A DNA stretch of 64,000 bases from Bacteroidetes bacterium ADurb.Bin008 (lineage in GTDB: Bacteria > Bacteroidota > Bacteroidia > Bacteroidales > Tenuifilaceae): assembly GCA_002071445.1 (NCBI GenBank), contig MWFE01000010.1, forward strand, positions 1 to 64,000, in the 5' to 3' direction. Each line of letters starts with the position of its first letter. Positions within the stretch are counted from its first letter, which is position 1. The position numbers were made by a program, and so were the translations under genes. Below the pieces are notes generated by a model that had not been told where the DNA came from, made no database searches, and was given only the letters and a program-made list of their open reading frames with translations. Below, piece after piece: positions 1-64,000 of the stretch.

Positions 1-41
1 GACGCTTGCCACGCCCAAAATCAAAAGCTAGCCGCATAAAT

Positions 42-74
42 AAAAAAAAGGCTGCATCGCTTATGATACAGCCT
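42..74 (-). terminator. Rho-independent terminator of the T9SS cargo gene
   Basis: On the minus strand a 10-bp stem (one G-T pair) with a 5-6 nt loop is followed by a run of eight T. It lies about 40 bases past the stop codon of the gene ending at 111, so it fits as that gene's terminator. Confidence 0.75.
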
Positions 75-110
75 CTCCCAACCGTATGAGAAAAAATTAA
101 AAAAACACTA

Positions 111-3100
111 CTAGTTAACCTGTAGTTTATGCGTATATGTACCCTTTTCGGTTTTAACTACTATCAGGTAAATGCCATTGTTCAGCGCAGATACATCAAT
201 CAATGCGCTTTGCCCGGTGCCACGGATTGAATATATGGTTTTACCCAGCGTGCTAATCACACTAATGTTATCAATCCTATGCTCAGCCATAATGTTAACA
301 TAGCTGGTAGCGGGGTTGGGGTATATATTTATATTCTCCTGTTTTGATACTATCACCGAGTTAATATACTCCACATTAAGAGTTACAGGAATAGTAACTT
401 GCGGATTTTCGGCGTCGTTGCTCAGGAACCATAAGTTAGCGGTATAAATTCCCGCATCTAGATCCATGGCATCGAAGGTTAAAGTCAACTCGTCCATCTC
501 GCCCTCAGCCAGCAAGCCGGTTGACGGCTCAATGGTAAGCCACTCAGGACCATTGAACGAGAGGTTTGCACGGATATTCAGATTGTTGTTCAATCCGTTA
601 TCGGCAAGGTGCTCCCAGTTAGCGTTGTCAATGCATACCCAATCGCCGTTTGCGTTGGCAGGACCATAGTCCATACCCAGAACATATGTATCTGGTTCGT
701 GGGTAATTTTAAACCCAACCCACACATCGGTTCCGGTGATGGTAACAGGGCTTTCGAGGGTTATGGTATTCCAACTCGATGGAGTGGGAGTAAAGTCTTG
801 CTCATATAGCAGTTCGCCTGCTGAGGTGGTGGTTCCGGCATCCCAAATCATAAGGGATATCTCAGTAGGCATAGCTTCAATGTACACATCCACCGATTCA
901 ATCTGATAGTTTTCGAAAATGGTTGTCAACTCCGAAGTAAAGCGGGCTGCTCCGTAGAATGTTCCTCCGCCAATCAGCCCAAGGGCATCATAGTTATCAC
1001 CATCATAATGAATGGTTGTACCCTTATCATTCTCCTTTTTAGCAAGCGGCGTGAGGGTGTTCTTCCTGCTACTTCCAAGACCCAGTTTGCCCGACTTATG
1101 AATTTGTCCCACAGGAACTTCCTTGGTTTTCGTTTCGCCGGCGGTGTATTGTACATAAGCTTTGTAGGCGAGAAATCCTGTGCCAACATTTTGTACTGTA
1201 ATCGTTTTAGTTTCCACATGGTTGTGGTAAATCTCTTCGTTTATTTCCGAAACGCTGATTTCAATGGTGGGTACACCGGGGTTAAAATTGAGGACAAAGG
1301 ATACAAATTCGCCATCGGGGGTTAGGGCTGCACCGATGAACACGTTGGCGTCGGGGGTAACATCGTTTACGCTGAAGAAAATCCAATCGCCGGCATCGTA
1401 CCAGCCCCTGCTGGAAACATAATCGTTGAAGGTTTCCATATCACCATTGGGATGCCTTACGAATGCCCTGCGGCCGTCGGGCATGGGCGGGAATCCTTCG
1501 GCAGTATAGCCGAATACAGTTCCATCCTCGAGCACTGCCAATGGATTGACCATGCCGTCATTGAGTTCGTTGCTGAAAATGGTTACACCTTTGGTTGGCG
1601 ACCAGATGAACCCTTGGTCGCCAAGCGAACCGGTTACATAGCTTCCGTTGGCCGAAGCGCCAAAGGCCTCACCGTACTCCTCGTCGTCAATGAAGATGGT
1701 TTGACCTTGGTACCAAATCACCGGAGTTCTCGACCAGGTGGGTTCGCCCCAACCGTAAATTACACTGCCATCAGCACTAATACCATTGGCCCTTGAGTTG
1801 CCGTCAATATCGGCACCAATCATCTCATAACCATCGTTTTGTGTCCATTTAAATGCTACTACGTCCCAGTTGGCATACCACTGCATACCCACCACTATGC
1901 TGCCATCGGCACTTATACCATAACCGTCGTTATAATATTCCATAGTAATTTCAGGTACTTCGGGGTTCATGCCAAGGAACTGCCATTGCTGTGTGTCCTT
2001 GTTCCAGATTCCGGCAAAGCTGGTTTCTTCTCCCTCTTCAGATTCAACTGTGAATGAACCGGCAACCAGCCCGTTGTCGGAAACGCTCTGTGCATCTCCT
2101 GGAAAATCATAGGTTTGACCAAAGGCGGTCCAGAGGTAGCTGGTTCCACCACCAAAATGAATCCCCGAAACGTATATGCCATCTGAAGAAACGGCGCTGG
2201 GGAAGGTATAGTCAGGCACAATAACAGATATCATTACATCCTGAGCCTCCATTACCTTGAGCGTTGCAGCAACGGTAGCTGTTGGATTTTCCTCATCGTT
2301 GCTTGTGATGGTGATATTGGCATGGTATTCTCCCAAAGAGAGCCCGGTGGCATTGAAGTTAAGAGTTATGGTATTGCTGCTTTTTGCAGGAATACTTCCG
2401 CTGGTTGGGTTGGCAGTCAGCCAGCCATTGCCTTCAACATAGTCTATCTCAATCTCATAGTTAAGATTCTGAATACCATCGTTAATCACTTTGAAAGATT
2501 TGCTTCCCGATCCGCCTTCGCCTACCGTACAGCTTACCTGAGTAGTGCTGATGAGCATAATCGGCGCTTCGTCAAGTTCTTCACCAAACGAAACATCGTC
2601 AATAACCCAAATATGCGAGAAATCCCCTTCGTAACGGAATGCGATGTAGATATCCTGTCCTACGTAATCCTCCAGATTTAATACCACCTGCGACCAGTCA
2701 TCGTTAACCGCATCGGGTGTCCACACTTCAACGTAATCGCCATCTGCCGGGTCGGCACTTCCGTTGCTCACCAGCACGCTGTTTTTGCCATAGAATTCGG
2801 CATCAATTACCATGTTCCAGAATGATAGATAGTAGAACCCATCCTCGGGCAAACCGATTTGGGGTGTAACCAGCCAGTTATCCGAAGCACCACTCCATCC
2901 GTAGTCGTGGAGTGCCGACCATTCGCCTTCGGGTGTGTGGTTTTGCCAATCGCTATGTTCCCATGTGGGCGTTTCGCTTAGGAGGCTGAACATACTCCAG
3001 CCCGCGGGGGGAAATTCGTCATTCTCAAAATCCTCAGAAATTACGGTAATCGTGGATGAATACCGGGCCACGTCAGTTCCGTAGGAAACGACCACTTCGT

Positions 3101-3209
3101 CATTCCCGTTTTTATGCAAGCCCTGAGCGAAAACCCCGGCTGCATTGGTCAAGATAAAAAACAGGGAAAGGATTACCAACCCCATTCTCAGTGTAAAGTT
3201 TTTAAGCAT
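111..3209 (-). CDS. Exported multidomain protein with type IX secretion sorting domain
   Basis: A 1032-aa protein with an N-terminal signal peptide (about residues 1-29, ending VFAQG). Residues about 55-215 look like a choice-of-anchor J/MAM-type beta-sandwich (SDNWLVTPQI, WVIDDVSFG). Two BACON-like or Ig-like modules follow the pattern 'ANITITSNDEENP' and 'ANLWFLSNDAENP'. Between them, about residues 330-640, is a series of HAF-type repeats (SADGSIVVG, SADGSVIYG). The last ~75 residues form a type A T9SS C-terminal domain (NIYPNPATSYVNI ... ALNNGIYLIVV), so the protein should pass the outer membrane by T9SS and be released or anchored at the surface. No catalytic domain is evident; an adhesin-like or binding role is only inference. 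Confidence 0.9.
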   Translation of the reverse strand: MLKNFTLRMGLVILSLFFILTNAAGVFAQGLHKNGNDEVVVSYGTDVARYSSTITVISEDFENDEFPPAGWSMFSLLSETPTWEHSDWQNHTPEGEWSALHDYGWSGASDNWLVTPQIGLPEDGFYYLSFWNMVIDAEFYGKNSVLVSNGSADPADGDYVEVWTPDAVNDDWSQVVLNLEDYVGQDIYIAFRYEGDFSHIWVIDDVSFGEELDEAPIMLISTTQVSCTVGEGGSGSKSFKVINDGIQNLNYEIEIDYVEGNGWLTANPTSGSIPAKSSNTITLNFNATGLSLGEYHANITITSNDEENPTATVAATLKVMEAQDVMISVIVPDYTFPSAVSSDGIYVSGIHFGGGTSYLWTAFGQTYDFPGDAQSVSDNGLVAGSFTVESEEGEETSFAGIWNKDTQQWQFLGMNPEVPEITMEYYNDGYGISADGSIVVGMQWYANWDVVAFKWTQNDGYEMIGADIDGNSRANGISADGSVIYGWGEPTWSRTPVIWYQGQTIFIDDEEYGEAFGASANGSYVTGSLGDQGFIWSPTKGVTIFSNELNDGMVNPLAVLEDGTVFGYTAEGFPPMPDGRRAFVRHPNGDMETFNDYVSSRGWYDAGDWIFFSVNDVTPDANVFIGAALTPDGEFVSFVLNFNPGVPTIEISVSEINEEIYHNHVETKTITVQNVGTGFLAYKAYVQYTAGETKTKEVPVGQIHKSGKLGLGSSRKNTLTPLAKKENDKGTTIHYDGDNYDALGLIGGGTFYGAARFTSELTTIFENYQIESVDVYIEAMPTEISLMIWDAGTTTSAGELLYEQDFTPTPSSWNTITLESPVTITGTDVWVGFKITHEPDTYVLGMDYGPANANGDWVCIDNANWEHLADNGLNNNLNIRANLSFNGPEWLTIEPSTGLLAEGEMDELTLTFDAMDLDAGIYTANLWFLSNDAENPQVTIPVTLNVEYINSVIVSKQENINIYPNPATSYVNIMAEHRIDNISVISTLGKTIYSIRGTGQSALIDVSALNNGIYLIVVKTEKGTYTHKLQVN

Positions 3210-3264
3210 AGTTCATTGTTTTTGGTTAATACTGAAAGAATATGATTATCAACATTTTTGGCTG

Positions 3265-3444
3265 CTAATTTGTTTCATCGGTCAGCTGATTTTTACTTTC
3301 GGCAACGCTGTTTTCAACCAGTTTTAAAATCTTCTTCAAGGCCTGCGTTCGGGTTTTATTGTGCTCCACCAGCTCCTCCAAGTTCATTTGAGGCTTTTGT
3401 TTTCCCCTATGCGATGATGAACTGTTTTTAGAATTTTTTGCCAT
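3265..3444 (-). CDS. Small charged protein, 59 aa, unknown function
   Basis: An intact ORF from ATG at 3444 to TAG at 3265. It encodes a Ser/Lys-rich N-terminus (MAKNSKNSSSSHRGKQKPQ) and then a predicted amphipathic helix (MNLEELVEHNKTRTQALKKI). It has no membrane segment or signal peptide. It lies about 55 bases upstream of the start of the T9SS cargo gene on the same strand and could be co-transcribed with it. I do not recognise the family. The coding call rests on a full ORF with balanced amino-acid composition and good placement in a gap between genes. Confidence 0.6.
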   Translation of the reverse strand: MAKNSKNSSSSHRGKQKPQMNLEELVEHNKTRTQALKKILKLVENSVAESKNQLTDETN

Positions 3445-3598
3445 ATGGGTTCAGCTGAGAGACAAATAATATTTTGCCAAAGTTCTGATGAAAAATGGAG
3501 GATGAAGAAAAACCCGTATGCACATCTATGCAACGCGAGGGTAAAAATGGCGCTACATTAATGCTACAAGATAATGCAATTAGTAAAATATCAGTTAA

Positions 3599-5275
3599 TT
3601 ATAAGCCTGATAGGTATTCTATCAGCCCAATGTCGGAGTTGGTTAGGTTCAGCTTTTTCCTAAGCCGTGTTCGGGCCACTTCGATACTTCGGAACGACTG
3701 TCCTGTGATTGATGAAATCTCCTTGGTGGACATGTTCAGCCGCAGGAATGCGCAAAGCTTTCGCTCATTGGGCGATAGGTTGGGATGTGTTTCGTTCAAT
3801 TTTTCGTAGAATTTGTTGTGAACCTGATGGAATCGTGTTTCAAACTCTTCCCAAACGCTATCCTCCTGCGTATTTTCTAAATCTTCAATTATGCTTTTTA
3901 TAAGCAGCTGATTTTCCTTTTTGAAATTATGGCTGTAGGCCAATAGCCTCTCGGCAATGCTTCCAATCAGCTCATTGCGTCGGATTTGGTAGATAACGTT
4001 GGTTGTCAGTTCCTTGTTTTTTACCTCCAGTTCCAGGGCCATTGCCTCCTTTTCCAGAGCCATTTTCTCCGATGCCAGCTTGATATTCCTGTTCTGCAGG
4101 TTCATCCTGCGTAAACGGCTTTGCGACAGGAAGTAAAGTAGCCCAAGGATTACCACCAATAGCAGTAACACTATGGCAACAAAGGCATGCCTTAGGGTTT
4201 GCTTCCGCTGCTCTATAAGCCTTATCTGTTCCTGCTCTCTCTGCTGTGAAACGATTTCCATTCTGGTGAACTCGCGCATAGTCTCCTCGGCCTTTATCCT
4301 GTCGGAGAACTCTTTAAGGAGGATGTGGTATTTCAACGCCGAATCGGATTGATGCCGTGCATTGTAAATCTCGAACAGTTGCTCGCAAATTGACAAGAGG
4401 GTGGCAGTGCTGCCTACGGCAGCAGCAAGGCTGTAGCCACGGTAAAATGTTTCCAACGCCTCGTTGTACCTGTTTTGCGTTTTGTACAGTATCCCTAACA
4501 TTCTGTACGACGAAGCCTCGCCACTTTTGTCATTGAACCCCCTCCTGATTTTAAGGGCTAAATCCATATTGCGGAAGGCCTGTTCGTACTCGCCCATCTT
4601 CACATGGATGCCCCCCAGGTTATTGTAGAGCATGGCAACGTTTTTTTTATCATCGGAAACGTGATTTGACAGACCAATGCCCCTGTGGTAGTAGTCGATG
4701 GCGCGGGGGTAGTCGCCCAGGTTATCGTGTACAATGCCCAAGTTGTTGTAAATGCTAATCAGTTGGTAGGGAGGTGTGGTATCGCCACTGAGGGCAGCCA
4801 TGTCCGAAAAAATTTCCAATGCCTCATGAAAATACTCCTTGGCCTCGTCAAATTTTTTCAGTTGCAGCAATACCCCACCCAGGTTCGTCAGTATGCTTGC
4901 GCGACTTTTATTGTCGCCCAGCTCACGGCACAGTCCCAAGGCCCTTTGATAGTGTTTTAACGATATATCCAGCAATCCCTGGTAAAAACAGATGTTGCCA
5001 AGCCCTATCAGCGCTTCAACCTGATTCTGCTTATTCTTGCTATGTTCGGATAGTTTTAGCGCCTCGTTGGCATAGTGAAAAGAGAGGGAAAGATTGGTGG
5101 ATGCGTACTGGTATGCCACATCAATAAGGGCCTTAACCCTGGTGGAATCATTTTTCGAAGCCTCGAAAATGTAAAGCAGCGAATCGATTTGACGTTGCTC
5201 CTGCCCTCTTGCAGGCAAAAAAGTAATATGCAGCAACAGCAGCAGGGGAATGTACTGACGGCCGAATCGTATCAT
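3599..5275 (-). CDS. Membrane-anchored TPR protein with LuxR-type HTH
   Basis: A 558-aa protein with a signal peptide (ends about residue 24, PARGQ), then a long run of tetratricopeptide repeats to about residue 310 (e.g. YNNLGIVHDNLGDYPRAIDYY). One transmembrane helix follows at about 350-372 (FVAIVLLLLVVILGLLYFL), then a coiled coil, and a C-terminal helix-turn-helix of LuxR/GerE type (LSPNERKLCAFLRLNMSTKEISSI). This layout is common in Bacteroidota: TPRs outside the inner membrane, DNA-binding domain inside. It lacks histidine kinase and receiver domains. It is divergent from the M14 peptidase gene at 5490, which may be a target, but nothing in the sequence proves this. Confidence 0.85.
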   Translation of the reverse strand: MIRFGRQYIPLLLLLHITFLPARGQEQRQIDSLLYIFEASKNDSTRVKALIDVAYQYASTNLSLSFHYANEALKLSEHSKNKQNQVEALIGLGNICFYQGLLDISLKHYQRALGLCRELGDNKSRASILTNLGGVLLQLKKFDEAKEYFHEALEIFSDMAALSGDTTPPYQLISIYNNLGIVHDNLGDYPRAIDYYHRGIGLSNHVSDDKKNVAMLYNNLGGIHVKMGEYEQAFRNMDLALKIRRGFNDKSGEASSYRMLGILYKTQNRYNEALETFYRGYSLAAAVGSTATLLSICEQLFEIYNARHQSDSALKYHILLKEFSDRIKAEETMREFTRMEIVSQQREQEQIRLIEQRKQTLRHAFVAIVLLLLVVILGLLYFLSQSRLRRMNLQNRNIKLASEKMALEKEAMALELEVKNKELTTNVIYQIRRNELIGSIAERLLAYSHNFKKENQLLIKSIIEDLENTQEDSVWEEFETRFHQVHNKFYEKLNETHPNLSPNERKLCAFLRLNMSTKEISSITGQSFRSIEVARTRLRKKLNLTNSDIGLIEYLSGL

Positions 5276-5489
5276 AATCTGTGCCTCACATTTTTAATAC
5301 AAATATATGCAAATAAATCGTCGGGCATCATACCTGTGTTTGTTTGCCTCTCTCATTCAGGCGGTGATACTCTTATTGCGTTTTCCGAAGATTGAATTTG
5401 TTAAATTTTGGAGTACATTTTTTGTTTCAGCTAATCCTTTCATGGTCAAATCAATCAAAATCGGTGTAGCAAACAAAAAAGATTAACCC

Positions 5490-7115
5490 ATGAGAACCAC
5501 TATTTCCATTATTGCCATTTTTTTGCTGTACATATCATCAAACGCCCAGCCGTTCACTGCTGCTGAACTCTCCAACTATACATCGACCATGACCAATGCC
5601 GAGGTGAAGGCATACATTGCGGAATTGGAGGCCATGTCCCCCTATGTGAAGAATTTCAGTTTGGGAAAAAGTGCTGGGGGGCAGGATATCGACTACTTCG
5701 TGATGGCCAATCCCATGCCCTCAAACCCCGGGCAAATAGACCGCAGCAAGCGGGTGGTGGTGTATGTGCAGGCCAATATCCATGCGGGAGAGGTTGAGGG
5801 TAAAGAGGCCGTGCTGATGTATGCCCGCGATGTGCTGACCAGGAACCCTGAGGTGCTCAAAAGGGTAGTGCTTGTGGTTTGCCCCAATTTCAATATTGAT
5901 GGCAACGAACCCTTCAGCACCATGAACCGCCCTCACCAGAATGGCCCGTCGAGCGGGGTGGGGGTTAGGCACAACGCCGAACTGCTGGACTTGAACCGCG
6001 ATGCCATGAAGTTGGAAACCTCAGAGATGAGAGGGTTGCTCACATCGGTAATCAGGTATTGGGACCCGGCCATCTCTCTGGATTGCCATGCCACTAACGG
6101 TGCTTACCGTGAGGAGCCCGTTTCGTTCACATGGATGATGAACCCCAACACCCACCCATGGCTCATTGATTTCATGCGTGACGATATGATGCCCTCCGTT
6201 AGCCAGGCGCTAACGAGTAAGCACAACGTGCTCAACTGCTACTACGGTGAGTTTGTTGAGAGGCACAACCTCAACAGCGGATGGATTTCGTACGCATCGG
6301 AACCCCGCTACTTCACCAACTACCTGGGCCTGAGAAACAGGCTGGCCATTCTGAACGAGAATAACGTTTACTCCGATTACAAGTCGAGGGTGCAGGGATG
6401 CTATGCTCTCATCAGCTGCGTTGTCGATTATGCATACAACAATGTGCAGAAAATCAACAGCCTTATTACCTCGGTGGAAAAATCGAGTGCCGACAGGGGC
6501 ACTTTTAAGGCCCAGCCCGATTCGTTTGCCATTGCCTACGACGTGCGGCCTACGCCAAATCCCGTAACCGTTAGGGCCAATGTTATGCTGGAGAGCATTG
6601 ATGAGAACGGGCGCAAAGTCTTCACCAAAACCGATGAGATTAAGCCGGTTACCCTGCCATACCTGGCACACTACTACCCAACCAAAAATGTGGTTTTTCC
6701 CACGGCTTATATTTTGAAGTACAACGACCGAAGGGTGATTGACAACCTGATTACCCAAGGGATAAAGTTACATAGGCTGACCGTTGATACCGAATTGGAT
6801 GTGGAGGAATTCAACTTCACCTCCATTAAGCCCGAGGGAAGAATTAATCAGGGACACTACTGCCAACAGGTGGAGGGAGCGTATGAAAATAAGCGGGTAA
6901 CGCTTCCCGGGGAATCGATGGTTGTACTGACCAACCAGCCCCTTTCGAACCTGATATGCTACCTGTTGGAGCCACAGAGCAACGACTGTTTGCTATACTG
7001 GAATTTCTTCGATAAATACCTTACTCCCCAGTGGGGACGAGGATATTATCCTTATCCGGTGTACAAAATTACAGGCCCCATGGACGGGGTCTCCCTGGCG
7101 GAATTTGGAGATTAA
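5490..7115 (+). CDS. Exported M14-family zinc carboxypeptidase
   Basis: A 541-aa protein with a signal peptide (residues 1-19, ISSNAQ). The M14 zinc site is visible: H98 and E101 in NIHAGEVEGKEAV, and H200 in LDCHATNGAYREE. The DLNRD motif that helps bind substrate in this family is also present. The C-terminal ~200 residues lie outside the catalytic core and have no clear identity. It probably trims peptides or peptidoglycan fragments in the periplasm or outside the cell. Start ATG 5490 gives a good signal peptide. The next gene, an S41 protease, follows on the same strand, so this may be a small proteolytic pair. Confidence 0.88.
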   Translation: MRTTISIIAIFLLYISSNAQPFTAAELSNYTSTMTNAEVKAYIAELEAMSPYVKNFSLGKSAGGQDIDYFVMANPMPSNPGQIDRSKRVVVYVQANIHAGEVEGKEAVLMYARDVLTRNPEVLKRVVLVVCPNFNIDGNEPFSTMNRPHQNGPSSGVGVRHNAELLDLNRDAMKLETSEMRGLLTSVIRYWDPAISLDCHATNGAYREEPVSFTWMMNPNTHPWLIDFMRDDMMPSVSQALTSKHNVLNCYYGEFVERHNLNSGWISYASEPRYFTNYLGLRNRLAILNENNVYSDYKSRVQGCYALISCVVDYAYNNVQKINSLITSVEKSSADRGTFKAQPDSFAIAYDVRPTPNPVTVRANVMLESIDENGRKVFTKTDEIKPVTLPYLAHYYPTKNVVFPTAYILKYNDRRVIDNLITQGIKLHRLTVDTELDVEEFNFTSIKPEGRINQGHYCQQVEGAYENKRVTLPGESMVVLTNQPLSNLICYLLEPQSNDCLLYWNFFDKYLTPQWGRGYYPYPVYKITGPMDGVSLAEFGD

Positions 7116-7224
7116 CAACCTGCTCGTTTTTTTGTTGTTTCACAAAAAGGTTGTAGTATGGCAGTCTTTTTGCGCGAATGGACAATGTTGGCGGATAAGT
7201 ATTTTTTTAATTTGGCATGCTCAC

Positions 7225-8838
7225 ATGAATGAATCCCGAATACAAAATTTACTCAATACCTTTAAGGGCATTAGTCTACTATTTATTGTGGCCCTGCTTT
7301 TTAGCAGCTGTGTTACGGCAAAGCGTTACAATGCGCAAATCAGCACCCCCAATAGCCCCGAGAATCTCCGCGCCGATGTGGATTACATTCATAAACGGAT
7401 AGAAAAACTTCATCCGGAGCTCTACTGGTACATCAGCAAGGAAGAACTCGAACATAAATTCGATAGTTTGAAGGCATCCATTGATACTCCCATGACAAGC
7501 AACGAGTTTTATTTCAGGATTAGCCCTGTGATTGCATCGGTTAGGCAGGGTCACACGAGGGCATTCCCTGTGCTGCCACGAAAAATAAGGCAAGAACGCA
7601 AGGCATTAAGAAAAATGGATGACCCACCCCTTGCCCGATACCAATACGAACTGTTCGACAACAAGCTCTACGTGGTGAAAGTGCCCGAGGGTGATAGTTG
7701 CATCAGGGTGGGTTCAGAGATTCTCTCGGCCAATGGCCATTCCACTTCTGAAATCTTTGACCAGTTCCGCAATACATATACCTCCGATGGCTACAACACA
7801 ACCCTCTACCCATTGATGAATGCCAAACAGTTTCCATCGTTTGTCAACGTGCTAAGTAATCAAAGCGATAGCGTCAGGCTAACATACGTTTTCAACAGCC
7901 ATACCATTGATACTCTTCTTGCCCGACAGCCTAAGAAGGATGTCAGTCCTAAGGATACGCTCAAGACCAAAAAAACGAAAGAGGAGCTAAAGCTGGAGCA
8001 GCAAAAGGCAAAGGTTGAGAGAAAAAAGCGGAGGCTGCAGGGCTATAACTACATAACGAAAACCTATAGCAAGAACCTGTCATTTATGGAGCCCGACAGC
8101 AGTATAGCCGTCATGAAAATCAACGACTTTTCCCGTGGGAGAATGCGACAATTTTATAAGGAAAGTTTTGCGCGTATCGATTCCATGCAATCCCGTGCGC
8201 TGGTTATTGATCTACGCGGTAACCCGGGGGGTAAATTGGCAGATATTGCCAAGCTATACTCATACCTTGTGGACACATCCTTCGTGTTCATTGATGGGAT
8301 GGAAATCACTTCTAGGTATAGTTTTATTTTGGGGCATTATTGGAGTGCTATTCCGGTACTTGTTAAAGCCCTTAATTTCACTTTGGGTCTGCCATTCTAT
8401 GCAGGGCAGTTGGCATTAATACGTAAGGTTGATGGAAAATACTATCACTTCCTTTCATCGGCCAGGGAGCGTAAACCCATGCCCAATGCCTTTAAAGGCA
8501 AAGTGTATGTGCTGATAGATGGAGGCAGTTTTTCGGCATCAAGCATTATCTCGACTAACCTTATGGGTAGCCAAAGGGCCACTTTTGTGGGTGAAGAGAC
8601 AGGAGGGGCTTTTAACGGATGCGTAGCTGGTATTATGCCGGTATTCGTAATGCCCCATTCCAAGATTCCCGTAAAGTTTGGATTGGGGGTTATCAGACCA
8701 TACTACAAAAGCCCTGTTGATGGCAGAGGAATCATGCCTCAAGTGGAAATCAAGCCAACACTGCAGGATAGGATAAATGGCAAGGACCCCGAGTTGGAAT
8801 GGGTAATAGACGATGTAAGACAGCATACTCGGGAATAG
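7225..8838 (+). CDS. S41-family serine protease, lipoprotein
   Basis: A 537-aa protein. The start at 7225 is preferred over the longer reading because it gives a lipoprotein signal with lipobox FSSC at about residue 29. An S41/C-terminal-processing-protease core is present: substrate-recognition motif LVIDLRGNPGG and the serine-nucleophile region DGGSFSASSIIS, followed by FVGEETGG. A Lys-rich insertion (KDTLKTKKTKEELKLEQQ) around residues 235-265 sits between the N-terminal and catalytic parts. A clear PDZ domain is not obvious. It is likely attached to a periplasm-facing membrane and acts in protein turnover. It lies 110 bp after the M14 peptidase gene. Confidence 0.87.
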   Translation: MNESRIQNLLNTFKGISLLFIVALLFSSCVTAKRYNAQISTPNSPENLRADVDYIHKRIEKLHPELYWYISKEELEHKFDSLKASIDTPMTSNEFYFRISPVIASVRQGHTRAFPVLPRKIRQERKALRKMDDPPLARYQYELFDNKLYVVKVPEGDSCIRVGSEILSANGHSTSEIFDQFRNTYTSDGYNTTLYPLMNAKQFPSFVNVLSNQSDSVRLTYVFNSHTIDTLLARQPKKDVSPKDTLKTKKTKEELKLEQQKAKVERKKRRLQGYNYITKTYSKNLSFMEPDSSIAVMKINDFSRGRMRQFYKESFARIDSMQSRALVIDLRGNPGGKLADIAKLYSYLVDTSFVFIDGMEITSRYSFILGHYWSAIPVLVKALNFTLGLPFYAGQLALIRKVDGKYYHFLSSARERKPMPNAFKGKVYVLIDGGSFSASSIISTNLMGSQRATFVGEETGGAFNGCVAGIMPVFVMPHSKIPVKFGLGVIRPYYKSPVDGRGIMPQVEIKPTLQDRINGKDPELEWVIDDVRQHTRE

Positions 8839-9163
8839 CCAATGGTATTATTACTTTTGAAATGTGGGGGGCACATGGGATATAAAACCCTCACTTTCGA
8901 TAAAACAATTATACAGATATCATTCGATTCCTACGGACAGAATCTGTTCCGCAAATTCTCCCTGACTTAGGCAGTTGAACTTCATATGATTAATGGCAAA
9001 ACCTATGGGCCTGATTATGATAGATGTCTAAACTAAATTACCTAAACTGAGTTTTAAGTGCAAATGGCAGATAAAATCTAATATCAAGTCTCAATAATGG
9101 CATGCTTTTTATTGTATAACTATTAAAAATGTACGAAGACTAAACCTACATAAACCTACAATC
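8839..9163. other. Intergenic stretch, no gene seen
   Basis: About 325 bases between the S41 protease and the KPSSS-tail protein. I find no convincing ORF or RNA. Immediately before the downstream ATG there is a short direct repeat, AAACCTACA twice at about 9144-9162. A small inverted repeat (ACAGA-A-TCTGT) lies near 8938-8948. Confidence 0.5.
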
Positions 9164-10606
9164 ATGAAATCGCTAATTTACCACTTGACGCTGTCGCTAC
9201 TTATCTTTTCGAGCGGCGTGCTTAGCGCACAGAACAATGTGCCCGAGCGCTTGAATCTTCCCGGCGACAATCTAAACCTGTATGCCGTAATAAAACTCTT
9301 TCAGGAATGTAAAACCCTTGAAGAATTCGAAGGGAAATTGAATGATTCCGAACAGATGATTAACAACCTCGACCTTAATAATGATGGCAAAGTGGATTAC
9401 ATCATGGTTATGGACTATTCGGAGGGAAACTTGCACAATATTGTGCTTCGGGTGGCAATGAATGCCCACGAGGATCAGGATGTGGCCGTAATCATTGTAG
9501 AAAAGCAGAGTGATGGTTCTGTAATCGTACAGATTATCGGCGATGAAACGCTGTATGGGAAAGACTATATCATTGAGCCGAACTACGCCGAAACACCCAA
9601 TCCCGGATATAAGGGAAATACTAATTACAGCAGTTCAAGCTCCGGTTCAACAACAACATACTACGAAGTCTCAGAATGGCCGGTGGTTGTGCACATTTAC
9701 GAACCCTACTATACCTCATGGTACTCCCCCTGGTATTGGGGATTTTACCCACCATACTGGCATCCCTGGACGCCCTTTTTCTGGCATTTCTACTATGGTT
9801 ATCACTACCATTGGTGGGTTTATTACAACACTTACTACCGCCCCTGGCGATACTACAGGTGCCATCATGGTTACTTCACTGTTTACTATGGTAGGGTTCG
9901 ACACCATTCACCAACAGTAATAGTGAATATCAATCATAATGTCTATGTAAATACATATAGCAAGCCTGAAAAATTTGTTGACGGAGAGAAGTTTTTTGCC
10001 GAAAAAAATCCTAACGGGGCAAGCGGTTCGTTGAATAGTGTATCAAAAGAACCTAAAAGTTTAGACGAAAGCCAAAATCAAAAACAAATAGGACAATCCG
10101 TCAAGGGGTTGGATGACGGAAAACCCTCGGAGGATATTAAAAAGCCTTTGGTAAGACCGGTTCAGACCACTGTCAAGGATGAGAGAAATGATTCCGATAA
10201 TATCGGGAGAGAGAGTAATAGCAAGCCTACGCAAAAGGAACCGATTCAAACACAGGTTGTCAGTAGGCCTCAGGAAGCATCGAAAGAATCATCAGGCGAT
10301 AGGATAAGCCGTCCATCATCGGGTGCCGGCAAACCGAGTTCATCGGAAAGCCAGAAACCGAGCAGCAAGCCATCGGGTAATTCGAGTTCGTTTGGAAGTA
10401 AGCCGTCAAGTTCATCTGACAGCAAGCCCTCAAGTTCATCGAGCAGCAAACCTTCGAGTTCATCGAGCAGCAAGCCCTCAAGTTCATCAAGCAGCAAACC
10501 CTCGAGTTCATCAAGTAGTAAAACCTCCAGTTCGCCCAGCAGTTCTAAATCCGAAAGTGGAAAATCTCAAGGCAAATCATTTGACGGCACTTCTAAAAAG
10601 AGGTAG
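9164..10606 (+). CDS. Exported Trp/Tyr-rich protein with KPSSSSSS repeat tail
   Basis: A 480-aa protein with a signal peptide (ends SGVLSAQ, about residue 22). Residues about 60-75 carry an EF-hand-like calcium loop (DLNNDGKVDY). The middle part (about 165-250) is extremely rich in Trp, Tyr, His and Pro (YYTSWYSPWYWGFYPPYWHP). The last third is low complexity: Ser/Lys/Pro-rich with tandem KPSSSSS-type repeats (about residues 390-460) and a basic end. I do not recognise a family with a known role. The aromatic core suggests a surface or matrix protein, and the Ser-rich tail a flexible or glycosylated linker; both are inference. No T9SS sorting domain is present. Confidence 0.8.
   Translation: MKSLIYHLTLSLLIFSSGVLSAQNNVPERLNLPGDNLNLYAVIKLFQECKTLEEFEGKLNDSEQMINNLDLNNDGKVDYIMVMDYSEGNLHNIVLRVAMNAHEDQDVAVIIVEKQSDGSVIVQIIGDETLYGKDYIIEPNYAETPNPGYKGNTNYSSSSSGSTTTYYEVSEWPVVVHIYEPYYTSWYSPWYWGFYPPYWHPWTPFFWHFYYGYHYHWWVYYNTYYRPWRYYRCHHGYFTVYYGRVRHHSPTVIVNINHNVYVNTYSKPEKFVDGEKFFAEKNPNGASGSLNSVSKEPKSLDESQNQKQIGQSVKGLDDGKPSEDIKKPLVRPVQTTVKDERNDSDNIGRESNSKPTQKEPIQTQVVSRPQEASKESSGDRISRPSSGAGKPSSSESQKPSSKPSGNSSSFGSKPSSSSDSKPSSSSSSKPSSSSSSKPSSSSSSKPSSSSSSKTSSSPSSSKSESGKSQGKSFDGTSKKR
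10392..10548 (+). repeat. In-gene tandem repeat encoding KPSSSSS units
   Basis: A tandem array with a 24-base period, built around the unit AGCAAGCCCTCAAGTTCATC with small changes, lies inside the gene at 9164-10606. It encodes repeated Lys-Pro-Ser-rich units. Such arrays can change copy number by slipped-strand pairing. Confidence 0.8.
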
Positions 10607-10618
10607 AGTGTTACAATA

Positions 10619-10657
10619 AAAAACGCAGCATCATTCCCTTGGTGCTGCATTTTTTTA
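10619..10657 (+). terminator. Rho-independent terminator after the KPSSS-tail gene
   Basis: An inverted repeat GCAGCA ... TGCTGC with flanking A-run and T-run. It begins about 13 bases after the stop codon at 10606. It lies between convergent genes and could act in both directions. Confidence 0.75.
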
Positions 10658-10704
10658 TGTATTGTAATTGTGGATCAATGCATAAAATTTGCAAAACGGG
10701 TTTG

Positions 10705-12990
10705 CTATGGCAGAACCCCCTCCAGTTCACTGAGAATATCGCTGACCTCCTTGATCAGATTGGTTATTTCCACTTCCAGCCCTTTTAGCCTGTTGGGTTG
10801 CGATAGGTTTTCCGAGTAAACATCAACCACGGCCTTGAGCTTAAAAAGCAGTTCCTTGGCCTTTACAACCTTCGGTTTCAGTTCAGTATCCCCCTTGGCC
10901 TTTTGGGCAATAATGCCGTATTGGAATTCGAAAATGGAGATAAAGACATTGGCCTGCATAACCAAAGAATCTTGGGCTGCAAAGGCTTGCTTCAAATCGG
11001 GGGGTGATGTCACCACCTCTTCAGGAGCTGAATCATCCTTGAAGCAGAGTTCGGGTTTTAGATTGCACACCAGTTCCAGAGTTTCTTCAACATGATGCTT
11101 TGTTTTGAGCAGCTTACCATTGAGCGTTTCAACCATGGAGAGGTCTTTCCCTGTGAGGTCGATTCTGCTAAAATCCTGAAGATTACGTATGTCCCTGTCA
11201 ATCTCGGCAAGTTTGGTGGAGAGGTAGGCACCGGTTTCTACCTCCTGCTCTTGCGGATAAATTTTGCTCAGGTTGCCCTTGGCCAGTTGTAACTTCTGAA
11301 GCTGGTCGAAAAACCAGGACTGAAGCCCTGCCACAATGCTGTCGTGCGAAGCCAAAGCAAGTTTAAGGTTAAAATCAGCCATTCGATTGGCAAAATCGTC
11401 AATGGCTTCGTAGGCTTTTTCGCGGCACAGACCGCAGGCCGTGTTGCGGATGATGCTCCTAAGGCTCTCAGGGGCCGCTTTGGTTTTAACGCTTGCCGGA
11501 ATCTGTTTCAGCATTTCAACCTCCCTCTCGTAAACCCTTCGGTAAAGCTCCTGTTCAAGCCTCTCCGTTTGCATTTTGATCAGTTGCCCCTCAACGCTCT
11601 GGTCAGTGTGGATGGGTTTGAAAACATCGGCAAATCGTAGCGATGCAATTACCTGTTCCAGATCATCGGCTTTTTCAATCTTGGGTTGCTTTTCCAGCTG
11701 AACCAGAGTATATGCCAAATCTTTCAGCCTTTTCAGGTTGTGATCCTCATCGTGATAAAGCGAGGCATAACCGATGATGGATTCGTACTCCTTGCGAAAT
11801 ACATTGTTAAACGTGCTGTTCCCACGATACTTGAAAACGATTTCCTCGTGTGCCTTTAGCAGTTGACGATAGTACTGAAGCAGCTTGAAAAGGCTACCCG
11901 AAATGGCATCGGTATTACCCGTTCGGTAGTTGAGGCTGTAAACCTCGAGATGGTTTTTGAGGTTGGCAAAAATGGTGATGAAATTGATGAAATCCCTCTC
12001 CTGCCGATATGTCTCGGCATTGATTAGCCCGGCCCTGTAGTCGTTTTCGATTTTCAGCTTCCGCTTTTCGATATTGGCGAAATTCACCTCGTCGCCCGTA
12101 ACCTGTTCCATACGGTACAACGACTTGTAGTTGGCAACAATGATGAGAGGGTACTTACTGTAATTAATCAACTCGGTGAGCATCTGGCGATTTACCTGAA
12201 GGTTGTCGGAATTAGCCAGAAAATGGCTTAAGGGCCCTGTGTTCAGTTCCACAGGTTCGCTATTGCCTGTCAGCAAAGCATACACCCTAATAGAGTGAAG
12301 GCGGGTATCGAAATTCTTCTGCTCGAAAAGCCTGATGGTTGAGCTGAAACGGTACTCCTTTTTCTTGGTATTGGCCTCTATAAAATTGCCGAACTCGCCA
12401 ATTATGCCCAACAGGGCATTGGTGGGTGTGGTCAATCGTGATAGGTTCTGCAGTTGCGATGCCACCAATCCCAATATCTGATCGCGATCGTTGTTGGTGA
12501 TAGCCCTCACGTTGATCTCGGCATCAATAAAATCGCTAGCCGAGTAAAGCGGGAGGTTGTCAATTATTCTGATGTTGTCAATATTATCGCTCACATAGGT
12601 TCTGTATTTTTGATCTTTGTCTCTGGAAATCTGGAAGTTGTAAAGAGGATATGTTACATCATTATCACCAAAGAAACGCACGTTCTTCAATCGGGCAGTG
12701 ATGAATAGATATTCGAGGTACTCTTCTGAAGGGCCTGTACGCCGCGAACGCCTTTTTGGGGCTTCGGGATTATTTCTCACGAAATCCAGCTCGTTGATCA
12801 ACACGTTGAACTTTTCGCCATTAAGAAGGTAAATGTCGGTGGAAAGGTATTGCCATTCGCCTGAAAACTTGTAGTTTACGGTATCGGAAAAAAGCAGTGT
12901 CGGTTCAATGTCGCGTTGTCCAATGCCCTCGAATGCCACAAACAATAGTAAAAAGGTAGTTAAAAGTTGACGAAAAAGTTTTGTTCTCAT
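10705..12990 (-). CDS. Exported protein of unknown function, helical/coiled-coil
   Basis: A 761-aa protein. The start at 12990 is chosen over the longer frame because it gives a clean signal peptide (MRTKLFRQLLTTFLLLFVAF, cleavage near GIGQ). The rest is mainly predicted alpha-helical and charged with heptad-like stretches, and it has no recognised catalytic motif. A CGLC pair occurs mid-protein (RNTACGLCREKAYEAIDDF). I do not recognise the family. A structural or scaffolding role in the periplasm or at the envelope is possible but not shown. Confidence 0.72.
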   Translation of the reverse strand: MRTKLFRQLLTTFLLLFVAFEGIGQRDIEPTLLFSDTVNYKFSGEWQYLSTDIYLLNGEKFNVLINELDFVRNNPEAPKRRSRRTGPSEEYLEYLFITARLKNVRFFGDNDVTYPLYNFQISRDKDQKYRTYVSDNIDNIRIIDNLPLYSASDFIDAEINVRAITNNDRDQILGLVASQLQNLSRLTTPTNALLGIIGEFGNFIEANTKKKEYRFSSTIRLFEQKNFDTRLHSIRVYALLTGNSEPVELNTGPLSHFLANSDNLQVNRQMLTELINYSKYPLIIVANYKSLYRMEQVTGDEVNFANIEKRKLKIENDYRAGLINAETYRQERDFINFITIFANLKNHLEVYSLNYRTGNTDAISGSLFKLLQYYRQLLKAHEEIVFKYRGNSTFNNVFRKEYESIIGYASLYHDEDHNLKRLKDLAYTLVQLEKQPKIEKADDLEQVIASLRFADVFKPIHTDQSVEGQLIKMQTERLEQELYRRVYEREVEMLKQIPASVKTKAAPESLRSIIRNTACGLCREKAYEAIDDFANRMADFNLKLALASHDSIVAGLQSWFFDQLQKLQLAKGNLSKIYPQEQEVETGAYLSTKLAEIDRDIRNLQDFSRIDLTGKDLSMVETLNGKLLKTKHHVEETLELVCNLKPELCFKDDSAPEEVVTSPPDLKQAFAAQDSLVMQANVFISIFEFQYGIIAQKAKGDTELKPKVVKAKELLFKLKAVVDVYSENLSQPNRLKGLEVEITNLIKEVSDILSELEGVLP

Positions 12991-13066
12991 TTCTTTCACG
13001 ATTACTGAACACACAGATAAACGTATTTCGGAATATCGAATTGCAAAAGGGAGCAAATATCGTACC

Positions 13067-14242
13067 CTAACTCACCCTGTCGGGCGGGGTAACCACCCTG
13101 TTGGGATCGAACATGTAGCGATAGGTTACGTGTACCTTGCGGACCTCAGCTCCAATTTGCTCCACCAATTTTTGCATGGTTGGGTTAAAATCACCAATCC
13201 AGTTCATCTCAATCTCTCTGTATGGGTAATCATCTTTCAGAGCATAGCTGGCGAAGTGTGCAATCAGCGCTCCGTCGATACCCTTTCCCTGGTACTGCGG
13301 TATAACTCCATAGATAAGCCCCAGCGCTCTTTTACATACTTTTTTCACCCTTAGCAGGTACAGCAGGCGTAGTTTGCCCCAAAAGTTCAACTTGCCATTG
13401 AGATGCTTCACCACCTGATTGAGGTCGGGTACCATTACCAGCATCCCGATGGGATCGTTGAGATGATATGCAAAGATTATTAGCCTCTCATCTAAAATGG
13501 GTTTTATGGTTTTTAGCAGTGCCAGGGCATGTGTCCTTGACATTTTTGTAACACCAGCAAATTTTTCCCAGGCCCTGTTGAAAATGGCAACAAAATCGTC
13601 GGCGTATTTTAGAAGATTTTTTCGCGAAATGCACTCCACCCTGTACTCAGGGTTTTGGGCAATTCGTTTAGCTTTTTCCCATACCACTGGCTCGATTCTA
13701 TCTGCCGATACGGGCATATGGTATGTCAGCTGTTGGAAATACTCTTTAAATCCGTAGTGTTCGAAAAGCTCAGGATAGTAGAGGAGGCTATACACCGTGC
13801 AGTAGTTTGGTTCATACTCGCCTTTAATGAGCAAGCCCCACCAGTGCTCCCGGGTTCCAAAGTTTATGGGGCCATCCATTGCTTCTATACCCTTTGCCAT
13901 GAGCCAATTGCGGCACGCATCGAACAGCATGTCGGCTGCCGTTTGGCAGTGGATACACTCAAAGAAACCCATACCACCCGTTGGCTGTGCATTTGATTTA
14001 ATCGCAGAGTAATCAACAAAAGCGGCAACCCTGCCCACAGTTTCGCCGGAGCTATTTTTTAGAATCCAACGAATGGCCTCGCCATTGCGGAAATGCTTGT
14101 TTGTTTTGGGATTGAAAACGTTTTCAACATCAATATCCAAAGGCCTTATCCAATTAGGATTGTTCTTATATAACCTGATGGGCAGAGTTAAAAATTCCTT
14201 TTGGGAAGCTTTATCGTTTACTTCAATAATAACATATTTCAT
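13067..14242 (-). CDS. GNAT-fold acetyltransferase-like protein
   Basis: A 391-aa cytosolic protein. The start at 14242 (MKYVIIEVND) is preferred because the upstream in-frame extension runs back into the preceding gene and is not conserved-looking. The N-terminal region (PIRLYKNNPNWIRPLDIDV ... GETVGRVAAFVDY) and the C-terminal region (GLIYGVIPQYQGKGIDGALI) match the GNAT pattern, the latter resembling the acetyl-CoA-binding Q/RxxGxG/A loop (QYQGKGI). This ~390-aa type is widespread in Bacteroidota and lacks a known substrate. It lies 83 bases downstream of the PAS sensor gene on the same strand. Confidence 0.75.
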   Translation of the reverse strand: MKYVIIEVNDKASQKEFLTLPIRLYKNNPNWIRPLDIDVENVFNPKTNKHFRNGEAIRWILKNSSGETVGRVAAFVDYSAIKSNAQPTGGMGFFECIHCQTAADMLFDACRNWLMAKGIEAMDGPINFGTREHWWGLLIKGEYEPNYCTVYSLLYYPELFEHYGFKEYFQQLTYHMPVSADRIEPVVWEKAKRIAQNPEYRVECISRKNLLKYADDFVAIFNRAWEKFAGVTKMSRTHALALLKTIKPILDERLIIFAYHLNDPIGMLVMVPDLNQVVKHLNGKLNFWGKLRLLYLLRVKKVCKRALGLIYGVIPQYQGKGIDGALIAHFASYALKDDYPYREIEMNWIGDFNPTMQKLVEQIGAEVRKVHVTYRYMFDPNRVVTPPDRVS

Positions 14243-14325
14243 ATCAATCTGTTTTGACCAGAGAGTTAACGCTGCAAAGATAAAAAAAAGAGACATTTTT
14301 AAGCCCCGGAGGGAGCCATCCATCA

Positions 14326-16833
14326 TTATTCAGGTTTCAGGGCTATCCCTGAAAAATTGACAACCTTTCCTCCCTTAATGCGAGGACGTACATAGAATAC
14401 CATGGGCTTAATGCTATTTTCGGCAGTTTTTGCCTCAATTCGGATGGGTTTAAGTTCAGAGAGGGTTGCCATGCGCTCAATCGCATTCCTCATCTTAATC
14501 ACCTCGCGTTGGGGGAAGAAATCCCAAACATACAAGCCCTTTTCGACCTGTTCCTTGGTGACCCCAAAAAAACGGCATCCCGTTAGGTTAAGAAAATCGA
14601 CTTTCCCATCCTTGTCTATGAGGAAAACGATTTGAGGTAATATTTCAGTTAACTCTTTATACCTTTTTTCATTCAGTTCCACTTGCTTTTGTGATGCTTC
14701 GCGCTCAAAGGAAAAGGCAACAACGTTTGATATGGTTTTTAAAAGGCTGATCTCTGTATCAACCCAGTTCCTCTTATCCTTACATTCCGATAAGCTGATG
14801 TAACCATAGTTTTTCTCTGCCATGCAAAGGGGGAAGAGCAGAAAACTTTTTACCTCACGCATAGTCGGCCGACCGGCAAAAACAGCAGGAAGGTCTTGCA
14901 TTATATCGTTTGCCATGAGGTGTTCTTTGTCTTTAAGGGCTTCCTGAAGGGCAGATAGTGGCATATTATTGCAGCTGCCAAGTTGAGGTTTAATGCCGTG
15001 ATTATGCCATTCGCATATTTTCAATGTTTTATCCTTTTCAGGGGCATTTTCAAAGATACACACCCGGCTCACATCGAAAAACTCTCCTATCATCCTCAAT
15101 ACCTCTTCATTTTTTTGATTGAATTGAGCGTTGGTATTCAGGACAAATGAAATTTCCGACAGGAGTTCGCGCTGCCTTAGGATCTTGGTAAGGTCTTCCT
15201 TGTTTTGTCGTAGTTCTAATTCAATTCTCTTTTGGCCGGAAATATCAGTTATTGTTCCGGTTGCTCTCAGCTTATTCTCGTATTCATCACGGACAATTCG
15301 ACTCTTGGAATGAATCCAAATATATTCACCACCCTTTTTGCGAATTCTCAGCTCCATTTCAAGCACCTCACCCGAAATGAAAAATGTTTTTAGTCGCTGG
15401 ATTACTTCATCATAATCATCAGGATGAATTATTTTCTCATAAAGCTCTTCGGAGGGTTCAATCTCCTTGGGAAGGTATCCAAAAATGGTGTATGCCATAG
15501 AAGAAATGAAAACCTCTCCGGTGGTATAATCATAATCCCAAAAACCTACATTTCCTGCCGAAATGGCCAGTTTCAACCGTTCTTCGCTCTTTTCAATTTT
15601 TATGCTGTTGCCTTTACACTCTGTTATGTCCCGAAGGGTTGTAACGAAAAGTAACCCCGCTTTTTGCCTGATAAAAAAACAGGATTGCTGAACGTACTTA
15701 ATTTCACCAGATTTGGAAGCAACGGTTGTTTCGCACGTTTTTCCTTCCATGGTATTAACTCCCGTATGCATAATGGCCAAAACTGTCTTTTTAAGCAGGC
15801 TGACAAAGTTATCAGGAGTATCCGTATAAAAGGGCAATGATTCCTGATTATCCCATATAATCGTTCCCATTATCTTATCCCGCTTAATACCAGTTATTTG
15901 CTCCATCGTTTTGTTCCACTCAACGGTTACCCCCTTTTCATCAAAAAGAGCGACTCCATCATTGGAATTAAGGAAAAAACAATTAATTATATTTAAGGCA
16001 TCGTTTTTCTCCGATTCGCACTTTTTGTATTCACTGATATCTATCTGTAATCCTGCTATCTTTAAAGGCTCGCCGTTGGCATCCCATGCCGTAACCTGAT
16101 AAACCCCCATTAACCAGCTGTATTCGTTCCGACTATCCTTTGCTTTATATTCCCAATAACCGGTGTTCTCTTTGCTTTGCCGGAGGTTATCGATCATGGC
16201 ATGGAATCCTTGCAAAGAGTCGGGATGCAATACTTTTTCCCACGATAGTGAATTAGTCTTCACGTCGTTGGCATTGTAGCCAAGTATTGAAAAGAATTCC
16301 TGGCCAACACTTGCCTTACCGTCAGAGATATCATACTCCCAGGTACCGAGTTTGGCCAATAGAAGTGCCTGCCTTAAGTTATCATACGAAAAAGCCGAAA
16401 GGACATCTGCCCGCTCCTGTGTCCCGATATTTTTAAATTCGAACATAAGAGAGGCCTTGCCTTTCCATTGAATCTTTTTTGCTCTGGGCTGTACCCGGCA
16501 CTCTTTGCCGCTGATGCTGACTAATTTCAGGGCATTATCTGTCTGATATCCTTTCAGAGCAGAAGTTTTGGTAAAGATTTTTACCAGTAGAGTACCGGTT
16601 GGGTAAACAAACAAATCCTCAACCCTATTCCCCTTTAAACTTTTTATTGGTAAACCAAATAGCTTTACGCTCTCATTATTGGCATGTACAACAACACCAT
16701 CCGTTAAAATTAATATGGGCTTAAAGGATAAGTCAACTATGTCCTTAACCAGCTCGTCAAGCAGGTCGTTGTTGCGGTCAATCAGGTTTAGGGCTTTGTT
16801 ATACTGTTTTCCCCAAGTGCTTTTCTTCTTCAT
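14326..16833 (-). CDS. Multi-PAS/GAF sensor protein without a kinase domain
   Basis: An 835-aa soluble protein with PAS domains at about residues 30-130, 150-270, 280-405 and 420-545 (with PAC ends such as ATGTITDISGQKRIE), a GAF domain at about 565-710, and a last PAS at about 725-830. It ends directly after the last PAS (VVNFSGIALKPE). No HisKA, HATPase, GGDEF, EAL or HTH domain is present, so it has sensing modules but no output module. It must either act by protein contact or be a shortened hybrid kinase. The sequence just downstream does not encode a kinase in any frame, so a recent frameshift is unlikely. Confidence 0.85.
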   Translation of the reverse strand: MKKKSTWGKQYNKALNLIDRNNDLLDELVKDIVDLSFKPILILTDGVVVHANNESVKLFGLPIKSLKGNRVEDLFVYPTGTLLVKIFTKTSALKGYQTDNALKLVSISGKECRVQPRAKKIQWKGKASLMFEFKNIGTQERADVLSAFSYDNLRQALLLAKLGTWEYDISDGKASVGQEFFSILGYNANDVKTNSLSWEKVLHPDSLQGFHAMIDNLRQSKENTGYWEYKAKDSRNEYSWLMGVYQVTAWDANGEPLKIAGLQIDISEYKKCESEKNDALNIINCFFLNSNDGVALFDEKGVTVEWNKTMEQITGIKRDKIMGTIIWDNQESLPFYTDTPDNFVSLLKKTVLAIMHTGVNTMEGKTCETTVASKSGEIKYVQQSCFFIRQKAGLLFVTTLRDITECKGNSIKIEKSEERLKLAISAGNVGFWDYDYTTGEVFISSMAYTIFGYLPKEIEPSEELYEKIIHPDDYDEVIQRLKTFFISGEVLEMELRIRKKGGEYIWIHSKSRIVRDEYENKLRATGTITDISGQKRIELELRQNKEDLTKILRQRELLSEISFVLNTNAQFNQKNEEVLRMIGEFFDVSRVCIFENAPEKDKTLKICEWHNHGIKPQLGSCNNMPLSALQEALKDKEHLMANDIMQDLPAVFAGRPTMREVKSFLLFPLCMAEKNYGYISLSECKDKRNWVDTEISLLKTISNVVAFSFEREASQKQVELNEKRYKELTEILPQIVFLIDKDGKVDFLNLTGCRFFGVTKEQVEKGLYVWDFFPQREVIKMRNAIERMATLSELKPIRIEAKTAENSIKPMVFYVRPRIKGGKVVNFSGIALKPE

Positions 16834-17253
16834 ATCCGGTGATTAGATATCAAAACAGGCCAAATTACACTTTTTTCTGTGATATTGCTCACTTTTTGTA
16901 TTCATTTTCTTCATCGATGCATAGAATACGCTGCCATGTGCAAGTAGGGCAGATATGGCATGAAATGCCTCAAATTTTAAGCCATTTCCTTTATACTATT
17001 TGGTAAGTTGGCGAAACGCAGGGTTAAAACGTGAGGTTAGGAGCAATCGGTTAAGCGCGATGATTGCTGGGCAAACGGGCGTATGGGGGTGCATTAATAA
17101 AAAAAATTGATATATTTGGGTGTGCTATATTGCACTGTCGCACCAAATTCAGGTTAAGAAATATGGTGCAAATTTTGTGGGAAGGAAAGGAGTGACGTTG
17201 TCCTGAAAACAAAGCATACTTTTTTTATTACGAAATTCAAATTGAATTTAAAA
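16834..17253. other. Divergent intergenic region before the XRE regulator
   Basis: About 420 bases between the divergent PAS-sensor and XRE genes. It contains a possible -7 box TATATTTG at 17111-17118 reading toward the XRE gene, and a TTGCAC ... GTGCAA inverted pair at about 17129-17169 that could be an operator. No small ORF is convincing. Confidence 0.4.
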
Positions 17254-17649
17254 ATGAGCGAAGTTGAGCGAATAAAACAGGTAAGGCAAGCTCTTAATCA
17301 CAGCCAGGCGTCATTTAGCCAGGCTCTTGGAATACAGCAGGGTTCCTATTCCGATATTGAGCGGGGGAAGATAGGGATAAGTTCGGCTGTTCTCAAGTCG
17401 TTAATCACCACCTTTCGGGTCAATCCACTTTGGTTGTATGTGGGTAAGGGCGAGATGTTTTTTGAAGAGGAGCAAATATCTGAAAATCCATTAACTAATA
17501 ATCAAAATAAGGGGGCTTCTGTTGCTGTTTCCGATAGCGTTGATAGCTCCAAAGAACAAGATTTCCCTTTAGGTATCCTTCTGAAAAATCAAAAGAACCA
17601 TATAAAGAACATTAAAGAGCTGATAGATTTCTTGAATGAGGAATATTAA
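17254..17649 (+). CDS. XRE-family helix-turn-helix regulator
   Basis: A 131-aa protein. ATG at 17254 is preferred over an upstream TTG. Residues about 5-65 form a Cro/C1-type HTH (IKQVRQALNHSQASFSQALG ... YSDIERGKIGISSAVLKSLI). The remainder is a polar linker and a short C-terminal helix (NIKELIDFLNEEY), possibly for dimerisation. No peptidase S24 or toxin partner is adjacent: the next gene is ispD on the opposite strand, 25 bases away. It is a DNA-binding repressor type; its targets are unknown. Confidence 0.85.
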   Translation: MSEVERIKQVRQALNHSQASFSQALGIQQGSYSDIERGKIGISSAVLKSLITTFRVNPLWLYVGKGEMFFEEEQISENPLTNNQNKGASVAVSDSVDSSKEQDFPLGILLKNQKNHIKNIKELIDFLNEEY

Positions 17650-17674
17650 CAGCTTCCCTCGCCAGCGGCATTTG

Positions 17675-18373
17675 CTATTTATCGGCCATCTCCCCCCGAT
17701 TTGTTAAAATAGCATGGGCAAAAATCAAGTCCGAGGGAGTTGTTATTTTGATGTTATCCCGTTCGCCTTCAACCAGGTTAATCTTTTCCCCATTTGCCTC
17801 GGCCACCGATGCATCGTCAGTGAAATTTTCATTCCAAGGAGCGGAGTAATGGCTTTTCAACTTCTGTAAGTCGAAAACCTGAGGGGTTTGAACTATCCAG
17901 ATTGTACTACGGGAGGTAGCAGAAGTATCGTCAGGCTGTTGGCCAATGCGGATTGAGTCTGTGGCCCTAATGGCAGGAATAGCATTTCCCGCCCCTTGGG
18001 CGGCATTGAAGCATTTCTCTATCAATGCTTCCGTTACAAGTGGTCTAACCCCGTCGTGAACGGCCACCCATCCCTCCTGGTTACCCAGGGAAGCGAGCCC
18101 GTTTTTTACCGAGTGGAAGCGGGTTGCACCTCCCTCTACCAAACGGTGCGGAATGGTAAAGTTAAACTCCTTGCAAAGCAGTTCCCAGCGTGTCATTTCG
18201 CCCTTGGGCAGCACCAGCACGATGGAGTCAATGGTTTTGATAGCATGAAACGTCTTAATGGTATGCATCAACATTGGCAAGCCATGTAATGGGATGAACT
18301 GTTTGGGGGTGCAGGATTCCATTCTGGTACCCGAACCTCCCGCCACGATCAGCGCAAAACGTTTTAACTCCAT
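17675..18373 (-). CDS. ispD: 2-C-methyl-D-erythritol 4-phosphate cytidylyltransferase
   Basis: A 232-aa protein that joins CTP and MEP to form CDP-ME in the MEP isoprenoid pathway. The nucleotide-binding loop AGGSGTRM is at residues 11-18 and is followed by TPKQFIPLHG. The conserved motifs VHDGVRPL and FTDDASVAE are also present. Length is typical for IspD. It sits 9 bases downstream of lspA in a minus-strand cluster. ispG of the same pathway is also in this window, 30 kb away. Confidence 0.95.
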   Translation of the reverse strand: MELKRFALIVAGGSGTRMESCTPKQFIPLHGLPMLMHTIKTFHAIKTIDSIVLVLPKGEMTRWELLCKEFNFTIPHRLVEGGATRFHSVKNGLASLGNQEGWVAVHDGVRPLVTEALIEKCFNAAQGAGNAIPAIRATDSIRIGQQPDDTSATSRSTIWIVQTPQVFDLQKLKSHYSAPWNENFTDDASVAEANGEKINLVEGERDNIKITTPSDLIFAHAILTNRGEMADK

Positions 18374-18382
18374 GCCGCTTAT

Positions 18383-19003
18383 TTATGAAGTTTTTTCGAA
18401 AAGAAATTTTCTTTGAAAAATCAACAGGTAAAAAACACCAATGGTAATGGCCGAATCGGCAATGTTGAAGACGGGGCGGAAGAAGATGAAGGGTTGCCCG
18501 CCTATCTTTGGAATCCAACTTGGCCAAGTGGTTTGTATAATTGGAAAATAGAGCATGTCAACTACGCGCCCATGTAAAAAACCGGCATATCCACCTCCTT
18601 GCGGGAAGAACGTGGCGGGTTCATAATACGATTCGCCAAAGATTAGCCCATAGAATGCGCTGTCAATGACATTGCCCAATGCCCCCACAAGGATAAGCGA
18701 CATACCCAAAACTACACCAACGGGGGCCCCTTTTTTTATTAACCAGGATATGTAAACACAGATTAGTCCGCTGGCAATAATTCGAAAAAGGCTTAGAATG
18801 AGTTTTCCGTTACCGCCCCAAAACTCCATGCCAAAAGCCATCCCGGGATTTTCGGTGAAGTGAATGATGAACCAGTTTCCCAGTATATGATGCTGTTCGC
18901 CAAGCACCATGTGGGTTTTTACCCATATTTTTAAAACCTGATCGGCTATCAGCAGCAACACGATAAGTAGTGCCACTCTGTATCGAAGGGATATTTTATG
19001 CAT
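18383..19003 (-). CDS. lspA: Lipoprotein signal peptidase (signal peptidase II)
   Basis: A 206-aa inner-membrane aspartic protease that cleaves the signal peptide of prolipoproteins after lipidation. The two catalytic aspartates are D114 in GALGNVIDSAFYG and D183 in FNIADSAITIGV. Four membrane helices are apparent. There is a family-typical loop with VDMLYFPIIQTTWP. It forms a cluster with ileS and the DksA/TraR gene, an order common in Bacteroidota. The many lipoproteins in this window would be its substrates. Confidence 0.95.
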   Translation of the reverse strand: MHKISLRYRVALLIVLLLIADQVLKIWVKTHMVLGEQHHILGNWFIIHFTENPGMAFGMEFWGGNGKLILSLFRIIASGLICVYISWLIKKGAPVGVVLGMSLILVGALGNVIDSAFYGLIFGESYYEPATFFPQGGGYAGFLHGRVVDMLYFPIIQTTWPSWIPKIGGQPFIFFRPVFNIADSAITIGVFYLLIFQRKFLFEKTS

Positions 19004-19091
19004 TGTGATAGTGAGAAAAATTAACGTACAAACCTATAAAAAAAGTGGCTACTCTGAGCCACTTCAAAAGGTTTTTCGCCATTGTTTGTCG

Positions 19092-19469
19092 TCAGCGCTG
19101 ATTGCTTTTCGCCTCGTAGCTGAGCGTTGCATGGGGAACGGCACGGAGCCTTTCCTTGGAAATGAGTTTGCCGGTTTCGCGGCAAATGCCGTAGGTTTTA
19201 TTCTCAATTCGAACTAATGCGGCTTCGAGATGCTGCATGAATTTTAATTGTCGTTGAGCCAACTTACCCGACTCTTCCTTCGAAAGGGTTGCTGCTCCCT
19301 CCTCAAGCACTTTGAATGTGGGCGAAGTATCCTGAGTATCATTGCTTTCGCTCAAAGTAATGGCACTTTTCAACAGCTCGTAATCACTTCGAGCCTTCTC
19401 GAGTTTTTGCAGAATTATCTCTTTGAATTCTGCCAACTCCTCATCGGTGTACCTGCTTTTTTCGGCCAT
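19092..19469 (-). CDS. TraR/DksA-family regulator with reduced zinc finger
   Basis: A 125-aa protein with a charged coiled-coil N-terminal half and a C-terminal zinc-finger-like motif (YGICRETGKLISKERLRAVP). Only one Cys (GICRETG) of the classical four-Cys DksA finger remains, which is usual for the Bacteroidota members I know. DksA-like proteins bind RNA polymerase through the secondary channel and adjust transcription during starvation. It lies between ileS and lspA, with gaps of 56 and 88 bases, and probably belongs to their operon. Confidence 0.88.
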   Translation of the reverse strand: MAEKSRYTDEELAEFKEIILQKLEKARSDYELLKSAITLSESNDTQDTSPTFKVLEEGAATLSKEESGKLAQRQLKFMQHLEAALVRIENKTYGICRETGKLISKERLRAVPHATLSYEAKSNQR

Positions 19470-19525
19470 GGTTCAAAAATTTTGTCTAAATATAGTGAAT
19501 AAAACAATACAATACAAAACAAAGT

Positions 19526-22500
19526 TTACTTAACAATTTTTTCAATTTTAATTGATGTGGTCAAATCGGCATCCAGTTCAACCGCAATACCCGACTCTTC
19601 CGATAGTGCATCAACAAGATTAATCTCTTTTGCAAGGGTTTGTCCGGCAATGTAATCTCCGTGACTTTCAACGGCTTGCTTAAGAAGTTCGTGCGTAACC
19701 AAGCTGATTTTTATATTGTCGGTTACCTCAAATCCTGCCTCCTTGCGGAGGTTCTGTATCCTGTTGATCAGCTCGCGAGCTATCCCCTCCTGTTTCAACT
19801 CTTTGCTAACCGTGATATCCAAAGCTACGGTGTATCGACCTTCGTTGGTAACCAGCCATCCGGGGATATCCTCCGATATTATTTCCACATCATCCAGCGT
19901 GATCTCCGAAGCAACCCCTCCAATGGTTATTGTATGGACGCCGGTTTGCTCGCATCGGCCAATCTCTTCCTGGGTCATGGCGGCAATGACCGCTGAGACC
20001 TCTTTCATGGCCTTGCCAAAGCGAGGACCGAGGGTTTTGAAGTTTGGTTTTATCTTTTTAACCAGAATCCCCGATGAATCGTCCAGATACTCCAGCTCCT
20101 TTACGTTGACTTCGGCAAGGATAAGGCTTTCAACGGCTTTCAGCTGTTTTCGGAACTGCTCGTTGAGCACCGGAACCATCATTTTACTCAGAGGCTGTCG
20201 CACCTTGATGTTTACCTTGCGCCTAAGGCTTAAAACCATTGACGAAATGCTCTGGGCCATTTCCATTCTCTCTTCCAGCTCTTTGTCGATTAGGGCTTTG
20301 TTTGCCGTAGGGAAAGGAGCAAGGTGTACACTTTCTGCCTCGTGCTTTTTGCAGATGGAGTTCAAATCCATAAAAAGCCTGTCGCAATAAAAAGGAGCAA
20401 TGGGTGCAGCCAGCCTGGCTACTGTTTCCATGCAGGTGTACAGGGTTTGATAGGCAGCTACCTTGTCGGTATTATATTCGCCACCCCAAAAACGTTTCCG
20501 GTTGAGCCTTACATACCAGTTGCTCAGGTTTTCGGTAACGAAATCCTGAATGGCCCTGCCGGCACGGGTGGGCTCATAATCCTCTAATGCCTCCTCCACT
20601 TCAACAATCAACGAGTTGAGCAGCGATATAATCCATCGGTCAATTTCCGGGCGCTCCTGCATGGGAACTTCGGGTTCGCTGTATGTGAAACCATCCACAT
20701 TGGCATAGAGAGCAAAGAATGAGTATGTATTGTAAAGGGTTCCGAAAAACTTGCGTTTTACCTCCTCCACGCCCTCGATATCGAATTTCAGGTTATCCCA
20801 GGGCTGGGCATTGGTAATCATGTACCAGCGCAAGGGGTCGGAGCCGTGCTTTTCGATGACATCGAAGGGGTCAACGGTGTTGTTAAGGCGCTTGCTCATC
20901 TTGTTGCCGTTCTTGTCGAGTAGCAAACCGTTGGAGATAATGTTTTTGAAGGACACCGAGTCGGAGAGCATTGTCGAGATGGCGTGGAGGGTAAAAAACC
21001 ATCCGCGGGTTTGATCAACACCCTCGGCGATGAAATCGGCGGGGAAAACGCTGTGGAAATTCTCCTTATTCTCGAACGGGTAGTGCAGCTGAGCATAGGG
21101 CATGGCACCGGAGTCGAACCAGACATCGATTAAATCTAACTCCCTATACATTTTTTTCCCCGAAGGGGAAACCAGAATTATCTCGTCAACAAAGGGGCGA
21201 TGAAGGTCGAAAACCCTGTAATTCTCTTTTGAAAAATTGCCAACCTCAAAATTCTCGAGGGGATTCTTCTGCATAAACCCCTTTTTAACCGATTTTTCAC
21301 ATTCGGCTTTCAGCTCTTCAACGGATCCGATGCATATCATCTCCTGACGGTCGTTGGTTACCCATATGGGTAGGGGAGTTCCCCAAAATCTTGAGCGCGA
21401 AAGGTTCCAATCAACCAGGTTTTCCAGCCATTTCCCAAAACGCCCGGTTCCCGTGCTGGCAGGTTTCCAGTTTATGGTATCGTTCAGCTCCAGCATGCGC
21501 TCTTTCAGTGCCGTTGTACGGATAAACCAGCTGTCGAGCGGATAGTACAGGATGGGTTTGTCGGTTCGCCAGCAGTGCGGATAGTTGTGCACATGCTTCT
21601 CAATGCGGAAAGCCTTGTTTTCCTTTTTGAGCCATACACAAAGGTCAACATCCAGCGTTTCGCTTGCCGGGGTGGCACTATCATCGTACTCGTTTTTCAC
21701 GAAACGACCCGCAAATTCCTGATAGTATTGTAAGTTAACATTCCCTTTCACAAACTCATCGCTCAGATCCTCAATCCGGTAGAATCTGCCAATCCTATCC
21801 ACCATGGGTTCGGCATTTCCCATTTTGTCAATCAGGGTAAGCGGCACAATACCCGATGCCTTGGCCACCCTATCATCATCGGCACCGAAGGTTGGAGCAA
21901 TGTGTACTATACCCGTTCCATCCTCGGTGGTAACAAAATCACCCGTAACAACCCTAAAGGCATCGCCCTGGAGTTTTATCCACGGGAAAAGTTGGTTGTA
22001 CCTAATGCCCGACAATTGGTTGCCATCGTATTCTGCAACAACCCTAAAGGGAACCTGCTTGTCTCCCGGTTTGTATTCGTTAAACGGCAAGTCGGCATGT
22101 TCGGATTTAAAGTAAACATGATGTAAATCTTTGGCCATTATAACTGAAATAGGGCTACCACTGTAGGGATTGAACGTTTCGATTTGCACGTACGTGATTT
22201 TGGGGCCTACGGCCAATGCAGTATTGGAAGGCAATGTCCAGGGGGTTGTGGTCCATGCAAGGAAATAAACATCGGTATTTGCATACTTAAACAGGAATTC
22301 CGACTGGCTGTTCCTTATCACGCTAAACTGAGCTACCACAGTGGTATCCTTCACATCGCGGTAGCATCCGGGCTGGTTCAACTCGTGTGTGCTGAGGCCG
22401 GTGCCTGCAGCGGGTGAATATGGCTGTATGGTTTTACCTTTATATAACAATCCTTTGTTAAACAGTTCTTTAAGCAAGTACCAAAGGGTTTCGATATACT

Positions 22501-22966
22501 CGTTCTCATAGGTAATATACGGGTTGTCCATATCCACCCAGTAACCCATTTTATGGGTAAGGTCCTCCCACAGGTCGGTGTATTTCATCACTTCCACCCG
22601 GCACTTTTCGTTGTACTTCTCAATGGATATTTTCTTGCCAATATCCTCCTTGGTGATGCCCAGCATCTTTTCAACACCAAGTTCTACAGGCAATCCATGG
22701 GTGTCCCACCCCGCTTTGCGATGTACCAAAAACCCCTTTTGCGTTTTATACCTGCAAAAAATATCCTTAAGAGCCCGGGCCATGACATGGTGAATTCCGG
22801 GTATTCCGTTGGCCGAAGGGGGCCCCTCGTAAAAAACGTAAGCGGGATGACCTTCGCGGATTTGCAAACTTTTCTGAAAAGTATTTCCCTTCTCCCAGAT
22901 TTTTGAAATCTCCTTGTTTACCTGAGAGAGGTTTAAACCTTTGTATTCCTTGAATTTCTCTTTCAT
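19526..22966 (-). CDS. ileS: Isoleucyl-tRNA synthetase
   Basis: A 1146-aa class I synthetase that charges tRNA-Ile. The HIGH-type motif appears as GIHH in SANGIPGIHHVMARAL near residues 52-66, and the KMSKR loop is at residues 689-693. The editing domain (CP1) and the anticodon-binding helical domain are in the expected places. The length (about 1050-1150) matches the eukaryote-like long IleS form found in Bacteroidota. This form is often associated with pseudomonic-acid resistance; that is family knowledge and not shown here. A clear promoter is at 23003-23032. Confidence 0.96.
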   Translation of the reverse strand: MKEKFKEYKGLNLSQVNKEISKIWEKGNTFQKSLQIREGHPAYVFYEGPPSANGIPGIHHVMARALKDIFCRYKTQKGFLVHRKAGWDTHGLPVELGVEKMLGITKEDIGKKISIEKYNEKCRVEVMKYTDLWEDLTHKMGYWVDMDNPYITYENEYIETLWYLLKELFNKGLLYKGKTIQPYSPAAGTGLSTHELNQPGCYRDVKDTTVVAQFSVIRNSQSEFLFKYANTDVYFLAWTTTPWTLPSNTALAVGPKITYVQIETFNPYSGSPISVIMAKDLHHVYFKSEHADLPFNEYKPGDKQVPFRVVAEYDGNQLSGIRYNQLFPWIKLQGDAFRVVTGDFVTTEDGTGIVHIAPTFGADDDRVAKASGIVPLTLIDKMGNAEPMVDRIGRFYRIEDLSDEFVKGNVNLQYYQEFAGRFVKNEYDDSATPASETLDVDLCVWLKKENKAFRIEKHVHNYPHCWRTDKPILYYPLDSWFIRTTALKERMLELNDTINWKPASTGTGRFGKWLENLVDWNLSRSRFWGTPLPIWVTNDRQEMICIGSVEELKAECEKSVKKGFMQKNPLENFEVGNFSKENYRVFDLHRPFVDEIILVSPSGKKMYRELDLIDVWFDSGAMPYAQLHYPFENKENFHSVFPADFIAEGVDQTRGWFFTLHAISTMLSDSVSFKNIISNGLLLDKNGNKMSKRLNNTVDPFDVIEKHGSDPLRWYMITNAQPWDNLKFDIEGVEEVKRKFFGTLYNTYSFFALYANVDGFTYSEPEVPMQERPEIDRWIISLLNSLIVEVEEALEDYEPTRAGRAIQDFVTENLSNWYVRLNRKRFWGGEYNTDKVAAYQTLYTCMETVARLAAPIAPFYCDRLFMDLNSICKKHEAESVHLAPFPTANKALIDKELEERMEMAQSISSMVLSLRRKVNIKVRQPLSKMMVPVLNEQFRKQLKAVESLILAEVNVKELEYLDDSSGILVKKIKPNFKTLGPRFGKAMKEVSAVIAAMTQEEIGRCEQTGVHTITIGGVASEITLDDVEIISEDIPGWLVTNEGRYTVALDITVSKELKQEGIARELINRIQNLRKEAGFEVTDNIKISLVTHELLKQAVESHGDYIAGQTLAKEINLVDALSEESGIAVELDADLTTSIKIEKIVK

Positions 22967-23002
22967 TTACAATAACAACAAACAGGTTTTCATAAAAACT
23001 TA

Positions 23003-23032
23003 CAAAGATAGTTACCCTTCGGTAAAAACAAA
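23003..23032 (-). promoter_or_regulatory. Bacteroidota sigma-A-type promoter of ileS
   Basis: On the minus strand, TTTG (23029-23032) and TATCTTTG (23003-23010) are separated by 18 bases. This matches the TTTG-N~19-TAnnTTTG consensus and lies about 37 bases before the ileS start codon. Confidence 0.65.
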
Positions 23033-23048
23033 CCCACGAAATTCACTT

Positions 23049-23080
23049 TTTGGTACTTCCGCATGCAAAACGTATATTTC
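23049..23080 (+). promoter_or_regulatory. Probable promoter of the VanZ-like gene
   Basis: TTTG (23049-23052), 20 bases, TATATTTC (23073-23080, one mismatch to TAnnTTTG). It is 20 bases before ATG 23101 and back to back with the ileS promoter. Confidence 0.5.
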
Positions 23081-23100
23081 GTTCCCAAAAACTATGTTTT

Positions 23101-23487
23101 ATGTTTTGGCGAAATCACTGGAAGTCCGTTGTATGGGCATTATTAATCTTTACCCTGTCAGTTATGCCGGCCGATAGAGTGCCGAGGGTCGGATTTCTGA
23201 AAATCCCTCATGCCGATAAGTTGGTACACTGTTTCCTTTACTTTGTTTTTGGCACTCTGCTGATTTCGGGATTCAATAGGCTAAAAGTGCAACGTGGTGT
23301 AACTAACCTTGCCTTGTTGTGGGCGGCAGCAATTTCCATACCCTATGGGATGGGGATGGAACTGATTCAGCATTTTTTTACCTCTCGAAGCGCCAGCTGG
23401 TTCGACGTGGTTGCGAATATCATGGGGTTTTTAGTTGCTGCACTTCTTTACAGAATTATCAACCGCAGTACCAAAGGCTACATATAG
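23101..23487 (+). CDS. VanZ-like membrane protein
   Basis: A 128-aa protein. ATG 23101 (MFWRNHWKSV) is preferred over an upstream start that overlaps the promoter. VanZ-family features: a first membrane helix ending in SVMPADRVP, then IPHADKLVHCFLYFVFG, and ELIQHFFTSRSASWFDVVANIMG near the C-terminus. Four transmembrane helices are likely. VanZ relatives are named for a teicoplanin-resistance gene, but most have no proven role. It stands alone, divergent from ileS. Confidence 0.85.
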   Translation: MFWRNHWKSVVWALLIFTLSVMPADRVPRVGFLKIPHADKLVHCFLYFVFGTLLISGFNRLKVQRGVTNLALLWAAAISIPYGMGMELIQHFFTSRSASWFDVVANIMGFLVAALLYRIINRSTKGYI

Positions 23488-23696
23488 TTATCAGAAGATT
23501 TCTGCTGTATTTCTTTAATTGTTAAGGATTCTAATTATTGAAAATCAACTGCAAATCTGTGTGGTGATAACAGGATGGCATTTTTTCAAATTGTGTCTGA
23601 GAATGGATAAAAGGAGTACATTTACCCGACGAAATTTAGAAGCGGATTCATCTGATTTTTTGTAATGGTTTATCTAAATAACAAATTTTATCACCC

Positions 23697-25082
23697 ATGA
23701 CATCTGACGCCGATATCGAAAGGGCATTCAATGACAAAAAGATTTTTTTTGAGCAAGGTCAAACCAAATCGTACTCTTTTCGCATAACCCAGTTAAAGAG
23801 GCTAAAAAACAGTATAAAAAAGTTTGAAGGGGATTTACTCACCGCCCTCCACAAGGATATGCACAAGGCGGCAATGGAGGCATATATCAGCGAGGTGGGA
23901 TTTGTGTACCACGAGATAGCGGTCACGCTAAAGCGTTTGAAGAGATGGATGAAACCCGCAAGGGTGGGAACGCCCCTGGTTTTACACCCTTCAACAAGCA
24001 GGGTTTACCCCGAGCCATTGGGTGTGGTGCTCATTATTAGCCCCTGGAATTACCCTGTCAATCTATCCATTACGCCTCTGATTGGTGCCATTGCAGCGGG
24101 GAACTGTGCTATAATTAAGCCATCGAACAACACACCGAATACAGTGGAAGTAATAGAGCGTATTGTTTCTGATGCGTTTGACAGTAACTACGTTAGCGTG
24201 GTGAAAGGGCCGGGTGAGATGATAGGCCCAAGGCTGATTGAAAAACACCCTTTCAACCATATCTTCTTCTCAGGAAGCCCCGAGGTTGGGAAGCAGGTAA
24301 TGGTCATGGCTGCAAAACATCTTACTCCTGTAACTCTTGAACTCGGTGGGAAAAGCCCTGTCATTGTCGATTGTAGTGCCGACATTGATATTTCGGCTAA
24401 AAGAATTGTTTGGGGTAAATTTTTTAATGCAGGCCAAACCTGCATTTGCCCCGATTACCTCATTGTCCATCATGACGTTAAGGATGCATTATTGTCGTGC
24501 ATAAAAAAGTATATCGTGCAATTCTATGGGGACAACCCCGAGCATAGTCCATGCCTGACTCATATTATCAATGAAAAAAGGTTCAATAAATTGATTGGCT
24601 ACTTAAAAGACGTTCATATTGTTCATGGGGGAAGAAGTTCCCCGGCGGAAAAGTATATTGAACCAACCGTGGTTGATGAAATTCCCGAAAATCACCCGCT
24701 GCTGAAGGATGAAATTTTTGGTCCCATTCTTCCGGTACTAACCTTCAAAAATACAGAAGAGGTGGTGCAAATAGTAAAAAAGAATGGACACCCTTTGTCA
24801 TGCTACATTTTCACTAAAAACAAGGACTTTGAAAAGAAGCTTGTCAAAACCATCGAATTTGGAGGTGGCTGTATAAACAATACCATTGTTCACATAGCTA
24901 ACCCACATCTACCATTTGGCGGGGTGGGTAATAGTGGAATGGGCAGATACCATGGGAAATATAGCTTTGACGTATTCAGTAACTACAAGAGCATTGTGAA
25001 AACATCAACTCTCATTGACCCCATGTTGAAGTATCCGCCCTACTCGGAGCGGAAATATAAATGGATTCGGCGGTTGATGTAG
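23697..25082 (+). CDS. Aldehyde dehydrogenase (class 3-like)
   Basis: A 461-aa NAD(P)-dependent enzyme oxidising aldehydes to acids. The general base Glu is E215 in VTLELGGKSP and the nucleophilic Cys is C249 in NAGQTCICPDY. The cofactor-binding region has SPWNYP and FFSGSPEVGKQ. The length and the short C-terminus (ending PYSERKYKWIRRLM) fit the class 3/fatty-aldehyde group (ALDH3 type), likely acting on medium- or long-chain aldehydes. The substrate is not defined by context. Confidence 0.9.
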   Translation: MTSDADIERAFNDKKIFFEQGQTKSYSFRITQLKRLKNSIKKFEGDLLTALHKDMHKAAMEAYISEVGFVYHEIAVTLKRLKRWMKPARVGTPLVLHPSTSRVYPEPLGVVLIISPWNYPVNLSITPLIGAIAAGNCAIIKPSNNTPNTVEVIERIVSDAFDSNYVSVVKGPGEMIGPRLIEKHPFNHIFFSGSPEVGKQVMVMAAKHLTPVTLELGGKSPVIVDCSADIDISAKRIVWGKFFNAGQTCICPDYLIVHHDVKDALLSCIKKYIVQFYGDNPEHSPCLTHIINEKRFNKLIGYLKDVHIVHGGRSSPAEKYIEPTVVDEIPENHPLLKDEIFGPILPVLTFKNTEEVVQIVKKNGHPLSCYIFTKNKDFEKKLVKTIEFGGGCINNTIVHIANPHLPFGGVGNSGMGRYHGKYSFDVFSNYKSIVKTSTLIDPMLKYPPYSERKYKWIRRLM

Positions 25083-25165
25083 CTGCTGGCATAGACCCAT
25101 TTTGCCTTGTCCCGTTTTTTCTCTGGATGAATGGCTTGGGATTATGCTTCGATTTGAAAGGTTTG

Positions 25166-25194
25166 TTTGGTAAGCCTCAACTTTTATAAATTTG
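25166..25194 (+). promoter_or_regulatory. Probable promoter of sfsA
   Basis: TTTG (25166-25169; another TTTG starts at 25162), 17 bases, TAAATTTG (25187-25194). It is 22 bases upstream of the sfsA start codon. Confidence 0.55.
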
Positions 25195-25216
25195 TGAAGA
25201 TAAAAAACCATAAACC

Positions 25217-25918
25217 ATGACATTCCCCTCCCCATTAACCCACGGCCGATTGATTAAGCGCTACAAGCGCTTTCTGGCTGATGTTGTGCTCGATTCGGGC
25301 GAAGTGGTAACGGCACATTGCACCAATTCCGGCTCCATGAAAAGTTGTCTTGAGGAGGGAGCCGAGGTTTACCTTTCGCCCGTAAATGATCCCACGCGTA
25401 AAACCAAATTTACATGGGAGATGATACGCATTAACAACGGATGGGTGGGTATCAACACCTCAAACCCCAACAGGTTAGCCTATGAATATGTAACCAGCGG
25501 GCTGATACCCGGGATTGAAGGTTACACCAATGTGAGGCGGGAGGTTACTTACGGCGATAGCCGTTTCGATCTATACGCCGAGCGTGAAAGCGAAAAGTGC
25601 TTTATTGAGGTTAAAAATGTTACCCTGAAGGAGGGCAAATATGCTCTTTTTCCCGATGCCGAGACCTCTCGTGGAAGGAAACATTTAGAAACCTTGATTA
25701 GCATTAAAAAGGAGGGGATGAGAGCCATTATGCTTTACATTGTTCAACGTACGGACGTGGAGATTTTTGCACCCGCATGGGACATTGACCCGTTTTATGC
25801 CGAAACCCTGGTAAGGGCACATGCCAACGGTGTGGAGATTTTCCCTTTCAGGGTAGAGGTTTCCCCTCAGAGAATTATGCCCTCCGGGCTTTTACCCTAC
25901 AGGCTTGACAAAGAATAG
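25217..25918 (+). CDS. sfsA: SfsA-family DNA/RNA nuclease
   Basis: A 233-aa protein. The family-typical N-terminal motif HCTNSGSMKSCLEEG and the catalytic-looking block SRFDLYAERESEKCFIEVKNVTL (given in parts: SRFDLYAE, CFIEVKNVTL), with FPDAETSRGRKHLE, are present. SfsA was first described as a sugar-fermentation stimulation protein and later linked to a PD-(D/E)XK nuclease fold. The motif DLYAE...EVKN fits that active site. It has no obvious operon partner. Confidence 0.93.
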   Translation: MTFPSPLTHGRLIKRYKRFLADVVLDSGEVVTAHCTNSGSMKSCLEEGAEVYLSPVNDPTRKTKFTWEMIRINNGWVGINTSNPNRLAYEYVTSGLIPGIEGYTNVRREVTYGDSRFDLYAERESEKCFIEVKNVTLKEGKYALFPDAETSRGRKHLETLISIKKEGMRAIMLYIVQRTDVEIFAPAWDIDPFYAETLVRAHANGVEIFPFRVEVSPQRIMPSGLLPYRLDKE

Positions 25919-26097
25919 GGTGGCAAAACAAACATTTGCAAAAATGAACGAAACGCTTGTCGTCCCAACAAACCCACAGGATAATTGTTTTAATTAATAC
26001 ATTAAAAAAACCAGCATCCCTTTTCAACCTTTTTCAAAAAAATGATTCTATAGCATATCGTACCGAACGGTTTTTTGGTGTTTGGTTTTAAAATAAT

Positions 26098-27507
26098 ATG
26101 TGGCGAAACGGCTACAAACCTATGCAAAAAGATGGCGTTAATAAGAATTTAGTTTTAATACTGGTGATGATTACTTCATTCATCACCCCATTCATAGGCT
26201 CGGCAGTAAATTTGGCACTACCCAAAATCAGCGAAGATTTCGGTTTGAATGCCATCGGAATGAGCTGGGTAACCATGTCGTACATTCTTGCATCGGCAGT
26301 GCTGTTGGTTCCCATGGGCAAACTTGCCGATATAGTGGGTAGAAAACGCATATTTTTCTGGGGAAACATCGTACTGGCCATCGGTTCGTTTCTTGGCGCG
26401 ATATCAACTACAGGGGTTGCACTAATCGTTTTCAGAATTTTGCAAGGCGTTGGCAGTTCCATGATTTTCTCCACAGGAATTGCACTGGTAACATCTGTGT
26501 TTCAACCATACGAAAGAGGAAAAGCCATAGGGTTAAGCGTTACGGCAACCTACGTTGGACTATCTACCGCTCCCATAATCGGAGGTTATCTTATTGTTTG
26601 GTTTGGCTGGCACAGCCTATTTTACGTTCCCATCCTGGTTGGGCTTATTTCCGCCACTGCCATGCGTATTGCCGTCAGGCAAGAGTGGGCCGAGGCTAAA
26701 AACGAAAAGTTCGATTTACTGGGAACGCTGGTTTACGTTCCATCCATGAGCATTTTCATGTTTGGCTTTTCGCAGCTACCCGTCACCCATGCAATAGTGC
26801 TTACCGCGCTGGGTATAGTAGGATTAACATGGTTTATTCGCATTGAGTTGAATGTGGAAACCCCGGTTTTCAACATTAACCTCTTTAAAACCAATAAACT
26901 TTTTGCCTTTTCCAACCTTGCGGCGCTTATCAACTACGCCACAACCTTTGCCTCAACTTTTATGCTCAGCTTGTATCTCCAGTACGTAAAGGGATTAACC
27001 CCCGGTAAAGCAGGAGCCATACTGGTAACACAGCCCATGGTGATGGCTCTGGTCGCAGGTTGGGCAGGCAGGCTATCGGATAAGCGCGATCCGCGCATAT
27101 TGGCATCGTTGGGCATGGGCTTTTCTATGGTGGGGCTACTGCTATTAATACGTATCAACGCTGCCACTCCCATCGCCTACCTGGTTTTCACTTTGGCAAT
27201 CCTGGGCTTTGGGTTTGGCCTTTTCTCATCGCCCAATACCAACTCTATCATGGGGTCAGTTGATAAGCGCTTCTTGGGGGTTGCCTCAGGGACAGTTGGT
27301 ACCATGCGGATGACCGGACAAATGGTGAGCATGGGTATTGCCACCCTCATCCTGAAAAGTTATATTGGTACCGATTCCATCAAACCAGAAAACTATCAAA
27401 TGTTTATCTGGGCCATTGGTACAACCTTCGTTGTTTTTGCCATGCTCAGCATGGTGGGCATTTGGGCTTCGCTTAAGCGCGGGAAATCAAACGCAGTAGT
27501 TGGATAA
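26098..27507 (+). CDS. MFS drug-efflux-type transporter (DHA2-like)
   Basis: A 469-aa integral membrane protein with about 14 transmembrane helices. Loop 2-3 motif A-like sequence GKLADIVGRKRIFFWG and motif C-like GIALVTSVFQPYERGKAIG are present. It resembles the EmrB/QacA (DHA2) family, which exports drugs by proton antiport. An internal ATG at 26122 (MQKDGVNKNL) is an equally good start. No regulator or membrane-fusion partner is adjacent. The substrate is unknown. Confidence 0.87.
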   Translation: MWRNGYKPMQKDGVNKNLVLILVMITSFITPFIGSAVNLALPKISEDFGLNAIGMSWVTMSYILASAVLLVPMGKLADIVGRKRIFFWGNIVLAIGSFLGAISTTGVALIVFRILQGVGSSMIFSTGIALVTSVFQPYERGKAIGLSVTATYVGLSTAPIIGGYLIVWFGWHSLFYVPILVGLISATAMRIAVRQEWAEAKNEKFDLLGTLVYVPSMSIFMFGFSQLPVTHAIVLTALGIVGLTWFIRIELNVETPVFNINLFKTNKLFAFSNLAALINYATTFASTFMLSLYLQYVKGLTPGKAGAILVTQPMVMALVAGWAGRLSDKRDPRILASLGMGFSMVGLLLLIRINAATPIAYLVFTLAILGFGFGLFSSPNTNSIMGSVDKRFLGVASGTVGTMRMTGQMVSMGIATLILKSYIGTDSIKPENYQMFIWAIGTTFVVFAMLSMVGIWASLKRGKSNAVVG

Positions 27508-27531
27508 TCCAACTATGTTTCTTAGCAAAAT

Positions 27532-27556
27532 AAAAAAAGCACCCGCGGGTGCTTTT
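27532..27556 (-). terminator. Hairpin terminator, GC-rich, bidirectional
   Basis: Stem GCACCC/GGGTGC extended by A/T pairs, with seven A on the left (T-run on the minus strand) and TTTT on the right. It lies between the MFS gene (+) and the GIY-YIG gene (-). Confidence 0.7.
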
Positions 27557-27580
27557 GGTGAGTGGGCCTAACTGGGCTTG

Positions 27581-27608
27581 TCCCGACCCCGATACATCGT
27601 GGTCGGGA
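27581..27608. repeat. 28-bp palindromic insert inside the tRNA fragment
   Basis: TCCCGACC and GGTCGGGA form a perfect 8-bp stem, with an inner CGAT/ATCG pair separated by two bases. It looks like a REP-type or small palindromic element. I see no second copy in this window. Confidence 0.6.
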
Positions 27609-27627
27609 CAGTGACCCCAACGGCACA

Positions 27628-27948
27628 TTAGGCAAAACGCTGCTTGAGCCTGTTCAGCATTGCCTCGTCCTCAATTAACTGCTCTATAAACCGTCGACTC
27701 TTCATTCGCTTGATGTACTTTTCTATCCGCAGTGCCTGTGTAAGGGAATTGCAGGGAATGGTCAACACGACCTCCCAATCGTTTGCCCTTGCGGTAAAGG
27801 ATCGGGAACCATAGAGCTTGTCCCAATGCTGCTGTAGCCTGCACTCAACAGAATCGGAGGTGACTCCAACGTAGAATCGGTTTAAACTCCGGCTGAACAG
27901 GATATAGTAGTACGCTTGATCTATGGCTTGAAGATGTAAAAAAAGCAC
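27628..27948 (-). CDS. Small GIY-YIG nuclease-domain protein
   Basis: A 106-aa protein with a single GIY-YIG domain. The family tyrosines appear as YYYILFSRSLNRFYVG, and the catalytic Arg and Glu candidates are in VECRLQQH and ALRIEKYIKRMKSRRF. The family includes homing endonucleases and UvrC. There is no ATG before the domain: the first usable codon is GTG at 27948, which lies inside the terminator hairpin of the upstream tRNA. The gene runs in the same direction as the tRNA and is bounded on both sides by the tRNA-fragment repeat. Function in the cell is unknown. Confidence 0.8.
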   Translation of the reverse strand: MLFLHLQAIDQAYYYILFSRSLNRFYVGVTSDSVECRLQQHWDKLYGSRSFTARANDWEVVLTIPCNSLTQALRIEKYIKRMKSRRFIEQLIEDEAMLNRLKQRFA

Positions 27949-27961
27949 CCGCGGGTGCTTA
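27937..27961 (-). terminator. Terminator of tRNA(CAU), overlapping the GIY-YIG start
   Basis: Stem AAGCACCC/GGGTGCTT followed by T7 on the minus strand, 8 bases after the tRNA 3' end. The GTG start of the GIY-YIG gene is within the stem. Confidence 0.7.
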
Positions 27962-27968
27962 TGGTGAG

Positions 27969-28042
27969 TGGGCCTAACTGGGCTTGAACCAGTGACCCCC
28001 TGATTATGAGTCAGGTGCTCTAACCAGCTGAGCTATAGGCCC
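27969..28042 (-). tRNA. tRNA with CAU anticodon (probably Ile2, or Met)
   Basis: A 74-nt cloverleaf on the minus strand: acceptor GGGCCTA/TAGGCCC, D-stem GCTC/GAGC, anticodon stem CCTGA/TCAGG with loop CTCATAA, T-stem ACTGG/CCAGT, discriminator A. CCA is not encoded. The anticodon CAU fits elongator Met or the Ile2 tRNA modified by TilS; the sequence around the anticodon does not decide this, and I lean to Ile2. Confidence 0.9.
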
Positions 28043-28142
28043 TGAATAGTATGTAAAACAATAAAATTGGCAGATGCCTTTTTTATCGGCTTGCAAAATT
28101 ACATATTTGCATCGGAAATTAAAACCCCTAAACACTTTTTTT

Positions 28143-28796
28143 ATGCAAAAACCCATTTTTATCCCTTACGCACATATTCCCATTAAAAATATAATTTTCG
28201 ACCTGGGCGGAGTTATCATGAATATTAGCTACCAAAAAACCCTCGATGCGTTCAAACAAATTGGGATAAACAATATTGAAGAATTATACACCCAGATGGA
28301 GCAAACAGAATTATTCGATTTATTTGACAAGGGGCTTATTACTCCTCATGATTTCAGAGATTCCATACGACAATACTCACCGATTGGGCTAACAGATGGC
28401 GATATCGATATGGCATGGAATGACATGTTCTTGGACCTGCCAAAAGTAAGGCTAGACCTTTTACAAAGCGTAAAAAATCATTACAACACCTTTCTGCTAA
28501 GCAATACCAATGCAATACATATTGAATATTTCAATCAACTGCTAAACAGGGAATTCGGGCTAAAAGACTTTTCGAACTTTTTCCATAAAATTTACTATTC
28601 CTACGAAATTAAAATGCGAAAACCCGACCCTGATCCCTTTATGCTGATTGTGAATGAGAACGGTTTGAAAGTGGAGGAAACCCTCTTTATCGACGATTCA
28701 ATACAGCACATCGTGACAGCGCATTCGTTGGGAATTCATTCCTATTTGCTGAAGTGCAATGAAAGCGAAATCATAGAGAACCTTTTCAAACGATGA
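28143..28796 (+). CDS. HAD-superfamily phosphatase (subfamily IA)
   Basis: A 217-aa protein. ATG 28143 is preferred over 28074 because the HAD core begins 20 residues later. Motif I is IIFDLGGVIMN (nucleophile Asp; the second Asp is replaced by Gly, as in epoxide-hydrolase N-terminal-like HADs), motif II is LLSNTNAIH, motif III KMRKPDPDPF and motif IV FIDDSIQHI. A four-helix cap lies between motifs I and II. The Gly in place of the second Asp is common in this subgroup (YihX-like sugar phosphatases use DxG too). The substrate is unknown. Confidence 0.9.
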   Translation: MQKPIFIPYAHIPIKNIIFDLGGVIMNISYQKTLDAFKQIGINNIEELYTQMEQTELFDLFDKGLITPHDFRDSIRQYSPIGLTDGDIDMAWNDMFLDLPKVRLDLLQSVKNHYNTFLLSNTNAIHIEYFNQLLNREFGLKDFSNFFHKIYYSYEIKMRKPDPDPFMLIVNENGLKVEETLFIDDSIQHIVTAHSLGIHSYLLKCNESEIIENLFKR

Positions 28797-28844
28797 GCTT
28801 TTTTTGACAAGGTGATTTATCCTGAATTATTGACAATTAAATCC

Positions 28845-28852
28845 TAAATTTG
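28845..28852 (+). promoter_or_regulatory. -7 box TAAATTTG before glnS
   Basis: It matches TAnnTTTG and lies 26 bases before the glnS ATG. No good TTTG is found at the expected -33 distance, so support is partial. Confidence 0.4.
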
Positions 28853-28878
28853 TACCCTAAAACAAAAAACTACTTTTT

Positions 28879-30570
28879 ATGAGCGATTCCAACGGACTCA
28901 TGGATGTGCTGGGTAATCCCCGCAATTTTTTGGAAGAGATTATTGAAGAAGATATTAAATCGGGTAAACATGGGGGAAGGGTATTAACGCGTTTCCCCCC
29001 CGAACCCAACGGATACCTTCATATAGGTCATGCCAAGTCCATTTGCCTCAATTTTGGGCTTGCCCAAAAATATGGCGGTCAGACCAACCTACGGTTTGAT
29101 GATACTAACCCCACCAAAGAGGAGGTGGAATACGTTGAGTCCATTAAGGAGGATATTGAATGGCTTGGCTTTAAGTGGGCCAATGAACTTTACGCTTCCG
29201 ATTACTTTGAGCAGCTGTATCAATGGGCAGAGCTGTTGATAAATAAGAAGTTGGCATATGTTGACGATCAGTCGCAGGAAGAGATACGGCTAAATCGGGG
29301 GACAGTAACCCAACCGGGCACGGAGAGCCCATGGCGCAACAGGAGCGTGGAAGAGAATCTGGAACTTTTCCGCAACATGCGGGCAGGCAAATACCCGGAC
29401 GGCAGCCGGGTGCTTCGCGCAAAAATTGACATGGCCCACCCCAATATGCTCATGCGCGACCCCATTCTCTACCGGATAATCCATGCACACCACCATCGCA
29501 CGGGTAACGACTGGTGTATCTACCCCATGTACGACTACGCTCATGGTCAATGCGATTCTATAGAAAGGATTACCCACTCCATCTGCACTTTAGAGTTTGA
29601 TGTGCACAGGCCCCTGTACGATTGGTTCATCGAGAAGTTGGAGATTTTCCCCTCGCACCAGTATGAGTTTGCCCGGCTTAACCTAACTTACACGGTGATG
29701 AGCAAGCGCAAGCTGCTTCAGCTGGTACAGGAAGGCTTTGTTAGCGGTTGGGACGATCCGCGGATGCCTACCATTTGCGGGCTTCGCCGCAGGGGTTTTA
29801 CTCCCGAATCATTAAGAAATTTTGCAGAAAAGGTAGGAGTTGCCAAACGCGATAACGTTATCGATCTGTCGTTGCTGGAATTTACCCTGCGCGAAGACCT
29901 TAATCTGCGCGCCCAGAGACGCATGGCTGTTCTTAACCCGCTGAAAGTGATAATTACCAACTACCCCGAAGGGGAGTTTGAAGAATTGGAGGCCATTAAT
30001 AATCCCGAGGATGAAACGGCAGGGAAACGCCTGGTTCCTTTTGGCAGGGAGATTTATATAGAGCAGGAAGATTTCATGGAGAATCCTCCCAAAAAGTTTT
30101 TCCGATTGGCTCCCGGAGCCGAGGTTAGACTTCGCTACGCCTATTTCATCAAGTGCAATAATGTTGTGAAAGATTCGCTGGGCAATATTACCGAGTTGCA
30201 TTGCACCTACGATCCTAAATCTAAAGGTGGAACCTCGCCCGACGGGCGAAAGGTTCAGGGCACCATACATTGGGTATCGGCTAAGCATGTCGTAAAGGCT
30301 GAGATTCGTCTATTCGACCGCCTGTTTATGAGTATCAACCCTGATGATGTTCCGGAGGGTGTAGATTGGAAAACGGGCCTTAACCCCGAATCTCTTAAAG
30401 TGATCACAGGGTTTTTGGAACCCTCGCTCAAAGAAGCAAAGCCATTAGATAAGTTCCAGTTTGAGCGCATGGGCTATTTTAGCGTTGATTACGACAGTAA
30501 ACCTGAGAATCTTGTTTTTAACCGCACTACTACCCTAAAGGATACCTGGGCAAAAATTGCAGGGAAATAG
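28879..30570 (+). CDS. glnS: Glutaminyl-tRNA synthetase
   Basis: A 563-aa class I synthetase charging tRNA-Gln directly. HIGH motif at residues 48-51 ([14 protein letters not shown]), KMSKS-type loop as VMSKRK at residues 273-278. The two C-terminal anticodon-binding beta-barrels are present ([15 protein letters not shown]). Its cognate tRNA-Gln(CUG) gene lies 73 bases downstream on the same strand. This arrangement suggests that the cell does not rely only on the GatCAB route for Gln-tRNA. Confidence 0.96.
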
Positions 30571-30622
30571 TTACTTGGGCAAAATATTGGCAAATTTTTT
30601 ACAAAAATGCAGCCCGTATTCG

Positions 30623-30630
30623 TATATTTG
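30623..30630 (+). promoter_or_regulatory. -7 box of the tRNA-Gln promoter
   Basis: TATATTTG matches TAnnTTTG and is 13 bases before the tRNA 5' end. The upstream TTTTTTAC at about 30594-30602 may serve as the -33 element. Confidence 0.5.
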
Positions 30631-30643
30631 CAGCCCTGATAAT

Positions 30644-30716
30644 TGTCCTGTGGTGTAATTGGCAACACGTCTGACTCTGGATCAGAAGAGTCCAGGTTCG
30701 AGCCCTGGCAGGACAA
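30644..30716 (+). tRNA. tRNA-Gln (anticodon CUG)
   Basis: A 73-nt cloverleaf: acceptor TGTCCTG/CAGGACA, anticodon stem TCTGA/TCAGA with loop CTCTGGA giving anticodon CUG, T-stem CCAGG/CCTGG, discriminator A, no encoded CCA. It follows glnS. Confidence 0.93.
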
Positions 30717-30818
30717 CAAAATACTCCTTATTCCTGAGGATAATTCATTTCAATTCTGCCCACTCACTTAAATTAACTTTTAAGATTTTAAATCTAATTC
30801 TCACATTATTAAAAACAT

Positions 30819-30856
30819 AAAGGGGTTGCTAATGAACCTACCATAGCAACCCCTTT
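30819..30856. terminator. Bidirectional terminator between tRNA-Gln and the acylase gene
   Basis: A perfect 13-bp stem, AAAGGGGTTGCTA with TAGCAACCCCTTT, 12-base loop. It lies between the convergent tRNA-Gln (+) and penicillin acylase (-) genes, 22 bases from the acylase stop. Confidence 0.75.
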
Positions 30857-30877
30857 CCATTTATCCGGCCAAGACGG

Positions 30878-33283
30878 CTATTTTAGCTTTGATGGTGAAA
30901 ATTTGGCCACGTAGCAAGCATTACTCTCAATATCTTTACTATTAAAAATATCTGTTTTGTAATGGTTATTGACATACATTTCCGCCTGATCGCAATAGTA
31001 TTTACTGGCAGGAATGCCCGAAGTTCCGGTAGGAATAACCACCAACGAATTATCCCAATTTGACAAATCGTAAATATGCCTTTGCGATGCACCGTTGTTG
31101 GAAGTAAAAGGCTTTTTAAAGCTAAAAGAATAGGGGCAAACTGTATGGAAACTGCCTCCAACGGGGAACGGCCCTTTATTCAGGCTAAAAATTCTATCCA
31201 ATATTTTCACGGAGCCCATGGGGTGGCCAAGAATAAGACGGTGAATTTTTCCCCATTCCCAGCCGTTAGGATTGTTACCCATATTATCTTCAAGCCAGGC
31301 AACCGTTTGTTTGAATGTGATTAAAACCATGTCTTCAAACGACTCCCTCTCTTCAGTATTGATATCGTCAATCCATGATGAATTGGGGTTCCGCCACACA
31401 TGGTCGAAAAGTTCTTTACATAAACCCGAGCCGATGAACTCAGTGTAAAGGTTTTCACCCATTTCATCGATTACGGTATTCTTAATAAATAGCAGGTAAA
31501 ATTTCTCAAAAATCGTTGTTGCAATGCTTTCAGGCTTTAGCACCATGTCCCAGTTTTTCAGGTATTCCAGTGCCTTTTGCTCGTTCACAGTGAGATCATT
31601 CGCAGTTGAAATGGCGGCAATCAGCTTATTAAGGTATCGCTCCACAAGTTTCGATTTAAAATCAGCCTGCATGGCCTTGTAATCCTCAATCCCCAACTTC
31701 TCTTTGGAATTAAGCATTTCAACAATCCTATCGGCGCGGTTCGGGATAGAGTACCAGTAACCGATATAGTAGTGATAATCATCGCCTACGGTTCTGTTAT
31801 TGGCGGAACTGATAAACCCTTGTGGCGGATTGAATGTATAGGGAAGTTTTTCAAACGGAAGCAGCCCTTCCCAATCATACTGATCGGTTTCGCCCGGGTA
31901 TATCGATATCCCGTTGCCTGCCTTACGCACGGGTGCTCCGGTTGCTGTTTGAAGCCCGATATTCCCATCCACATCAGCATATATAACATTTTGGCTAACA
32001 GAGGTCATGGTGGTGAGAGCATTGCGAAAATCATCCCAGTTAGCTGCCCGATTAAGCAAATAAACAGTTCGTAGCTCGTTGCTGTACATATTGCCTGTCC
32101 ATTGCATGGAAATAGCCTCTCCCTCAATCTTTTTAAAACCCGATACGATGGGACCTCTATGGGTAAAGCGAATTTCTTTGGTTACGGTGTCGCCGCCCTT
32201 AACGGCTATCTTTTCAGGGCGTATTTCCATATCTTTCCATTCCCCATTGTAACGGTACTGATTTGGGTTTTCGGGGTTGATTGTTTCTAAGTAAAAATCG
32301 GTTTCATCAACATAAACATTGGTCATTCCCCAGGCAATACGCTCATTATGACCAACGATAACTAAGGGTTGCCCCGGCAATACCACGCCCGTAACGTTCA
32401 GCTTACCATCAACTACCTGATGCATTTGGTACCAAATGCCCGGAGCATTAAGCCCCAAGTGCATATCGTTAGCCAACAAAGGCTTCCCTGTTTCGCTTTT
32501 CTGTGGGGCAACTGCCCAGTTATTGCTCCCTCTGAAAATTTCCAACCCCATTGTTTTAAGGTTTGCGTTGCCATCGAGCAAAGAGAACATTTGTGAACCT
32601 TTTTCTGCTGGTAATGAGGGATGGACATAGGTTTTATGCTGATTGAGATCAGGAATCAACTCCATAAATTTTTCTTCGTCAACCACCGATTTGAGTTTGT
32701 GTAGCAAAGTTTCTGAATCCCATGATCCTGTGAGATCCCATGCCATATATCCAATAAGGTTGATGGAATGAATTGGCTGCCATGGTTCGGGTTTATAGCC
32801 AAGGATTGTAAACTCAGGGGGCAACTTTTTCAGATTTTTCTCAATAAATTGGTTAACACCTTCGGAAAATGCATTCAGGGCATTTTGAATGTTCTCGTCG
32901 GTTTTCGAGAGTACCATTTCCGATTTATCCTGTATGCGCAATGCACGGAGTAGATGGTCGGTATCAACCATCCCCTCGCCAAAAATTTCGGAAAGGCGCC
33001 CCTGTGTGACGCGTCGTAATAAATCCATATGCCACAATCTGTCCTGTGCCATTAGGTAACCCACGGTTAGGTATAGATCATTCTCGTTCTTTGCGTAAAT
33101 GTGGGGAACAGCATGCATGTCCCTGTAAACCATAACCTCGTCGGTTAATCCGGACAGGGTCACATTTTGGTTGTAGTCGGGAAGAGCTTTACGAGAAATT
33201 CTGTTAATGATAATAATACCGACTATAATAACCACAAGGATAAGTATGGCTATTATACCAACTATTCTTTTTAATGTTTTCAT
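30878..33283 (-). CDS. Penicillin-acylase-family hydrolase
   Basis: An 801-aa Ntn-hydrolase precursor. An N-terminal membrane helix (IVGIIAILILVVIIVGIII) anchors it to the inner membrane. The alpha-chain region is followed by the autocleavage site: S253 in FRGSNNWAVAP would be the N-terminal nucleophile of the beta chain. LLANDMHLGLNAPG and AWGMTNVYVDETDFY are family-typical. Relatives hydrolyse amides such as penicillins or acyl-homoserine lactones. The natural substrate cannot be told from the sequence. Confidence 0.92.
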   Translation of the reverse strand: MKTLKRIVGIIAILILVVIIVGIIIINRISRKALPDYNQNVTLSGLTDEVMVYRDMHAVPHIYAKNENDLYLTVGYLMAQDRLWHMDLLRRVTQGRLSEIFGEGMVDTDHLLRALRIQDKSEMVLSKTDENIQNALNAFSEGVNQFIEKNLKKLPPEFTILGYKPEPWQPIHSINLIGYMAWDLTGSWDSETLLHKLKSVVDEEKFMELIPDLNQHKTYVHPSLPAEKGSQMFSLLDGNANLKTMGLEIFRGSNNWAVAPQKSETGKPLLANDMHLGLNAPGIWYQMHQVVDGKLNVTGVVLPGQPLVIVGHNERIAWGMTNVYVDETDFYLETINPENPNQYRYNGEWKDMEIRPEKIAVKGGDTVTKEIRFTHRGPIVSGFKKIEGEAISMQWTGNMYSNELRTVYLLNRAANWDDFRNALTTMTSVSQNVIYADVDGNIGLQTATGAPVRKAGNGISIYPGETDQYDWEGLLPFEKLPYTFNPPQGFISSANNRTVGDDYHYYIGYWYSIPNRADRIVEMLNSKEKLGIEDYKAMQADFKSKLVERYLNKLIAAISTANDLTVNEQKALEYLKNWDMVLKPESIATTIFEKFYLLFIKNTVIDEMGENLYTEFIGSGLCKELFDHVWRNPNSSWIDDINTEERESFEDMVLITFKQTVAWLEDNMGNNPNGWEWGKIHRLILGHPMGSVKILDRIFSLNKGPFPVGGSFHTVCPYSFSFKKPFTSNNGASQRHIYDLSNWDNSLVVIPTGTSGIPASKYYCDQAEMYVNNHYKTDIFNSKDIESNACYVAKFSPSKLK

Positions 33284-33400
33284 AATTAACTGGTTTTGGG
33301 TGATTGACAGGCAAGTTTAATGATAATTTTACAATTTATAGTTTTAATTCGTTTAATAATGGAAAAATATCAAAAAAACACATAGCCAACACCATGGAAC

Positions 33401-34594
33401 TTAATAAAGAAGTCCAAATAGCCAAAGAGGAATGGTATGGTTTGAACCAACTTCAATTCCATCGGTAGCAGAAAAAGCATGGGGATTATTAACCAAAAAC
33501 TTCGAGGGCTTTTTATATGTACCCACTTCAAAAATCCATTTGGCATCAACTTCAAAATCACCGTTGTTTGGCTTCTTAATTGACCATAAGTGGCTGAGCT
33601 GATTCATAAAAAAAGTTTTACTAATTGTGCCAGCCGTTAGCTCTCGCTCTGAGAGAAGTGTGTGGATATTTGAATTATTCAGAAAGATTGTTTGAGGTTT
33701 TTGGAGAATACTTATTATGCTACCTGCAGGATACAAGAGCTGTATCAGCCCTGCCTTTTCAAGGTGGAAAAGATAGACGATCAATGTATTCCTGTGTACA
33801 CCAACCTTTTCGCTAAGTCTAAGGATGTTGGGTTTAAACGGTGCATTCTGAGCAATGGCATAGAAAAGCTGCTTCATATTACCGGCATTGTGTGGATCAT
33901 AACCCTCAAGATAGTTTAAATCGACCTCAATGGCCTGCATGAGCAGCTGCTCAATATTCTGCAATGTGTTGTCTGTCTGGTTATATGTGGATGGATAATA
34001 GCCATTAACAAGATAGTTGTCGAAATGGAAAAGTGGCTTAAACCGGGACGATAGATCCAAAGCAATATCCCTGTGGTTGTTGATAATATCCTCAAGGCTG
34101 AAAACAGGAAGATCAGCCACCCCAATATATTTCAAATATTCTCTGAAAGAAAGACCTTGTAGATTGTAGGTTTTAACGTTTTTGCAGAAATCAGCCCCTT
34201 GTTTCAACATATCGATGACTGACGAACCGGAAAACACAACGCTGAGATCCTGAATGTTGTGAAAGATGTTGATCAAATCCTGCGACCAGTTGGCCTGTTT
34301 ATGCACTTCATCTACAAAAAGGCATTTACCTCCCCTGTTTCTGAAATCATAGGCTAATTGGTAAAGGGAGTGGGATGAGAAGTAAAAATCTTCAAGAGAT
34401 ATGTAAAGAGCCTCGTAGCTGTTGCCAAATCTATGCACTATCTGTTGAAGCATCAGGGTTGTTTTGCCCACTCCGCGTGGTCCAATGATTCCAACAAGTC
34501 TGTGATTCCAGTCTATTTGCTCGTTAAGGTGACGGGAGAAGCGCATGGGAACGCTACCAATTACCTGATTTGATTTGTCACGTAGTTTATTCAT
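33401..34594 (-). CDS. AAA-family ATPase with DUF4143 domain
   Basis: A 397-aa protein. ATG 34594 (MNKLRDKSNQ) is chosen because the longer reading begins in an AT-rich stretch. An AAA_14 domain has Walker A GPRGVGKTTL near residues 38-47 and Walker B KCLFVDEVHKQ. A C-terminal DUF4143 domain follows a winged-helix-like part (LSEKVGVHRNTLIVYL) and ends with ...FEVDAKWIFEVG, whose Asp/Glu/Lys pattern resembles a PD-(D/E)XK fold. Members are common, variable and often laterally moved in bacteria and archaea, with no settled function. A BREX or defence role has been suggested for some relatives but is not shown here. Confidence 0.86.
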   Translation of the reverse strand: MNKLRDKSNQVIGSVPMRFSRHLNEQIDWNHRLVGIIGPRGVGKTTLMLQQIVHRFGNSYEALYISLEDFYFSSHSLYQLAYDFRNRGGKCLFVDEVHKQANWSQDLINIFHNIQDLSVVFSGSSVIDMLKQGADFCKNVKTYNLQGLSFREYLKYIGVADLPVFSLEDIINNHRDIALDLSSRFKPLFHFDNYLVNGYYPSTYNQTDNTLQNIEQLLMQAIEVDLNYLEGYDPHNAGNMKQLFYAIAQNAPFKPNILRLSEKVGVHRNTLIVYLFHLEKAGLIQLLYPAGSIISILQKPQTIFLNNSNIHTLLSERELTAGTISKTFFMNQLSHLWSIKKPNNGDFEVDAKWIFEVGTYKKPSKFLVNNPHAFSATDGIEVGSNHTIPLWLFGLLY

Positions 34595-34926
34595 TGTATA
34601 GATATTTATGCAAATATAATAAATAGTGCATAAAAATAAAAGCAAAAATATTGTTTTTTTAATCTAAAGAATTCAACTTATTATTAAATAGATTTGATAA
34701 TGCTATTTCGGTAGTGTGGCCGAATTAGCGTGCCTTAGAATATTGTTATTGGTGAAAGCACGGAATGCAGTGAGGTAAATCGGGGGATATTACCTCATAA
34801 TCAAAATTATTCAATTGTTAAAAAGGGTAGGACTGGTACAAAGACAATAAAATAATGGAAACAATAGGGGAAAAAAGCCCCGGCCAATGTAATCCCAATT
34901 AATTGCAACTTATACCATCAATGGTA
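34595..34926. other. Intergenic stretch with an 8-bp inverted repeat
   Basis: About 330 bases, AT-rich, no ORF. TGAGGTAA (34771-34778) and TTACCTCA (34790-34797) form a perfect 8-bp inverted repeat with an 11-base loop. It lacks a T-run on either side, so it looks like a protein-binding site or small hairpin more than a terminator. It lies between the stop of the hybrid kinase gene and the start of the ATPase gene. Confidence 0.45.
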
Positions 34927-37500
34927 CTAAAGGTTTTCCAAGTCGTGTTTAAGCAGTTGCTCTACGCGTAAAACTTCTTTATTTATGTACGATAGGGTTT
35001 TTCGTGCTTTTCTTCCTTTCAGTTTACCATGATTTATGCTCTCAAGCACTTCGAGAGTATCGGCCAGCTTAAATGCTTTCAATTGCCTGTAGGCCGATTT
35101 CATCCGGTGGGCAACTTCCGATACCATTATATGGTTTTTGTTTGTATAGTGGAGTTTCAGTTCGTTGAGGTTGGCATTGGAGTTGTCGATGAACGATTGT
35201 AATATGGCTTTTACAGAATCCTTATTGTTGCCTGCAAACCGAATGATATCGCTGAGATTATAATCCCCGCCATCCTCATCATGTAACCCTGAGAGTTTGC
35301 TAATTGCTTTGAAATTATTGCCGTTCACCCTGGGCGCAAGAATGTTGTACAGATCAATTTCATCGAACGGTTTGATAAGGACGCCGTCGAACCCGGCATC
35401 GTAATAGAATGAAGGGTTGTCGATGGTGCTGTTTGCGGTTAGGGCAATAACAACAGGCGTTGGCACAATGGTGGGGTGCTCCTTAATGGCTTTTACCAAA
35501 TCGAAGCCGCTAAGCCCGGGCATTTGAATATCGGAAAGAATCACATCGTAAGAGTTAGCTTCGGCCTCATCAATGGCTACTTTGGGATTGCCAATAATTG
35601 TGGGAGAAACGCCAAGCGTTTTCAGCATTTCGCCAATGAGGTCCTGGCTGATTTTATCGTCATCCACAACCAAAATTTTAAGCGTAGCAGGCAGGGATAG
35701 GTTTGAAAGCGCTTCTTCGCCGGCCGTCAGGTCGGGCCTCTCGCCAAGGGCGTATCCTATCCTGAGGGTGAAAGTTGTTCCCTTGTTAAGTTCGCTGTGT
35801 ACGCTGATGTTTCCTCCCTGCAGCTCGGTCAACTTTTTAACTATGGTTAGGCCTAAGCCTGTACCGCCGTACTTGCGTGAAGTGCTGGAGTCGACCTGGG
35901 TAAACTGCTCGAATATCGAATCTACTTTTTCCGGCTCGATACCGATGCCTGTATCGGTAACCTCAAAATTGAAAAGAATATGGTCTTCAGCGCCTTCGCT
36001 GTGGTTAACCAGTAGGATAACACCCCCATCGTTGGTAAATTTGATGGCATTGCTCACCAGGTTGAAAAGTATTTGTTTCAGCCTGAAGGGATCACCCACG
36101 ACGGTAATTGGCAGTTCTTGTTGACAGTGTAGTTGGAGCGATATGTTCTTTTCCTTAGCCTTAAATGCAAATGTTTCTATCGTTTCCTTGGCAATATCAT
36201 ATGGCGAGAAAGGAATTGCTTCAAACTTCAAATAGCCTCCCTCAATCTTGGAAAGATCCAGAATATCGTTAACGATGTGCAATAAGTGCTGGGAAGAATT
36301 TTCGAGGGATGTGACAAATCTATTCTGGCTTTCGTGTAGATCGGATCGTTTCAGCATGCGCGAGAAACCGATTATGGCGCTAAGGGGCGTACGGATTTCA
36401 TGGCTCATGTTGGCAAGGAACTCCTCTTTAATTTTCAGAAGTTTTTCGGCAAATTTTTTAGCTTCAAGAAGTTGGCTTCGATAAAAATTGGCATTAGTTA
36501 TATCTCTGAAAATAATGAGTGTGAAAACAAGCACCATTAAGAAAGCGGCGGCACCCAGAGCTATTAAAAGGTTAGTGGAACTTTTCACCACTTCTTTGGC
36601 CTCCTCGGTTTGATTGAAGGAATTTTTCAATTCCTCCTGTTCAAGAAGCGAGACCATATTGCGAATCTGGTCCATTATCTGCTTATCGCTTCGTAACAGT
36701 TCCAGCTCTTTAGTGCTAATATTGTAGATAACCTCCTGCTGTTGATTTTTGATTTGAGTTAAAATTTTAACCACCTCGTTCAACAGGCTATCAGAGGAAT
36801 AGGCTACTCCTAACTTTAGAGTATCAATTTTGGTTTCCACCTTTACATGCATCTTCGTAATGGTAGTGTCCTTGGGTTCGGGCGGCTTGGAGAACCAACG
36901 CTTCATGCGTGAAAATAGCCCCTGATCCAACTCGACTTCCGGTTTTCGTGAAATAACTGTATCCTGCTTTGATGTGGTGGTTATCGTTGTTTTAGTGATT
37001 ACTGAGGCCTGATTTGAGGTATTGGGCTCAATTTTCTCAACCTCTTCAAGGGCCAAATGGTAAAATTGTGAATATTGATCCTCCGTTTTCAGGGCTAATA
37101 GCTCATTGAGGATATTTTTCTTACTCTCTAGTAGCTCCTGTATGTAAAGGATTTTGCCGCTTTGAACAGGATTGTCGTAGGAGAGAATCAGCAGGGAATC
37201 GACCTTTTCGTTGATGTTTATTAGTAACGAGAAATAGAGCGTTAAATAGTGCTCGTCGTGTGTGAGGGTATAGGTGCGGATGTTACTTTCTGCCTCGTAT
37301 ATATCGGCTAGAATATTATTGAGCTTAATGAGCTTCTGCCTGGGCTCTGAAAGGATCTCCTGGGTACTGCTAAGCTTTGTAAATCCTTTGTAAGTAACGA
37401 AAGAAGCAGCAAATGCAATGCTCAGGATTATTAAAAACCCGAACAGCACTTTAGGCTTAATTCTCAGCCGCTGCTTCTTTTCGCTGGCGTCTATTTTCAC
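34927..37500 (-). CDS. Hybrid histidine kinase (HisKA-HATPase-REC-HPt)
   Basis: An 857-aa inner-membrane sensor. Two membrane helices (about 18-38 and 310-330) flank a ~270-residue periplasmic helical region. HisKA has H367 in SHEIRTPLSAII, then a HATPase domain with TDTGIGIEPEKVDSIFEQF and GTGLGLTIV, a receiver domain with D657 in DVILSDIQMPG, and a C-terminal HPt with H798 in EVAHRMKSAYRQL. The receiver and HPt suggest a phosphorelay to a separate response regulator that is not encoded next door; the NtrC-type regulator at 49770 is the only complete free-standing regulator seen in this window. Next upstream is a coiled-coil lipoprotein on the same strand. Confidence 0.93.
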   Translation of the reverse strand: MKIDASEKKQRLRIKPKVLFGFLIILSIAFAASFVTYKGFTKLSSTQEILSEPRQKLIKLNNILADIYEAESNIRTYTLTHDEHYLTLYFSLLININEKVDSLLILSYDNPVQSGKILYIQELLESKKNILNELLALKTEDQYSQFYHLALEEVEKIEPNTSNQASVITKTTITTTSKQDTVISRKPEVELDQGLFSRMKRWFSKPPEPKDTTITKMHVKVETKIDTLKLGVAYSSDSLLNEVVKILTQIKNQQQEVIYNISTKELELLRSDKQIMDQIRNMVSLLEQEELKNSFNQTEEAKEVVKSSTNLLIALGAAAFLMVLVFTLIIFRDITNANFYRSQLLEAKKFAEKLLKIKEEFLANMSHEIRTPLSAIIGFSRMLKRSDLHESQNRFVTSLENSSQHLLHIVNDILDLSKIEGGYLKFEAIPFSPYDIAKETIETFAFKAKEKNISLQLHCQQELPITVVGDPFRLKQILFNLVSNAIKFTNDGGVILLVNHSEGAEDHILFNFEVTDTGIGIEPEKVDSIFEQFTQVDSSTSRKYGGTGLGLTIVKKLTELQGGNISVHSELNKGTTFTLRIGYALGERPDLTAGEEALSNLSLPATLKILVVDDDKISQDLIGEMLKTLGVSPTIIGNPKVAIDEAEANSYDVILSDIQMPGLSGFDLVKAIKEHPTIVPTPVVIALTANSTIDNPSFYYDAGFDGVLIKPFDEIDLYNILAPRVNGNNFKAISKLSGLHDEDGGDYNLSDIIRFAGNNKDSVKAILQSFIDNSNANLNELKLHYTNKNHIMVSEVAHRMKSAYRQLKAFKLADTLEVLESINHGKLKGRKARKTLSYINKEVLRVEQLLKHDLENL

Positions 37501-37615
37501 CGGAAAGGGTTATAATTTGCAAAGGTGCAATATACAAAAAAGTACCGGCTTGTTGTTACGCCCAATGAAGTCCAACGCAAAACCCGTTAAATTTGGTTTA
37601 AATACCCCGCATCGA

Positions 37616-38482
37616 TTAGTTTACTTCTATTACCAAGTATTTGCTTGAACTCCAGAATAGTTTCGGATTGGTAATCTCTATCCTTTCTACAATTTTCTTT
37701 TCGTTTTCAATAAACTGATACGACTCAGTGGGATGAGGGGTAATCATGATTGGCTTTTTGGCAAATAGCGGGATAACCGTAGTGGTGGTTATATCAATCT
37801 CTGTAAAATAGCCGGTATTGAAGTTGGGCTCAAGTTGCAGGGTTTTGCCCATACCAAGGAAACCTCCGGCTTTCCCAACGATGTGGTTGTCAACAAGCTC
37901 CTTTTTTGTGCCAAAGGCATACCACGCCTTATTAAGCTCTTGCGTCTGGCGTTGAACCTCTTGAATAAGGTCCTGCTTTTCGCGGTTCAGCGTATCAAGG
38001 GTGGCATTAAGCATTTCAATGGAAAAGTCGAGTTTTACCAGTTGATCTTTCAGCCTATTAATTTCTTCATCCTTGGCCGCAATCATATTTTCGGCTTGCT
38101 TAAGCCGTTTCTCAAACTCATCAATCTTCAGATTGGCGCCTTTCAGCTGTTTATTCAGGTAACGAATGGTTTGCCTGTTTTTATTCATCAGCTCATTTAT
38201 TAGGTTGATGTCGCTATTGATCCTTTCACGAGAATCGGGCATCATCTCATCGCCCAACGCTGCGCGTTTCGATATTAGCTGTTCCTTCTCCTTGATTATG
38301 GCCAGGTTGTCCTCAATCTCATTGAGAAGTTTAAAAAATTCGTTGATCGAAGAGTCTTTTGCAAAGGCTTCGGCCTTGAGACCCGCTATCTCCTGTTTAA
38401 GAGATTCGATTTCTTTTTTTTCAGCCTGATTGCAGGCAATAAGCAGTACCAGAATGGCTGCCAAGGGAATTAATCTTTTCAT
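37616..38482 (-). CDS. Coiled-coil lipoprotein, unknown function
   Basis: A 288-aa protein. ATG 38482 (MKRLIPLAAILVLLIACNQ) gives a lipoprotein signal with lipobox LIAC. A long coiled coil spans about residues 25-190 (LNKQLKGANLKIDEFEKRL, EEINRLKDQLVKLDF). The C-terminal ~90 residues form a small beta-rich domain with GKAGGFLGMGKTL. I do not recognise a named family, although similar coiled-coil lipoproteins are common in Bacteroidota. It precedes the hybrid kinase by 115 bases on the same strand, so a sensory link is possible. Confidence 0.78.
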   Translation of the reverse strand: MKRLIPLAAILVLLIACNQAEKKEIESLKQEIAGLKAEAFAKDSSINEFFKLLNEIEDNLAIIKEKEQLISKRAALGDEMMPDSRERINSDINLINELMNKNRQTIRYLNKQLKGANLKIDEFEKRLKQAENMIAAKDEEINRLKDQLVKLDFSIEMLNATLDTLNREKQDLIQEVQRQTQELNKAWYAFGTKKELVDNHIVGKAGGFLGMGKTLQLEPNFNTGYFTEIDITTTTVIPLFAKKPIMITPHPTESYQFIENEKKIVERIEITNPKLFWSSSKYLVIEVN

Positions 38483-38941
38483 AGTTGGTTTAATGTTAAT
38501 AATGTGATTGGTTTTATACCACGGTAACCCTTTTGTGCCAATTGAGTGCCAAAGACTTAAAGATAAATTCATGTTTCTAACGAGCACGGTATGAGTTCGT
38601 TGCCTATTTGGGGTATTGGCCACAACTCAACAAAGTGGGAAAAATATCAACACATTGTACTAAAGTTAAGTAGTCCATATCGTCTTTTTGAAACTGGTTT
38701 GTTAGCAGACCCCATAATGAGAATTGTAGTTTAAAAAAATCCGGCATGATGAGAAATTTCTTTTCTCAATGGCTTAATTAACAATGTTTTAATAAAGATT
38801 TTTATGGGTTGGAACAATCGGAAGAATATCCTTAGAAAATTTTTCTGTTTAGCGGTTATTTTATTTAATCTTCGAAAAACTTTCATAAATTAGCAAAAAA
38901 CCAATTGTAGGGTTGACAATAACAATATTAAAACTAATCAT
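38483..38941. other. AT-rich divergent intergenic region
   Basis: About 460 bases between the coiled-coil lipoprotein and the broken beta-barrel gene. No ORF of note, no RNA and no perfect promoter match were found. Confidence 0.4.
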
Positions 38942-39616
38942 ATGAGGAAACTTTTATTGATTTTTTCGACTTTAATGTTGTCAGTTAATCTATTTGGCCA
39001 AACAATAAAATTTCAAGGCGGGACAACATATTCAAATCTTGATTGGCCCACACATCACAACTTCTCTTTTTATGATAAACCGTTTCTTGGTTATTCAGGA
39101 TTAATTGGACTTGATTACTGCAATAGAAATGTTTTTAATTTATCCAGTAATATCGGACTTGTACAAAAAGGAGGATAAGATAAAATAACTTTTACTGATT
39201 CACAAGGAAATATAATTAATGATACAATACTGATTGCTCACCTGGATTACCTATTAATGAACTCGACTATTGATTTTAAATATGCAATCAAAGAAAAGGT
39301 TGTTCCATATATAAGTATTGGACCTCGCATTGATTTCTTAATATCTTACAGTGATGATTTTAAAGGCCTTGATGCAATGAATGAGCTGAATAAAATTTCT
39401 TTGGGGTTAACCATTGGAGCAGGAATCCGATATGAAATGTTAAAGTTTCAGTTAGGATTAAAAGGCGAATACTTTTTAAATTTCAACAGGTTTGCTGATT
39501 GGCCGGCTTCAACGGGAAACTTAGGTGGAAGTATTTCTGATAGGACAATGATGGTAAATTTGACAATTGGAATTCCAATGAATAAAGATGAAAAATGTTT
39601 GAGAAAGTTGAATTAG
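38942..39616 (+). pseudogene. Outer-membrane beta-barrel protein broken by an in-frame stop
   Basis: A 224-codon frame with a signal peptide (MRKLLLIFSTLMLSVNLFGQ) and beta-barrel-like strands with alternating aromatic residues, as in porin/OmpA-like OMP_b-brl_2 proteins. A single TAA at 39176-39178 interrupts it at codon 79; reading continues in the same frame (DKITFTDSQGNIINDTILI) to a normal end at 39616. TAT or TAC at this position would restore the protein. It may be a recent pseudogene or a sequencing error. The gene is AT-rich compared with its upstream neighbours. Confidence 0.8.
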
Positions 39617-39697
39617 TGGTTGCATTAACTGCGTGATGATCAGTAAAATGGAAAGAGAAGATGATGGATAAGCCAGAATAAGAATTTAATTAGAATT

Positions 39698-41209
39698 ATG
39701 GCAAAAAAGGGAAACACGGAGGATAAACGAAAAGAACCACGTTTTTATATGAAGTTAGCCATTGAGGCCATGAAAAGGTCGGTGGATGAACTCAATAAAG
39801 ATGCGCCCAGCCCAAAAGTTGGGGCAGTTCTTGTTTTCCCTGATGGGACCTACGAAACGGCATATCGTGGTGAATACCGGGATGGCGACCATTCAGAATA
39901 TACTCTGCTGGATAAGAAATTCAGAACCAAAGATTTGTCAGATTGCTGGCTTTTTGCCACCCTGGAACCCTGTGGCCCTAAGACCAGAAGCGAGAAGAAA
40001 ACCTGCTGTGCAGAAAGAATTGGGAATGCCCGTATTAAAAAAGTATGGTATGGCGTTCAGGAGCTAAATTCAAAAGCCAAAGGAGGCAAGAAACTTCTTG
40101 AAGAAAAATACAAAGCTGAGGTTCTTCCATTTGACCTTGATTTACACAGGGAAATACTATCTTTTAATAAAGAATTTAACGATTGGGTGGAGGAAGAGAA
40201 CCGGAAACAAATAGATGCCATTAATACTGTTACCGGTCCATTGCAAAAAACAATTAAAAACACTGATATTAGTTTTCTTTCAGAAGATGCCCTTGAACTT
40301 TATTTATCCAAAACAGGGAAAGAGTTTGCTTATGATTCAGATGATTTAAAAAATGACCTGATAAGTAAAGATTTACTTGAGGTGGATGAGAAAACAGGTG
40401 AAGTAAGGCCAACCGGTGATTGTATTTTGTTGTTTGGTAAAAATCCACGCGATAAATTTCCACAGGCTTCCGTTAAAGCAAAGGTTGACTATGGCGGAGG
40501 ACAAGAACCCGATGCTGAAAGTTTTGATGATGCACTTGTTCTGATTCCAGACAAGGTAGAGGAATGGGTAAAAAAAGTGATTCCGGAAAGCATGGACAGA
40601 TCAAGTTTTACAAGAGAAAAGGTATCCCATTTTCCCACTGCTGTAATTCGTGAAGCCATTATCAATGCAATAATTCACCGTGATTACGGTAACAAACGTG
40701 CAAAAGTAGAACTGGAAATAACCCCTGAAAAAATTGAAGTTCGTAGCCCGGGAGAACCAATTTCTCCAAACACGCTGAAGGACTTACAAAACTTCACCGC
40801 TATTTCACAAACCCGTAACCCTGAATTGGCTTACATATTTAACCTGATGAAATTCATGGAGGAAACAGGTGTTGGAATGGACACCTATAGAACAATGAGA
40901 GAGAAGTTTAATCTTCCATTACCTGTCATTACATATCAGAAATCAAACCTAATTGTCACATTCCCAAGGACAATGGAAGCATTTAGGAAGGTTAGTAATG
41001 AGGCTATTAAAGGACTTTCAGTTGAAGAACTTAACGGTTTCGAATGGATAAAAAGTAGAGGAGAAGTATCTGCTAAAGCATATACTATTCAATTCGGCAT
41101 AACTTCTAGAACTACTAGCAGACATCTTAGTAAAATGCTTGATCTTGGTCTTATTGAGACTAATGGAGAAAAACCTAAATCACCGAAATTGAGATACCGT
41201 GCAACATAG
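39698..41209 (+). CDS. Deaminase / GHKL-ATPase (HATPase_c_4) / winged-helix fusion
   Basis: A 503-aa protein. Residues about 10-150 form a CDA-fold deaminase of the RibD/CMP-deaminase kind: H65 and E67 in GDHSEYTLLD, C92 in LEPCGPKT and C103/C104 as the last zinc ligand. Residues about 180-300 contain the linker usually found after AlbA_2/Schlafen domains (CILLFGKNPRDKFPQASVK). Residues about 310-410 form an HATPase_c_4 domain with the N-box E319/N323 (REAIINAIIHRDYGNK), VRSPGEPISPNTL and EETGVGMDTYR. The last ~75 residues form a winged helix (GITSRTTSRHLSKMLDLGLIE). The deaminase stands where the AlbA_2 domain normally is. The substrate (free nucleotide, nucleic acid or ribityl-pyrimidine) is unknown. 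RibD-like riboflavin synthesis is unlikely because no reductase domain is present. Confidence 0.85.
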   Translation: MAKKGNTEDKRKEPRFYMKLAIEAMKRSVDELNKDAPSPKVGAVLVFPDGTYETAYRGEYRDGDHSEYTLLDKKFRTKDLSDCWLFATLEPCGPKTRSEKKTCCAERIGNARIKKVWYGVQELNSKAKGGKKLLEEKYKAEVLPFDLDLHREILSFNKEFNDWVEEENRKQIDAINTVTGPLQKTIKNTDISFLSEDALELYLSKTGKEFAYDSDDLKNDLISKDLLEVDEKTGEVRPTGDCILLFGKNPRDKFPQASVKAKVDYGGGQEPDAESFDDALVLIPDKVEEWVKKVIPESMDRSSFTREKVSHFPTAVIREAIINAIIHRDYGNKRAKVELEITPEKIEVRSPGEPISPNTLKDLQNFTAISQTRNPELAYIFNLMKFMEETGVGMDTYRTMREKFNLPLPVITYQKSNLIVTFPRTMEAFRKVSNEAIKGLSVEELNGFEWIKSRGEVSAKAYTIQFGITSRTTSRHLSKMLDLGLIETNGEKPKSPKLRYRAT

Positions 41210-41299
41210 ACAAGAAGATAGTCGTGATGTCTATGTAAGAGGTAATAAAGATGGTAATAATGCTAAACATAGACAATAACATGGACATGCTGTCTATGT
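41204..41299. repeat. Two inverted repeats ACATAGAC-N17-GTCTATGT
   Basis: Copy one is 41204-41211 with 41229-41236, copy two 41267-41274 with 41292-41299. Both have perfect 8-bp arms and 17-base spacers, and they start 63 bases apart (about six helical turns). The first spans the stop codon of the deaminase fusion. They could be twin operator sites, hairpins, or a tandem duplication; flanking bases are also partly alike (AGAGGTAA/CGAGGAAA). Confidence 0.7.
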
Positions 41300-41608
41300 T
41301 CGAGGAAATTGAGATGCTACTTTAGCTTAAAAAGTGAGGAATTACTAATGAAGTTGAGCATAAACTTGGTCATAGTACCAAAATTTGATTTAAATAAGGA
41401 TAACATCTGAGTTAAGATATGACAAGAAGTTGGACATTGTGTCCAAGTAAGTCAAATAAGTAATGAAATAGCTGATGCACGAACTAAAGGAGAATATAAA
41501 CATAGAACTATTGGAACTGCAGTGGACGGCTTTTTTATACTGCCGCTCAATTCCTGCTTCTGCCGTACAAAAAATGCTATGATTGAGAAAATGAGAAAAT
41601 AATTTTGA
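41210..41608. other. Non-coding gap with relic-like sequence and a palindrome
   Basis: About 400 AT-rich bases between the deaminase fusion and the Fic gene. Besides the twin repeats it has TTGGACA-TTG-TGTCCAA at 41430-41446, a perfect 7-bp dyad. Short stretches read like decayed coding sequence (e.g. frames giving EIADARTKGEYKHRT) but are cut by stops in every frame, so I call no gene. Confidence 0.45.
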
Positions 41609-42493
41609 ATGCCGATGAATAGCCAACACAAAATATCCATTCGTTTTTTCAACGACCGTGAAGTGCGTGCAGTTTGGGATGATGATAATGCCAAGTGGTG
41701 GTTTTCGGTATTGGATATTGTGGGTATTCTCAATGAAGAGGCGGATTATACAAAAAGTCGCAACTATTGGAAATACCTGAAAACCAAATTAAAGAGAGAA
41801 AGAAACGAACTGGTTAGTGACACTACCCAGTTGAAATTGCTTGCTCCTGATGGAAAAAAACGATTAACGGATACCTTAGACAGCAATGGGGTAATCGAAC
41901 TGGCAAAGCATTTCCCCAACAATAGAGCAATGAAATTTTTGGATTGGTTTCTTTACAGCGACACCAGCATAGACGGACAAAGCAAGAAAAAAGCCTACAC
42001 CCTTTTTGAGAGCAATTTGATCAATGAGTTTGAAGTGGGCACTACTAAGGGCTTACAGCAAATACATGCTTATTTGTTTGGAGGCTCATACGACTTTGCC
42101 GGAAAAATACGTCAGAAAAATATTTCAAAAGGAGGTTTTCAATTTGCTGTTTCTCATTTTTTGGGGGATACTTTAAAACAAATTGATGCTATGCCCGAAA
42201 CTAATTTTGATGAGATTGTCGAAAAGTATATTGAAATGAACATAGCCCATCCCTTCATGGAAGGCAACGGCAGAAGCACCCGAATATGGCTGGATATGAT
42301 TTTTAGAAAACGCCTAAAAAAATGTGTGGATTGGAGCAGGATAGGTAAACGCGATTACATGGAGGCCATGATGCTTAGCCCCACAAAAAGCGAAATGCTG
42401 AAACAGCTTTTAAAGCATGCTTTAACCAATAAAATCAATGATCGTGAAATGTTTATGAAGGGCATTGATTACTCCTATTACTACGAAGAATGA
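41609..42493 (+). CDS. BRO-N / Fic fusion, putative AMPylator
   Basis: A 294-aa protein. Residues about 8-110 form a BRO-N domain (VRAVWDDDNAKWWFSVLDIV ... LTDTLDSNGVIELAKHF), which in phages usually binds DNA in antirepressors. Residues about 130-294 form a Fic domain with the catalytic motif HPFMEGNGR at 214-222 (H214), typical of AMP transfer to target hydroxyls. The C-terminus ends in SYYYEE (S289, E293), matching the class III inhibitory motif (S/T)xxxE(G/N) of small Fic proteins like that of Neisseria meningitidis except for the last residue. Activity would be held back by the inhibitory Glu. No separate antitoxin gene is seen. Confidence 0.87.
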   Translation: MPMNSQHKISIRFFNDREVRAVWDDDNAKWWFSVLDIVGILNEEADYTKSRNYWKYLKTKLKRERNELVSDTTQLKLLAPDGKKRLTDTLDSNGVIELAKHFPNNRAMKFLDWFLYSDTSIDGQSKKKAYTLFESNLINEFEVGTTKGLQQIHAYLFGGSYDFAGKIRQKNISKGGFQFAVSHFLGDTLKQIDAMPETNFDEIVEKYIEMNIAHPFMEGNGRSTRIWLDMIFRKRLKKCVDWSRIGKRDYMEAMMLSPTKSEMLKQLLKHALTNKINDREMFMKGIDYSYYYEE

Positions 42494-42791
42494 TAAAAGA
42501 TAGTCATGTGCCGACCTTTTTAAGTTGCCCGCCATGCTGAAATGCTACGATTGGGCAATAGAGCGAAAAGAAAAATGAGATAGTAATTTGACAAGTTTAA
42601 TATGAAAGTGCAATTTGACCCAAACCCACGGACAGACAATAATTGTCGGTGCATAACTGGTGATATATCATATTACCGAAATAGTGCGGGGTCAGCATTG
42701 TCACATCAATTAAACTTTCTGAGGTCTTTTGAGGCTTTATGCTATTGCAGAGAAAAAGTAAGTACATGGAGAAAGTAAAAAGTTGAGTATT

Positions 42792-45700
42792 ATGAAAAGG
42801 CATAGTTTCGATGCGGTTATTTTCGACCTGGATGGCGTGATAACCAAAACAGCCCTGGTGCATGCATCGGCGTGGAAGGAGATGTTCGATGAGTACTTAA
42901 AAAAGAGAGAGTTGGAACATGGAGAACCCTTTAAGGAATTTACCCATTCGCACGATTACCTCTCGTACGTCGATGGGAAGCCGCGGTATAAGGGAGTGGA
43001 ATCTTTCCTAGAATCAAGAGGGATATCACTACCATATGGAACGCCTGAAGATGCAATTGACAAGGAAACGATTTGCGGATTGGGCAATCGAAAGAACATG
43101 GCATTCAATAAAATACTTCAACGCGATGGCGTTGAGGTGTATGAATCCACCGTGGCATTCATGGACGAACTTAGGAAGGCAGGCATTCCCCTGGGGGTTG
43201 CCTCGTCCAGCAAAAACTGCAGGCAAGTGCTGGAGCGGGCGGGTTTGCTGCACTATTTCGACACCCGCGTGGATGGAGTGATATCGGCCGAAATGGGACT
43301 GCATGGAAAACCGGAACCCGACATCTTTACCGTGGCCAGCGATAATCTTAAGGCTCCTTACGACAGGGTTGTTGTGGTGGAAGACGCTGTGTCGGGTGTT
43401 CAGGCTGGGAAGAAGGGCAATTTTGGCCTTGTGATAGGTGTGGCACGGGAGGATAATGCCTATGAGTTGAAATACAATGGTGCCGATATTGTGGTAGCCG
43501 ACATCGAAGAGTTGGGAGGAATCCGGGGTGTGGAAGAATGGTTTGAAGAGGGATTGGCTAAGGATATGTGGACGTTGAGGTACTCCAATTACGATATTAC
43601 CAGGGAAAAGTCTCGGGAAGCATTGCTAACCGTGGGGAATGGCTACTTTGGCACCCGAGGAGCGTTGGAAGAGAGTGAAGCCAACGAGTACAACTATCCG
43701 GGGACTTATATGGCAGGCCTTTACAATAGGCTTAAAACCCAAATTGACGATAGAATAGTGGAGAACGAAGATTTGGTGAATGCACCCAATTGGCTCCCCA
43801 TAACCTTTAAGGTGGGCGAAGGAGAATGGTTCGACCCCAACAAGGAAAAAATACTTGAAATAGAAAGAAGCCTGAACCTGCTCAATGGAGTTTTAAGCAA
43901 AAAGATGCTGGCTCAGGATAGCAAGGGTAACATTACCCTGATTGAATCAACTCGATTGGCAAGTATGGCCAATAAGCACCGCGCAGCCATCAATTATTCA
44001 ATTACTCCTCAGAACTACACAGGATACATACGTATCAAATCGAGATTGAGCGTCCCGTTGAAAAACGAGGGGGTGAAACGATACGGGTATTTGAATCAGC
44101 ACCATACCGAGCCCATGGAGCAGGGTGGCAATGATAGTTTGTCATTTGTTGCCGCAAAAACCACTCAGTCGGGAATTGTGATGGCTGTGGCAGCCCAACT
44201 GGCAGTTTACTACAACGAACGTCCCATGGCTACAAATTTCGTTTTGAAACAGGATGAGGGATGGGTAAACACCTATATAAAAGCTGAAATAAAAAAGGGT
44301 GAAACCTATCGGATTGAAAAGTTGGTCAGCATATGCAACTCGCTGTCGGGCGGGATAGACGATCCCATTGCTTTTGTTCAGCACGATGCCATGAGCTGCA
44401 AATCATTTGATGAAATGTTGGCCGGGAGCGCTAAGGTTTGGGAAGATATATGGCGTAAGGTGGATGTTAAGGTTACTGGAGACAGGCTGGCACAGAAACT
44501 TTTACGATTGCATATTTACCACACCCTTGTTACCACCTCGCCCCACAGCACGGGCAATGATTTTGGGATTCCGGCACGTGGACTCCATGGCGAGGAGTAT
44601 CGCGGTCATATCCTTTGGGACGAACTGTTCATATTCCCCTTTTTCTGTTTGCATTACCCCGAAATAGCCAAATCGGTACTGATGTATCGTTACAGGCGAT
44701 TGTCGCAAGCCCGGGAGAATGCTAAGGGGAATGGCCTAAAAGGGGCCATGTTCCCGTGGCAGAGCGGTAGCGATGGCCGTGAAGAAACTCTTATGGATAT
44801 TTTTGACCCCCAGTCGGGCGAGTGGAGCAAAGATTACAGCTCGTTGCAGCGCCATGTTTCCCTTGCGATTGCATACAACGTATGGAACTACTTCAACATC
44901 ACCGGGGACATAGATTTTATGAATGACTACGGTTCGGAGTTGTTCTTCGATATTTGCCGCTTCTGGTCGAGCATAGCTAAATTAGATCCAAAAACAAACC
45001 GTTATAGCATCGAAGGGGTGGTAGGACCCGATGTGTATCACCAAAGAATTCCCGGAGTAACAGAAGCGGGGGTTAAGGATAATGCCTATACGAATATCAT
45101 GGTCGTATGGCTGTTTAAACGAGCATTCGACCTCATGGAGGCAATGGGAGAGAATAGGAGGAAGATGGTACTCCGGTCCATTTCACTGCAGGAAGAGGAG
45201 TTAGAACTATGGCGCAACCAAATAAGCCGCATGAACCTGTCAATCTCGCCCGAGGGCGTGCTGGAACAGTTCGAGGGTTTTTTCAGCCTGAAAGAGATAG
45301 ATTGGAATACTTACCGGGAAAAGTTAGACAAAACGAACCCATTGCACAGTTTGCTGAAATCAGAAGGCAAGGCGACAGATGTCTTTAAGGTATGCAAGCA
45401 GGCCGATGCTCTCATGATATTTTTCAACATTTTGCCTGCTGAAGTAATGCAAATTATTCAGGATTTGGGATATACCCTGCCAACGGATTACCTTAAGAAT
45501 AATTTTGAGTATTATTACAACCGTTGTGCGCACAGTTCATCCCTCGCCGCTTTGACGCATGCCTATGTGGCTGCCCTGGCAGGGATGAATAACCTTAGCC
45601 GCGATCTCTACCAAAAAGCTCTCAAATTTGATTACAATGATGAAAAGGGAAACACCACAGCCGAGGGCATCCATTTAGGGGCCATGACCGGAGCTGTGAT

Positions 45701-45953
45701 GATGACACTAACGGCATTTGCAGGGTTAAATTACCAAGGGGATTTGCTTTCCATTAGCCCAAATCTGCCCAAGCCTTGGCGGTCGATTGAGTTTTCTATT
45801 TCGTTCAAAGGAGAGGAGTATTGTGTATGCGTGAAAAAAGAACAAGTGAAAATCAAACGAATGGGAACGCCCGGCGAAAGCAGCAGGGTTGTTATTAACG
45901 GTAAAGAGTTTGTGCTGACAGCCGATAGAGAAATAGTGGTTAATATAAGTTAA
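42792..45953 (+). CDS. Beta-phosphoglucomutase / GH65 glycoside phosphorylase fusion
   Basis: A 1053-aa protein. ATG 42792 is preferred to TTG 42783. Residues about 5-235 form a HAD beta-phosphoglucomutase with nucleophile D12 and D14 (FDLDGVITK), motif II VASSSKN and motif III HGKPEPDIF. Residues about 255-1050 form a GH65 domain (PTDYLKNNFEYYYNR, FDYNDEKGNTTAEGIHLGAM). GH65 splits a disaccharide such as trehalose, maltose or kojibiose with phosphate, giving beta-glucose 1-phosphate, which the first domain would turn into glucose 6-phosphate. The usual GPDEYH motif reads GPDVYH, so the catalytic Glu position is V748. Confidence 0.92.
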   Translation: MKRHSFDAVIFDLDGVITKTALVHASAWKEMFDEYLKKRELEHGEPFKEFTHSHDYLSYVDGKPRYKGVESFLESRGISLPYGTPEDAIDKETICGLGNRKNMAFNKILQRDGVEVYESTVAFMDELRKAGIPLGVASSSKNCRQVLERAGLLHYFDTRVDGVISAEMGLHGKPEPDIFTVASDNLKAPYDRVVVVEDAVSGVQAGKKGNFGLVIGVAREDNAYELKYNGADIVVADIEELGGIRGVEEWFEEGLAKDMWTLRYSNYDITREKSREALLTVGNGYFGTRGALEESEANEYNYPGTYMAGLYNRLKTQIDDRIVENEDLVNAPNWLPITFKVGEGEWFDPNKEKILEIERSLNLLNGVLSKKMLAQDSKGNITLIESTRLASMANKHRAAINYSITPQNYTGYIRIKSRLSVPLKNEGVKRYGYLNQHHTEPMEQGGNDSLSFVAAKTTQSGIVMAVAAQLAVYYNERPMATNFVLKQDEGWVNTYIKAEIKKGETYRIEKLVSICNSLSGGIDDPIAFVQHDAMSCKSFDEMLAGSAKVWEDIWRKVDVKVTGDRLAQKLLRLHIYHTLVTTSPHSTGNDFGIPARGLHGEEYRGHILWDELFIFPFFCLHYPEIAKSVLMYRYRRLSQARENAKGNGLKGAMFPWQSGSDGREETLMDIFDPQSGEWSKDYSSLQRHVSLAIAYNVWNYFNITGDIDFMNDYGSELFFDICRFWSSIAKLDPKTNRYSIEGVVGPDVYHQRIPGVTEAGVKDNAYTNIMVVWLFKRAFDLMEAMGENRRKMVLRSISLQEEELELWRNQISRMNLSISPEGVLEQFEGFFSLKEIDWNTYREKLDKTNPLHSLLKSEGKATDVFKVCKQADALMIFFNILPAEVMQIIQDLGYTLPTDYLKNNFEYYYNRCAHSSSLAALTHAYVAALAGMNNLSRDLYQKALKFDYNDEKGNTTAEGIHLGAMTGAVMMTLTAFAGLNYQGDLLSISPNLPKPWRSIEFSISFKGEEYCVCVKKEQVKIKRMGTPGESSRVVINGKEFVLTADREIVVNIS

Positions 45954-46048
45954 CGCTCCATACCTCTCTCAGATTCTTAGCTTTTTCCCATGAAAAGCGG
46001 ATAATTAAAGAGTTGGTTTATGGCAAACAGAACGACCAATAAACTGTG

Positions 46049-46468
46049 TCATTCCACAACCCTTATCTCTGTGCTCAACGGCATTGCTTTTCGGTAAACT
46101 GCGCTCACCCCGCAGTAATTCTCCTCTGAGAGTTTCACTGCCTTTTCCAGCTTATCCATGGGAAGGTTTTTTCCTTTGAATTCGTAAATCACCTTCATGG
46201 ATGAATAGTGTTTGGGGTGCTCTTTGGTCAACTCGCCCTCTACCCATATGCGAAGCCCTTCCAAATCGACCCGCATTTTTTTGAGAATTGACACCACGTC
46301 CATTCCGGTGCATCCGGCCAATGCAACCAGCATTAGGGTTTTTGGACGAGGCCCTTTGTCCATTCCGCCTACCTCGGGGTAAGCATCAACAACCATCTTG
46401 TGCCCGTTGACCTCAACGTCGAAAGCCATTCCGCTTTGCCAATCAATGTGAATCTTGTCTATGCTCAT
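46049..46468 (-). CDS. OsmC/Ohr-family protein
   Basis: A 139-aa protein. The two reactive cysteines of the OsmC/Ohr fold are visible: GCTGMDVVSILKKM and NYCGVSAVYRKA. OsmC-type proteins reduce organic hydroperoxides. The length and the 'GCTGMDVV...ENYCGVSA' layout resemble the YhfA-like OsmC group rather than Ohr. It follows the GH65 gene in convergent orientation with no operon partner. Confidence 0.9.
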   Translation of the reverse strand: MSIDKIHIDWQSGMAFDVEVNGHKMVVDAYPEVGGMDKGPRPKTLMLVALAGCTGMDVVSILKKMRVDLEGLRIWVEGELTKEHPKHYSSMKVIYEFKGKNLPMDKLEKAVKLSEENYCGVSAVYRKAMPLSTEIRVVE

Positions 46469-46735
46469 AAATGTGGATTTTTACTTAACAACATGGGTTC
46501 AGCAAATTTGTTTAACAAGTTTGTTTAATAAATTGAGAAAAATACTAAACAAAATGTTCCCGCTAATAGATTTCGATATAAGGAGAGATTAAACCATTTT
46601 AAAAATGGTACTTAGCAAAGGAACATTGCTGCTTAAAATGTACTCGGCGAAGGTTTACGAAATCAGCACACTACGCTACCATCCATAAGCCTGAGAAATG
46701 AATGGAAATCAGGTTGGCAGAAAAAACTTTGCTCA

Positions 46736-47590
46736 TTATCCCGAAGTGCTGAAACTACCCTTAACCGATACCTCCTTTGGAGTAATGTTAAGTACCGGAA
46801 TCAATGATTTGCTAAGCATCTGCTGAGCATTTGTCCCCAAAAAGAAATCCGACAGCGAATCGCTTTGCTCAGTCATAATGCTGACCAAGTCAGCCCTAAT
46901 TTCATTGGCAAACTCAAGAACTGTATTGGCAATGCCTTTCCCCAGTCTGTTGGTTACTTTATGCTTAATGCCATGTTCGGTAAAATACTCGCACACCTGT
47001 TTGGTGTATGCCGCAACCCTGTTTTCAGCTTCAGGGCTGGAGGAAGAACTTACGCCGAGAACTTGAATCTCAGCACCGAATGTCTTGGCAATAAACCCGG
47101 TATAGGGTGCTTTCTGGCGTGTTACCAGCGATGGATCAATTGGGAAAACAATATTCTCAATTTTTCTAACGGCAGCTCCGTGGCGAACTGTGATGACAGG
47201 GAGGTCGGAGGCTGAGATTATTTTTAAAGCGTTGCTCCCAATGAAAAGTTCTTCAAAACCCGATGCCCCATGCGTCGATAGGATAATGGCCGATTCGTCG
47301 AACGCTTCGGCCTGATTTATCACTTCCTGGTAAATCTTGCCTTTTTTAATATGATATTCAATTCGTTGGGGATCATATAGGGTTCCCGAATAGTCGTTGA
47401 TTATCTTTTCAAAGGCACCCTGCGCCTGTTTATGCTCCTCCTGGAAATCAAGCCGTCCGATTTCAGAGCCCGGTTTTTGGACGTAAACCATTTGTATATT
47501 TGCCTTGAACTGATTGGCAAAAATTATGGCTAACTTTAAACCATTCAGCGATTCTTCCGAAAAATCGATGGGTACAATTATTTGCTTCAT
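46736..47590 (-). CDS. Universal stress protein, tandem UspA domains
   Basis: A 284-aa protein. ATG 47590 (MKQIIVPIDFSEESL) is preferred over an upstream in-frame start. Two UspA domains are present: residues about 1-145 (SAIILSTHGASGFEELFIGSNALKI, given as STHGASGFEELFIGS with an ATP-binding-like G-x2-G-x9-G(S/T)) and about 150-275 (VSIMTEQSDSLSDFFLGTNA). These proteins bind nucleotides and help survival under stress. It is divergent from ispG, and the 135 bases between them should hold both promoters. Confidence 0.9.
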   Translation of the reverse strand: MKQIIVPIDFSEESLNGLKLAIIFANQFKANIQMVYVQKPGSEIGRLDFQEEHKQAQGAFEKIINDYSGTLYDPQRIEYHIKKGKIYQEVINQAEAFDESAIILSTHGASGFEELFIGSNALKIISASDLPVITVRHGAAVRKIENIVFPIDPSLVTRQKAPYTGFIAKTFGAEIQVLGVSSSSSPEAENRVAAYTKQVCEYFTEHGIKHKVTNRLGKGIANTVLEFANEIRADLVSIMTEQSDSLSDFFLGTNAQQMLSKSLIPVLNITPKEVSVKGSFSTSG

Positions 47591-47725
47591 AAGCGGAATT
47601 TTTATATTTAAACAAATATAGCGATAAAATCCTTTATAACACCAGGTAATCGATGTAACCTTAAAAAAGAGTTCTAAATTTTTTCTTAACGCAATTATCA
47701 TCTTTCTTTGCAAATTATTATTGGC

Positions 47726-49624
47726 ATGGATAGCATTATCAACATATTGGGCTTCTATCGCAGGCCTACACGTAAGGTGTACGTTGGCAGCGTACCTATG
47801 GGTTCTGATTATCCCATTCGCGTGCAGACCATGACCACAACCAATACCAACAACATTGATGAAACAGTAGAGCAGTCCATAAGAGCAATTGAAAGTGGGG
47901 CTGATTTTATTCGGATAACGTCACAAGGGAAAAAAGAGGCTCAAAGCATAGGCAAGGTTAAGCAAATTCTTGAGGCTAAGGGATACACAACACCCATTAT
48001 TGCCGATATCCATTTCAATCCAGCTGCAGCACTTGAGGCTGCAAAATATGCCGACAAGATTAGGATAAATCCGGGCAATTACGCCGATAAATCGCGCTCG
48101 TCGGCCATAGGCATCACCGATTTAGAGTATGAACAGGAGTTGAAAAGAGTGGAAGAACGCTTCATCCCGCTTATTGACCTGTGTAAGCAGAACGGTGTGG
48201 CCATACGTATTGGGGTTAACCATGGTTCTCTGTCGCAGAGAATTATGTGCAGATATGGCGATACTCCCAAAGGCATGGCCCAATCGGCCATGGAATTTCT
48301 GAGGATATGCCGGCGGCATGATTTTCACAACCTTGTGGTGAGCATGAAATCGAGCAATACCCGTGTGATGGTGCAGGCCACCCGCCAATTGGCAGTTTTT
48401 ATGGAGGCCGAGGGCATGGACTATCCGTTGCATCTGGGGGTAACCGAGGCCGGTGAGGGTGACGATGGCAGGATCAAATCGGCAGTGGGAATTGGCGCAT
48501 TGCTGGTAGATGGCATTGGTGATACCATCAGGGTTTCGCTTACCGAAGAGCCTGAGGTTGAGATTCCCGTGGCCAAAACGCTGGTTTCTTTTTTTAAAAA
48601 GTTACAGGGATCTGTCAGCAATAATCGTCCATCCTCTGTTCCCATAAATCCCTTTGAGTATAGACGTAGAGAAAGCTATACCGTACTGGGCATTGGGGGA
48701 GATAATCCTCCTGTAGTGCTGGCTAATATGACACAGAACGCCGTTGATATACCACAAACGGTGGAAGAATATGGCTGGAAATACAACTTTGTTAATAAAA
48801 GATGGATTCCCTCACAGGGTGCACCCGAATTTATTTTCATAGGTGATACACGATATAAGGGTATTCCGGCCATGGGCAATTTACCCGTTGTAGGCAGCGA
48901 TGATGGATGTTCCATTGGCTATGTTGTAGCAGAGGATCTGCTAAGCCGGGGGAATAAACTTCCCGAAGATCCTTTTTTCCTTGCAGTACGGGTGGGTGAT
49001 ATTAACGAGAAGTTAATTGAAAAATTGGCCAAAGCAAGGAATGCCATAATACTCCTTCACGCAACTCCAAATATATTCCACTCCGTTCGCAATGCAATTT
49101 TTCAGCTCATGGAAAGGGGAATTGCCAATCCCATAGCCTTGTCGCTCAATATCGACACAAAGAATGTGGATGAGTTTAAGTTAATGGCATCAGCCATTGC
49201 CGGTCCACTGTTCATTGATGGCTTGTGCGATGGCATAATGCTTTCGTGTACTACTTCAATAAGATTGGATATTCTTAACGAAACATCGTTTGGCATTCTG
49301 CAGGCATCAAGGGCACGAATAACTAAAACCGAGTTCATCTCATGCCCCGGTTGCGGACGAACCCTTTTCGATTTATACGAAACCTTGCGTTTAGTTAAAG
49401 AGCGCATATCGCACCTGAAAGGCCTTAAAATAGCCGTAATGGGCTGTATTGTTAACGGTCCGGGTGAAATGGCCGATGCAGATTACGGGTATGTGGGCGC
49501 AGGAGCGGGGCTAGTATCGCTTTACCGAAAAAAAGAGTTGGTGAAAAAGAATATCCCCCAATCGCAAGCGGTTGAAGAATTGGTGAAGTTGATAAAAGAT
49601 TGTGGCGATTGGTCAGATGCTTGA
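47726..49624 (+). CDS. ispG: 4-hydroxy-3-methylbut-2-enyl-diphosphate synthase
   Basis: A 632-aa [4Fe-4S] enzyme that converts MEcPP to HMBPP in the MEP pathway. ATG 47726 is preferred over TTG 47708. The TIM-barrel part (PMGSDYPIRVQTM, ADIHFNPAAAL) is followed by a large insertion domain (about residues 270-480) and the C-terminal iron-sulfur part with CPGCGRTLFD and MGCIVNGPGEMADADYG. This long form with the extra domain is found in Bacteroidota, Chlamydiae and plants; the E. coli type is ~370 aa. Confidence 0.95.
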   Translation: MDSIINILGFYRRPTRKVYVGSVPMGSDYPIRVQTMTTTNTNNIDETVEQSIRAIESGADFIRITSQGKKEAQSIGKVKQILEAKGYTTPIIADIHFNPAAALEAAKYADKIRINPGNYADKSRSSAIGITDLEYEQELKRVEERFIPLIDLCKQNGVAIRIGVNHGSLSQRIMCRYGDTPKGMAQSAMEFLRICRRHDFHNLVVSMKSSNTRVMVQATRQLAVFMEAEGMDYPLHLGVTEAGEGDDGRIKSAVGIGALLVDGIGDTIRVSLTEEPEVEIPVAKTLVSFFKKLQGSVSNNRPSSVPINPFEYRRRESYTVLGIGGDNPPVVLANMTQNAVDIPQTVEEYGWKYNFVNKRWIPSQGAPEFIFIGDTRYKGIPAMGNLPVVGSDDGCSIGYVVAEDLLSRGNKLPEDPFFLAVRVGDINEKLIEKLAKARNAIILLHATPNIFHSVRNAIFQLMERGIANPIALSLNIDTKNVDEFKLMASAIAGPLFIDGLCDGIMLSCTTSIRLDILNETSFGILQASRARITKTEFISCPGCGRTLFDLYETLRLVKERISHLKGLKIAVMGCIVNGPGEMADADYGYVGAGAGLVSLYRKKELVKKNIPQSQAVEELVKLIKDCGDWSDA

Positions 49625-49769
49625 CTTTTCCTTTCAACAAATTAGCTGATTAACCCCGGATACTGTGCTTTTGTCAATAATTTGATAAAAAGTGCATGGG
49701 ATTTGTTGATTTTCTTCAATAATATCATAACTTAGCAAATTGGGGAACAAAAAATACGCTTGGTAATAA

Positions 49770-51128
49770 ATGATTAGAATACTTGTAGTTGACGATGATT
49801 CAAGTTTTTGCATCATGCTTAAATCCTTTCTATCGAAGAAAGGATACGAAGTGGCGGAGGCCTTTTCGGTAAGCGAGGCGCAAAAGCTATTCCGTACGGT
49901 GGAATTCGACATCGTACTGGCCGATTATCGTTTGCCCGATGGGTCGGGACTGGATATCCTCAAGGAAATTAAGACCATACGCCCCGAAACAGGAATAATC
50001 ATCATGACCGGCTATGCCGATATTCGCATGGCAGTTCAAACGGTTAAAATGGGTGCGTTCGACTACGTTGCCAAGCCAATAAATCCCGATGAGATACTCC
50101 TAACCATAGAAAACTTAATTGCCCATAGAGGCGATACAAAAAGCGTTGTCAAAAGGGTTGCCGTAAAGGAGGATAAGCAATTTATTCAGGGGGTGAGCGA
50201 CAATGCCCATGAGGTGAAAGAGCTTATAAACCTGGTTGCCCCTACAAGCCTTTCTGTGATTATTCAGGGCGATAGCGGAACCGGTAAGGAGTACGTAGCC
50301 CGTAGAATACACCAGGAAAGCCAAAGGGCCAACCAGCCCTTTGTGGCAGTGGATTGCGGAGCTCTTTCCAAAGACCTTGCTCTCAGCGAGTTTTTTGGGC
50401 ATATCAAAGGTTCCTTTACAGGAGCATTTGCCGACAAAGTCGGACAATTCGAGCAGGCAAACGGTGGCACCCTATTCCTCGATGAGATTGGCAACTTATC
50501 TTACGAGGTGCAGATTAACCTGCTTAGAGCTATTCAGGAGCGAAAAATTAAACCCATCGGGAGCAACAGGGAGATTCGCGTGGATGTGAGGATTATTATT
50601 GCAACTAACGAAGACCTGATTGAAGCGGTGAAGCGGAATCAGTTCCGGGAGGATCTGTACCACAGGCTCAATGAGTTTACAATTTTTATAGCTCCGTTGT
50701 ACGATAGGCTTAGGGATTTGCCAATATACGCCAATCATTTTCTCCGCCAGGCCAACAAGGAGTTGAACAAGTCCATCTCCGGATTTGATGGAGAGGTAAT
50801 GGATATTTTCAATTATTACACATGGCCCGGGAATATTAGAGAACTGCGCAATGTAATCCGTAGGGCGGTGCTGGTTGAGCAGGGTTCGAGTATAAGCCTG
50901 AAAAGCTTGCCGCATGAAATTACCGATAGCAAGAATACGCGTTTTAACAATCATTTACAGCAGTCTCCACCAGAAAACCTGAAGGACCTTAAGGAGATGG
51001 CTGAGAAAGAGCTTATCCTTGCAACACTTGAAAAGGCAAGGTACAACAAGAGTAAAGCGGCTATTATGCTCAATATAGATCGCAAAACGCTTTACAACAA
51101 GATGAAGCAGTATGGGCTTCAAATGTAA
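49770..51128 (+). CDS. NtrC-type sigma-54-dependent response regulator
   Basis: A 452-aa protein. Receiver domain with phospho-acceptor D52 (ADYRLPDGSG). The AAA+ sigma-54 activation domain has Walker A GDSGTGKEYVA, the sigma-54 contact loop as GSFTGA (usually GAFTGA), and Walker B GGTLFLDEIG. A C-terminal Fis-type HTH (ARYNKSKAAIMLNIDRKTLY) binds enhancer sites. It has no adjacent histidine kinase, so its partner is elsewhere; the hybrid kinase at 34927 is a candidate only by elimination. Confidence 0.93.
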   Translation: MIRILVVDDDSSFCIMLKSFLSKKGYEVAEAFSVSEAQKLFRTVEFDIVLADYRLPDGSGLDILKEIKTIRPETGIIIMTGYADIRMAVQTVKMGAFDYVAKPINPDEILLTIENLIAHRGDTKSVVKRVAVKEDKQFIQGVSDNAHEVKELINLVAPTSLSVIIQGDSGTGKEYVARRIHQESQRANQPFVAVDCGALSKDLALSEFFGHIKGSFTGAFADKVGQFEQANGGTLFLDEIGNLSYEVQINLLRAIQERKIKPIGSNREIRVDVRIIIATNEDLIEAVKRNQFREDLYHRLNEFTIFIAPLYDRLRDLPIYANHFLRQANKELNKSISGFDGEVMDIFNYYTWPGNIRELRNVIRRAVLVEQGSSISLKSLPHEITDSKNTRFNNHLQQSPPENLKDLKEMAEKELILATLEKARYNKSKAAIMLNIDRKTLYNKMKQYGLQM

Positions 51129-51230
51129 ACTCCGGAAAAGGATTGCATTGAACTACCTATCCCCCGTTAACTTTTTAACCGGATGAAGCCATTTTGAAAA
51201 CGATGGTTAATATTAGCTATTCTTTTTAGC

Positions 51231-51238
51231 TAAATTTG
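51231..51238 (+). promoter_or_regulatory. -7 box TAAATTTG upstream of the S9 peptidase
   Basis: It matches TAnnTTTG and lies 75 bases before ATG 51313. A -33 TTTG at the right distance is not seen, so support is partial. Confidence 0.35.
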
Positions 51239-51312
51239 AAATTTGTATAGAGGTATGCTCTGATTAGGGTTTATCCAAAATGTCATTCTCTCATAATCAA
51301 AATATTAATACC

Positions 51313-53397
51313 ATGAAAAGAATCTGTTTACTACTACCTGCCCTTGGCCTCCTGCTGCTGTCATGCAATACCCACAGGGAGCCATCCGAAACCATCATTG
51401 GAAAATCCGATATTGTCATTGAAAATGGCATATTTACTCCCGAAGCGCTATGGGCCCTGGGGCGGCTTGGTGAGGTGGCCGTTTCGCCCTCGGGGATGAG
51501 GGTTGCCTACACCGTTACCTATTACTCCGTGGATCAGAATAGGAGCAATACCGAAATTTTTGTGATGAATGCTGATGGCTCTGCTTGCCAGCAGATTACA
51601 AAAACAGCTGCCCACGAGTTCAACATCGCATGGGTGGACGATAATACCATTGCCTATATCTCCACAGAGGGCGAAACTGCCCAGATTTGGACCATGGATG
51701 CCCGGGGAAAAAACCGGAAACAGGTGTCGAATTTTGATGGCGACATCAACGGGTTCGCCATTTCGCCAAAGGGCGATAAAATTCTCTTTATCAGCGATGT
51801 GAAGATTGACAAGGCCACAGTTGATATCTACCCCGATTTGCCCAAGGCCAGCGGGATGATAATCGAAGATTTGATGTATCGCCATTGGGATACTTGGGAG
51901 GATGGCAGCTATAGCCATATTTTTGTTGCCGACTATATGGACGGGAAGGTTGCCAATGCCACCGACATTATGCCCGGCGAACCCTATGATACCCCTCTCA
52001 AACCATTTGGAGGGATGGAGGAGATTGCGTGGACACCCTGTGGCAAGGGCATTGCATACACCTGCAAGAAGTTGACCGGCAAAGAGTTTGCCTTTAGCAC
52101 CAACTCCGATATTTATCTGTATCGCATTGAAACCGGTGAAACAACCAACCTCACCGAGGGTATGCCCGGTTACGACAAACAACCCCTCTTTTCGCCGCAG
52201 GGTGAATTGATGGCGTGGGTTTCCATGGAGAGGGCAGGGTTTGAAGCCGATAAGGAACGCCTTTTTGTGATGAACATGACCACGGGCGAGAAAACATACA
52301 TGACCCCCGATTTCGACTATTCCGTATCGAACATGCAGTGGACCCCCGATGGCAAAGCCATGTATTTCATTGTAGGGGTTGAGGCAACCCACCAGATTTT
52401 CCGTATCGACATGGAAACCGCCGAGATTAAACCCGTTACCAAGGGGTTGCACGATTACCACTCGGTTGCCCTGGCGGGCAATGTCCTCATTGGTGATAAG
52501 GTCAGCATCACCTCGCCTGCCGAAATTTTCAGCATCGAGCCCTCTACGGGTGTCGAGGAGCAGATATCGTTCATCAACAAAGACATTCTCGATCAGCTGA
52601 CCATGCCAACGGTAGAGCGTCGATGGGTTAAATCCACCGATGGAAAGATGGTGCATACATGGGTAATCCTACCGCCCAATTTCGACAGGAGCAAGAAGTA
52701 CCCCGCGTTGCTCTACTGCGAGGGTGGCCCGCAAAGCCCGCTGAGCCAGTTCTGGAGCTATCGCTGGAACTTCTCCATCATGGCTTCCAATGGCTACGTG
52801 GTGGTGGCACCCAGCCGTCGCGGAACGCTGACCTTTGGTCAGGAGTGGACTGACCAGATCAGCAAAGACCATGGCGGGCAGGAGATGAAAGACCTTTTGG
52901 CTGCCATCGATGAGGTGAAAAAAGAACCCTGGGTTGACGAAAACCGCCTGGGGGCCATAGGTGCCAGCTATGGTGGCTACACCGTATTCTGGCTGGCTGG
53001 TCACCACAACAAGCGCTTTAAGGCATTCATTGCCCATTGCGGAGTTTTTCACTCCGAGATGGAGTACCTCACCACCGAGGAGATGTTCTTCGACCAGTGG
53101 GAAATGGGCGGGGCACCCTGGGAAACCGACAACAGAATTGCCATGAAGAGCTTCGAACAAAGCCCCCACAAATTTGTTAAGCAGTGGGATACGCCCATAC
53201 TTATCATTCATGGCGGCAACGATTTCCGCATTCCCTACACCCAGGGAATGGCGGCATTCAACGCAGCGCAAATGCTTGGCGTACCCAGCAAGTTCCTTTT
53301 CTTCCCCGATGAAACCCACTGGGTGCTGAAACCACAGAATGGCATTCTCTGGCAAAGGGAATTCAAGGGATGGTTAGATAGATGGCTGAAAGAGTAA
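51313..53397 (+). CDS. S9-family prolyl-oligopeptidase-type peptidase, lipoprotein
   Basis: A 694-aa protein. ATG 51313 (MKRICLLLPALGLLLLSC) gives a lipobox LLSC. The N-terminal half is a beta-propeller (repeats such as DDNTIAYISTEGETAQIW and PDGKAMYFIVGVEA), and the C-terminal half an alpha/beta hydrolase with S552 (GASYGGY), D637 (GGNDFRIP) and H669 (DETHW). It probably cleaves dipeptides or small peptides in the periplasm, like DPP5/acylaminoacyl-peptidase relatives. A 59-aa winged-helix gene follows 28 bases later. Confidence 0.93.
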   Translation: MKRICLLLPALGLLLLSCNTHREPSETIIGKSDIVIENGIFTPEALWALGRLGEVAVSPSGMRVAYTVTYYSVDQNRSNTEIFVMNADGSACQQITKTAAHEFNIAWVDDNTIAYISTEGETAQIWTMDARGKNRKQVSNFDGDINGFAISPKGDKILFISDVKIDKATVDIYPDLPKASGMIIEDLMYRHWDTWEDGSYSHIFVADYMDGKVANATDIMPGEPYDTPLKPFGGMEEIAWTPCGKGIAYTCKKLTGKEFAFSTNSDIYLYRIETGETTNLTEGMPGYDKQPLFSPQGELMAWVSMERAGFEADKERLFVMNMTTGEKTYMTPDFDYSVSNMQWTPDGKAMYFIVGVEATHQIFRIDMETAEIKPVTKGLHDYHSVALAGNVLIGDKVSITSPAEIFSIEPSTGVEEQISFINKDILDQLTMPTVERRWVKSTDGKMVHTWVILPPNFDRSKKYPALLYCEGGPQSPLSQFWSYRWNFSIMASNGYVVVAPSRRGTLTFGQEWTDQISKDHGGQEMKDLLAAIDEVKKEPWVDENRLGAIGASYGGYTVFWLAGHHNKRFKAFIAHCGVFHSEMEYLTTEEMFFDQWEMGGAPWETDNRIAMKSFEQSPHKFVKQWDTPILIIHGGNDFRIPYTQGMAAFNAAQMLGVPSKFLFFPDETHWVLKPQNGILWQREFKGWLDRWLKE

Positions 53398-53424
53398 ATA
53401 AAATTCAACTAAATATTTTGAAAA

Positions 53425-53604
53425 ATGGAAGCAAAAGACAAAGTTTTACAAACTCTAAAAAAAGTCGGCAAACCAATGAAATCCGGTGAAGTGGCCGAAG
53501 CAGCCGGAATTGACAAGAAGGAGGTTGAAAAGGCAATTAAACAGCTGGTTGCTGAAGGGTTAATGCATTCGCCTAAAAGATGTTATTACGATGTGAAGAA
53601 GTAA
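53425..53604 (+). CDS. Small winged-helix protein, 59 aa
   Basis: An intact ORF from ATG 53425 to TAA 53602-53604. It encodes a compact helix-turn-helix: VLQTLKKVGKPMKSGEVAEA (first helices), then AGIDKKEVEKAIKQLVAEG (recognition helix) and a beta wing HSPKRCYYDVKK. This resembles small wHTH regulators widespread in Bacteroidota. It lies 28 bases after the S9 peptidase, and a strong terminator follows, so the two are probably co-transcribed. Whether it binds DNA or other macromolecules is not shown. Confidence 0.82.
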   Translation: MEAKDKVLQTLKKVGKPMKSGEVAEAAGIDKKEVEKAIKQLVAEGLMHSPKRCYYDVKK

Positions 53605-53634
53605 TAAACAGCTCTTTATAGTTTATCTGGTATT

Positions 53635-53679
53635 AAAAAAATCCCTGTTAATGCGATTGTCATTATCAGGGATTTTTTT
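53635..53679 (+). terminator. Strong terminator after the winged-helix gene
   Basis: A stem ATCCCTG/CAGGGAT flanked by A7 and T7, with an inner AATG/CATT pair. It is about 30 bases after the stop codon and, being symmetric, could also serve the minus strand. Confidence 0.8.
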
Positions 53680-53926
53680 GGACGGATAGTAATCGTATTT
53701 AACCATACTTTTTCGAAGGAGCGATAGAACCTCTTTCAGCAGTGATGCGGGGCTCAGGGGACTCATATGAAAGTAATACAACACGCTTGCGTGCAACTTG
53801 CTTGAAAGCGATAAACTATAGTATGCCCTACCACACATTGATAAGGTTCAATAGAAGCCCTTCTTTTCTGTAACAACAAATGTCCCCATCTAATCCCAAA
53901 ACGGCCAAATTGATTTATTACGGCAT
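53680..53926. other. Intergenic end between convergent genes
   Basis: About 250 bases between the terminator and the stop of the DUF3857 gene. No convincing small ORF or RNA; stops break every frame shortly. Confidence 0.4.
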
Positions 53927-55846
53927 TTATATGGCCTTCAAAAGTAAAACTTGCCTGTCGGCTTCGTTTACCCTACGCTGGAAAAGCATTAGGTCGTTAT
54001 AACGTTCGGGCTTATAATTCCCCTTGTTCCATTCCAGAGTTCGGATGAAACTGATGGAACCTTCGGCATGCACAACTTCAAGCGTATAGGTTCCGAAGTC
54101 ACTTGTGAGCGTGGTAGGCTGAGGAAATTGGTCTATGGAAAATCCTGAGGGGATTCGAAAACTTAGCGAATCAACATATGCCTGATCCCTGCGGATAGCG
54201 ATACCGGTTTTCCTGTTGCTAACCCTTTTCAGCTCATCTAAAAGTGAGACCTGATTGAAAGGAATAACAATGGAATTGTTGGCAGTAATCTGCCCTAACT
54301 GCGCCACGGTCATTTCTGCTTTTTGAGTGATTATGGGAATTATGCCTTTTTCCTCGGAATAGGTCAGGCTGTTTATTTTAACCTGATTCAATTTCAACTT
54401 TCGCAACAGGAATTCCCTTTGTCTTTCAGGTTTTTGGGTCATCAAAAAACGGATGTTATCCGTTGCAACGCCCGTATATTGGGTGGTTGCACTTATGTTT
54501 GCAGTATTGTTGGCAGCGATGTTAAACAGATAGCTGTTGGTCGTTTTGTTCTGCTCTTTTCCATACACATTGGTATGCTTTAGGTAGCTGTTATCCTTAT
54601 CTACCACAAGGATATCACGATCGTCGGTGAATGAACCATTGTACCCAAAGGGCACTTCCTGGCTAGTGCACTCAAGGTACACTGTGTCGCCACCAAGGGG
54701 AAGCATTAAAAAGGCATGGTTAAACTGGCTGGCTACGAAATCTTTGTCAATATTGGGGGTATCATCGCCTGCCCTAACAAGGCAGTAATACGATTCGATA
54801 CCGGCCACATCGAGTAGCGATTTCATATAGTTCGACAGGGCTTTGCAATCGCCGTACCAGTATTTTTCGACAGTTTCGGCAGGGAATGGTTGCCATCCGC
54901 CAATGCCTATGGCAATATTGACGTATCTTACTTTACTTTGCATATATTCGTATATGGCACGAGCCCTCTCGCTGTCGGTATCGTGCTCGGCCACCAGTTC
55001 CATTACTTTGGCCTTGGTAGCATCCGGAACCACGTTTCTTCCTTCGCCCAGTTTGTATGCCCAGTCGCCAAGTTCTTTCCAGCTGTTGTTGGAGCCAAAA
55101 TATCCGTCCATGGTAAATGTTTCGGGGGCGACTAAAAGCTGTGGAGTATCCTCGAACAGATTCCCTGCAAATGGTTCCATTTCAATGGCTGGATAGTTGG
55201 TAGCCTTCCAGGTACGCGTGATAAAGCCTTTTTTATCGCTACTTTCCTCGGGGGTTATGGATAAAGCCTTATTGCCCTTATACTTAACTTTAGCATTGGG
55301 GCTAAGTGTGAGGTTATAAATTGATTTTTGAACCGATATGTCGTAACCGGGATAAACCTGCCAGCCGGGGAACATGAAAAAGCTACTATACTTTTTGCTG
55401 CAGGTGTACTCAATGGTATAGGGATAATCGCCATATTCGGGGCTAATTACCTTAACCCTGCTGTCGTCGTACAGCGAAAATCCTGCAATGGCGCTAATAT
55501 CGGCAATGTCCCTTTGGGGAATGGTTTTTACCTTTTTCCCATTCTTATCGTATATGGTTCCGCTAATTCCCGAAACGGAGCTGAATTTATTGTAGTGCTC
55601 AACAAAGTATTTGAAACGTTGGCCGTTTTCGTTGAGTATGGTTATTACAACCCGCGATTTTTCTTCCGCATTCCCGGCATCGAATACCGTTAATGTTGTT
55701 TCGGAAAACCTTAAAACGGCATTGGCCTTTTGTTTTAACTCCTGAGGAATTGCACTGACAGCCCAATTCTCTTTCCCGTCTGCCAGTAGTTGCGTATGGC
55801 CAAGGCACAGTATGGCAACGAAGAACAATTGAATCTTTACTTTCAT
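53927..55846 (-). CDS. DUF3857 / transglutaminase-like exported protein (Cys and His kept)
   Basis: A 639-aa protein with a signal peptide (LCLGHTQLLA, about residue 22). An N-terminal DUF3857 domain (about 55-225) is followed by a transglutaminase-like domain with Cys in EKYWYGDCKALSNYM and His in SQFNHAFLML; the third residue position reads Glu in YLECTSQEVPFGY rather than the usual Asp. A C-terminal beta domain follows. It likely works at the outer surface or in the periplasm. It is paired with the related gene 3 bases upstream. Confidence 0.85.
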   Translation of the reverse strand: MKVKIQLFFVAILCLGHTQLLADGKENWAVSAIPQELKQKANAVLRFSETTLTVFDAGNAEEKSRVVITILNENGQRFKYFVEHYNKFSSVSGISGTIYDKNGKKVKTIPQRDIADISAIAGFSLYDDSRVKVISPEYGDYPYTIEYTCSKKYSSFFMFPGWQVYPGYDISVQKSIYNLTLSPNAKVKYKGNKALSITPEESSDKKGFITRTWKATNYPAIEMEPFAGNLFEDTPQLLVAPETFTMDGYFGSNNSWKELGDWAYKLGEGRNVVPDATKAKVMELVAEHDTDSERARAIYEYMQSKVRYVNIAIGIGGWQPFPAETVEKYWYGDCKALSNYMKSLLDVAGIESYYCLVRAGDDTPNIDKDFVASQFNHAFLMLPLGGDTVYLECTSQEVPFGYNGSFTDDRDILVVDKDNSYLKHTNVYGKEQNKTTNSYLFNIAANNTANISATTQYTGVATDNIRFLMTQKPERQREFLLRKLKLNQVKINSLTYSEEKGIIPIITQKAEMTVAQLGQITANNSIVIPFNQVSLLDELKRVSNRKTGIAIRRDQAYVDSLSFRIPSGFSIDQFPQPTTLTSDFGTYTLEVVHAEGSISFIRTLEWNKGNYKPERYNDLMLFQRRVNEADRQVLLLKAI

Positions 55847-55849
55847 ATG

Positions 55850-57736
55850 CTATATCTTTTTTAGTATCAGCGATTCGCCCTGCTTTTGGATCATCTTCTC
55901 GAAAACGCTCCTCATGCTACTGTATTCCCAAGCATTGAACTCGAGCTTGGAAATGATAAATCTGGTATTTATGGTAACGGTATTGCCCGATTTCCTGATG
56001 GTGTATTTGTATGTAACCGTGTTGTCGCGATTGGCAATCTCATCGCTTTTGGGCATTTCTTCAATGGCATATCCTTCGGGAATGGTGATCGAAACGGTAG
56101 AACTATGATCTATCTCGCATGGAAAGCTGATGGGAGCACTGCGGGTATCGCGCGGAAACGGACTGCCCGAGAGTTTCACGAATGCAAAAGGATTTAGTGC
56201 AAGAATCCCTGCTTGCCCCGATGTTGAGCTAAGGCTCACTTTGTAATCGCTTTTGAAAGGTTGATAGTTGTCGTTCAAATTGGTAAAGGTAAAATCATCA
56301 ACGTACCATCCCTGATTTTCCGATTCCAACTCCTGAATATAAGCTTCGTGGTCAGTCTCCCTTTTCAATGCGTTCTTAAAATCAATGGCATTGTAGTCGT
56401 AACGTATAATCTCTATTTCTCCATTCACTTTACCCTGATCGTCAATGCTAAGCTTGGAATTGGTTGTTTTTTTTTCCTTGTGAACAGGGTTAAACGTTAC
56501 CGAACATTCGCCTTTGGTTTCATCAAGAGGGTGACCGTTGCAGCTCAGCAGTCGGGTGGGAACAAGCCCCACAGGGGCATACTCTTCAGTAGCATCAAGG
56601 TAAAGCGTACCCGATGGACGTTCAACGGCTACAACCACATAGTTGAACTTAACTTTTGTGGGAGAGAAACGGGATATTTTACCATTGCTTCGCGTGCTGG
56701 TTAACACCGGATAGACGTTGAACCCTAACTTTTTAAGCAGAACAAGTAAATTTAGGTTGATTTCGGCCGAATTTCCGCTCTTTTGCTGGTAAGCCTGTTT
56801 ACAGTCGTTGGAAACATAGCAGGCTTCCTGCCCGTTCCACTTGATTTGTTTAATGGCTTCGTACCCGTTGCGCAGAATTTCCTCATCGTTGGAAGATATA
56901 CTTTTTATGCTGTCTGCCAAACTGTTCAGGTAAAGGCTTAAATAGTTAATCTTTTTGCCGAAGTATGGATCGTCGTTGAATGATTTTGTTACAGCTTTCC
57001 ATGACGAGGCAAACGTTGAAAATAGCTGGTAGTATTGATTTGCCAGTTGGATAGTTCTGATTTCTATTTCAAATCTCACGCGGTAATCCATATCCGATAG
57101 TAGGTATGGCTCTCTAACAAAGGCGGGCAAATCTTTGAAAACCCAGGTGTCATCCTGGTTATATGAAGGACCCAAAAGTCCAATGACCTTAATGGAAAAA
57201 TCGATATTCGGATGCTGGGGCAATGATACAACGCTGTACATAACGGGTATTGTTCGTTGAATTTCAATGGAATTGGCTATTCCTTGCTTTGTGAACTCAA
57301 CTTCTATAACCGACCCTTCTTTCACATTGGGCATGGCTATCCTTGTGCGATAAATGTTCCCCACAACCCGCTCTTCGAAAACGGCCTCTTTGCTCAATTT
57401 GGTTTTTACAATCTTGCCATCCTCCAGATTATAAGTATATCCTTTTATCTGTGATTTTAATTGTCCCGGAAAGGCAATGTTGGCGTATCCTGTTCCCGAT
57501 TTTTTTAAAATTTTAATCCGTTGGTGCTGTCTGAACTGAAAATTATTGGGCAGGAATTCGGCATTTTGGTAAAGCAGTACAGCCTCAGCTGTTGTGTCGA
57601 GGCTATAGGTTTGCATAGTCATTTCTTCCATGCTTATTTTTCCAAACTTGACTTTTTTAATCGGTTGGGAAAAGGAATAGGACATGCTAATTAAAAGCAT
57701 GGTGATGGAAAGGATAGATAGTTTTCTAAAGAACAT
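55850..57736 (-). CDS. DUF3857 protein with degenerate transglutaminase fold
   Basis: A 628-aa protein with a signal peptide (LLISMSYSFSQ). It has a DUF3857 domain (about 55-230) followed by a transglutaminase-like region where the Cys position reads Ser (KSGNSAEINLNLLVLL) and the His position Asn (VKFNYVVVAV), while LDATEEYAPVG keeps the Asp. By sequence it should be catalytically dead and may bind partners. It is translationally close to the next gene (3 bases between stop and start), so they are almost surely co-expressed. Confidence 0.85.
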   Translation of the reverse strand: MFFRKLSILSITMLLISMSYSFSQPIKKVKFGKISMEEMTMQTYSLDTTAEAVLLYQNAEFLPNNFQFRQHQRIKILKKSGTGYANIAFPGQLKSQIKGYTYNLEDGKIVKTKLSKEAVFEERVVGNIYRTRIAMPNVKEGSVIEVEFTKQGIANSIEIQRTIPVMYSVVSLPQHPNIDFSIKVIGLLGPSYNQDDTWVFKDLPAFVREPYLLSDMDYRVRFEIEIRTIQLANQYYQLFSTFASSWKAVTKSFNDDPYFGKKINYLSLYLNSLADSIKSISSNDEEILRNGYEAIKQIKWNGQEACYVSNDCKQAYQQKSGNSAEINLNLLVLLKKLGFNVYPVLTSTRSNGKISRFSPTKVKFNYVVVAVERPSGTLYLDATEEYAPVGLVPTRLLSCNGHPLDETKGECSVTFNPVHKEKKTTNSKLSIDDQGKVNGEIEIIRYDYNAIDFKNALKRETDHEAYIQELESENQGWYVDDFTFTNLNDNYQPFKSDYKVSLSSTSGQAGILALNPFAFVKLSGSPFPRDTRSAPISFPCEIDHSSTVSITIPEGYAIEEMPKSDEIANRDNTVTYKYTIRKSGNTVTINTRFIISKLEFNAWEYSSMRSVFEKMIQKQGESLILKKI

Positions 57737-57817
57737 GTTTGAATTGTATTAAAGGGTTAATGTTTGTTTTTATTAAGGTGCTTGATTTTCAGTTGATATT
57801 ACAAGTTGTTGAGGTAG

Positions 57818-58603
57818 CTATTTTAACTCCACAACAAAGCAGTCGGGGTATATTTGCGAGGCCTTGTCGCGGAAGTTCTCGGCATCGCGGCGTGACGAGA
57901 ATTTCCCTACCATCAGCCGGTACACCTTTTCGCCACCTACGGTGGCCACTTGTACCCTCACCTCTTTCTTAAGCGACACCTTTAGGTCATCGGCAATCCG
58001 AAGCAGGTTGACCAACTCCTTGTAACTGCCAATCTGAACGGTAAAACCTCCCGGCGATTGGCGATTCACATCCAATTCGTAAAGTTCGTAATCGGTTGAG
58101 GGGGGTTGGGCGGCCTTGGGGACAGGTGTTTTTGCCTGTGGCGTAGTGGTTTGCCCTTCCGTTGCAGGCTTAGTTTGGGTTGTTGGTTTGGTTTCTGTAG
58201 GCTTTGGTTTTGGTGCCGGGGTATTGGTTTGAATGGCATTCCCGTTTTCATCAATCACTTCAATTCGGACATCGGCTATACCTTGCCCGATAAAACCCAA
58301 CTTTTCAGCCGCCGAACGGCTGAGATCGATTATGCGATTGGGAACAAACGGCCCCCTGTCGTTCACCCTGACGACTACCGAATTTCCGTTACCCAGATTG
58401 GTTACCCTTACCAGAGTTCCGAAAGGAAGCGACAGATGGGCACAAGTGCTTTTCGAATGGCTGTAACGTTCGCCCGATGCGGTGGTCCGCCCCTCAAACT
58501 TATCGGCATAAAAGGAAGCTTTCCCCTCCTGAATATAACCTGATTGTGCAATGGTGTGAACGCTGAAAAATGAAATGAAGAGAATGGTAAATATGGTACG
58601 CAT
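57818..58603 (-). CDS. rlpA: Septal-ring lytic transglycosylase RlpA-like protein
   Basis: A 261-aa protein with a signal peptide (ends VHTIAQ). A double-psi beta-barrel lies at about residues 22-115 (GKASFYADKFEGRTTASGE ... VVVRVNDRGPFVPNRIIDLS). A Pro/Thr/Lys-rich linker (about 125-165) leads to a C-terminal SPOR domain (FTVQIGSYKELVNLLRIADD) that binds denuded peptidoglycan at the septum. It lacks a lipobox, unlike E. coli RlpA. RlpA cuts glycan strands in Pseudomonas; activity here is inferred. Confidence 0.92.
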   Translation of the reverse strand: MRTIFTILFISFFSVHTIAQSGYIQEGKASFYADKFEGRTTASGERYSHSKSTCAHLSLPFGTLVRVTNLGNGNSVVVRVNDRGPFVPNRIIDLSRSAAEKLGFIGQGIADVRIEVIDENGNAIQTNTPAPKPKPTETKPTTQTKPATEGQTTTPQAKTPVPKAAQPPSTDYELYELDVNRQSPGGFTVQIGSYKELVNLLRIADDLKVSLKKEVRVQVATVGGEKVYRLMVGKFSSRRDAENFRDKASQIYPDCFVVELK

Positions 58604-58666
58604 GATGTGTCACAAAATTTTTTAAGCCTCTAATTTAAAATCAATTATTGTAAAACCCTAATTTGC

Positions 58667-59320
58667 TCATCGGGTTTTTTTCTTTTTTTTCGAAAGATTC
58701 CAGTAGTAGCTGAACGACAGGTTTTGAACGCGAGCAGGCGAACGGCCGGGCATTCCCTCATATTTGTGATAGTATAAGTCGCCCAAGCCCCAGGTATAGC
58801 GAAAATCAAACTGAAAAATACCCAGAGGCGTTTCGTAGCCAATACCGGTAGTGCCAATCAACCCGTAATCAAATTTATTGTCTTTCAGAATGTTGAATTT
58901 GTAGTTCTCCATTTGATATTCACCCGATTGGTTGTTGCCAACCATAGAATTTAACAGGTAAGCTCCGTAACAGCCAGCATTGAGGTGAATGAACAGTCCC
59001 TTGTTTTTTAGTCTTACCTGCATGTAAATGGGCCACTCGAGGTAGGAATTAACCCGTTTGTACAGTAAAGTGTCCTGTAGTGGTTTACGGTAGCCCCTGC
59101 GGGTTATGCTTAAATCGCTTTGAAAACCAACGTATTGCAAATCGAAATATTTAACGCTTAACCCAAAATCGAAACCATCGTCGAAAAGGCCCCTCTCCTT
59201 TTGGGTAGGCGCAAACTCAACCGACGAAATACCATAACCTGCCCTCGCTCCAATGTAAACTTGCCCCGGGGCAAGAAAGGAGGTGTACATGAAAAGCGCT
59301 ATGATGATTCTTTTAACCAA
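58667..59320 (-). CDS. Outer-membrane beta-barrel protein
   Basis: A 217-aa protein with a signal peptide (MYTSFLAPGQ). Strands alternate hydrophobic and polar residues and end with aromatic positions (IFQFDFRYTWGLGDLYYH, LSFSYYWNLSKKKKK), as in OMP_b-brl_2/PorT-like proteins with 8 strands. The C-terminus is very basic. It could be a PorT-family T9SS component, but the short sequence does not decide this. It sits between RlpA and the thiamine-binding protein in the same run of genes. Confidence 0.8.
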   Translation of the reverse strand: MVKRIIIALFMYTSFLAPGQVYIGARAGYGISSVEFAPTQKERGLFDDGFDFGLSVKYFDLQYVGFQSDLSITRRGYRKPLQDTLLYKRVNSYLEWPIYMQVRLKNKGLFIHLNAGCYGAYLLNSMVGNNQSGEYQMENYKFNILKDNKFDYGLIGTTGIGYETPLGIFQFDFRYTWGLGDLYYHKYEGMPGRSPARVQNLSFSYYWNLSKKKKKTR

Positions 59321-59335
59321 AATGCATTGATTCTA

Positions 59336-59635
59336 TTATTCTAATTTACCTTCCACCGACTTTACCTTGGATTCCATCCTGTTGGATTTTCCCTTTCGTA
59401 TATCGAAATTGACGGAGAGGTAAATCCTATGGCAATCCTTTTCCAATGCCGAGTATGCTTCGCTAAGCACTGAGAGGGCCTGTTTCATCTCATCGGTCTC
59501 AACGATGGTGTTCATGGAGGTTAACTGAAAGGGAACTCCCAACGTTTTGAGCCTGTCAATCACTCTGGCAACATATGGGCTTACGCTTTCACTTTTGTCG
59601 GTGGGAAAAATGGCAAAGCTCATCACTACTGACAT
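59336..59635 (-). CDS. MTH1187-family thiamine-binding protein
   Basis: A 99-aa protein matching the YqgV/UPF0045 family (MSVVMSFAIFPTDKSESVSP ... PFQLTSMNTIVETDEMKQAL). The ferredoxin-like fold binds thiamine in related proteins. It lies 11 bases after the Big_5 gene and 15 bases before the beta-barrel gene. A role in thiamine handling is family knowledge; no thiamine transport or synthesis gene is adjacent. Confidence 0.9.
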   Translation of the reverse strand: MSVVMSFAIFPTDKSESVSPYVARVIDRLKTLGVPFQLTSMNTIVETDEMKQALSVLSEAYSALEKDCHRIYLSVNFDIRKGKSNRMESKVKSVEGKLE

Positions 59636-59646
59636 GGTTGCTATTG

Positions 59647-61395
59647 TTATTTTTTCAAATCGAAACTTAAATCGTATTCCCAGTTGGCTCTGATATTGTG
59701 GATGGTTACAACCCCTTTCTCCTCAAACATCACCACTCTTTCGGGTTGAATTCCCATTAAATACCAACCGGTATCCCACTTCCCATTCCTGTTCTCATCA
59801 AAAATAAAGCGAATGGAATACTTGGCAGGATTAACGTAGTTAAAGGTTAAGGTTCCGTCCTTTTCCGCAATGGCTCTATAGGCAACAGATTTCTTTTCGG
59901 TAAGTAGTTCCACTATTATATTTGGCTCAACTCCGCTTAGAGTCAGGTTAATGGTACCAAAATATGCCGGATTTATTCCGCTGAAAATTACCTCCAGGGT
60001 ATCGTTGGTCACCCCGTTAAGGTCGGTAAATGCTCCGGGGAGGGCAGCAAATCGGTACCTTTTATTGAACTCCCAGGGGTGAAAGGCACGATAAACCCTT
60101 GGGTTTAAACTGTCCACCTGCAGGCGGGTATGCACAGCCAGGCTATCGGTCATGTCGTCAAAGCGGATTAAAGAGTTATCCAGCGACTGGAGCGGCAAGC
60201 TGAAAGTTAGCGTTAACGGTTGGATAGGGGGTAGAGGCTTCTCCTTTGATGCTGAAAACGTTACGTTGAGCGATGGCTTTTTTTCGAGGCCCTCAGTATC
60301 TTTCTTTCTCGATCGCGTGCCGGGCGATTTGGCAGTATGGATAAAACGAAGTGTATCGCAAGCTTCGTAAATATTGAGTAACGAATCGGTTTTTGGATAA
60401 TTAACCCGAATGAACAGCGAATCCATGTTGCTTATCATATCGTTGGTTATCCAGTACGCGAGGGTATCACCGGTGATACTTCGTTCCGGTATGTACCATT
60501 GCTCTAAGGAATCAACCGTAAAGTTGACGGGGGTCAGCAAAACCCTGCCTTCGGGCCTCCGCGAGAATCCCAACTGCAATCCTCGCCTCGAAATTCTGGA
60601 ATAGTCGGTAAGCGAAAGCACCCTGTTCTCTTCCTGAAACAGCCTAAGAATGAATGGGTCAACTGACGTCTCCCTGACGGAATCACCCAATGGTGCCACC
60701 AGTATTGATTTTTTTATGGTATCGTGTCGATATGCTATTGATTCAGCTATTTGATCAAAGAGGTAGTTGGAATTGCCATCGTTAAGCGCAAAAATTTTGT
60801 AATCTCCCATCTTTAAGTTGCTGAGCGAAAAGTTGCCCCCTTTATTGGTTTTTGTAACGTAAACAGGCTTTTCCTGCATGGGTATCGAATCGTGTAATTC
60901 CCGGTAGAGCATTACCAGTACCCCAACCTGTGGCTCAAGGGTGAATGCATCAATTACCTTGCCGGGAAATCTCAGCGAATCGATTTCGTTACCGGTTGAA
61001 AAGGCAAATTCGAAGTTAACCATTGGATTCCCCTCGTTTAGGTCGGTAATGGCATCGGAAAAGTAAAGGGTGTAGGTTGTGCTGTCCTTCAAGGGCTCGA
61101 AGAACGACAGTTCAAGATTCTTGCCCTTAATCCTGAATTCGGGTAATCGTTCTTGTGGCGGTGAAAGGATTAGCTTCTTGCCAATGTCCTTTAGCTGAAC
61201 AAACTCATTGAAGGTTAGGGTTATCCTCTGTCGGTTGAAGTTTGTGGAGTAGATGGGAGGATTGCTTCGGACCATTACCGGGGGAATGGTATCCTTGTCT
61301 CCCCCCGTTGGTGGCACAACAATGGCGCACCTTGGGGAGAAAAGGCTTGCGAACAATACCAGGAGAATAAAGTACGAGAATCGTTTCCGAAGCAT
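59647..61395 (-). CDS. Big_5 (SbsA Ig-like) domain lipoprotein
   Basis: A 582-aa protein. ATG 61395 (MLRKRFSYFILLVLFASLF) is chosen because it gives a lipoprotein-type signal with Cys in SPRCAIVVPP; the motif VPPTGGDKDTIPP is typical of Bacteroidota Big_5 proteins. The Ig-like domain at about 40-140 (RITLTFNEFVQLKDI) is followed by carboxypeptidase-regulatory-like beta modules (about 170-235) and a second Big_5-like unit. It starts the six-gene envelope cluster and is divergent from the antiporter gene. Confidence 0.88.
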   Translation of the reverse strand: MLRKRFSYFILLVLFASLFSPRCAIVVPPTGGDKDTIPPVMVRSNPPIYSTNFNRQRITLTFNEFVQLKDIGKKLILSPPQERLPEFRIKGKNLELSFFEPLKDSTTYTLYFSDAITDLNEGNPMVNFEFAFSTGNEIDSLRFPGKVIDAFTLEPQVGVLVMLYRELHDSIPMQEKPVYVTKTNKGGNFSLSNLKMGDYKIFALNDGNSNYLFDQIAESIAYRHDTIKKSILVAPLGDSVRETSVDPFILRLFQEENRVLSLTDYSRISRRGLQLGFSRRPEGRVLLTPVNFTVDSLEQWYIPERSITGDTLAYWITNDMISNMDSLFIRVNYPKTDSLLNIYEACDTLRFIHTAKSPGTRSRKKDTEGLEKKPSLNVTFSASKEKPLPPIQPLTLTFSLPLQSLDNSLIRFDDMTDSLAVHTRLQVDSLNPRVYRAFHPWEFNKRYRFAALPGAFTDLNGVTNDTLEVIFSGINPAYFGTINLTLSGVEPNIIVELLTEKKSVAYRAIAEKDGTLTFNYVNPAKYSIRFIFDENRNGKWDTGWYLMGIQPERVVMFEEKGVVTIHNIRANWEYDLSFDLKK

Positions 61396-61603
61396 ACTAA
61401 TTACAGTTTCGCCAACAAATGTAGAAATCTTTACGATATCTTTTGCCCCAATCAAAGGTTTGCAAAGGAACAATCTTGGGATAGGGTTGAAAAGTCATAC
61501 CTAAAAAACGACCAACAAATGAATTAATTGTTTTAGATTTGTTCCCTTTCGGTAGGGTTTGTAATTATAGTTTTGTTCATTCAAGAAACTCGTTGATTGT
61601 GCC

Positions 61604-62563
61604 ATGTTGATTGATATTCTTTTATTTTCCCTTGGGCTGGTCATCCTCATCGTTGGGGCCAATTGGCTGGTAGAAGGAGCTTCCTCCATCGCTTCGAGTT
61701 TGGGAGTATCGGCACTTACCATCGGTTTAACGGTGGTGGCTGCCGGAACTTCTACCCCCGAACTCGTGGTAAATATAGTGGCATCGGTGAACGGCACAAG
61801 TGGTTTAGCCATGGGAAACGTGCTGGGAAGCAACATTATGAACATCCTTTTAATCGTTGGCATTGCGGCTATCATCAGGCCAATCCATGTTCAACGGAAA
61901 ACCCTGAGGGTTGAAATTCCATTCACCCTTCTGGCAGCAGTGATGCTTTTGGTGCTTGGCGCCGAGCATATGCTTAAGTCGGCCGACAGCGCGATGCTTT
62001 CACGATTAGATGGAGTCATTCTGCTCATCTTTTTCGGGATATTCTTCCTTTACACGTACAAAACATCGCAATCTGACCAAAGTAGTCAGGAATCCAAAGT
62101 CAGGAAGCGAAAACCTGTAATCGCTATTCTGCTTACCGTTGCCGGCATTGCGGGTCTTTACTTCGGAGGTGTTATCATTGTCGATTCGGCAACGGAAATA
62201 GCCGGCAGGCTTGGAGTTTCCGATGCCATAATCGGGCTCACTGTGGTGGCCATTGGCACATCGTTACCCGAACTGGTAACCTCGTCAGTGGCAGCCTATA
62301 AGGGAAACTCCGATATTGCCATAGGCAACGTGGTGGGGTCGAACATTTTCAATATTTTTTTAGTGTTGGGAGTATCGTGCGCCATTCGTCCTCTTCCTTT
62401 CTATCCCGGTGCTTTGATTGATATTTTGGTAACCTGCGCTGCAAGCATACTGCTGTTTTTGTTTGTTCTGGTTAGGCCAAAACAAACCATAGAGCGCACC
62501 AAGGGCACTGTTTTTTTGTTGATATACATTGCCTACCTCATATACCTTATCGCCCAGGTATGA
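61604..62563 (+). CDS. Ca2+/Na+ antiporter (CaCA family, YrbG-like)
   Basis: A 319-aa inner-membrane protein with 10 helices. The two inverted alpha-repeats show ion-site motifs GLTVVAAGTSTPELV with GNVLGSNIMNILLIVG, and GLTVVAIGTSLPELV with GNVVGSNIFNIFLVLG. Such proteins exchange Ca2+ and Na+ across the inner membrane. A possible -7 box TAGTTTTG lies at 61568-61575, 28 bases before the start. Confidence 0.93.
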   Translation: MLIDILLFSLGLVILIVGANWLVEGASSIASSLGVSALTIGLTVVAAGTSTPELVVNIVASVNGTSGLAMGNVLGSNIMNILLIVGIAAIIRPIHVQRKTLRVEIPFTLLAAVMLLVLGAEHMLKSADSAMLSRLDGVILLIFFGIFFLYTYKTSQSDQSSQESKVRKRKPVIAILLTVAGIAGLYFGGVIIVDSATEIAGRLGVSDAIIGLTVVAIGTSLPELVTSSVAAYKGNSDIAIGNVVGSNIFNIFLVLGVSCAIRPLPFYPGALIDILVTCAASILLFLFVLVRPKQTIERTKGTVFLLIYIAYLIYLIAQV

Positions 62564-62616
62564 GGCATTCAGTTTGAATAGCTATTTTTACAGGAAAATC
62601 TGATAAATTTTTCGCT

Positions 62617-63066
62617 TTGACCGATAAAGATAACAGGAGCAGGAACATAATTCTGTACTGGATTGACAATCTGGTGGGAACGGGTTCGCGCTTATCCTTT
62701 AATCTCCTGTTCACGCTTTTCGGCGGAGTGCTGTATAGCTTCAGAATTTGGCCCTCAGTATATGTTCTTGTAATTTTTGGCGTAGTTTCTCCCTTGCTTT
62801 ACACTCTCTGTCTGTATTTTATCATCAGGGTTTTGGCCGGAGACGAAATGGAGGAGCATGTGCCAAAATTTCTCCTTTCGCCCACAAGCAATATGCTGTT
62901 GATGTTATTGGATATGACCATAATCATTGTCTTTGCCGTTCTGATTCACATTGGCATATTGGACTATTTCCTTTTCAGGTTCCTTCAAACCACCCTGCTC
63001 CCAATTGTTATGCTGCTGATGCTCAGAATGCTATACTTAAACATTACTTCTGAAGGGAAAGAGTAA
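62617..63066 (+). CDS. Small integral membrane protein with TTG start
   Basis: A 149-aa protein with four predicted transmembrane helices (LSFNLLFTLFGGVLYSF, YVLVIFGVVSPLLYTLCLYF, LLMLLDMTIIIVFAVL, FLQTTLLPIVMLLMLRML). No ATG precedes the first helix, so TTG 62617 is the likely start; an upstream ATT is possible. It follows the antiporter by 53 bases on the same strand. The family is not recognised. Confidence 0.7.
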   Translation: MTDKDNRSRNIILYWIDNLVGTGSRLSFNLLFTLFGGVLYSFRIWPSVYVLVIFGVVSPLLYTLCLYFIIRVLAGDEMEEHVPKFLLSPTSNMLLMLLDMTIIIVFAVLIHIGILDYFLFRFLQTTLLPIVMLLMLRMLYLNITSEGKE

Positions 63067-63130
63067 ATCGAACGGAAATTTTTTTTATCACAAAAGGGAC
63101 TTTTTCAATAACTGTTTGTAGCAAATGGCT

Positions 63131-63138
63131 TAACTTTG
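63131..63138 (+). promoter_or_regulatory. -7 box TAACTTTG before the AsmA-like gene
   Basis: It matches TAnnTTTG and is 26 bases before ATG 63165. The -33 element is not clear. Confidence 0.4.
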
Positions 63139-63164
63139 AACTGTTTACTAAAACTAACGCAACC

Positions 63165-64000
63165 ATGAAAAAAGTGCTTAAAATTTTTCTCATTACAATT
63201 CTTGTAATCATAGTGCTAATCCTTGGGTCGGCCATTGTTATTCCCATAGTCTTTAAACCGCAACTGCTGGAATTGGCAAAAAAGGAGATAAATAAAAACG
63301 TGAAAGCCAAGGTAGAGTTTAGCGATTTTAAAGTTTCTGTTTTAAAAGGATTTCCCGATGTTTACATCGGCCTGATGGATTTAAGTATCGTGGGAGTGGA
63401 TGAGTTTGAAGGGCAAACGCTGGTTGCTTTCGATGAGTTTAGCGTCAGGGTTGATATTAAGAGCGTAATCGGTATGGAAAATATTCAGGTTAATTCTATC
63501 CTGTTGTCAAATCCTGTTATGGCAGCCATTGTCACTCCCGAAGGGAAGGCCAACTGGGATATTTTTATTTCCGAATGGGAAGAGGAGGAAGAGGTAGTAG
63601 AAGAGGCAGAAGGAGAGCTCATGTCCATGAAGGTGGCACTTGAAAAATTCGAAATACGTAATGCCAACATAAGTTACAACGACGGACAGGCAGGGATGAA
63701 GGCTGACATTGCGAGTTTGAACTTCATGTTGACGGGAAACATGGGATTAGACTACACTGAACTACAAATTGACACCAAGATTTCAGGGTTGGATTTTATC
63801 ATGGATGGCATGCGGTACATCCGAAATGCAAACGTTGGTTTCAACGCCGGTATTGGGGCCGACTTGGTTAATAGTGTATATACATTCAATGATAATCACT
63901 TTTCCATCAATGAGATAATGTTAAATTTTGCCGGTGCGGTTAAGATGCCTGACGATAATATAGATGTTGATTTAGTGTTTTCAACGTCCCGAACCGAGTT
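63165..64000 (+). CDS. AsmA-like family protein, cut by the window end
   Basis: Open from ATG 63165 through the last base with no stop, so at least 278 residues are visible. An N-terminal membrane helix (KIFLITILVIIVLILGSAI) is followed by an AsmA/TamB-like beta-rich region (VEFSDFKVSVLKGFPDVYIG ...). An acidic insertion, EEEEEVVEEAEGE, lies near residue 145. AsmA-like proteins span the periplasm and are linked to lipid transport and outer-membrane integrity. The length and C-terminus cannot be judged here. Confidence 0.85.
   Translation, partial: MKKVLKIFLITILVIIVLILGSAIVIPIVFKPQLLELAKKEINKNVKAKVEFSDFKVSVLKGFPDVYIGLMDLSIVGVDEFEGQTLVAFDEFSVRVDIKSVIGMENIQVNSILLSNPVMAAIVTPEGKANWDIFISEWEEEEEVVEEAEGELMSMKVALEKFEIRNANISYNDGQAGMKADIASLNFMLTGNMGLDYTELQIDTKISGLDFIMDGMRYIRNANVGFNAGIGADLVNSVYTFNDNHFSINEIMLNFAGAVKMPDDNIDVDLVFSTSRTE

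Follow-up and report, generated by a model that had tools for sequence, protein, structure and literature searches.

What is a zinc deaminase doing at the head of a Schlafen-type ATPase, and which DNA does the other end of the protein read? These questions are raised by an intact open frame that spans exactly 39698-41209 (+) of the window, the 64,000-nucleotide stretch of DNA analysed, and encodes 503 aa. An earlier note on this DNA described the product as a deaminase fused to a Schlafen-type GHKL ATPase module. This description is borne out by Pfam, by fold matches of an AlphaFold2 model and by recurrence of the fusion in dozens of genomes. The RibD-type deaminase head occupies residues 15-160 (39740..40177, +; Pfam, alignment and fold match), with dCMP_cyt_deam_1 (PF00383) matching residues 15-119 (1.5e-10, 41 bits against a cutoff of 25). 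The GHKL-type ATPase core (40652..40963, +; Pfam, alignment and fold match) matches HATPase_c_4 at residues 335-422 (4e-14, 52.8 bits against a cutoff of 26) and contains an N-box (E319..N323..H327-R328-D329-Y330), SPG at 350-352, RN at 373-374 and E388/G393. Residues 436-503 (41003..41206, +) form an exchangeable C-terminal winged-helix (wHTH) tail, defined by identity comparison, the model, covariation and tree tests; Pfam gives only weak HTH matches here. Its recognition helix, residues 470-482, is encoded at 41105-41143 (+) and the specificity residues 474-475 at 41117-41122 (+).

The AlphaFold2 model has a mean pLDDT of 87 and a pTM of 0.62. Its head matches the RibD deaminases 2hxv and 4g3m, and its body matches 3lmm (DIP2311), followed by histidine kinases. 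Sequence profiles agree: RibD deaminases are nearest among solved structures to the head profile built from a deep alignment (1e-16), and 3lmm is nearest to the body profile, so that the structure comparison proposed in the earlier note gives RibD for the head and 3lmm for the body. With a domain above cutoff and ligands of the HxE...PCxxC type, the head is a predicted member of the CMP/dCMP-type zinc deaminase superfamily. The remainder is a Schlafen-type GHKL-wHTH body, having HATPase_c_4 with an N-box, then a wHTH, and a fold match to 3lmm. In Schlafen-type relatives that came up in the same searches, AlbA_2 takes up residues ~5-120 ahead of this body (nine relatives carry AlbA_2 plus HATPase_c_4), and PF04326 (AlbA_2) is absent from the fusion protein by Pfam. 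The deaminase therefore replaces the AlbA_2 head, as had been claimed, and the protein would not be classed as a Schlafen-type AlbA_2 protein. The PADLOC model Aga_SIR2-PNTD1-PNTD2 matches the shared GHKL-type region (2.4e-16); no PADLOC defence model covers the whole protein, and the partial matches are to the shared body only. A deaminase is thus added to the heads known on the Schlafen-type ATPase body. There is no mention of a deaminase on such a body, or of the 3' array described below, in the freely readable journal papers searched.

RibD, the bifunctional riboflavin deaminase/reductase, is the nearest solved deaminase to the head by both sequence profile and fold, but identity with RibD was rejected. 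TIGR00326 scores 34 bits against a cutoff of 156, over residues 30-137 only, and the reductase is missing, as the earlier note had also observed. In addition, the fusion differs from RibD in its longer inter-cysteine loop with conserved R97 and K101 and in its RGExRxGDHAE motif. A separate gene of the same genome, on a different contig (L002:796-1884), encodes a complete RibD and scores 290 bits (cutoff 156).

The fusion belongs to a real and widespread family, with 53 distinct relatives in many phyla. Relatives, full-length or partial, were found in 13 of 295 genomes of the order (E<=1e-20) and in 8 of 395 genomes of a phylum sample (E<=1e-30), the genome of origin being included in both counts. 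Single-sequence scans of genome and viral collections gave no match; an alignment-based scan succeeded and yielded ~45 further loci in many phyla, where the phyla are those of record titles, which may be wrong for metagenome bins, and some genomes are counted again. The conservation alignment comprised the 53 distinct relatives and the window protein (54 rows). H65, E67, C92 and C104 (codons 39890-39892, 39896-39898, 39971-39973 and 40007-40009, +; assigned by alignment) are unchanged wherever the alignment has a residue in those columns (52-53 of 54 rows). The same is true of R97 and K101 and, in the ATPase, of E319, N323, H327 and R328, and R57 and R61 are further conserved residues of the head. 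The full set of zinc ligands previously proposed is therefore present in the relatives, and because position 103 varies, the fourth ligand, formerly given as C103 or C104, is C104. The invariance of the ligands and ATPase positions indicates that the deaminase is under selection as an enzyme. A head that is inactive and conserved only as a fold, as the earlier note had considered, is contradicted by catalytic residues that are invariant over 53 distinct relatives. Other arrangements of the parts also occur: in L033 (80-802, +) the ATPase body is missing and the wHTH tail directly follows the deaminase head, and at L083:8078-10846 and L084:9837-11331 the deaminase and the ATPase-wHTH are separate genes.

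The most unusual parts are the swapped tail and an array 3' of the gene, neither of which the earlier note had seen. The family array consists of two to three elements of ~31 bp with the form H1-N4-H2-N3-rc(H), placed directly after the stop codon or overlapping it. In the window, element 1 (CATAGACA-AGAA-GATAGTCG-TGA-TGTCTATG; 41205..41235, +) overlaps the stop codon and element 2 (CATAGACA-ATAA-CATGGACA-TGC-TGTCTATG; 41268..41298, +) begins 63 bp after element 1. Half-sites within an element are about one helical turn apart, and the first two elements are 62 or 63 bp apart (six helical turns) in 26 of the 30 loci with two. The best array score reached at least 20 in 40 of the 53 downstream regions, in no upstream region (maximum 18) and in 2 of 530 shuffles. 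Half-sites number 15.5 per kb downstream, 0.9 upstream and 0.7 elsewhere. Loci that fall below the strict form often carry variants. Some have a CGCCA-type element of slightly shorter spacing; by eye, the element is reversed in L057, L065 has direct repeats only, and L051, L076, L077 and L085 have other arrangements.

The elements are closely tied to the gene. Exact sites occur in the genome of origin only at 41205 and 41268, and no other site has fewer than two mismatches. A wider regulon was therefore rejected for this genome, where the sole close site is the gene's own 3' array. Across ~900 kb of fusion loci there were 54 elements at the gene and one spurious element elsewhere, and none was present in 155 kb of control DNA or 548 kb of Schlafen loci. 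Exact patterns were found at 5 and 11 places in 395 and 295 whole genomes, respectively; 15 of these 16 places adjoin the 3' end of a fusion gene; the sixteenth is a decayed remnant in G217. Generic genomic repeats were rejected as an explanation, exact elements being confined, in these whole genomes, to the 3' end of this gene family. The element predicts the gene, so such systems can be found from DNA alone. The canonical array was not found at 51 Schlafen-headed relatives. Five Schlafen-type loci (L094, L096, L097, L105 and L122) have direct repeats of other spacing at or just after the stop codon, for example TTGCACAT in L097. As 3' direct repeats are present in only some Schlafen-headed relatives, the array is not required for the body in general.

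The half-site varies between relatives, having changed at least 27 times on the body tree, and it tracks the tail given the body (partial Mantel r 0.37, p 2e-4) rather than the body given the tail (partial Mantel 0.07, p 0.10). Residue 475 varies with base 6 of the site, R occurring with A and N or Y with C (Fisher 3.7e-7); the exceptions are five cases of R, all with CGCCA-type sites, and a single L where the base is A. Residue 474 varies with base 4: R with G, M with T, S with A or C, and L mostly with C. For the pairs 474-4 and 475-6 the permutation p is 5e-5, a value that ignores relatedness. Independent pairs, which allow for relatedness, agree in 5 of 5, ~3.4 of 4 and ~3.6 of 4 cases, with none contrary in the three tests, each of which is too small for significance. 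In the G217 remnant, which was found by element and tail, the helix KTAQR is paired with the element CTTGGACA, a pairing that the residue-base code predicts. Residues 495 and 492 at the tail end also rank high by mutual information and probably mark tail type rather than contact. Taken together, covariation, geometry and exclusivity make binding of the wHTH to its own array the best supported step of the mechanism that we propose. The earlier suggestion of an ATP-dependent, DNA-reading body agrees with an N-box that is invariant and with a recognition helix that covaries with the half-site.

The last ~70 residues, the wHTH, have been exchanged repeatedly. The window protein and L022 are 93% identical in the head and 93% in the body but 40% in the tail, whereas L022 and L034 are 54% identical in the head, 34% in the body and 88% in the tail. 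Similarly, the window protein shares 76% identity with L026/L048 in the tail and only 45% in the body. There is a sharp break in DNA identity near codon 434, or near codon 421 in L034/L029/L052. Tail data rejected the body clades in four of five AU tests (p-AU 6e-4, 2e-44, 1e-4 and 7e-3); in the fifth, they do not reject the clade L043/L045. Old arrays left behind are traces of these exchanges. In the window, what is left of an older, now degenerate CTTGG-type element (CTTGGTCA-TAG-TACCAAAA) lies at 41365..41383 (+) and, ~64 bp after it, a remnant of an older CTTGGACA-type element (..TGACAAGAAGTTGGACATTGTGTCCAAG) at 41417..41448 (+), which matches the tail-linked array of L022; both are identified by sequence. 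In L022, two window-type CATAGACA elements remain behind its own CTTGGACA array, at +160 and +223. A search of the window's own genome for a silent spare tail found none. A DprA-like gene adjoins the same tail type in two genomes (L034:10836-11318 and L022:17220-17687), as if it had moved together with the tail-array cassette.

With its sites placed immediately behind the wHTH codons, the tail can be transferred together with them as a single cassette, and DNA specificity can therefore change while self-recognition is retained. This amounts to a modular rule, in which a DNA-binding tail and its own sites travel together 3' of the gene with a readable, and hence directly testable, residue-to-base code. 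On sequence evidence, we give an even chance to the following reading: the protein would be a stress or anti-phage effector in which a Schlafen-type GHKL-wHTH body carries a zinc deaminase as toxic head and is directed to its own locus by an exchangeable cassette of tail plus operator. The wHTH would bind array DNA with several protomers side by side, as suggested by three half-sites per ~31-bp element about one turn apart and by elements six turns apart; protomers so placed would leave the protein parked on its own locus. While it is parked, the GHKL domain would hold the deaminase off, and binding would plausibly keep the effector under control at its locus. The later steps are the weakest. 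Infection might free or re-group the protein, the cue being perhaps failure of a nearby restriction system, breakdown of host DNA or phage sites competing for the wHTH, and the freed deaminase might then deplete or corrupt the nucleotide pool or edit nucleic acid, stopping phage growth. Release by infection and ruin of the nucleotide pool are speculative, and action against phages, the substrate and ATP hydrolysis are all matters that we infer.

wHTH proteins commonly repress their own operons, and in L036, L037, L039, L055, L056 and L064 the array separates the fusion gene from hsdR. The wHTH on the 3' array might accordingly control transcription, by a roadblock, an antisense promoter or an effect on a downstream restriction gene, with the deaminase governed by its amount and not by parking. 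We regard such autoregulation as possible but on the whole unlikely: the array is 3' of the gene and never upstream, where the best score is 18, the genome of origin has no second site at fewer than two mismatches, and some loci with an array have the following gene on the other strand (e.g. L042, L049, L058, L071 and L081). Because arrays also precede oppositely oriented genes, a promoter operator for the next gene was rejected as the only function. Elsewhere, wHTH and GHKL domains serve in regulation, and the closest match of the head is a metabolic enzyme, RibD; both points would suit a one-component regulator whose deaminase fold senses or trims a nucleotide while the ATPase-wHTH regulates genes, without toxicity. 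This is highly improbable, however, since there is no regulon beyond the gene's own 3' array, the sole close genomic site, and since occurrence in scattered genomes (13 of the 295 from the order), module exchange and siting among defence genes are atypical of a housekeeping regulator. That the arrays are recombination sites driving cassette exchange, and not operators, is scarcely credible: old arrays do remain after exchanges, but the left breaks fall inside the gene at codons 421-434, where there is no element, and the covariation with recognition residues is left unexplained.

The remaining alternative is that repeat hairpins in a transcribed 3' UTR act as an RNA antitoxin, as in type III toxin-antitoxin systems, holding the deaminase off until loss of transcription on infection frees the toxin. 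There is a precedent in AvcID, where the dC-deaminase toxin AvcD is held off by the RNA antitoxin AvcI (PMC10511110). As there, a zinc deaminase is the presumed anti-phage effector and tandem repeats are adjacent, and the arrays fold as RNA better than shuffles (z -3.3 to -5.6). The available part of that source reports neither GHKL nor wHTH for AvcD, and, compared with the AvcID repeats described in it, those of the fusion lie 3' and look like DNA operators for its own wHTH. The details of the array also argue for DNA. The half-site follows residues of the DNA-recognition helix; H1 and H2, 87% alike, repeat in the same direction at a distance of 12 bp, which a hairpin does not explain; mismatches between H2 and H3 are G-U compatible in only 17 of 66 cases; and the 62-63 bp spacing of six helical turns is kept across divergent linkers. 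Additionally, the reversed element of L057 and the direct repeats of L065 would not suit a hairpin, and the array has no match in Rfam. An RNA antitoxin therefore seems decidedly improbable to us.

The element also occurs in viruses. Away from the gene family it was found only in uncultivated viral contigs (IMG/VR): two patterns match at least 120 contigs each and a third matches 43, and no viral contig matches when one or two extra bases are placed between H1 and H2. The viral copies have the same H-12-H-11-rc(H) geometry and the same half-site classes and are mostly on T4-like contigs. Among the matches listed, the element is 3' of an SSB-like (gp32) gene in ~89 T4-like contigs, the nearest known matches being ssDNA-binding proteins of Synechococcus phages. 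In another T4-like group, 71 contigs among the matches listed, it lies 3' of a gene that we read as a ribonucleotide reductase and upstream of a baseplate-wedge-like gene. In many of the viral loci L165-L430 (e.g. L310, L238, L223 and L205) the element occurs singly, and the genes that have it on their 3' side also include a class II reductase-like one (L223) and a GroEL-like one (L205). Terminators end in a T-run; such a run follows many viral elements but only 2 of 71 fusion-array elements. When reductase loci were found by the gene end and not by the element, 3 of 109 carried it, so that the reductase set is weak as independent evidence and may be one clade, and of the SSB-like loci, 16 were taken without such selection and one of them scores at least 20. 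The element is thus uncommon without selection for it, suggesting that many viral matches share descent. A 111-base query did not find the viral element in cultured phages, and no protein in the viral loci compared matched the tail or full-length profile. The viral copies may be decoys, targets or unrelated terminators. It is rather doubtful, in our estimation, that the array is a self password copied by phages, with viral copies as decoys that would keep the effector self-bound or as targets that it would sense, and with the repeated exchange of tail and array as the mark of an arms race for a DNA address. Functional viral copies would point to a sequence-addressed self/non-self check in bacterial immunity.

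The genomic company of the family supports the earlier suggestion of a defence or stress effector. Homologues do not lie in riboflavin loci, the outcome that would have spoken against this suggestion; about half of the 53 relatives are among defence genes, with restriction-modification, Argonaute, Dnd or DUF1156/DUF499 genes, and about half have no recognised defence gene within 8 kb, a count in which small flanks and unknown genes work against detection. Type I restriction genes are near 15 of the 53, frequently in the order hsdS-fusion-hsdR as one operon (L036-L039, L055, L056 and L064). Type III restriction genes are near three relatives (L066, L072 and L082), Eco57I-like enzymes near L027, L034 and L057, a Piwi protein beside two (L043 and L044), DndC near L024 (338 bits), DUF1156/DUF499 genes near two (L075 and L079) and AlbA_2 proteins near L044 and L046. 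Among 98 immediate neighbours, 7 match one type I nuclease model of PADLOC and 6 a specificity model, whereas each PADLOC family matches at most one of 92 control proteins, which were drawn only from genomes of the genome-set search and only partially matched to the relatives.

Siting between restriction subunits is shared with PrrC, an accessory toxin embedded in type I restriction operons, and with other accessory toxins of such operons (PMC12707154), and would suit a presumed back-up effector (L036-L039, L055, L056 and L064). The domains of the fusion are unrelated to those of PrrC, however, and its neighbours also include type III, Argonaute and Dnd systems. The two relatives beside a Piwi gene recall the SIR2-Schlafen proteins of Argonaute operons (PMC6299218), which share the GHKL-type region under another effector head but differ in that head, SIR2, and in their partners. 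Schlafen RNase-minimal kinase-wHTH proteins occur with BREX (PMC12839542). Schlafen-type proteins have the GHKL body, C-terminal wHTH and defence-island company in common with the fusion; they carry an AlbA_2/Schlafen RNase head, in contrast with its RibD-type deaminase head and, in most relatives, canonical 3' array.

The window copy itself is in no obvious defence island and has no flanking restriction genes. Around it lie genes for a histidine kinase and an outer-membrane protein, a lipoprotein-like gene and a Bro-N/Fic gene. The last of these (41609-42493, +), 400 bp downstream of the fusion gene, encodes a Bro-N domain fused to a Fic domain, and a Bro-N/Fic-like gene is found again near two relatives, L045 and L078.
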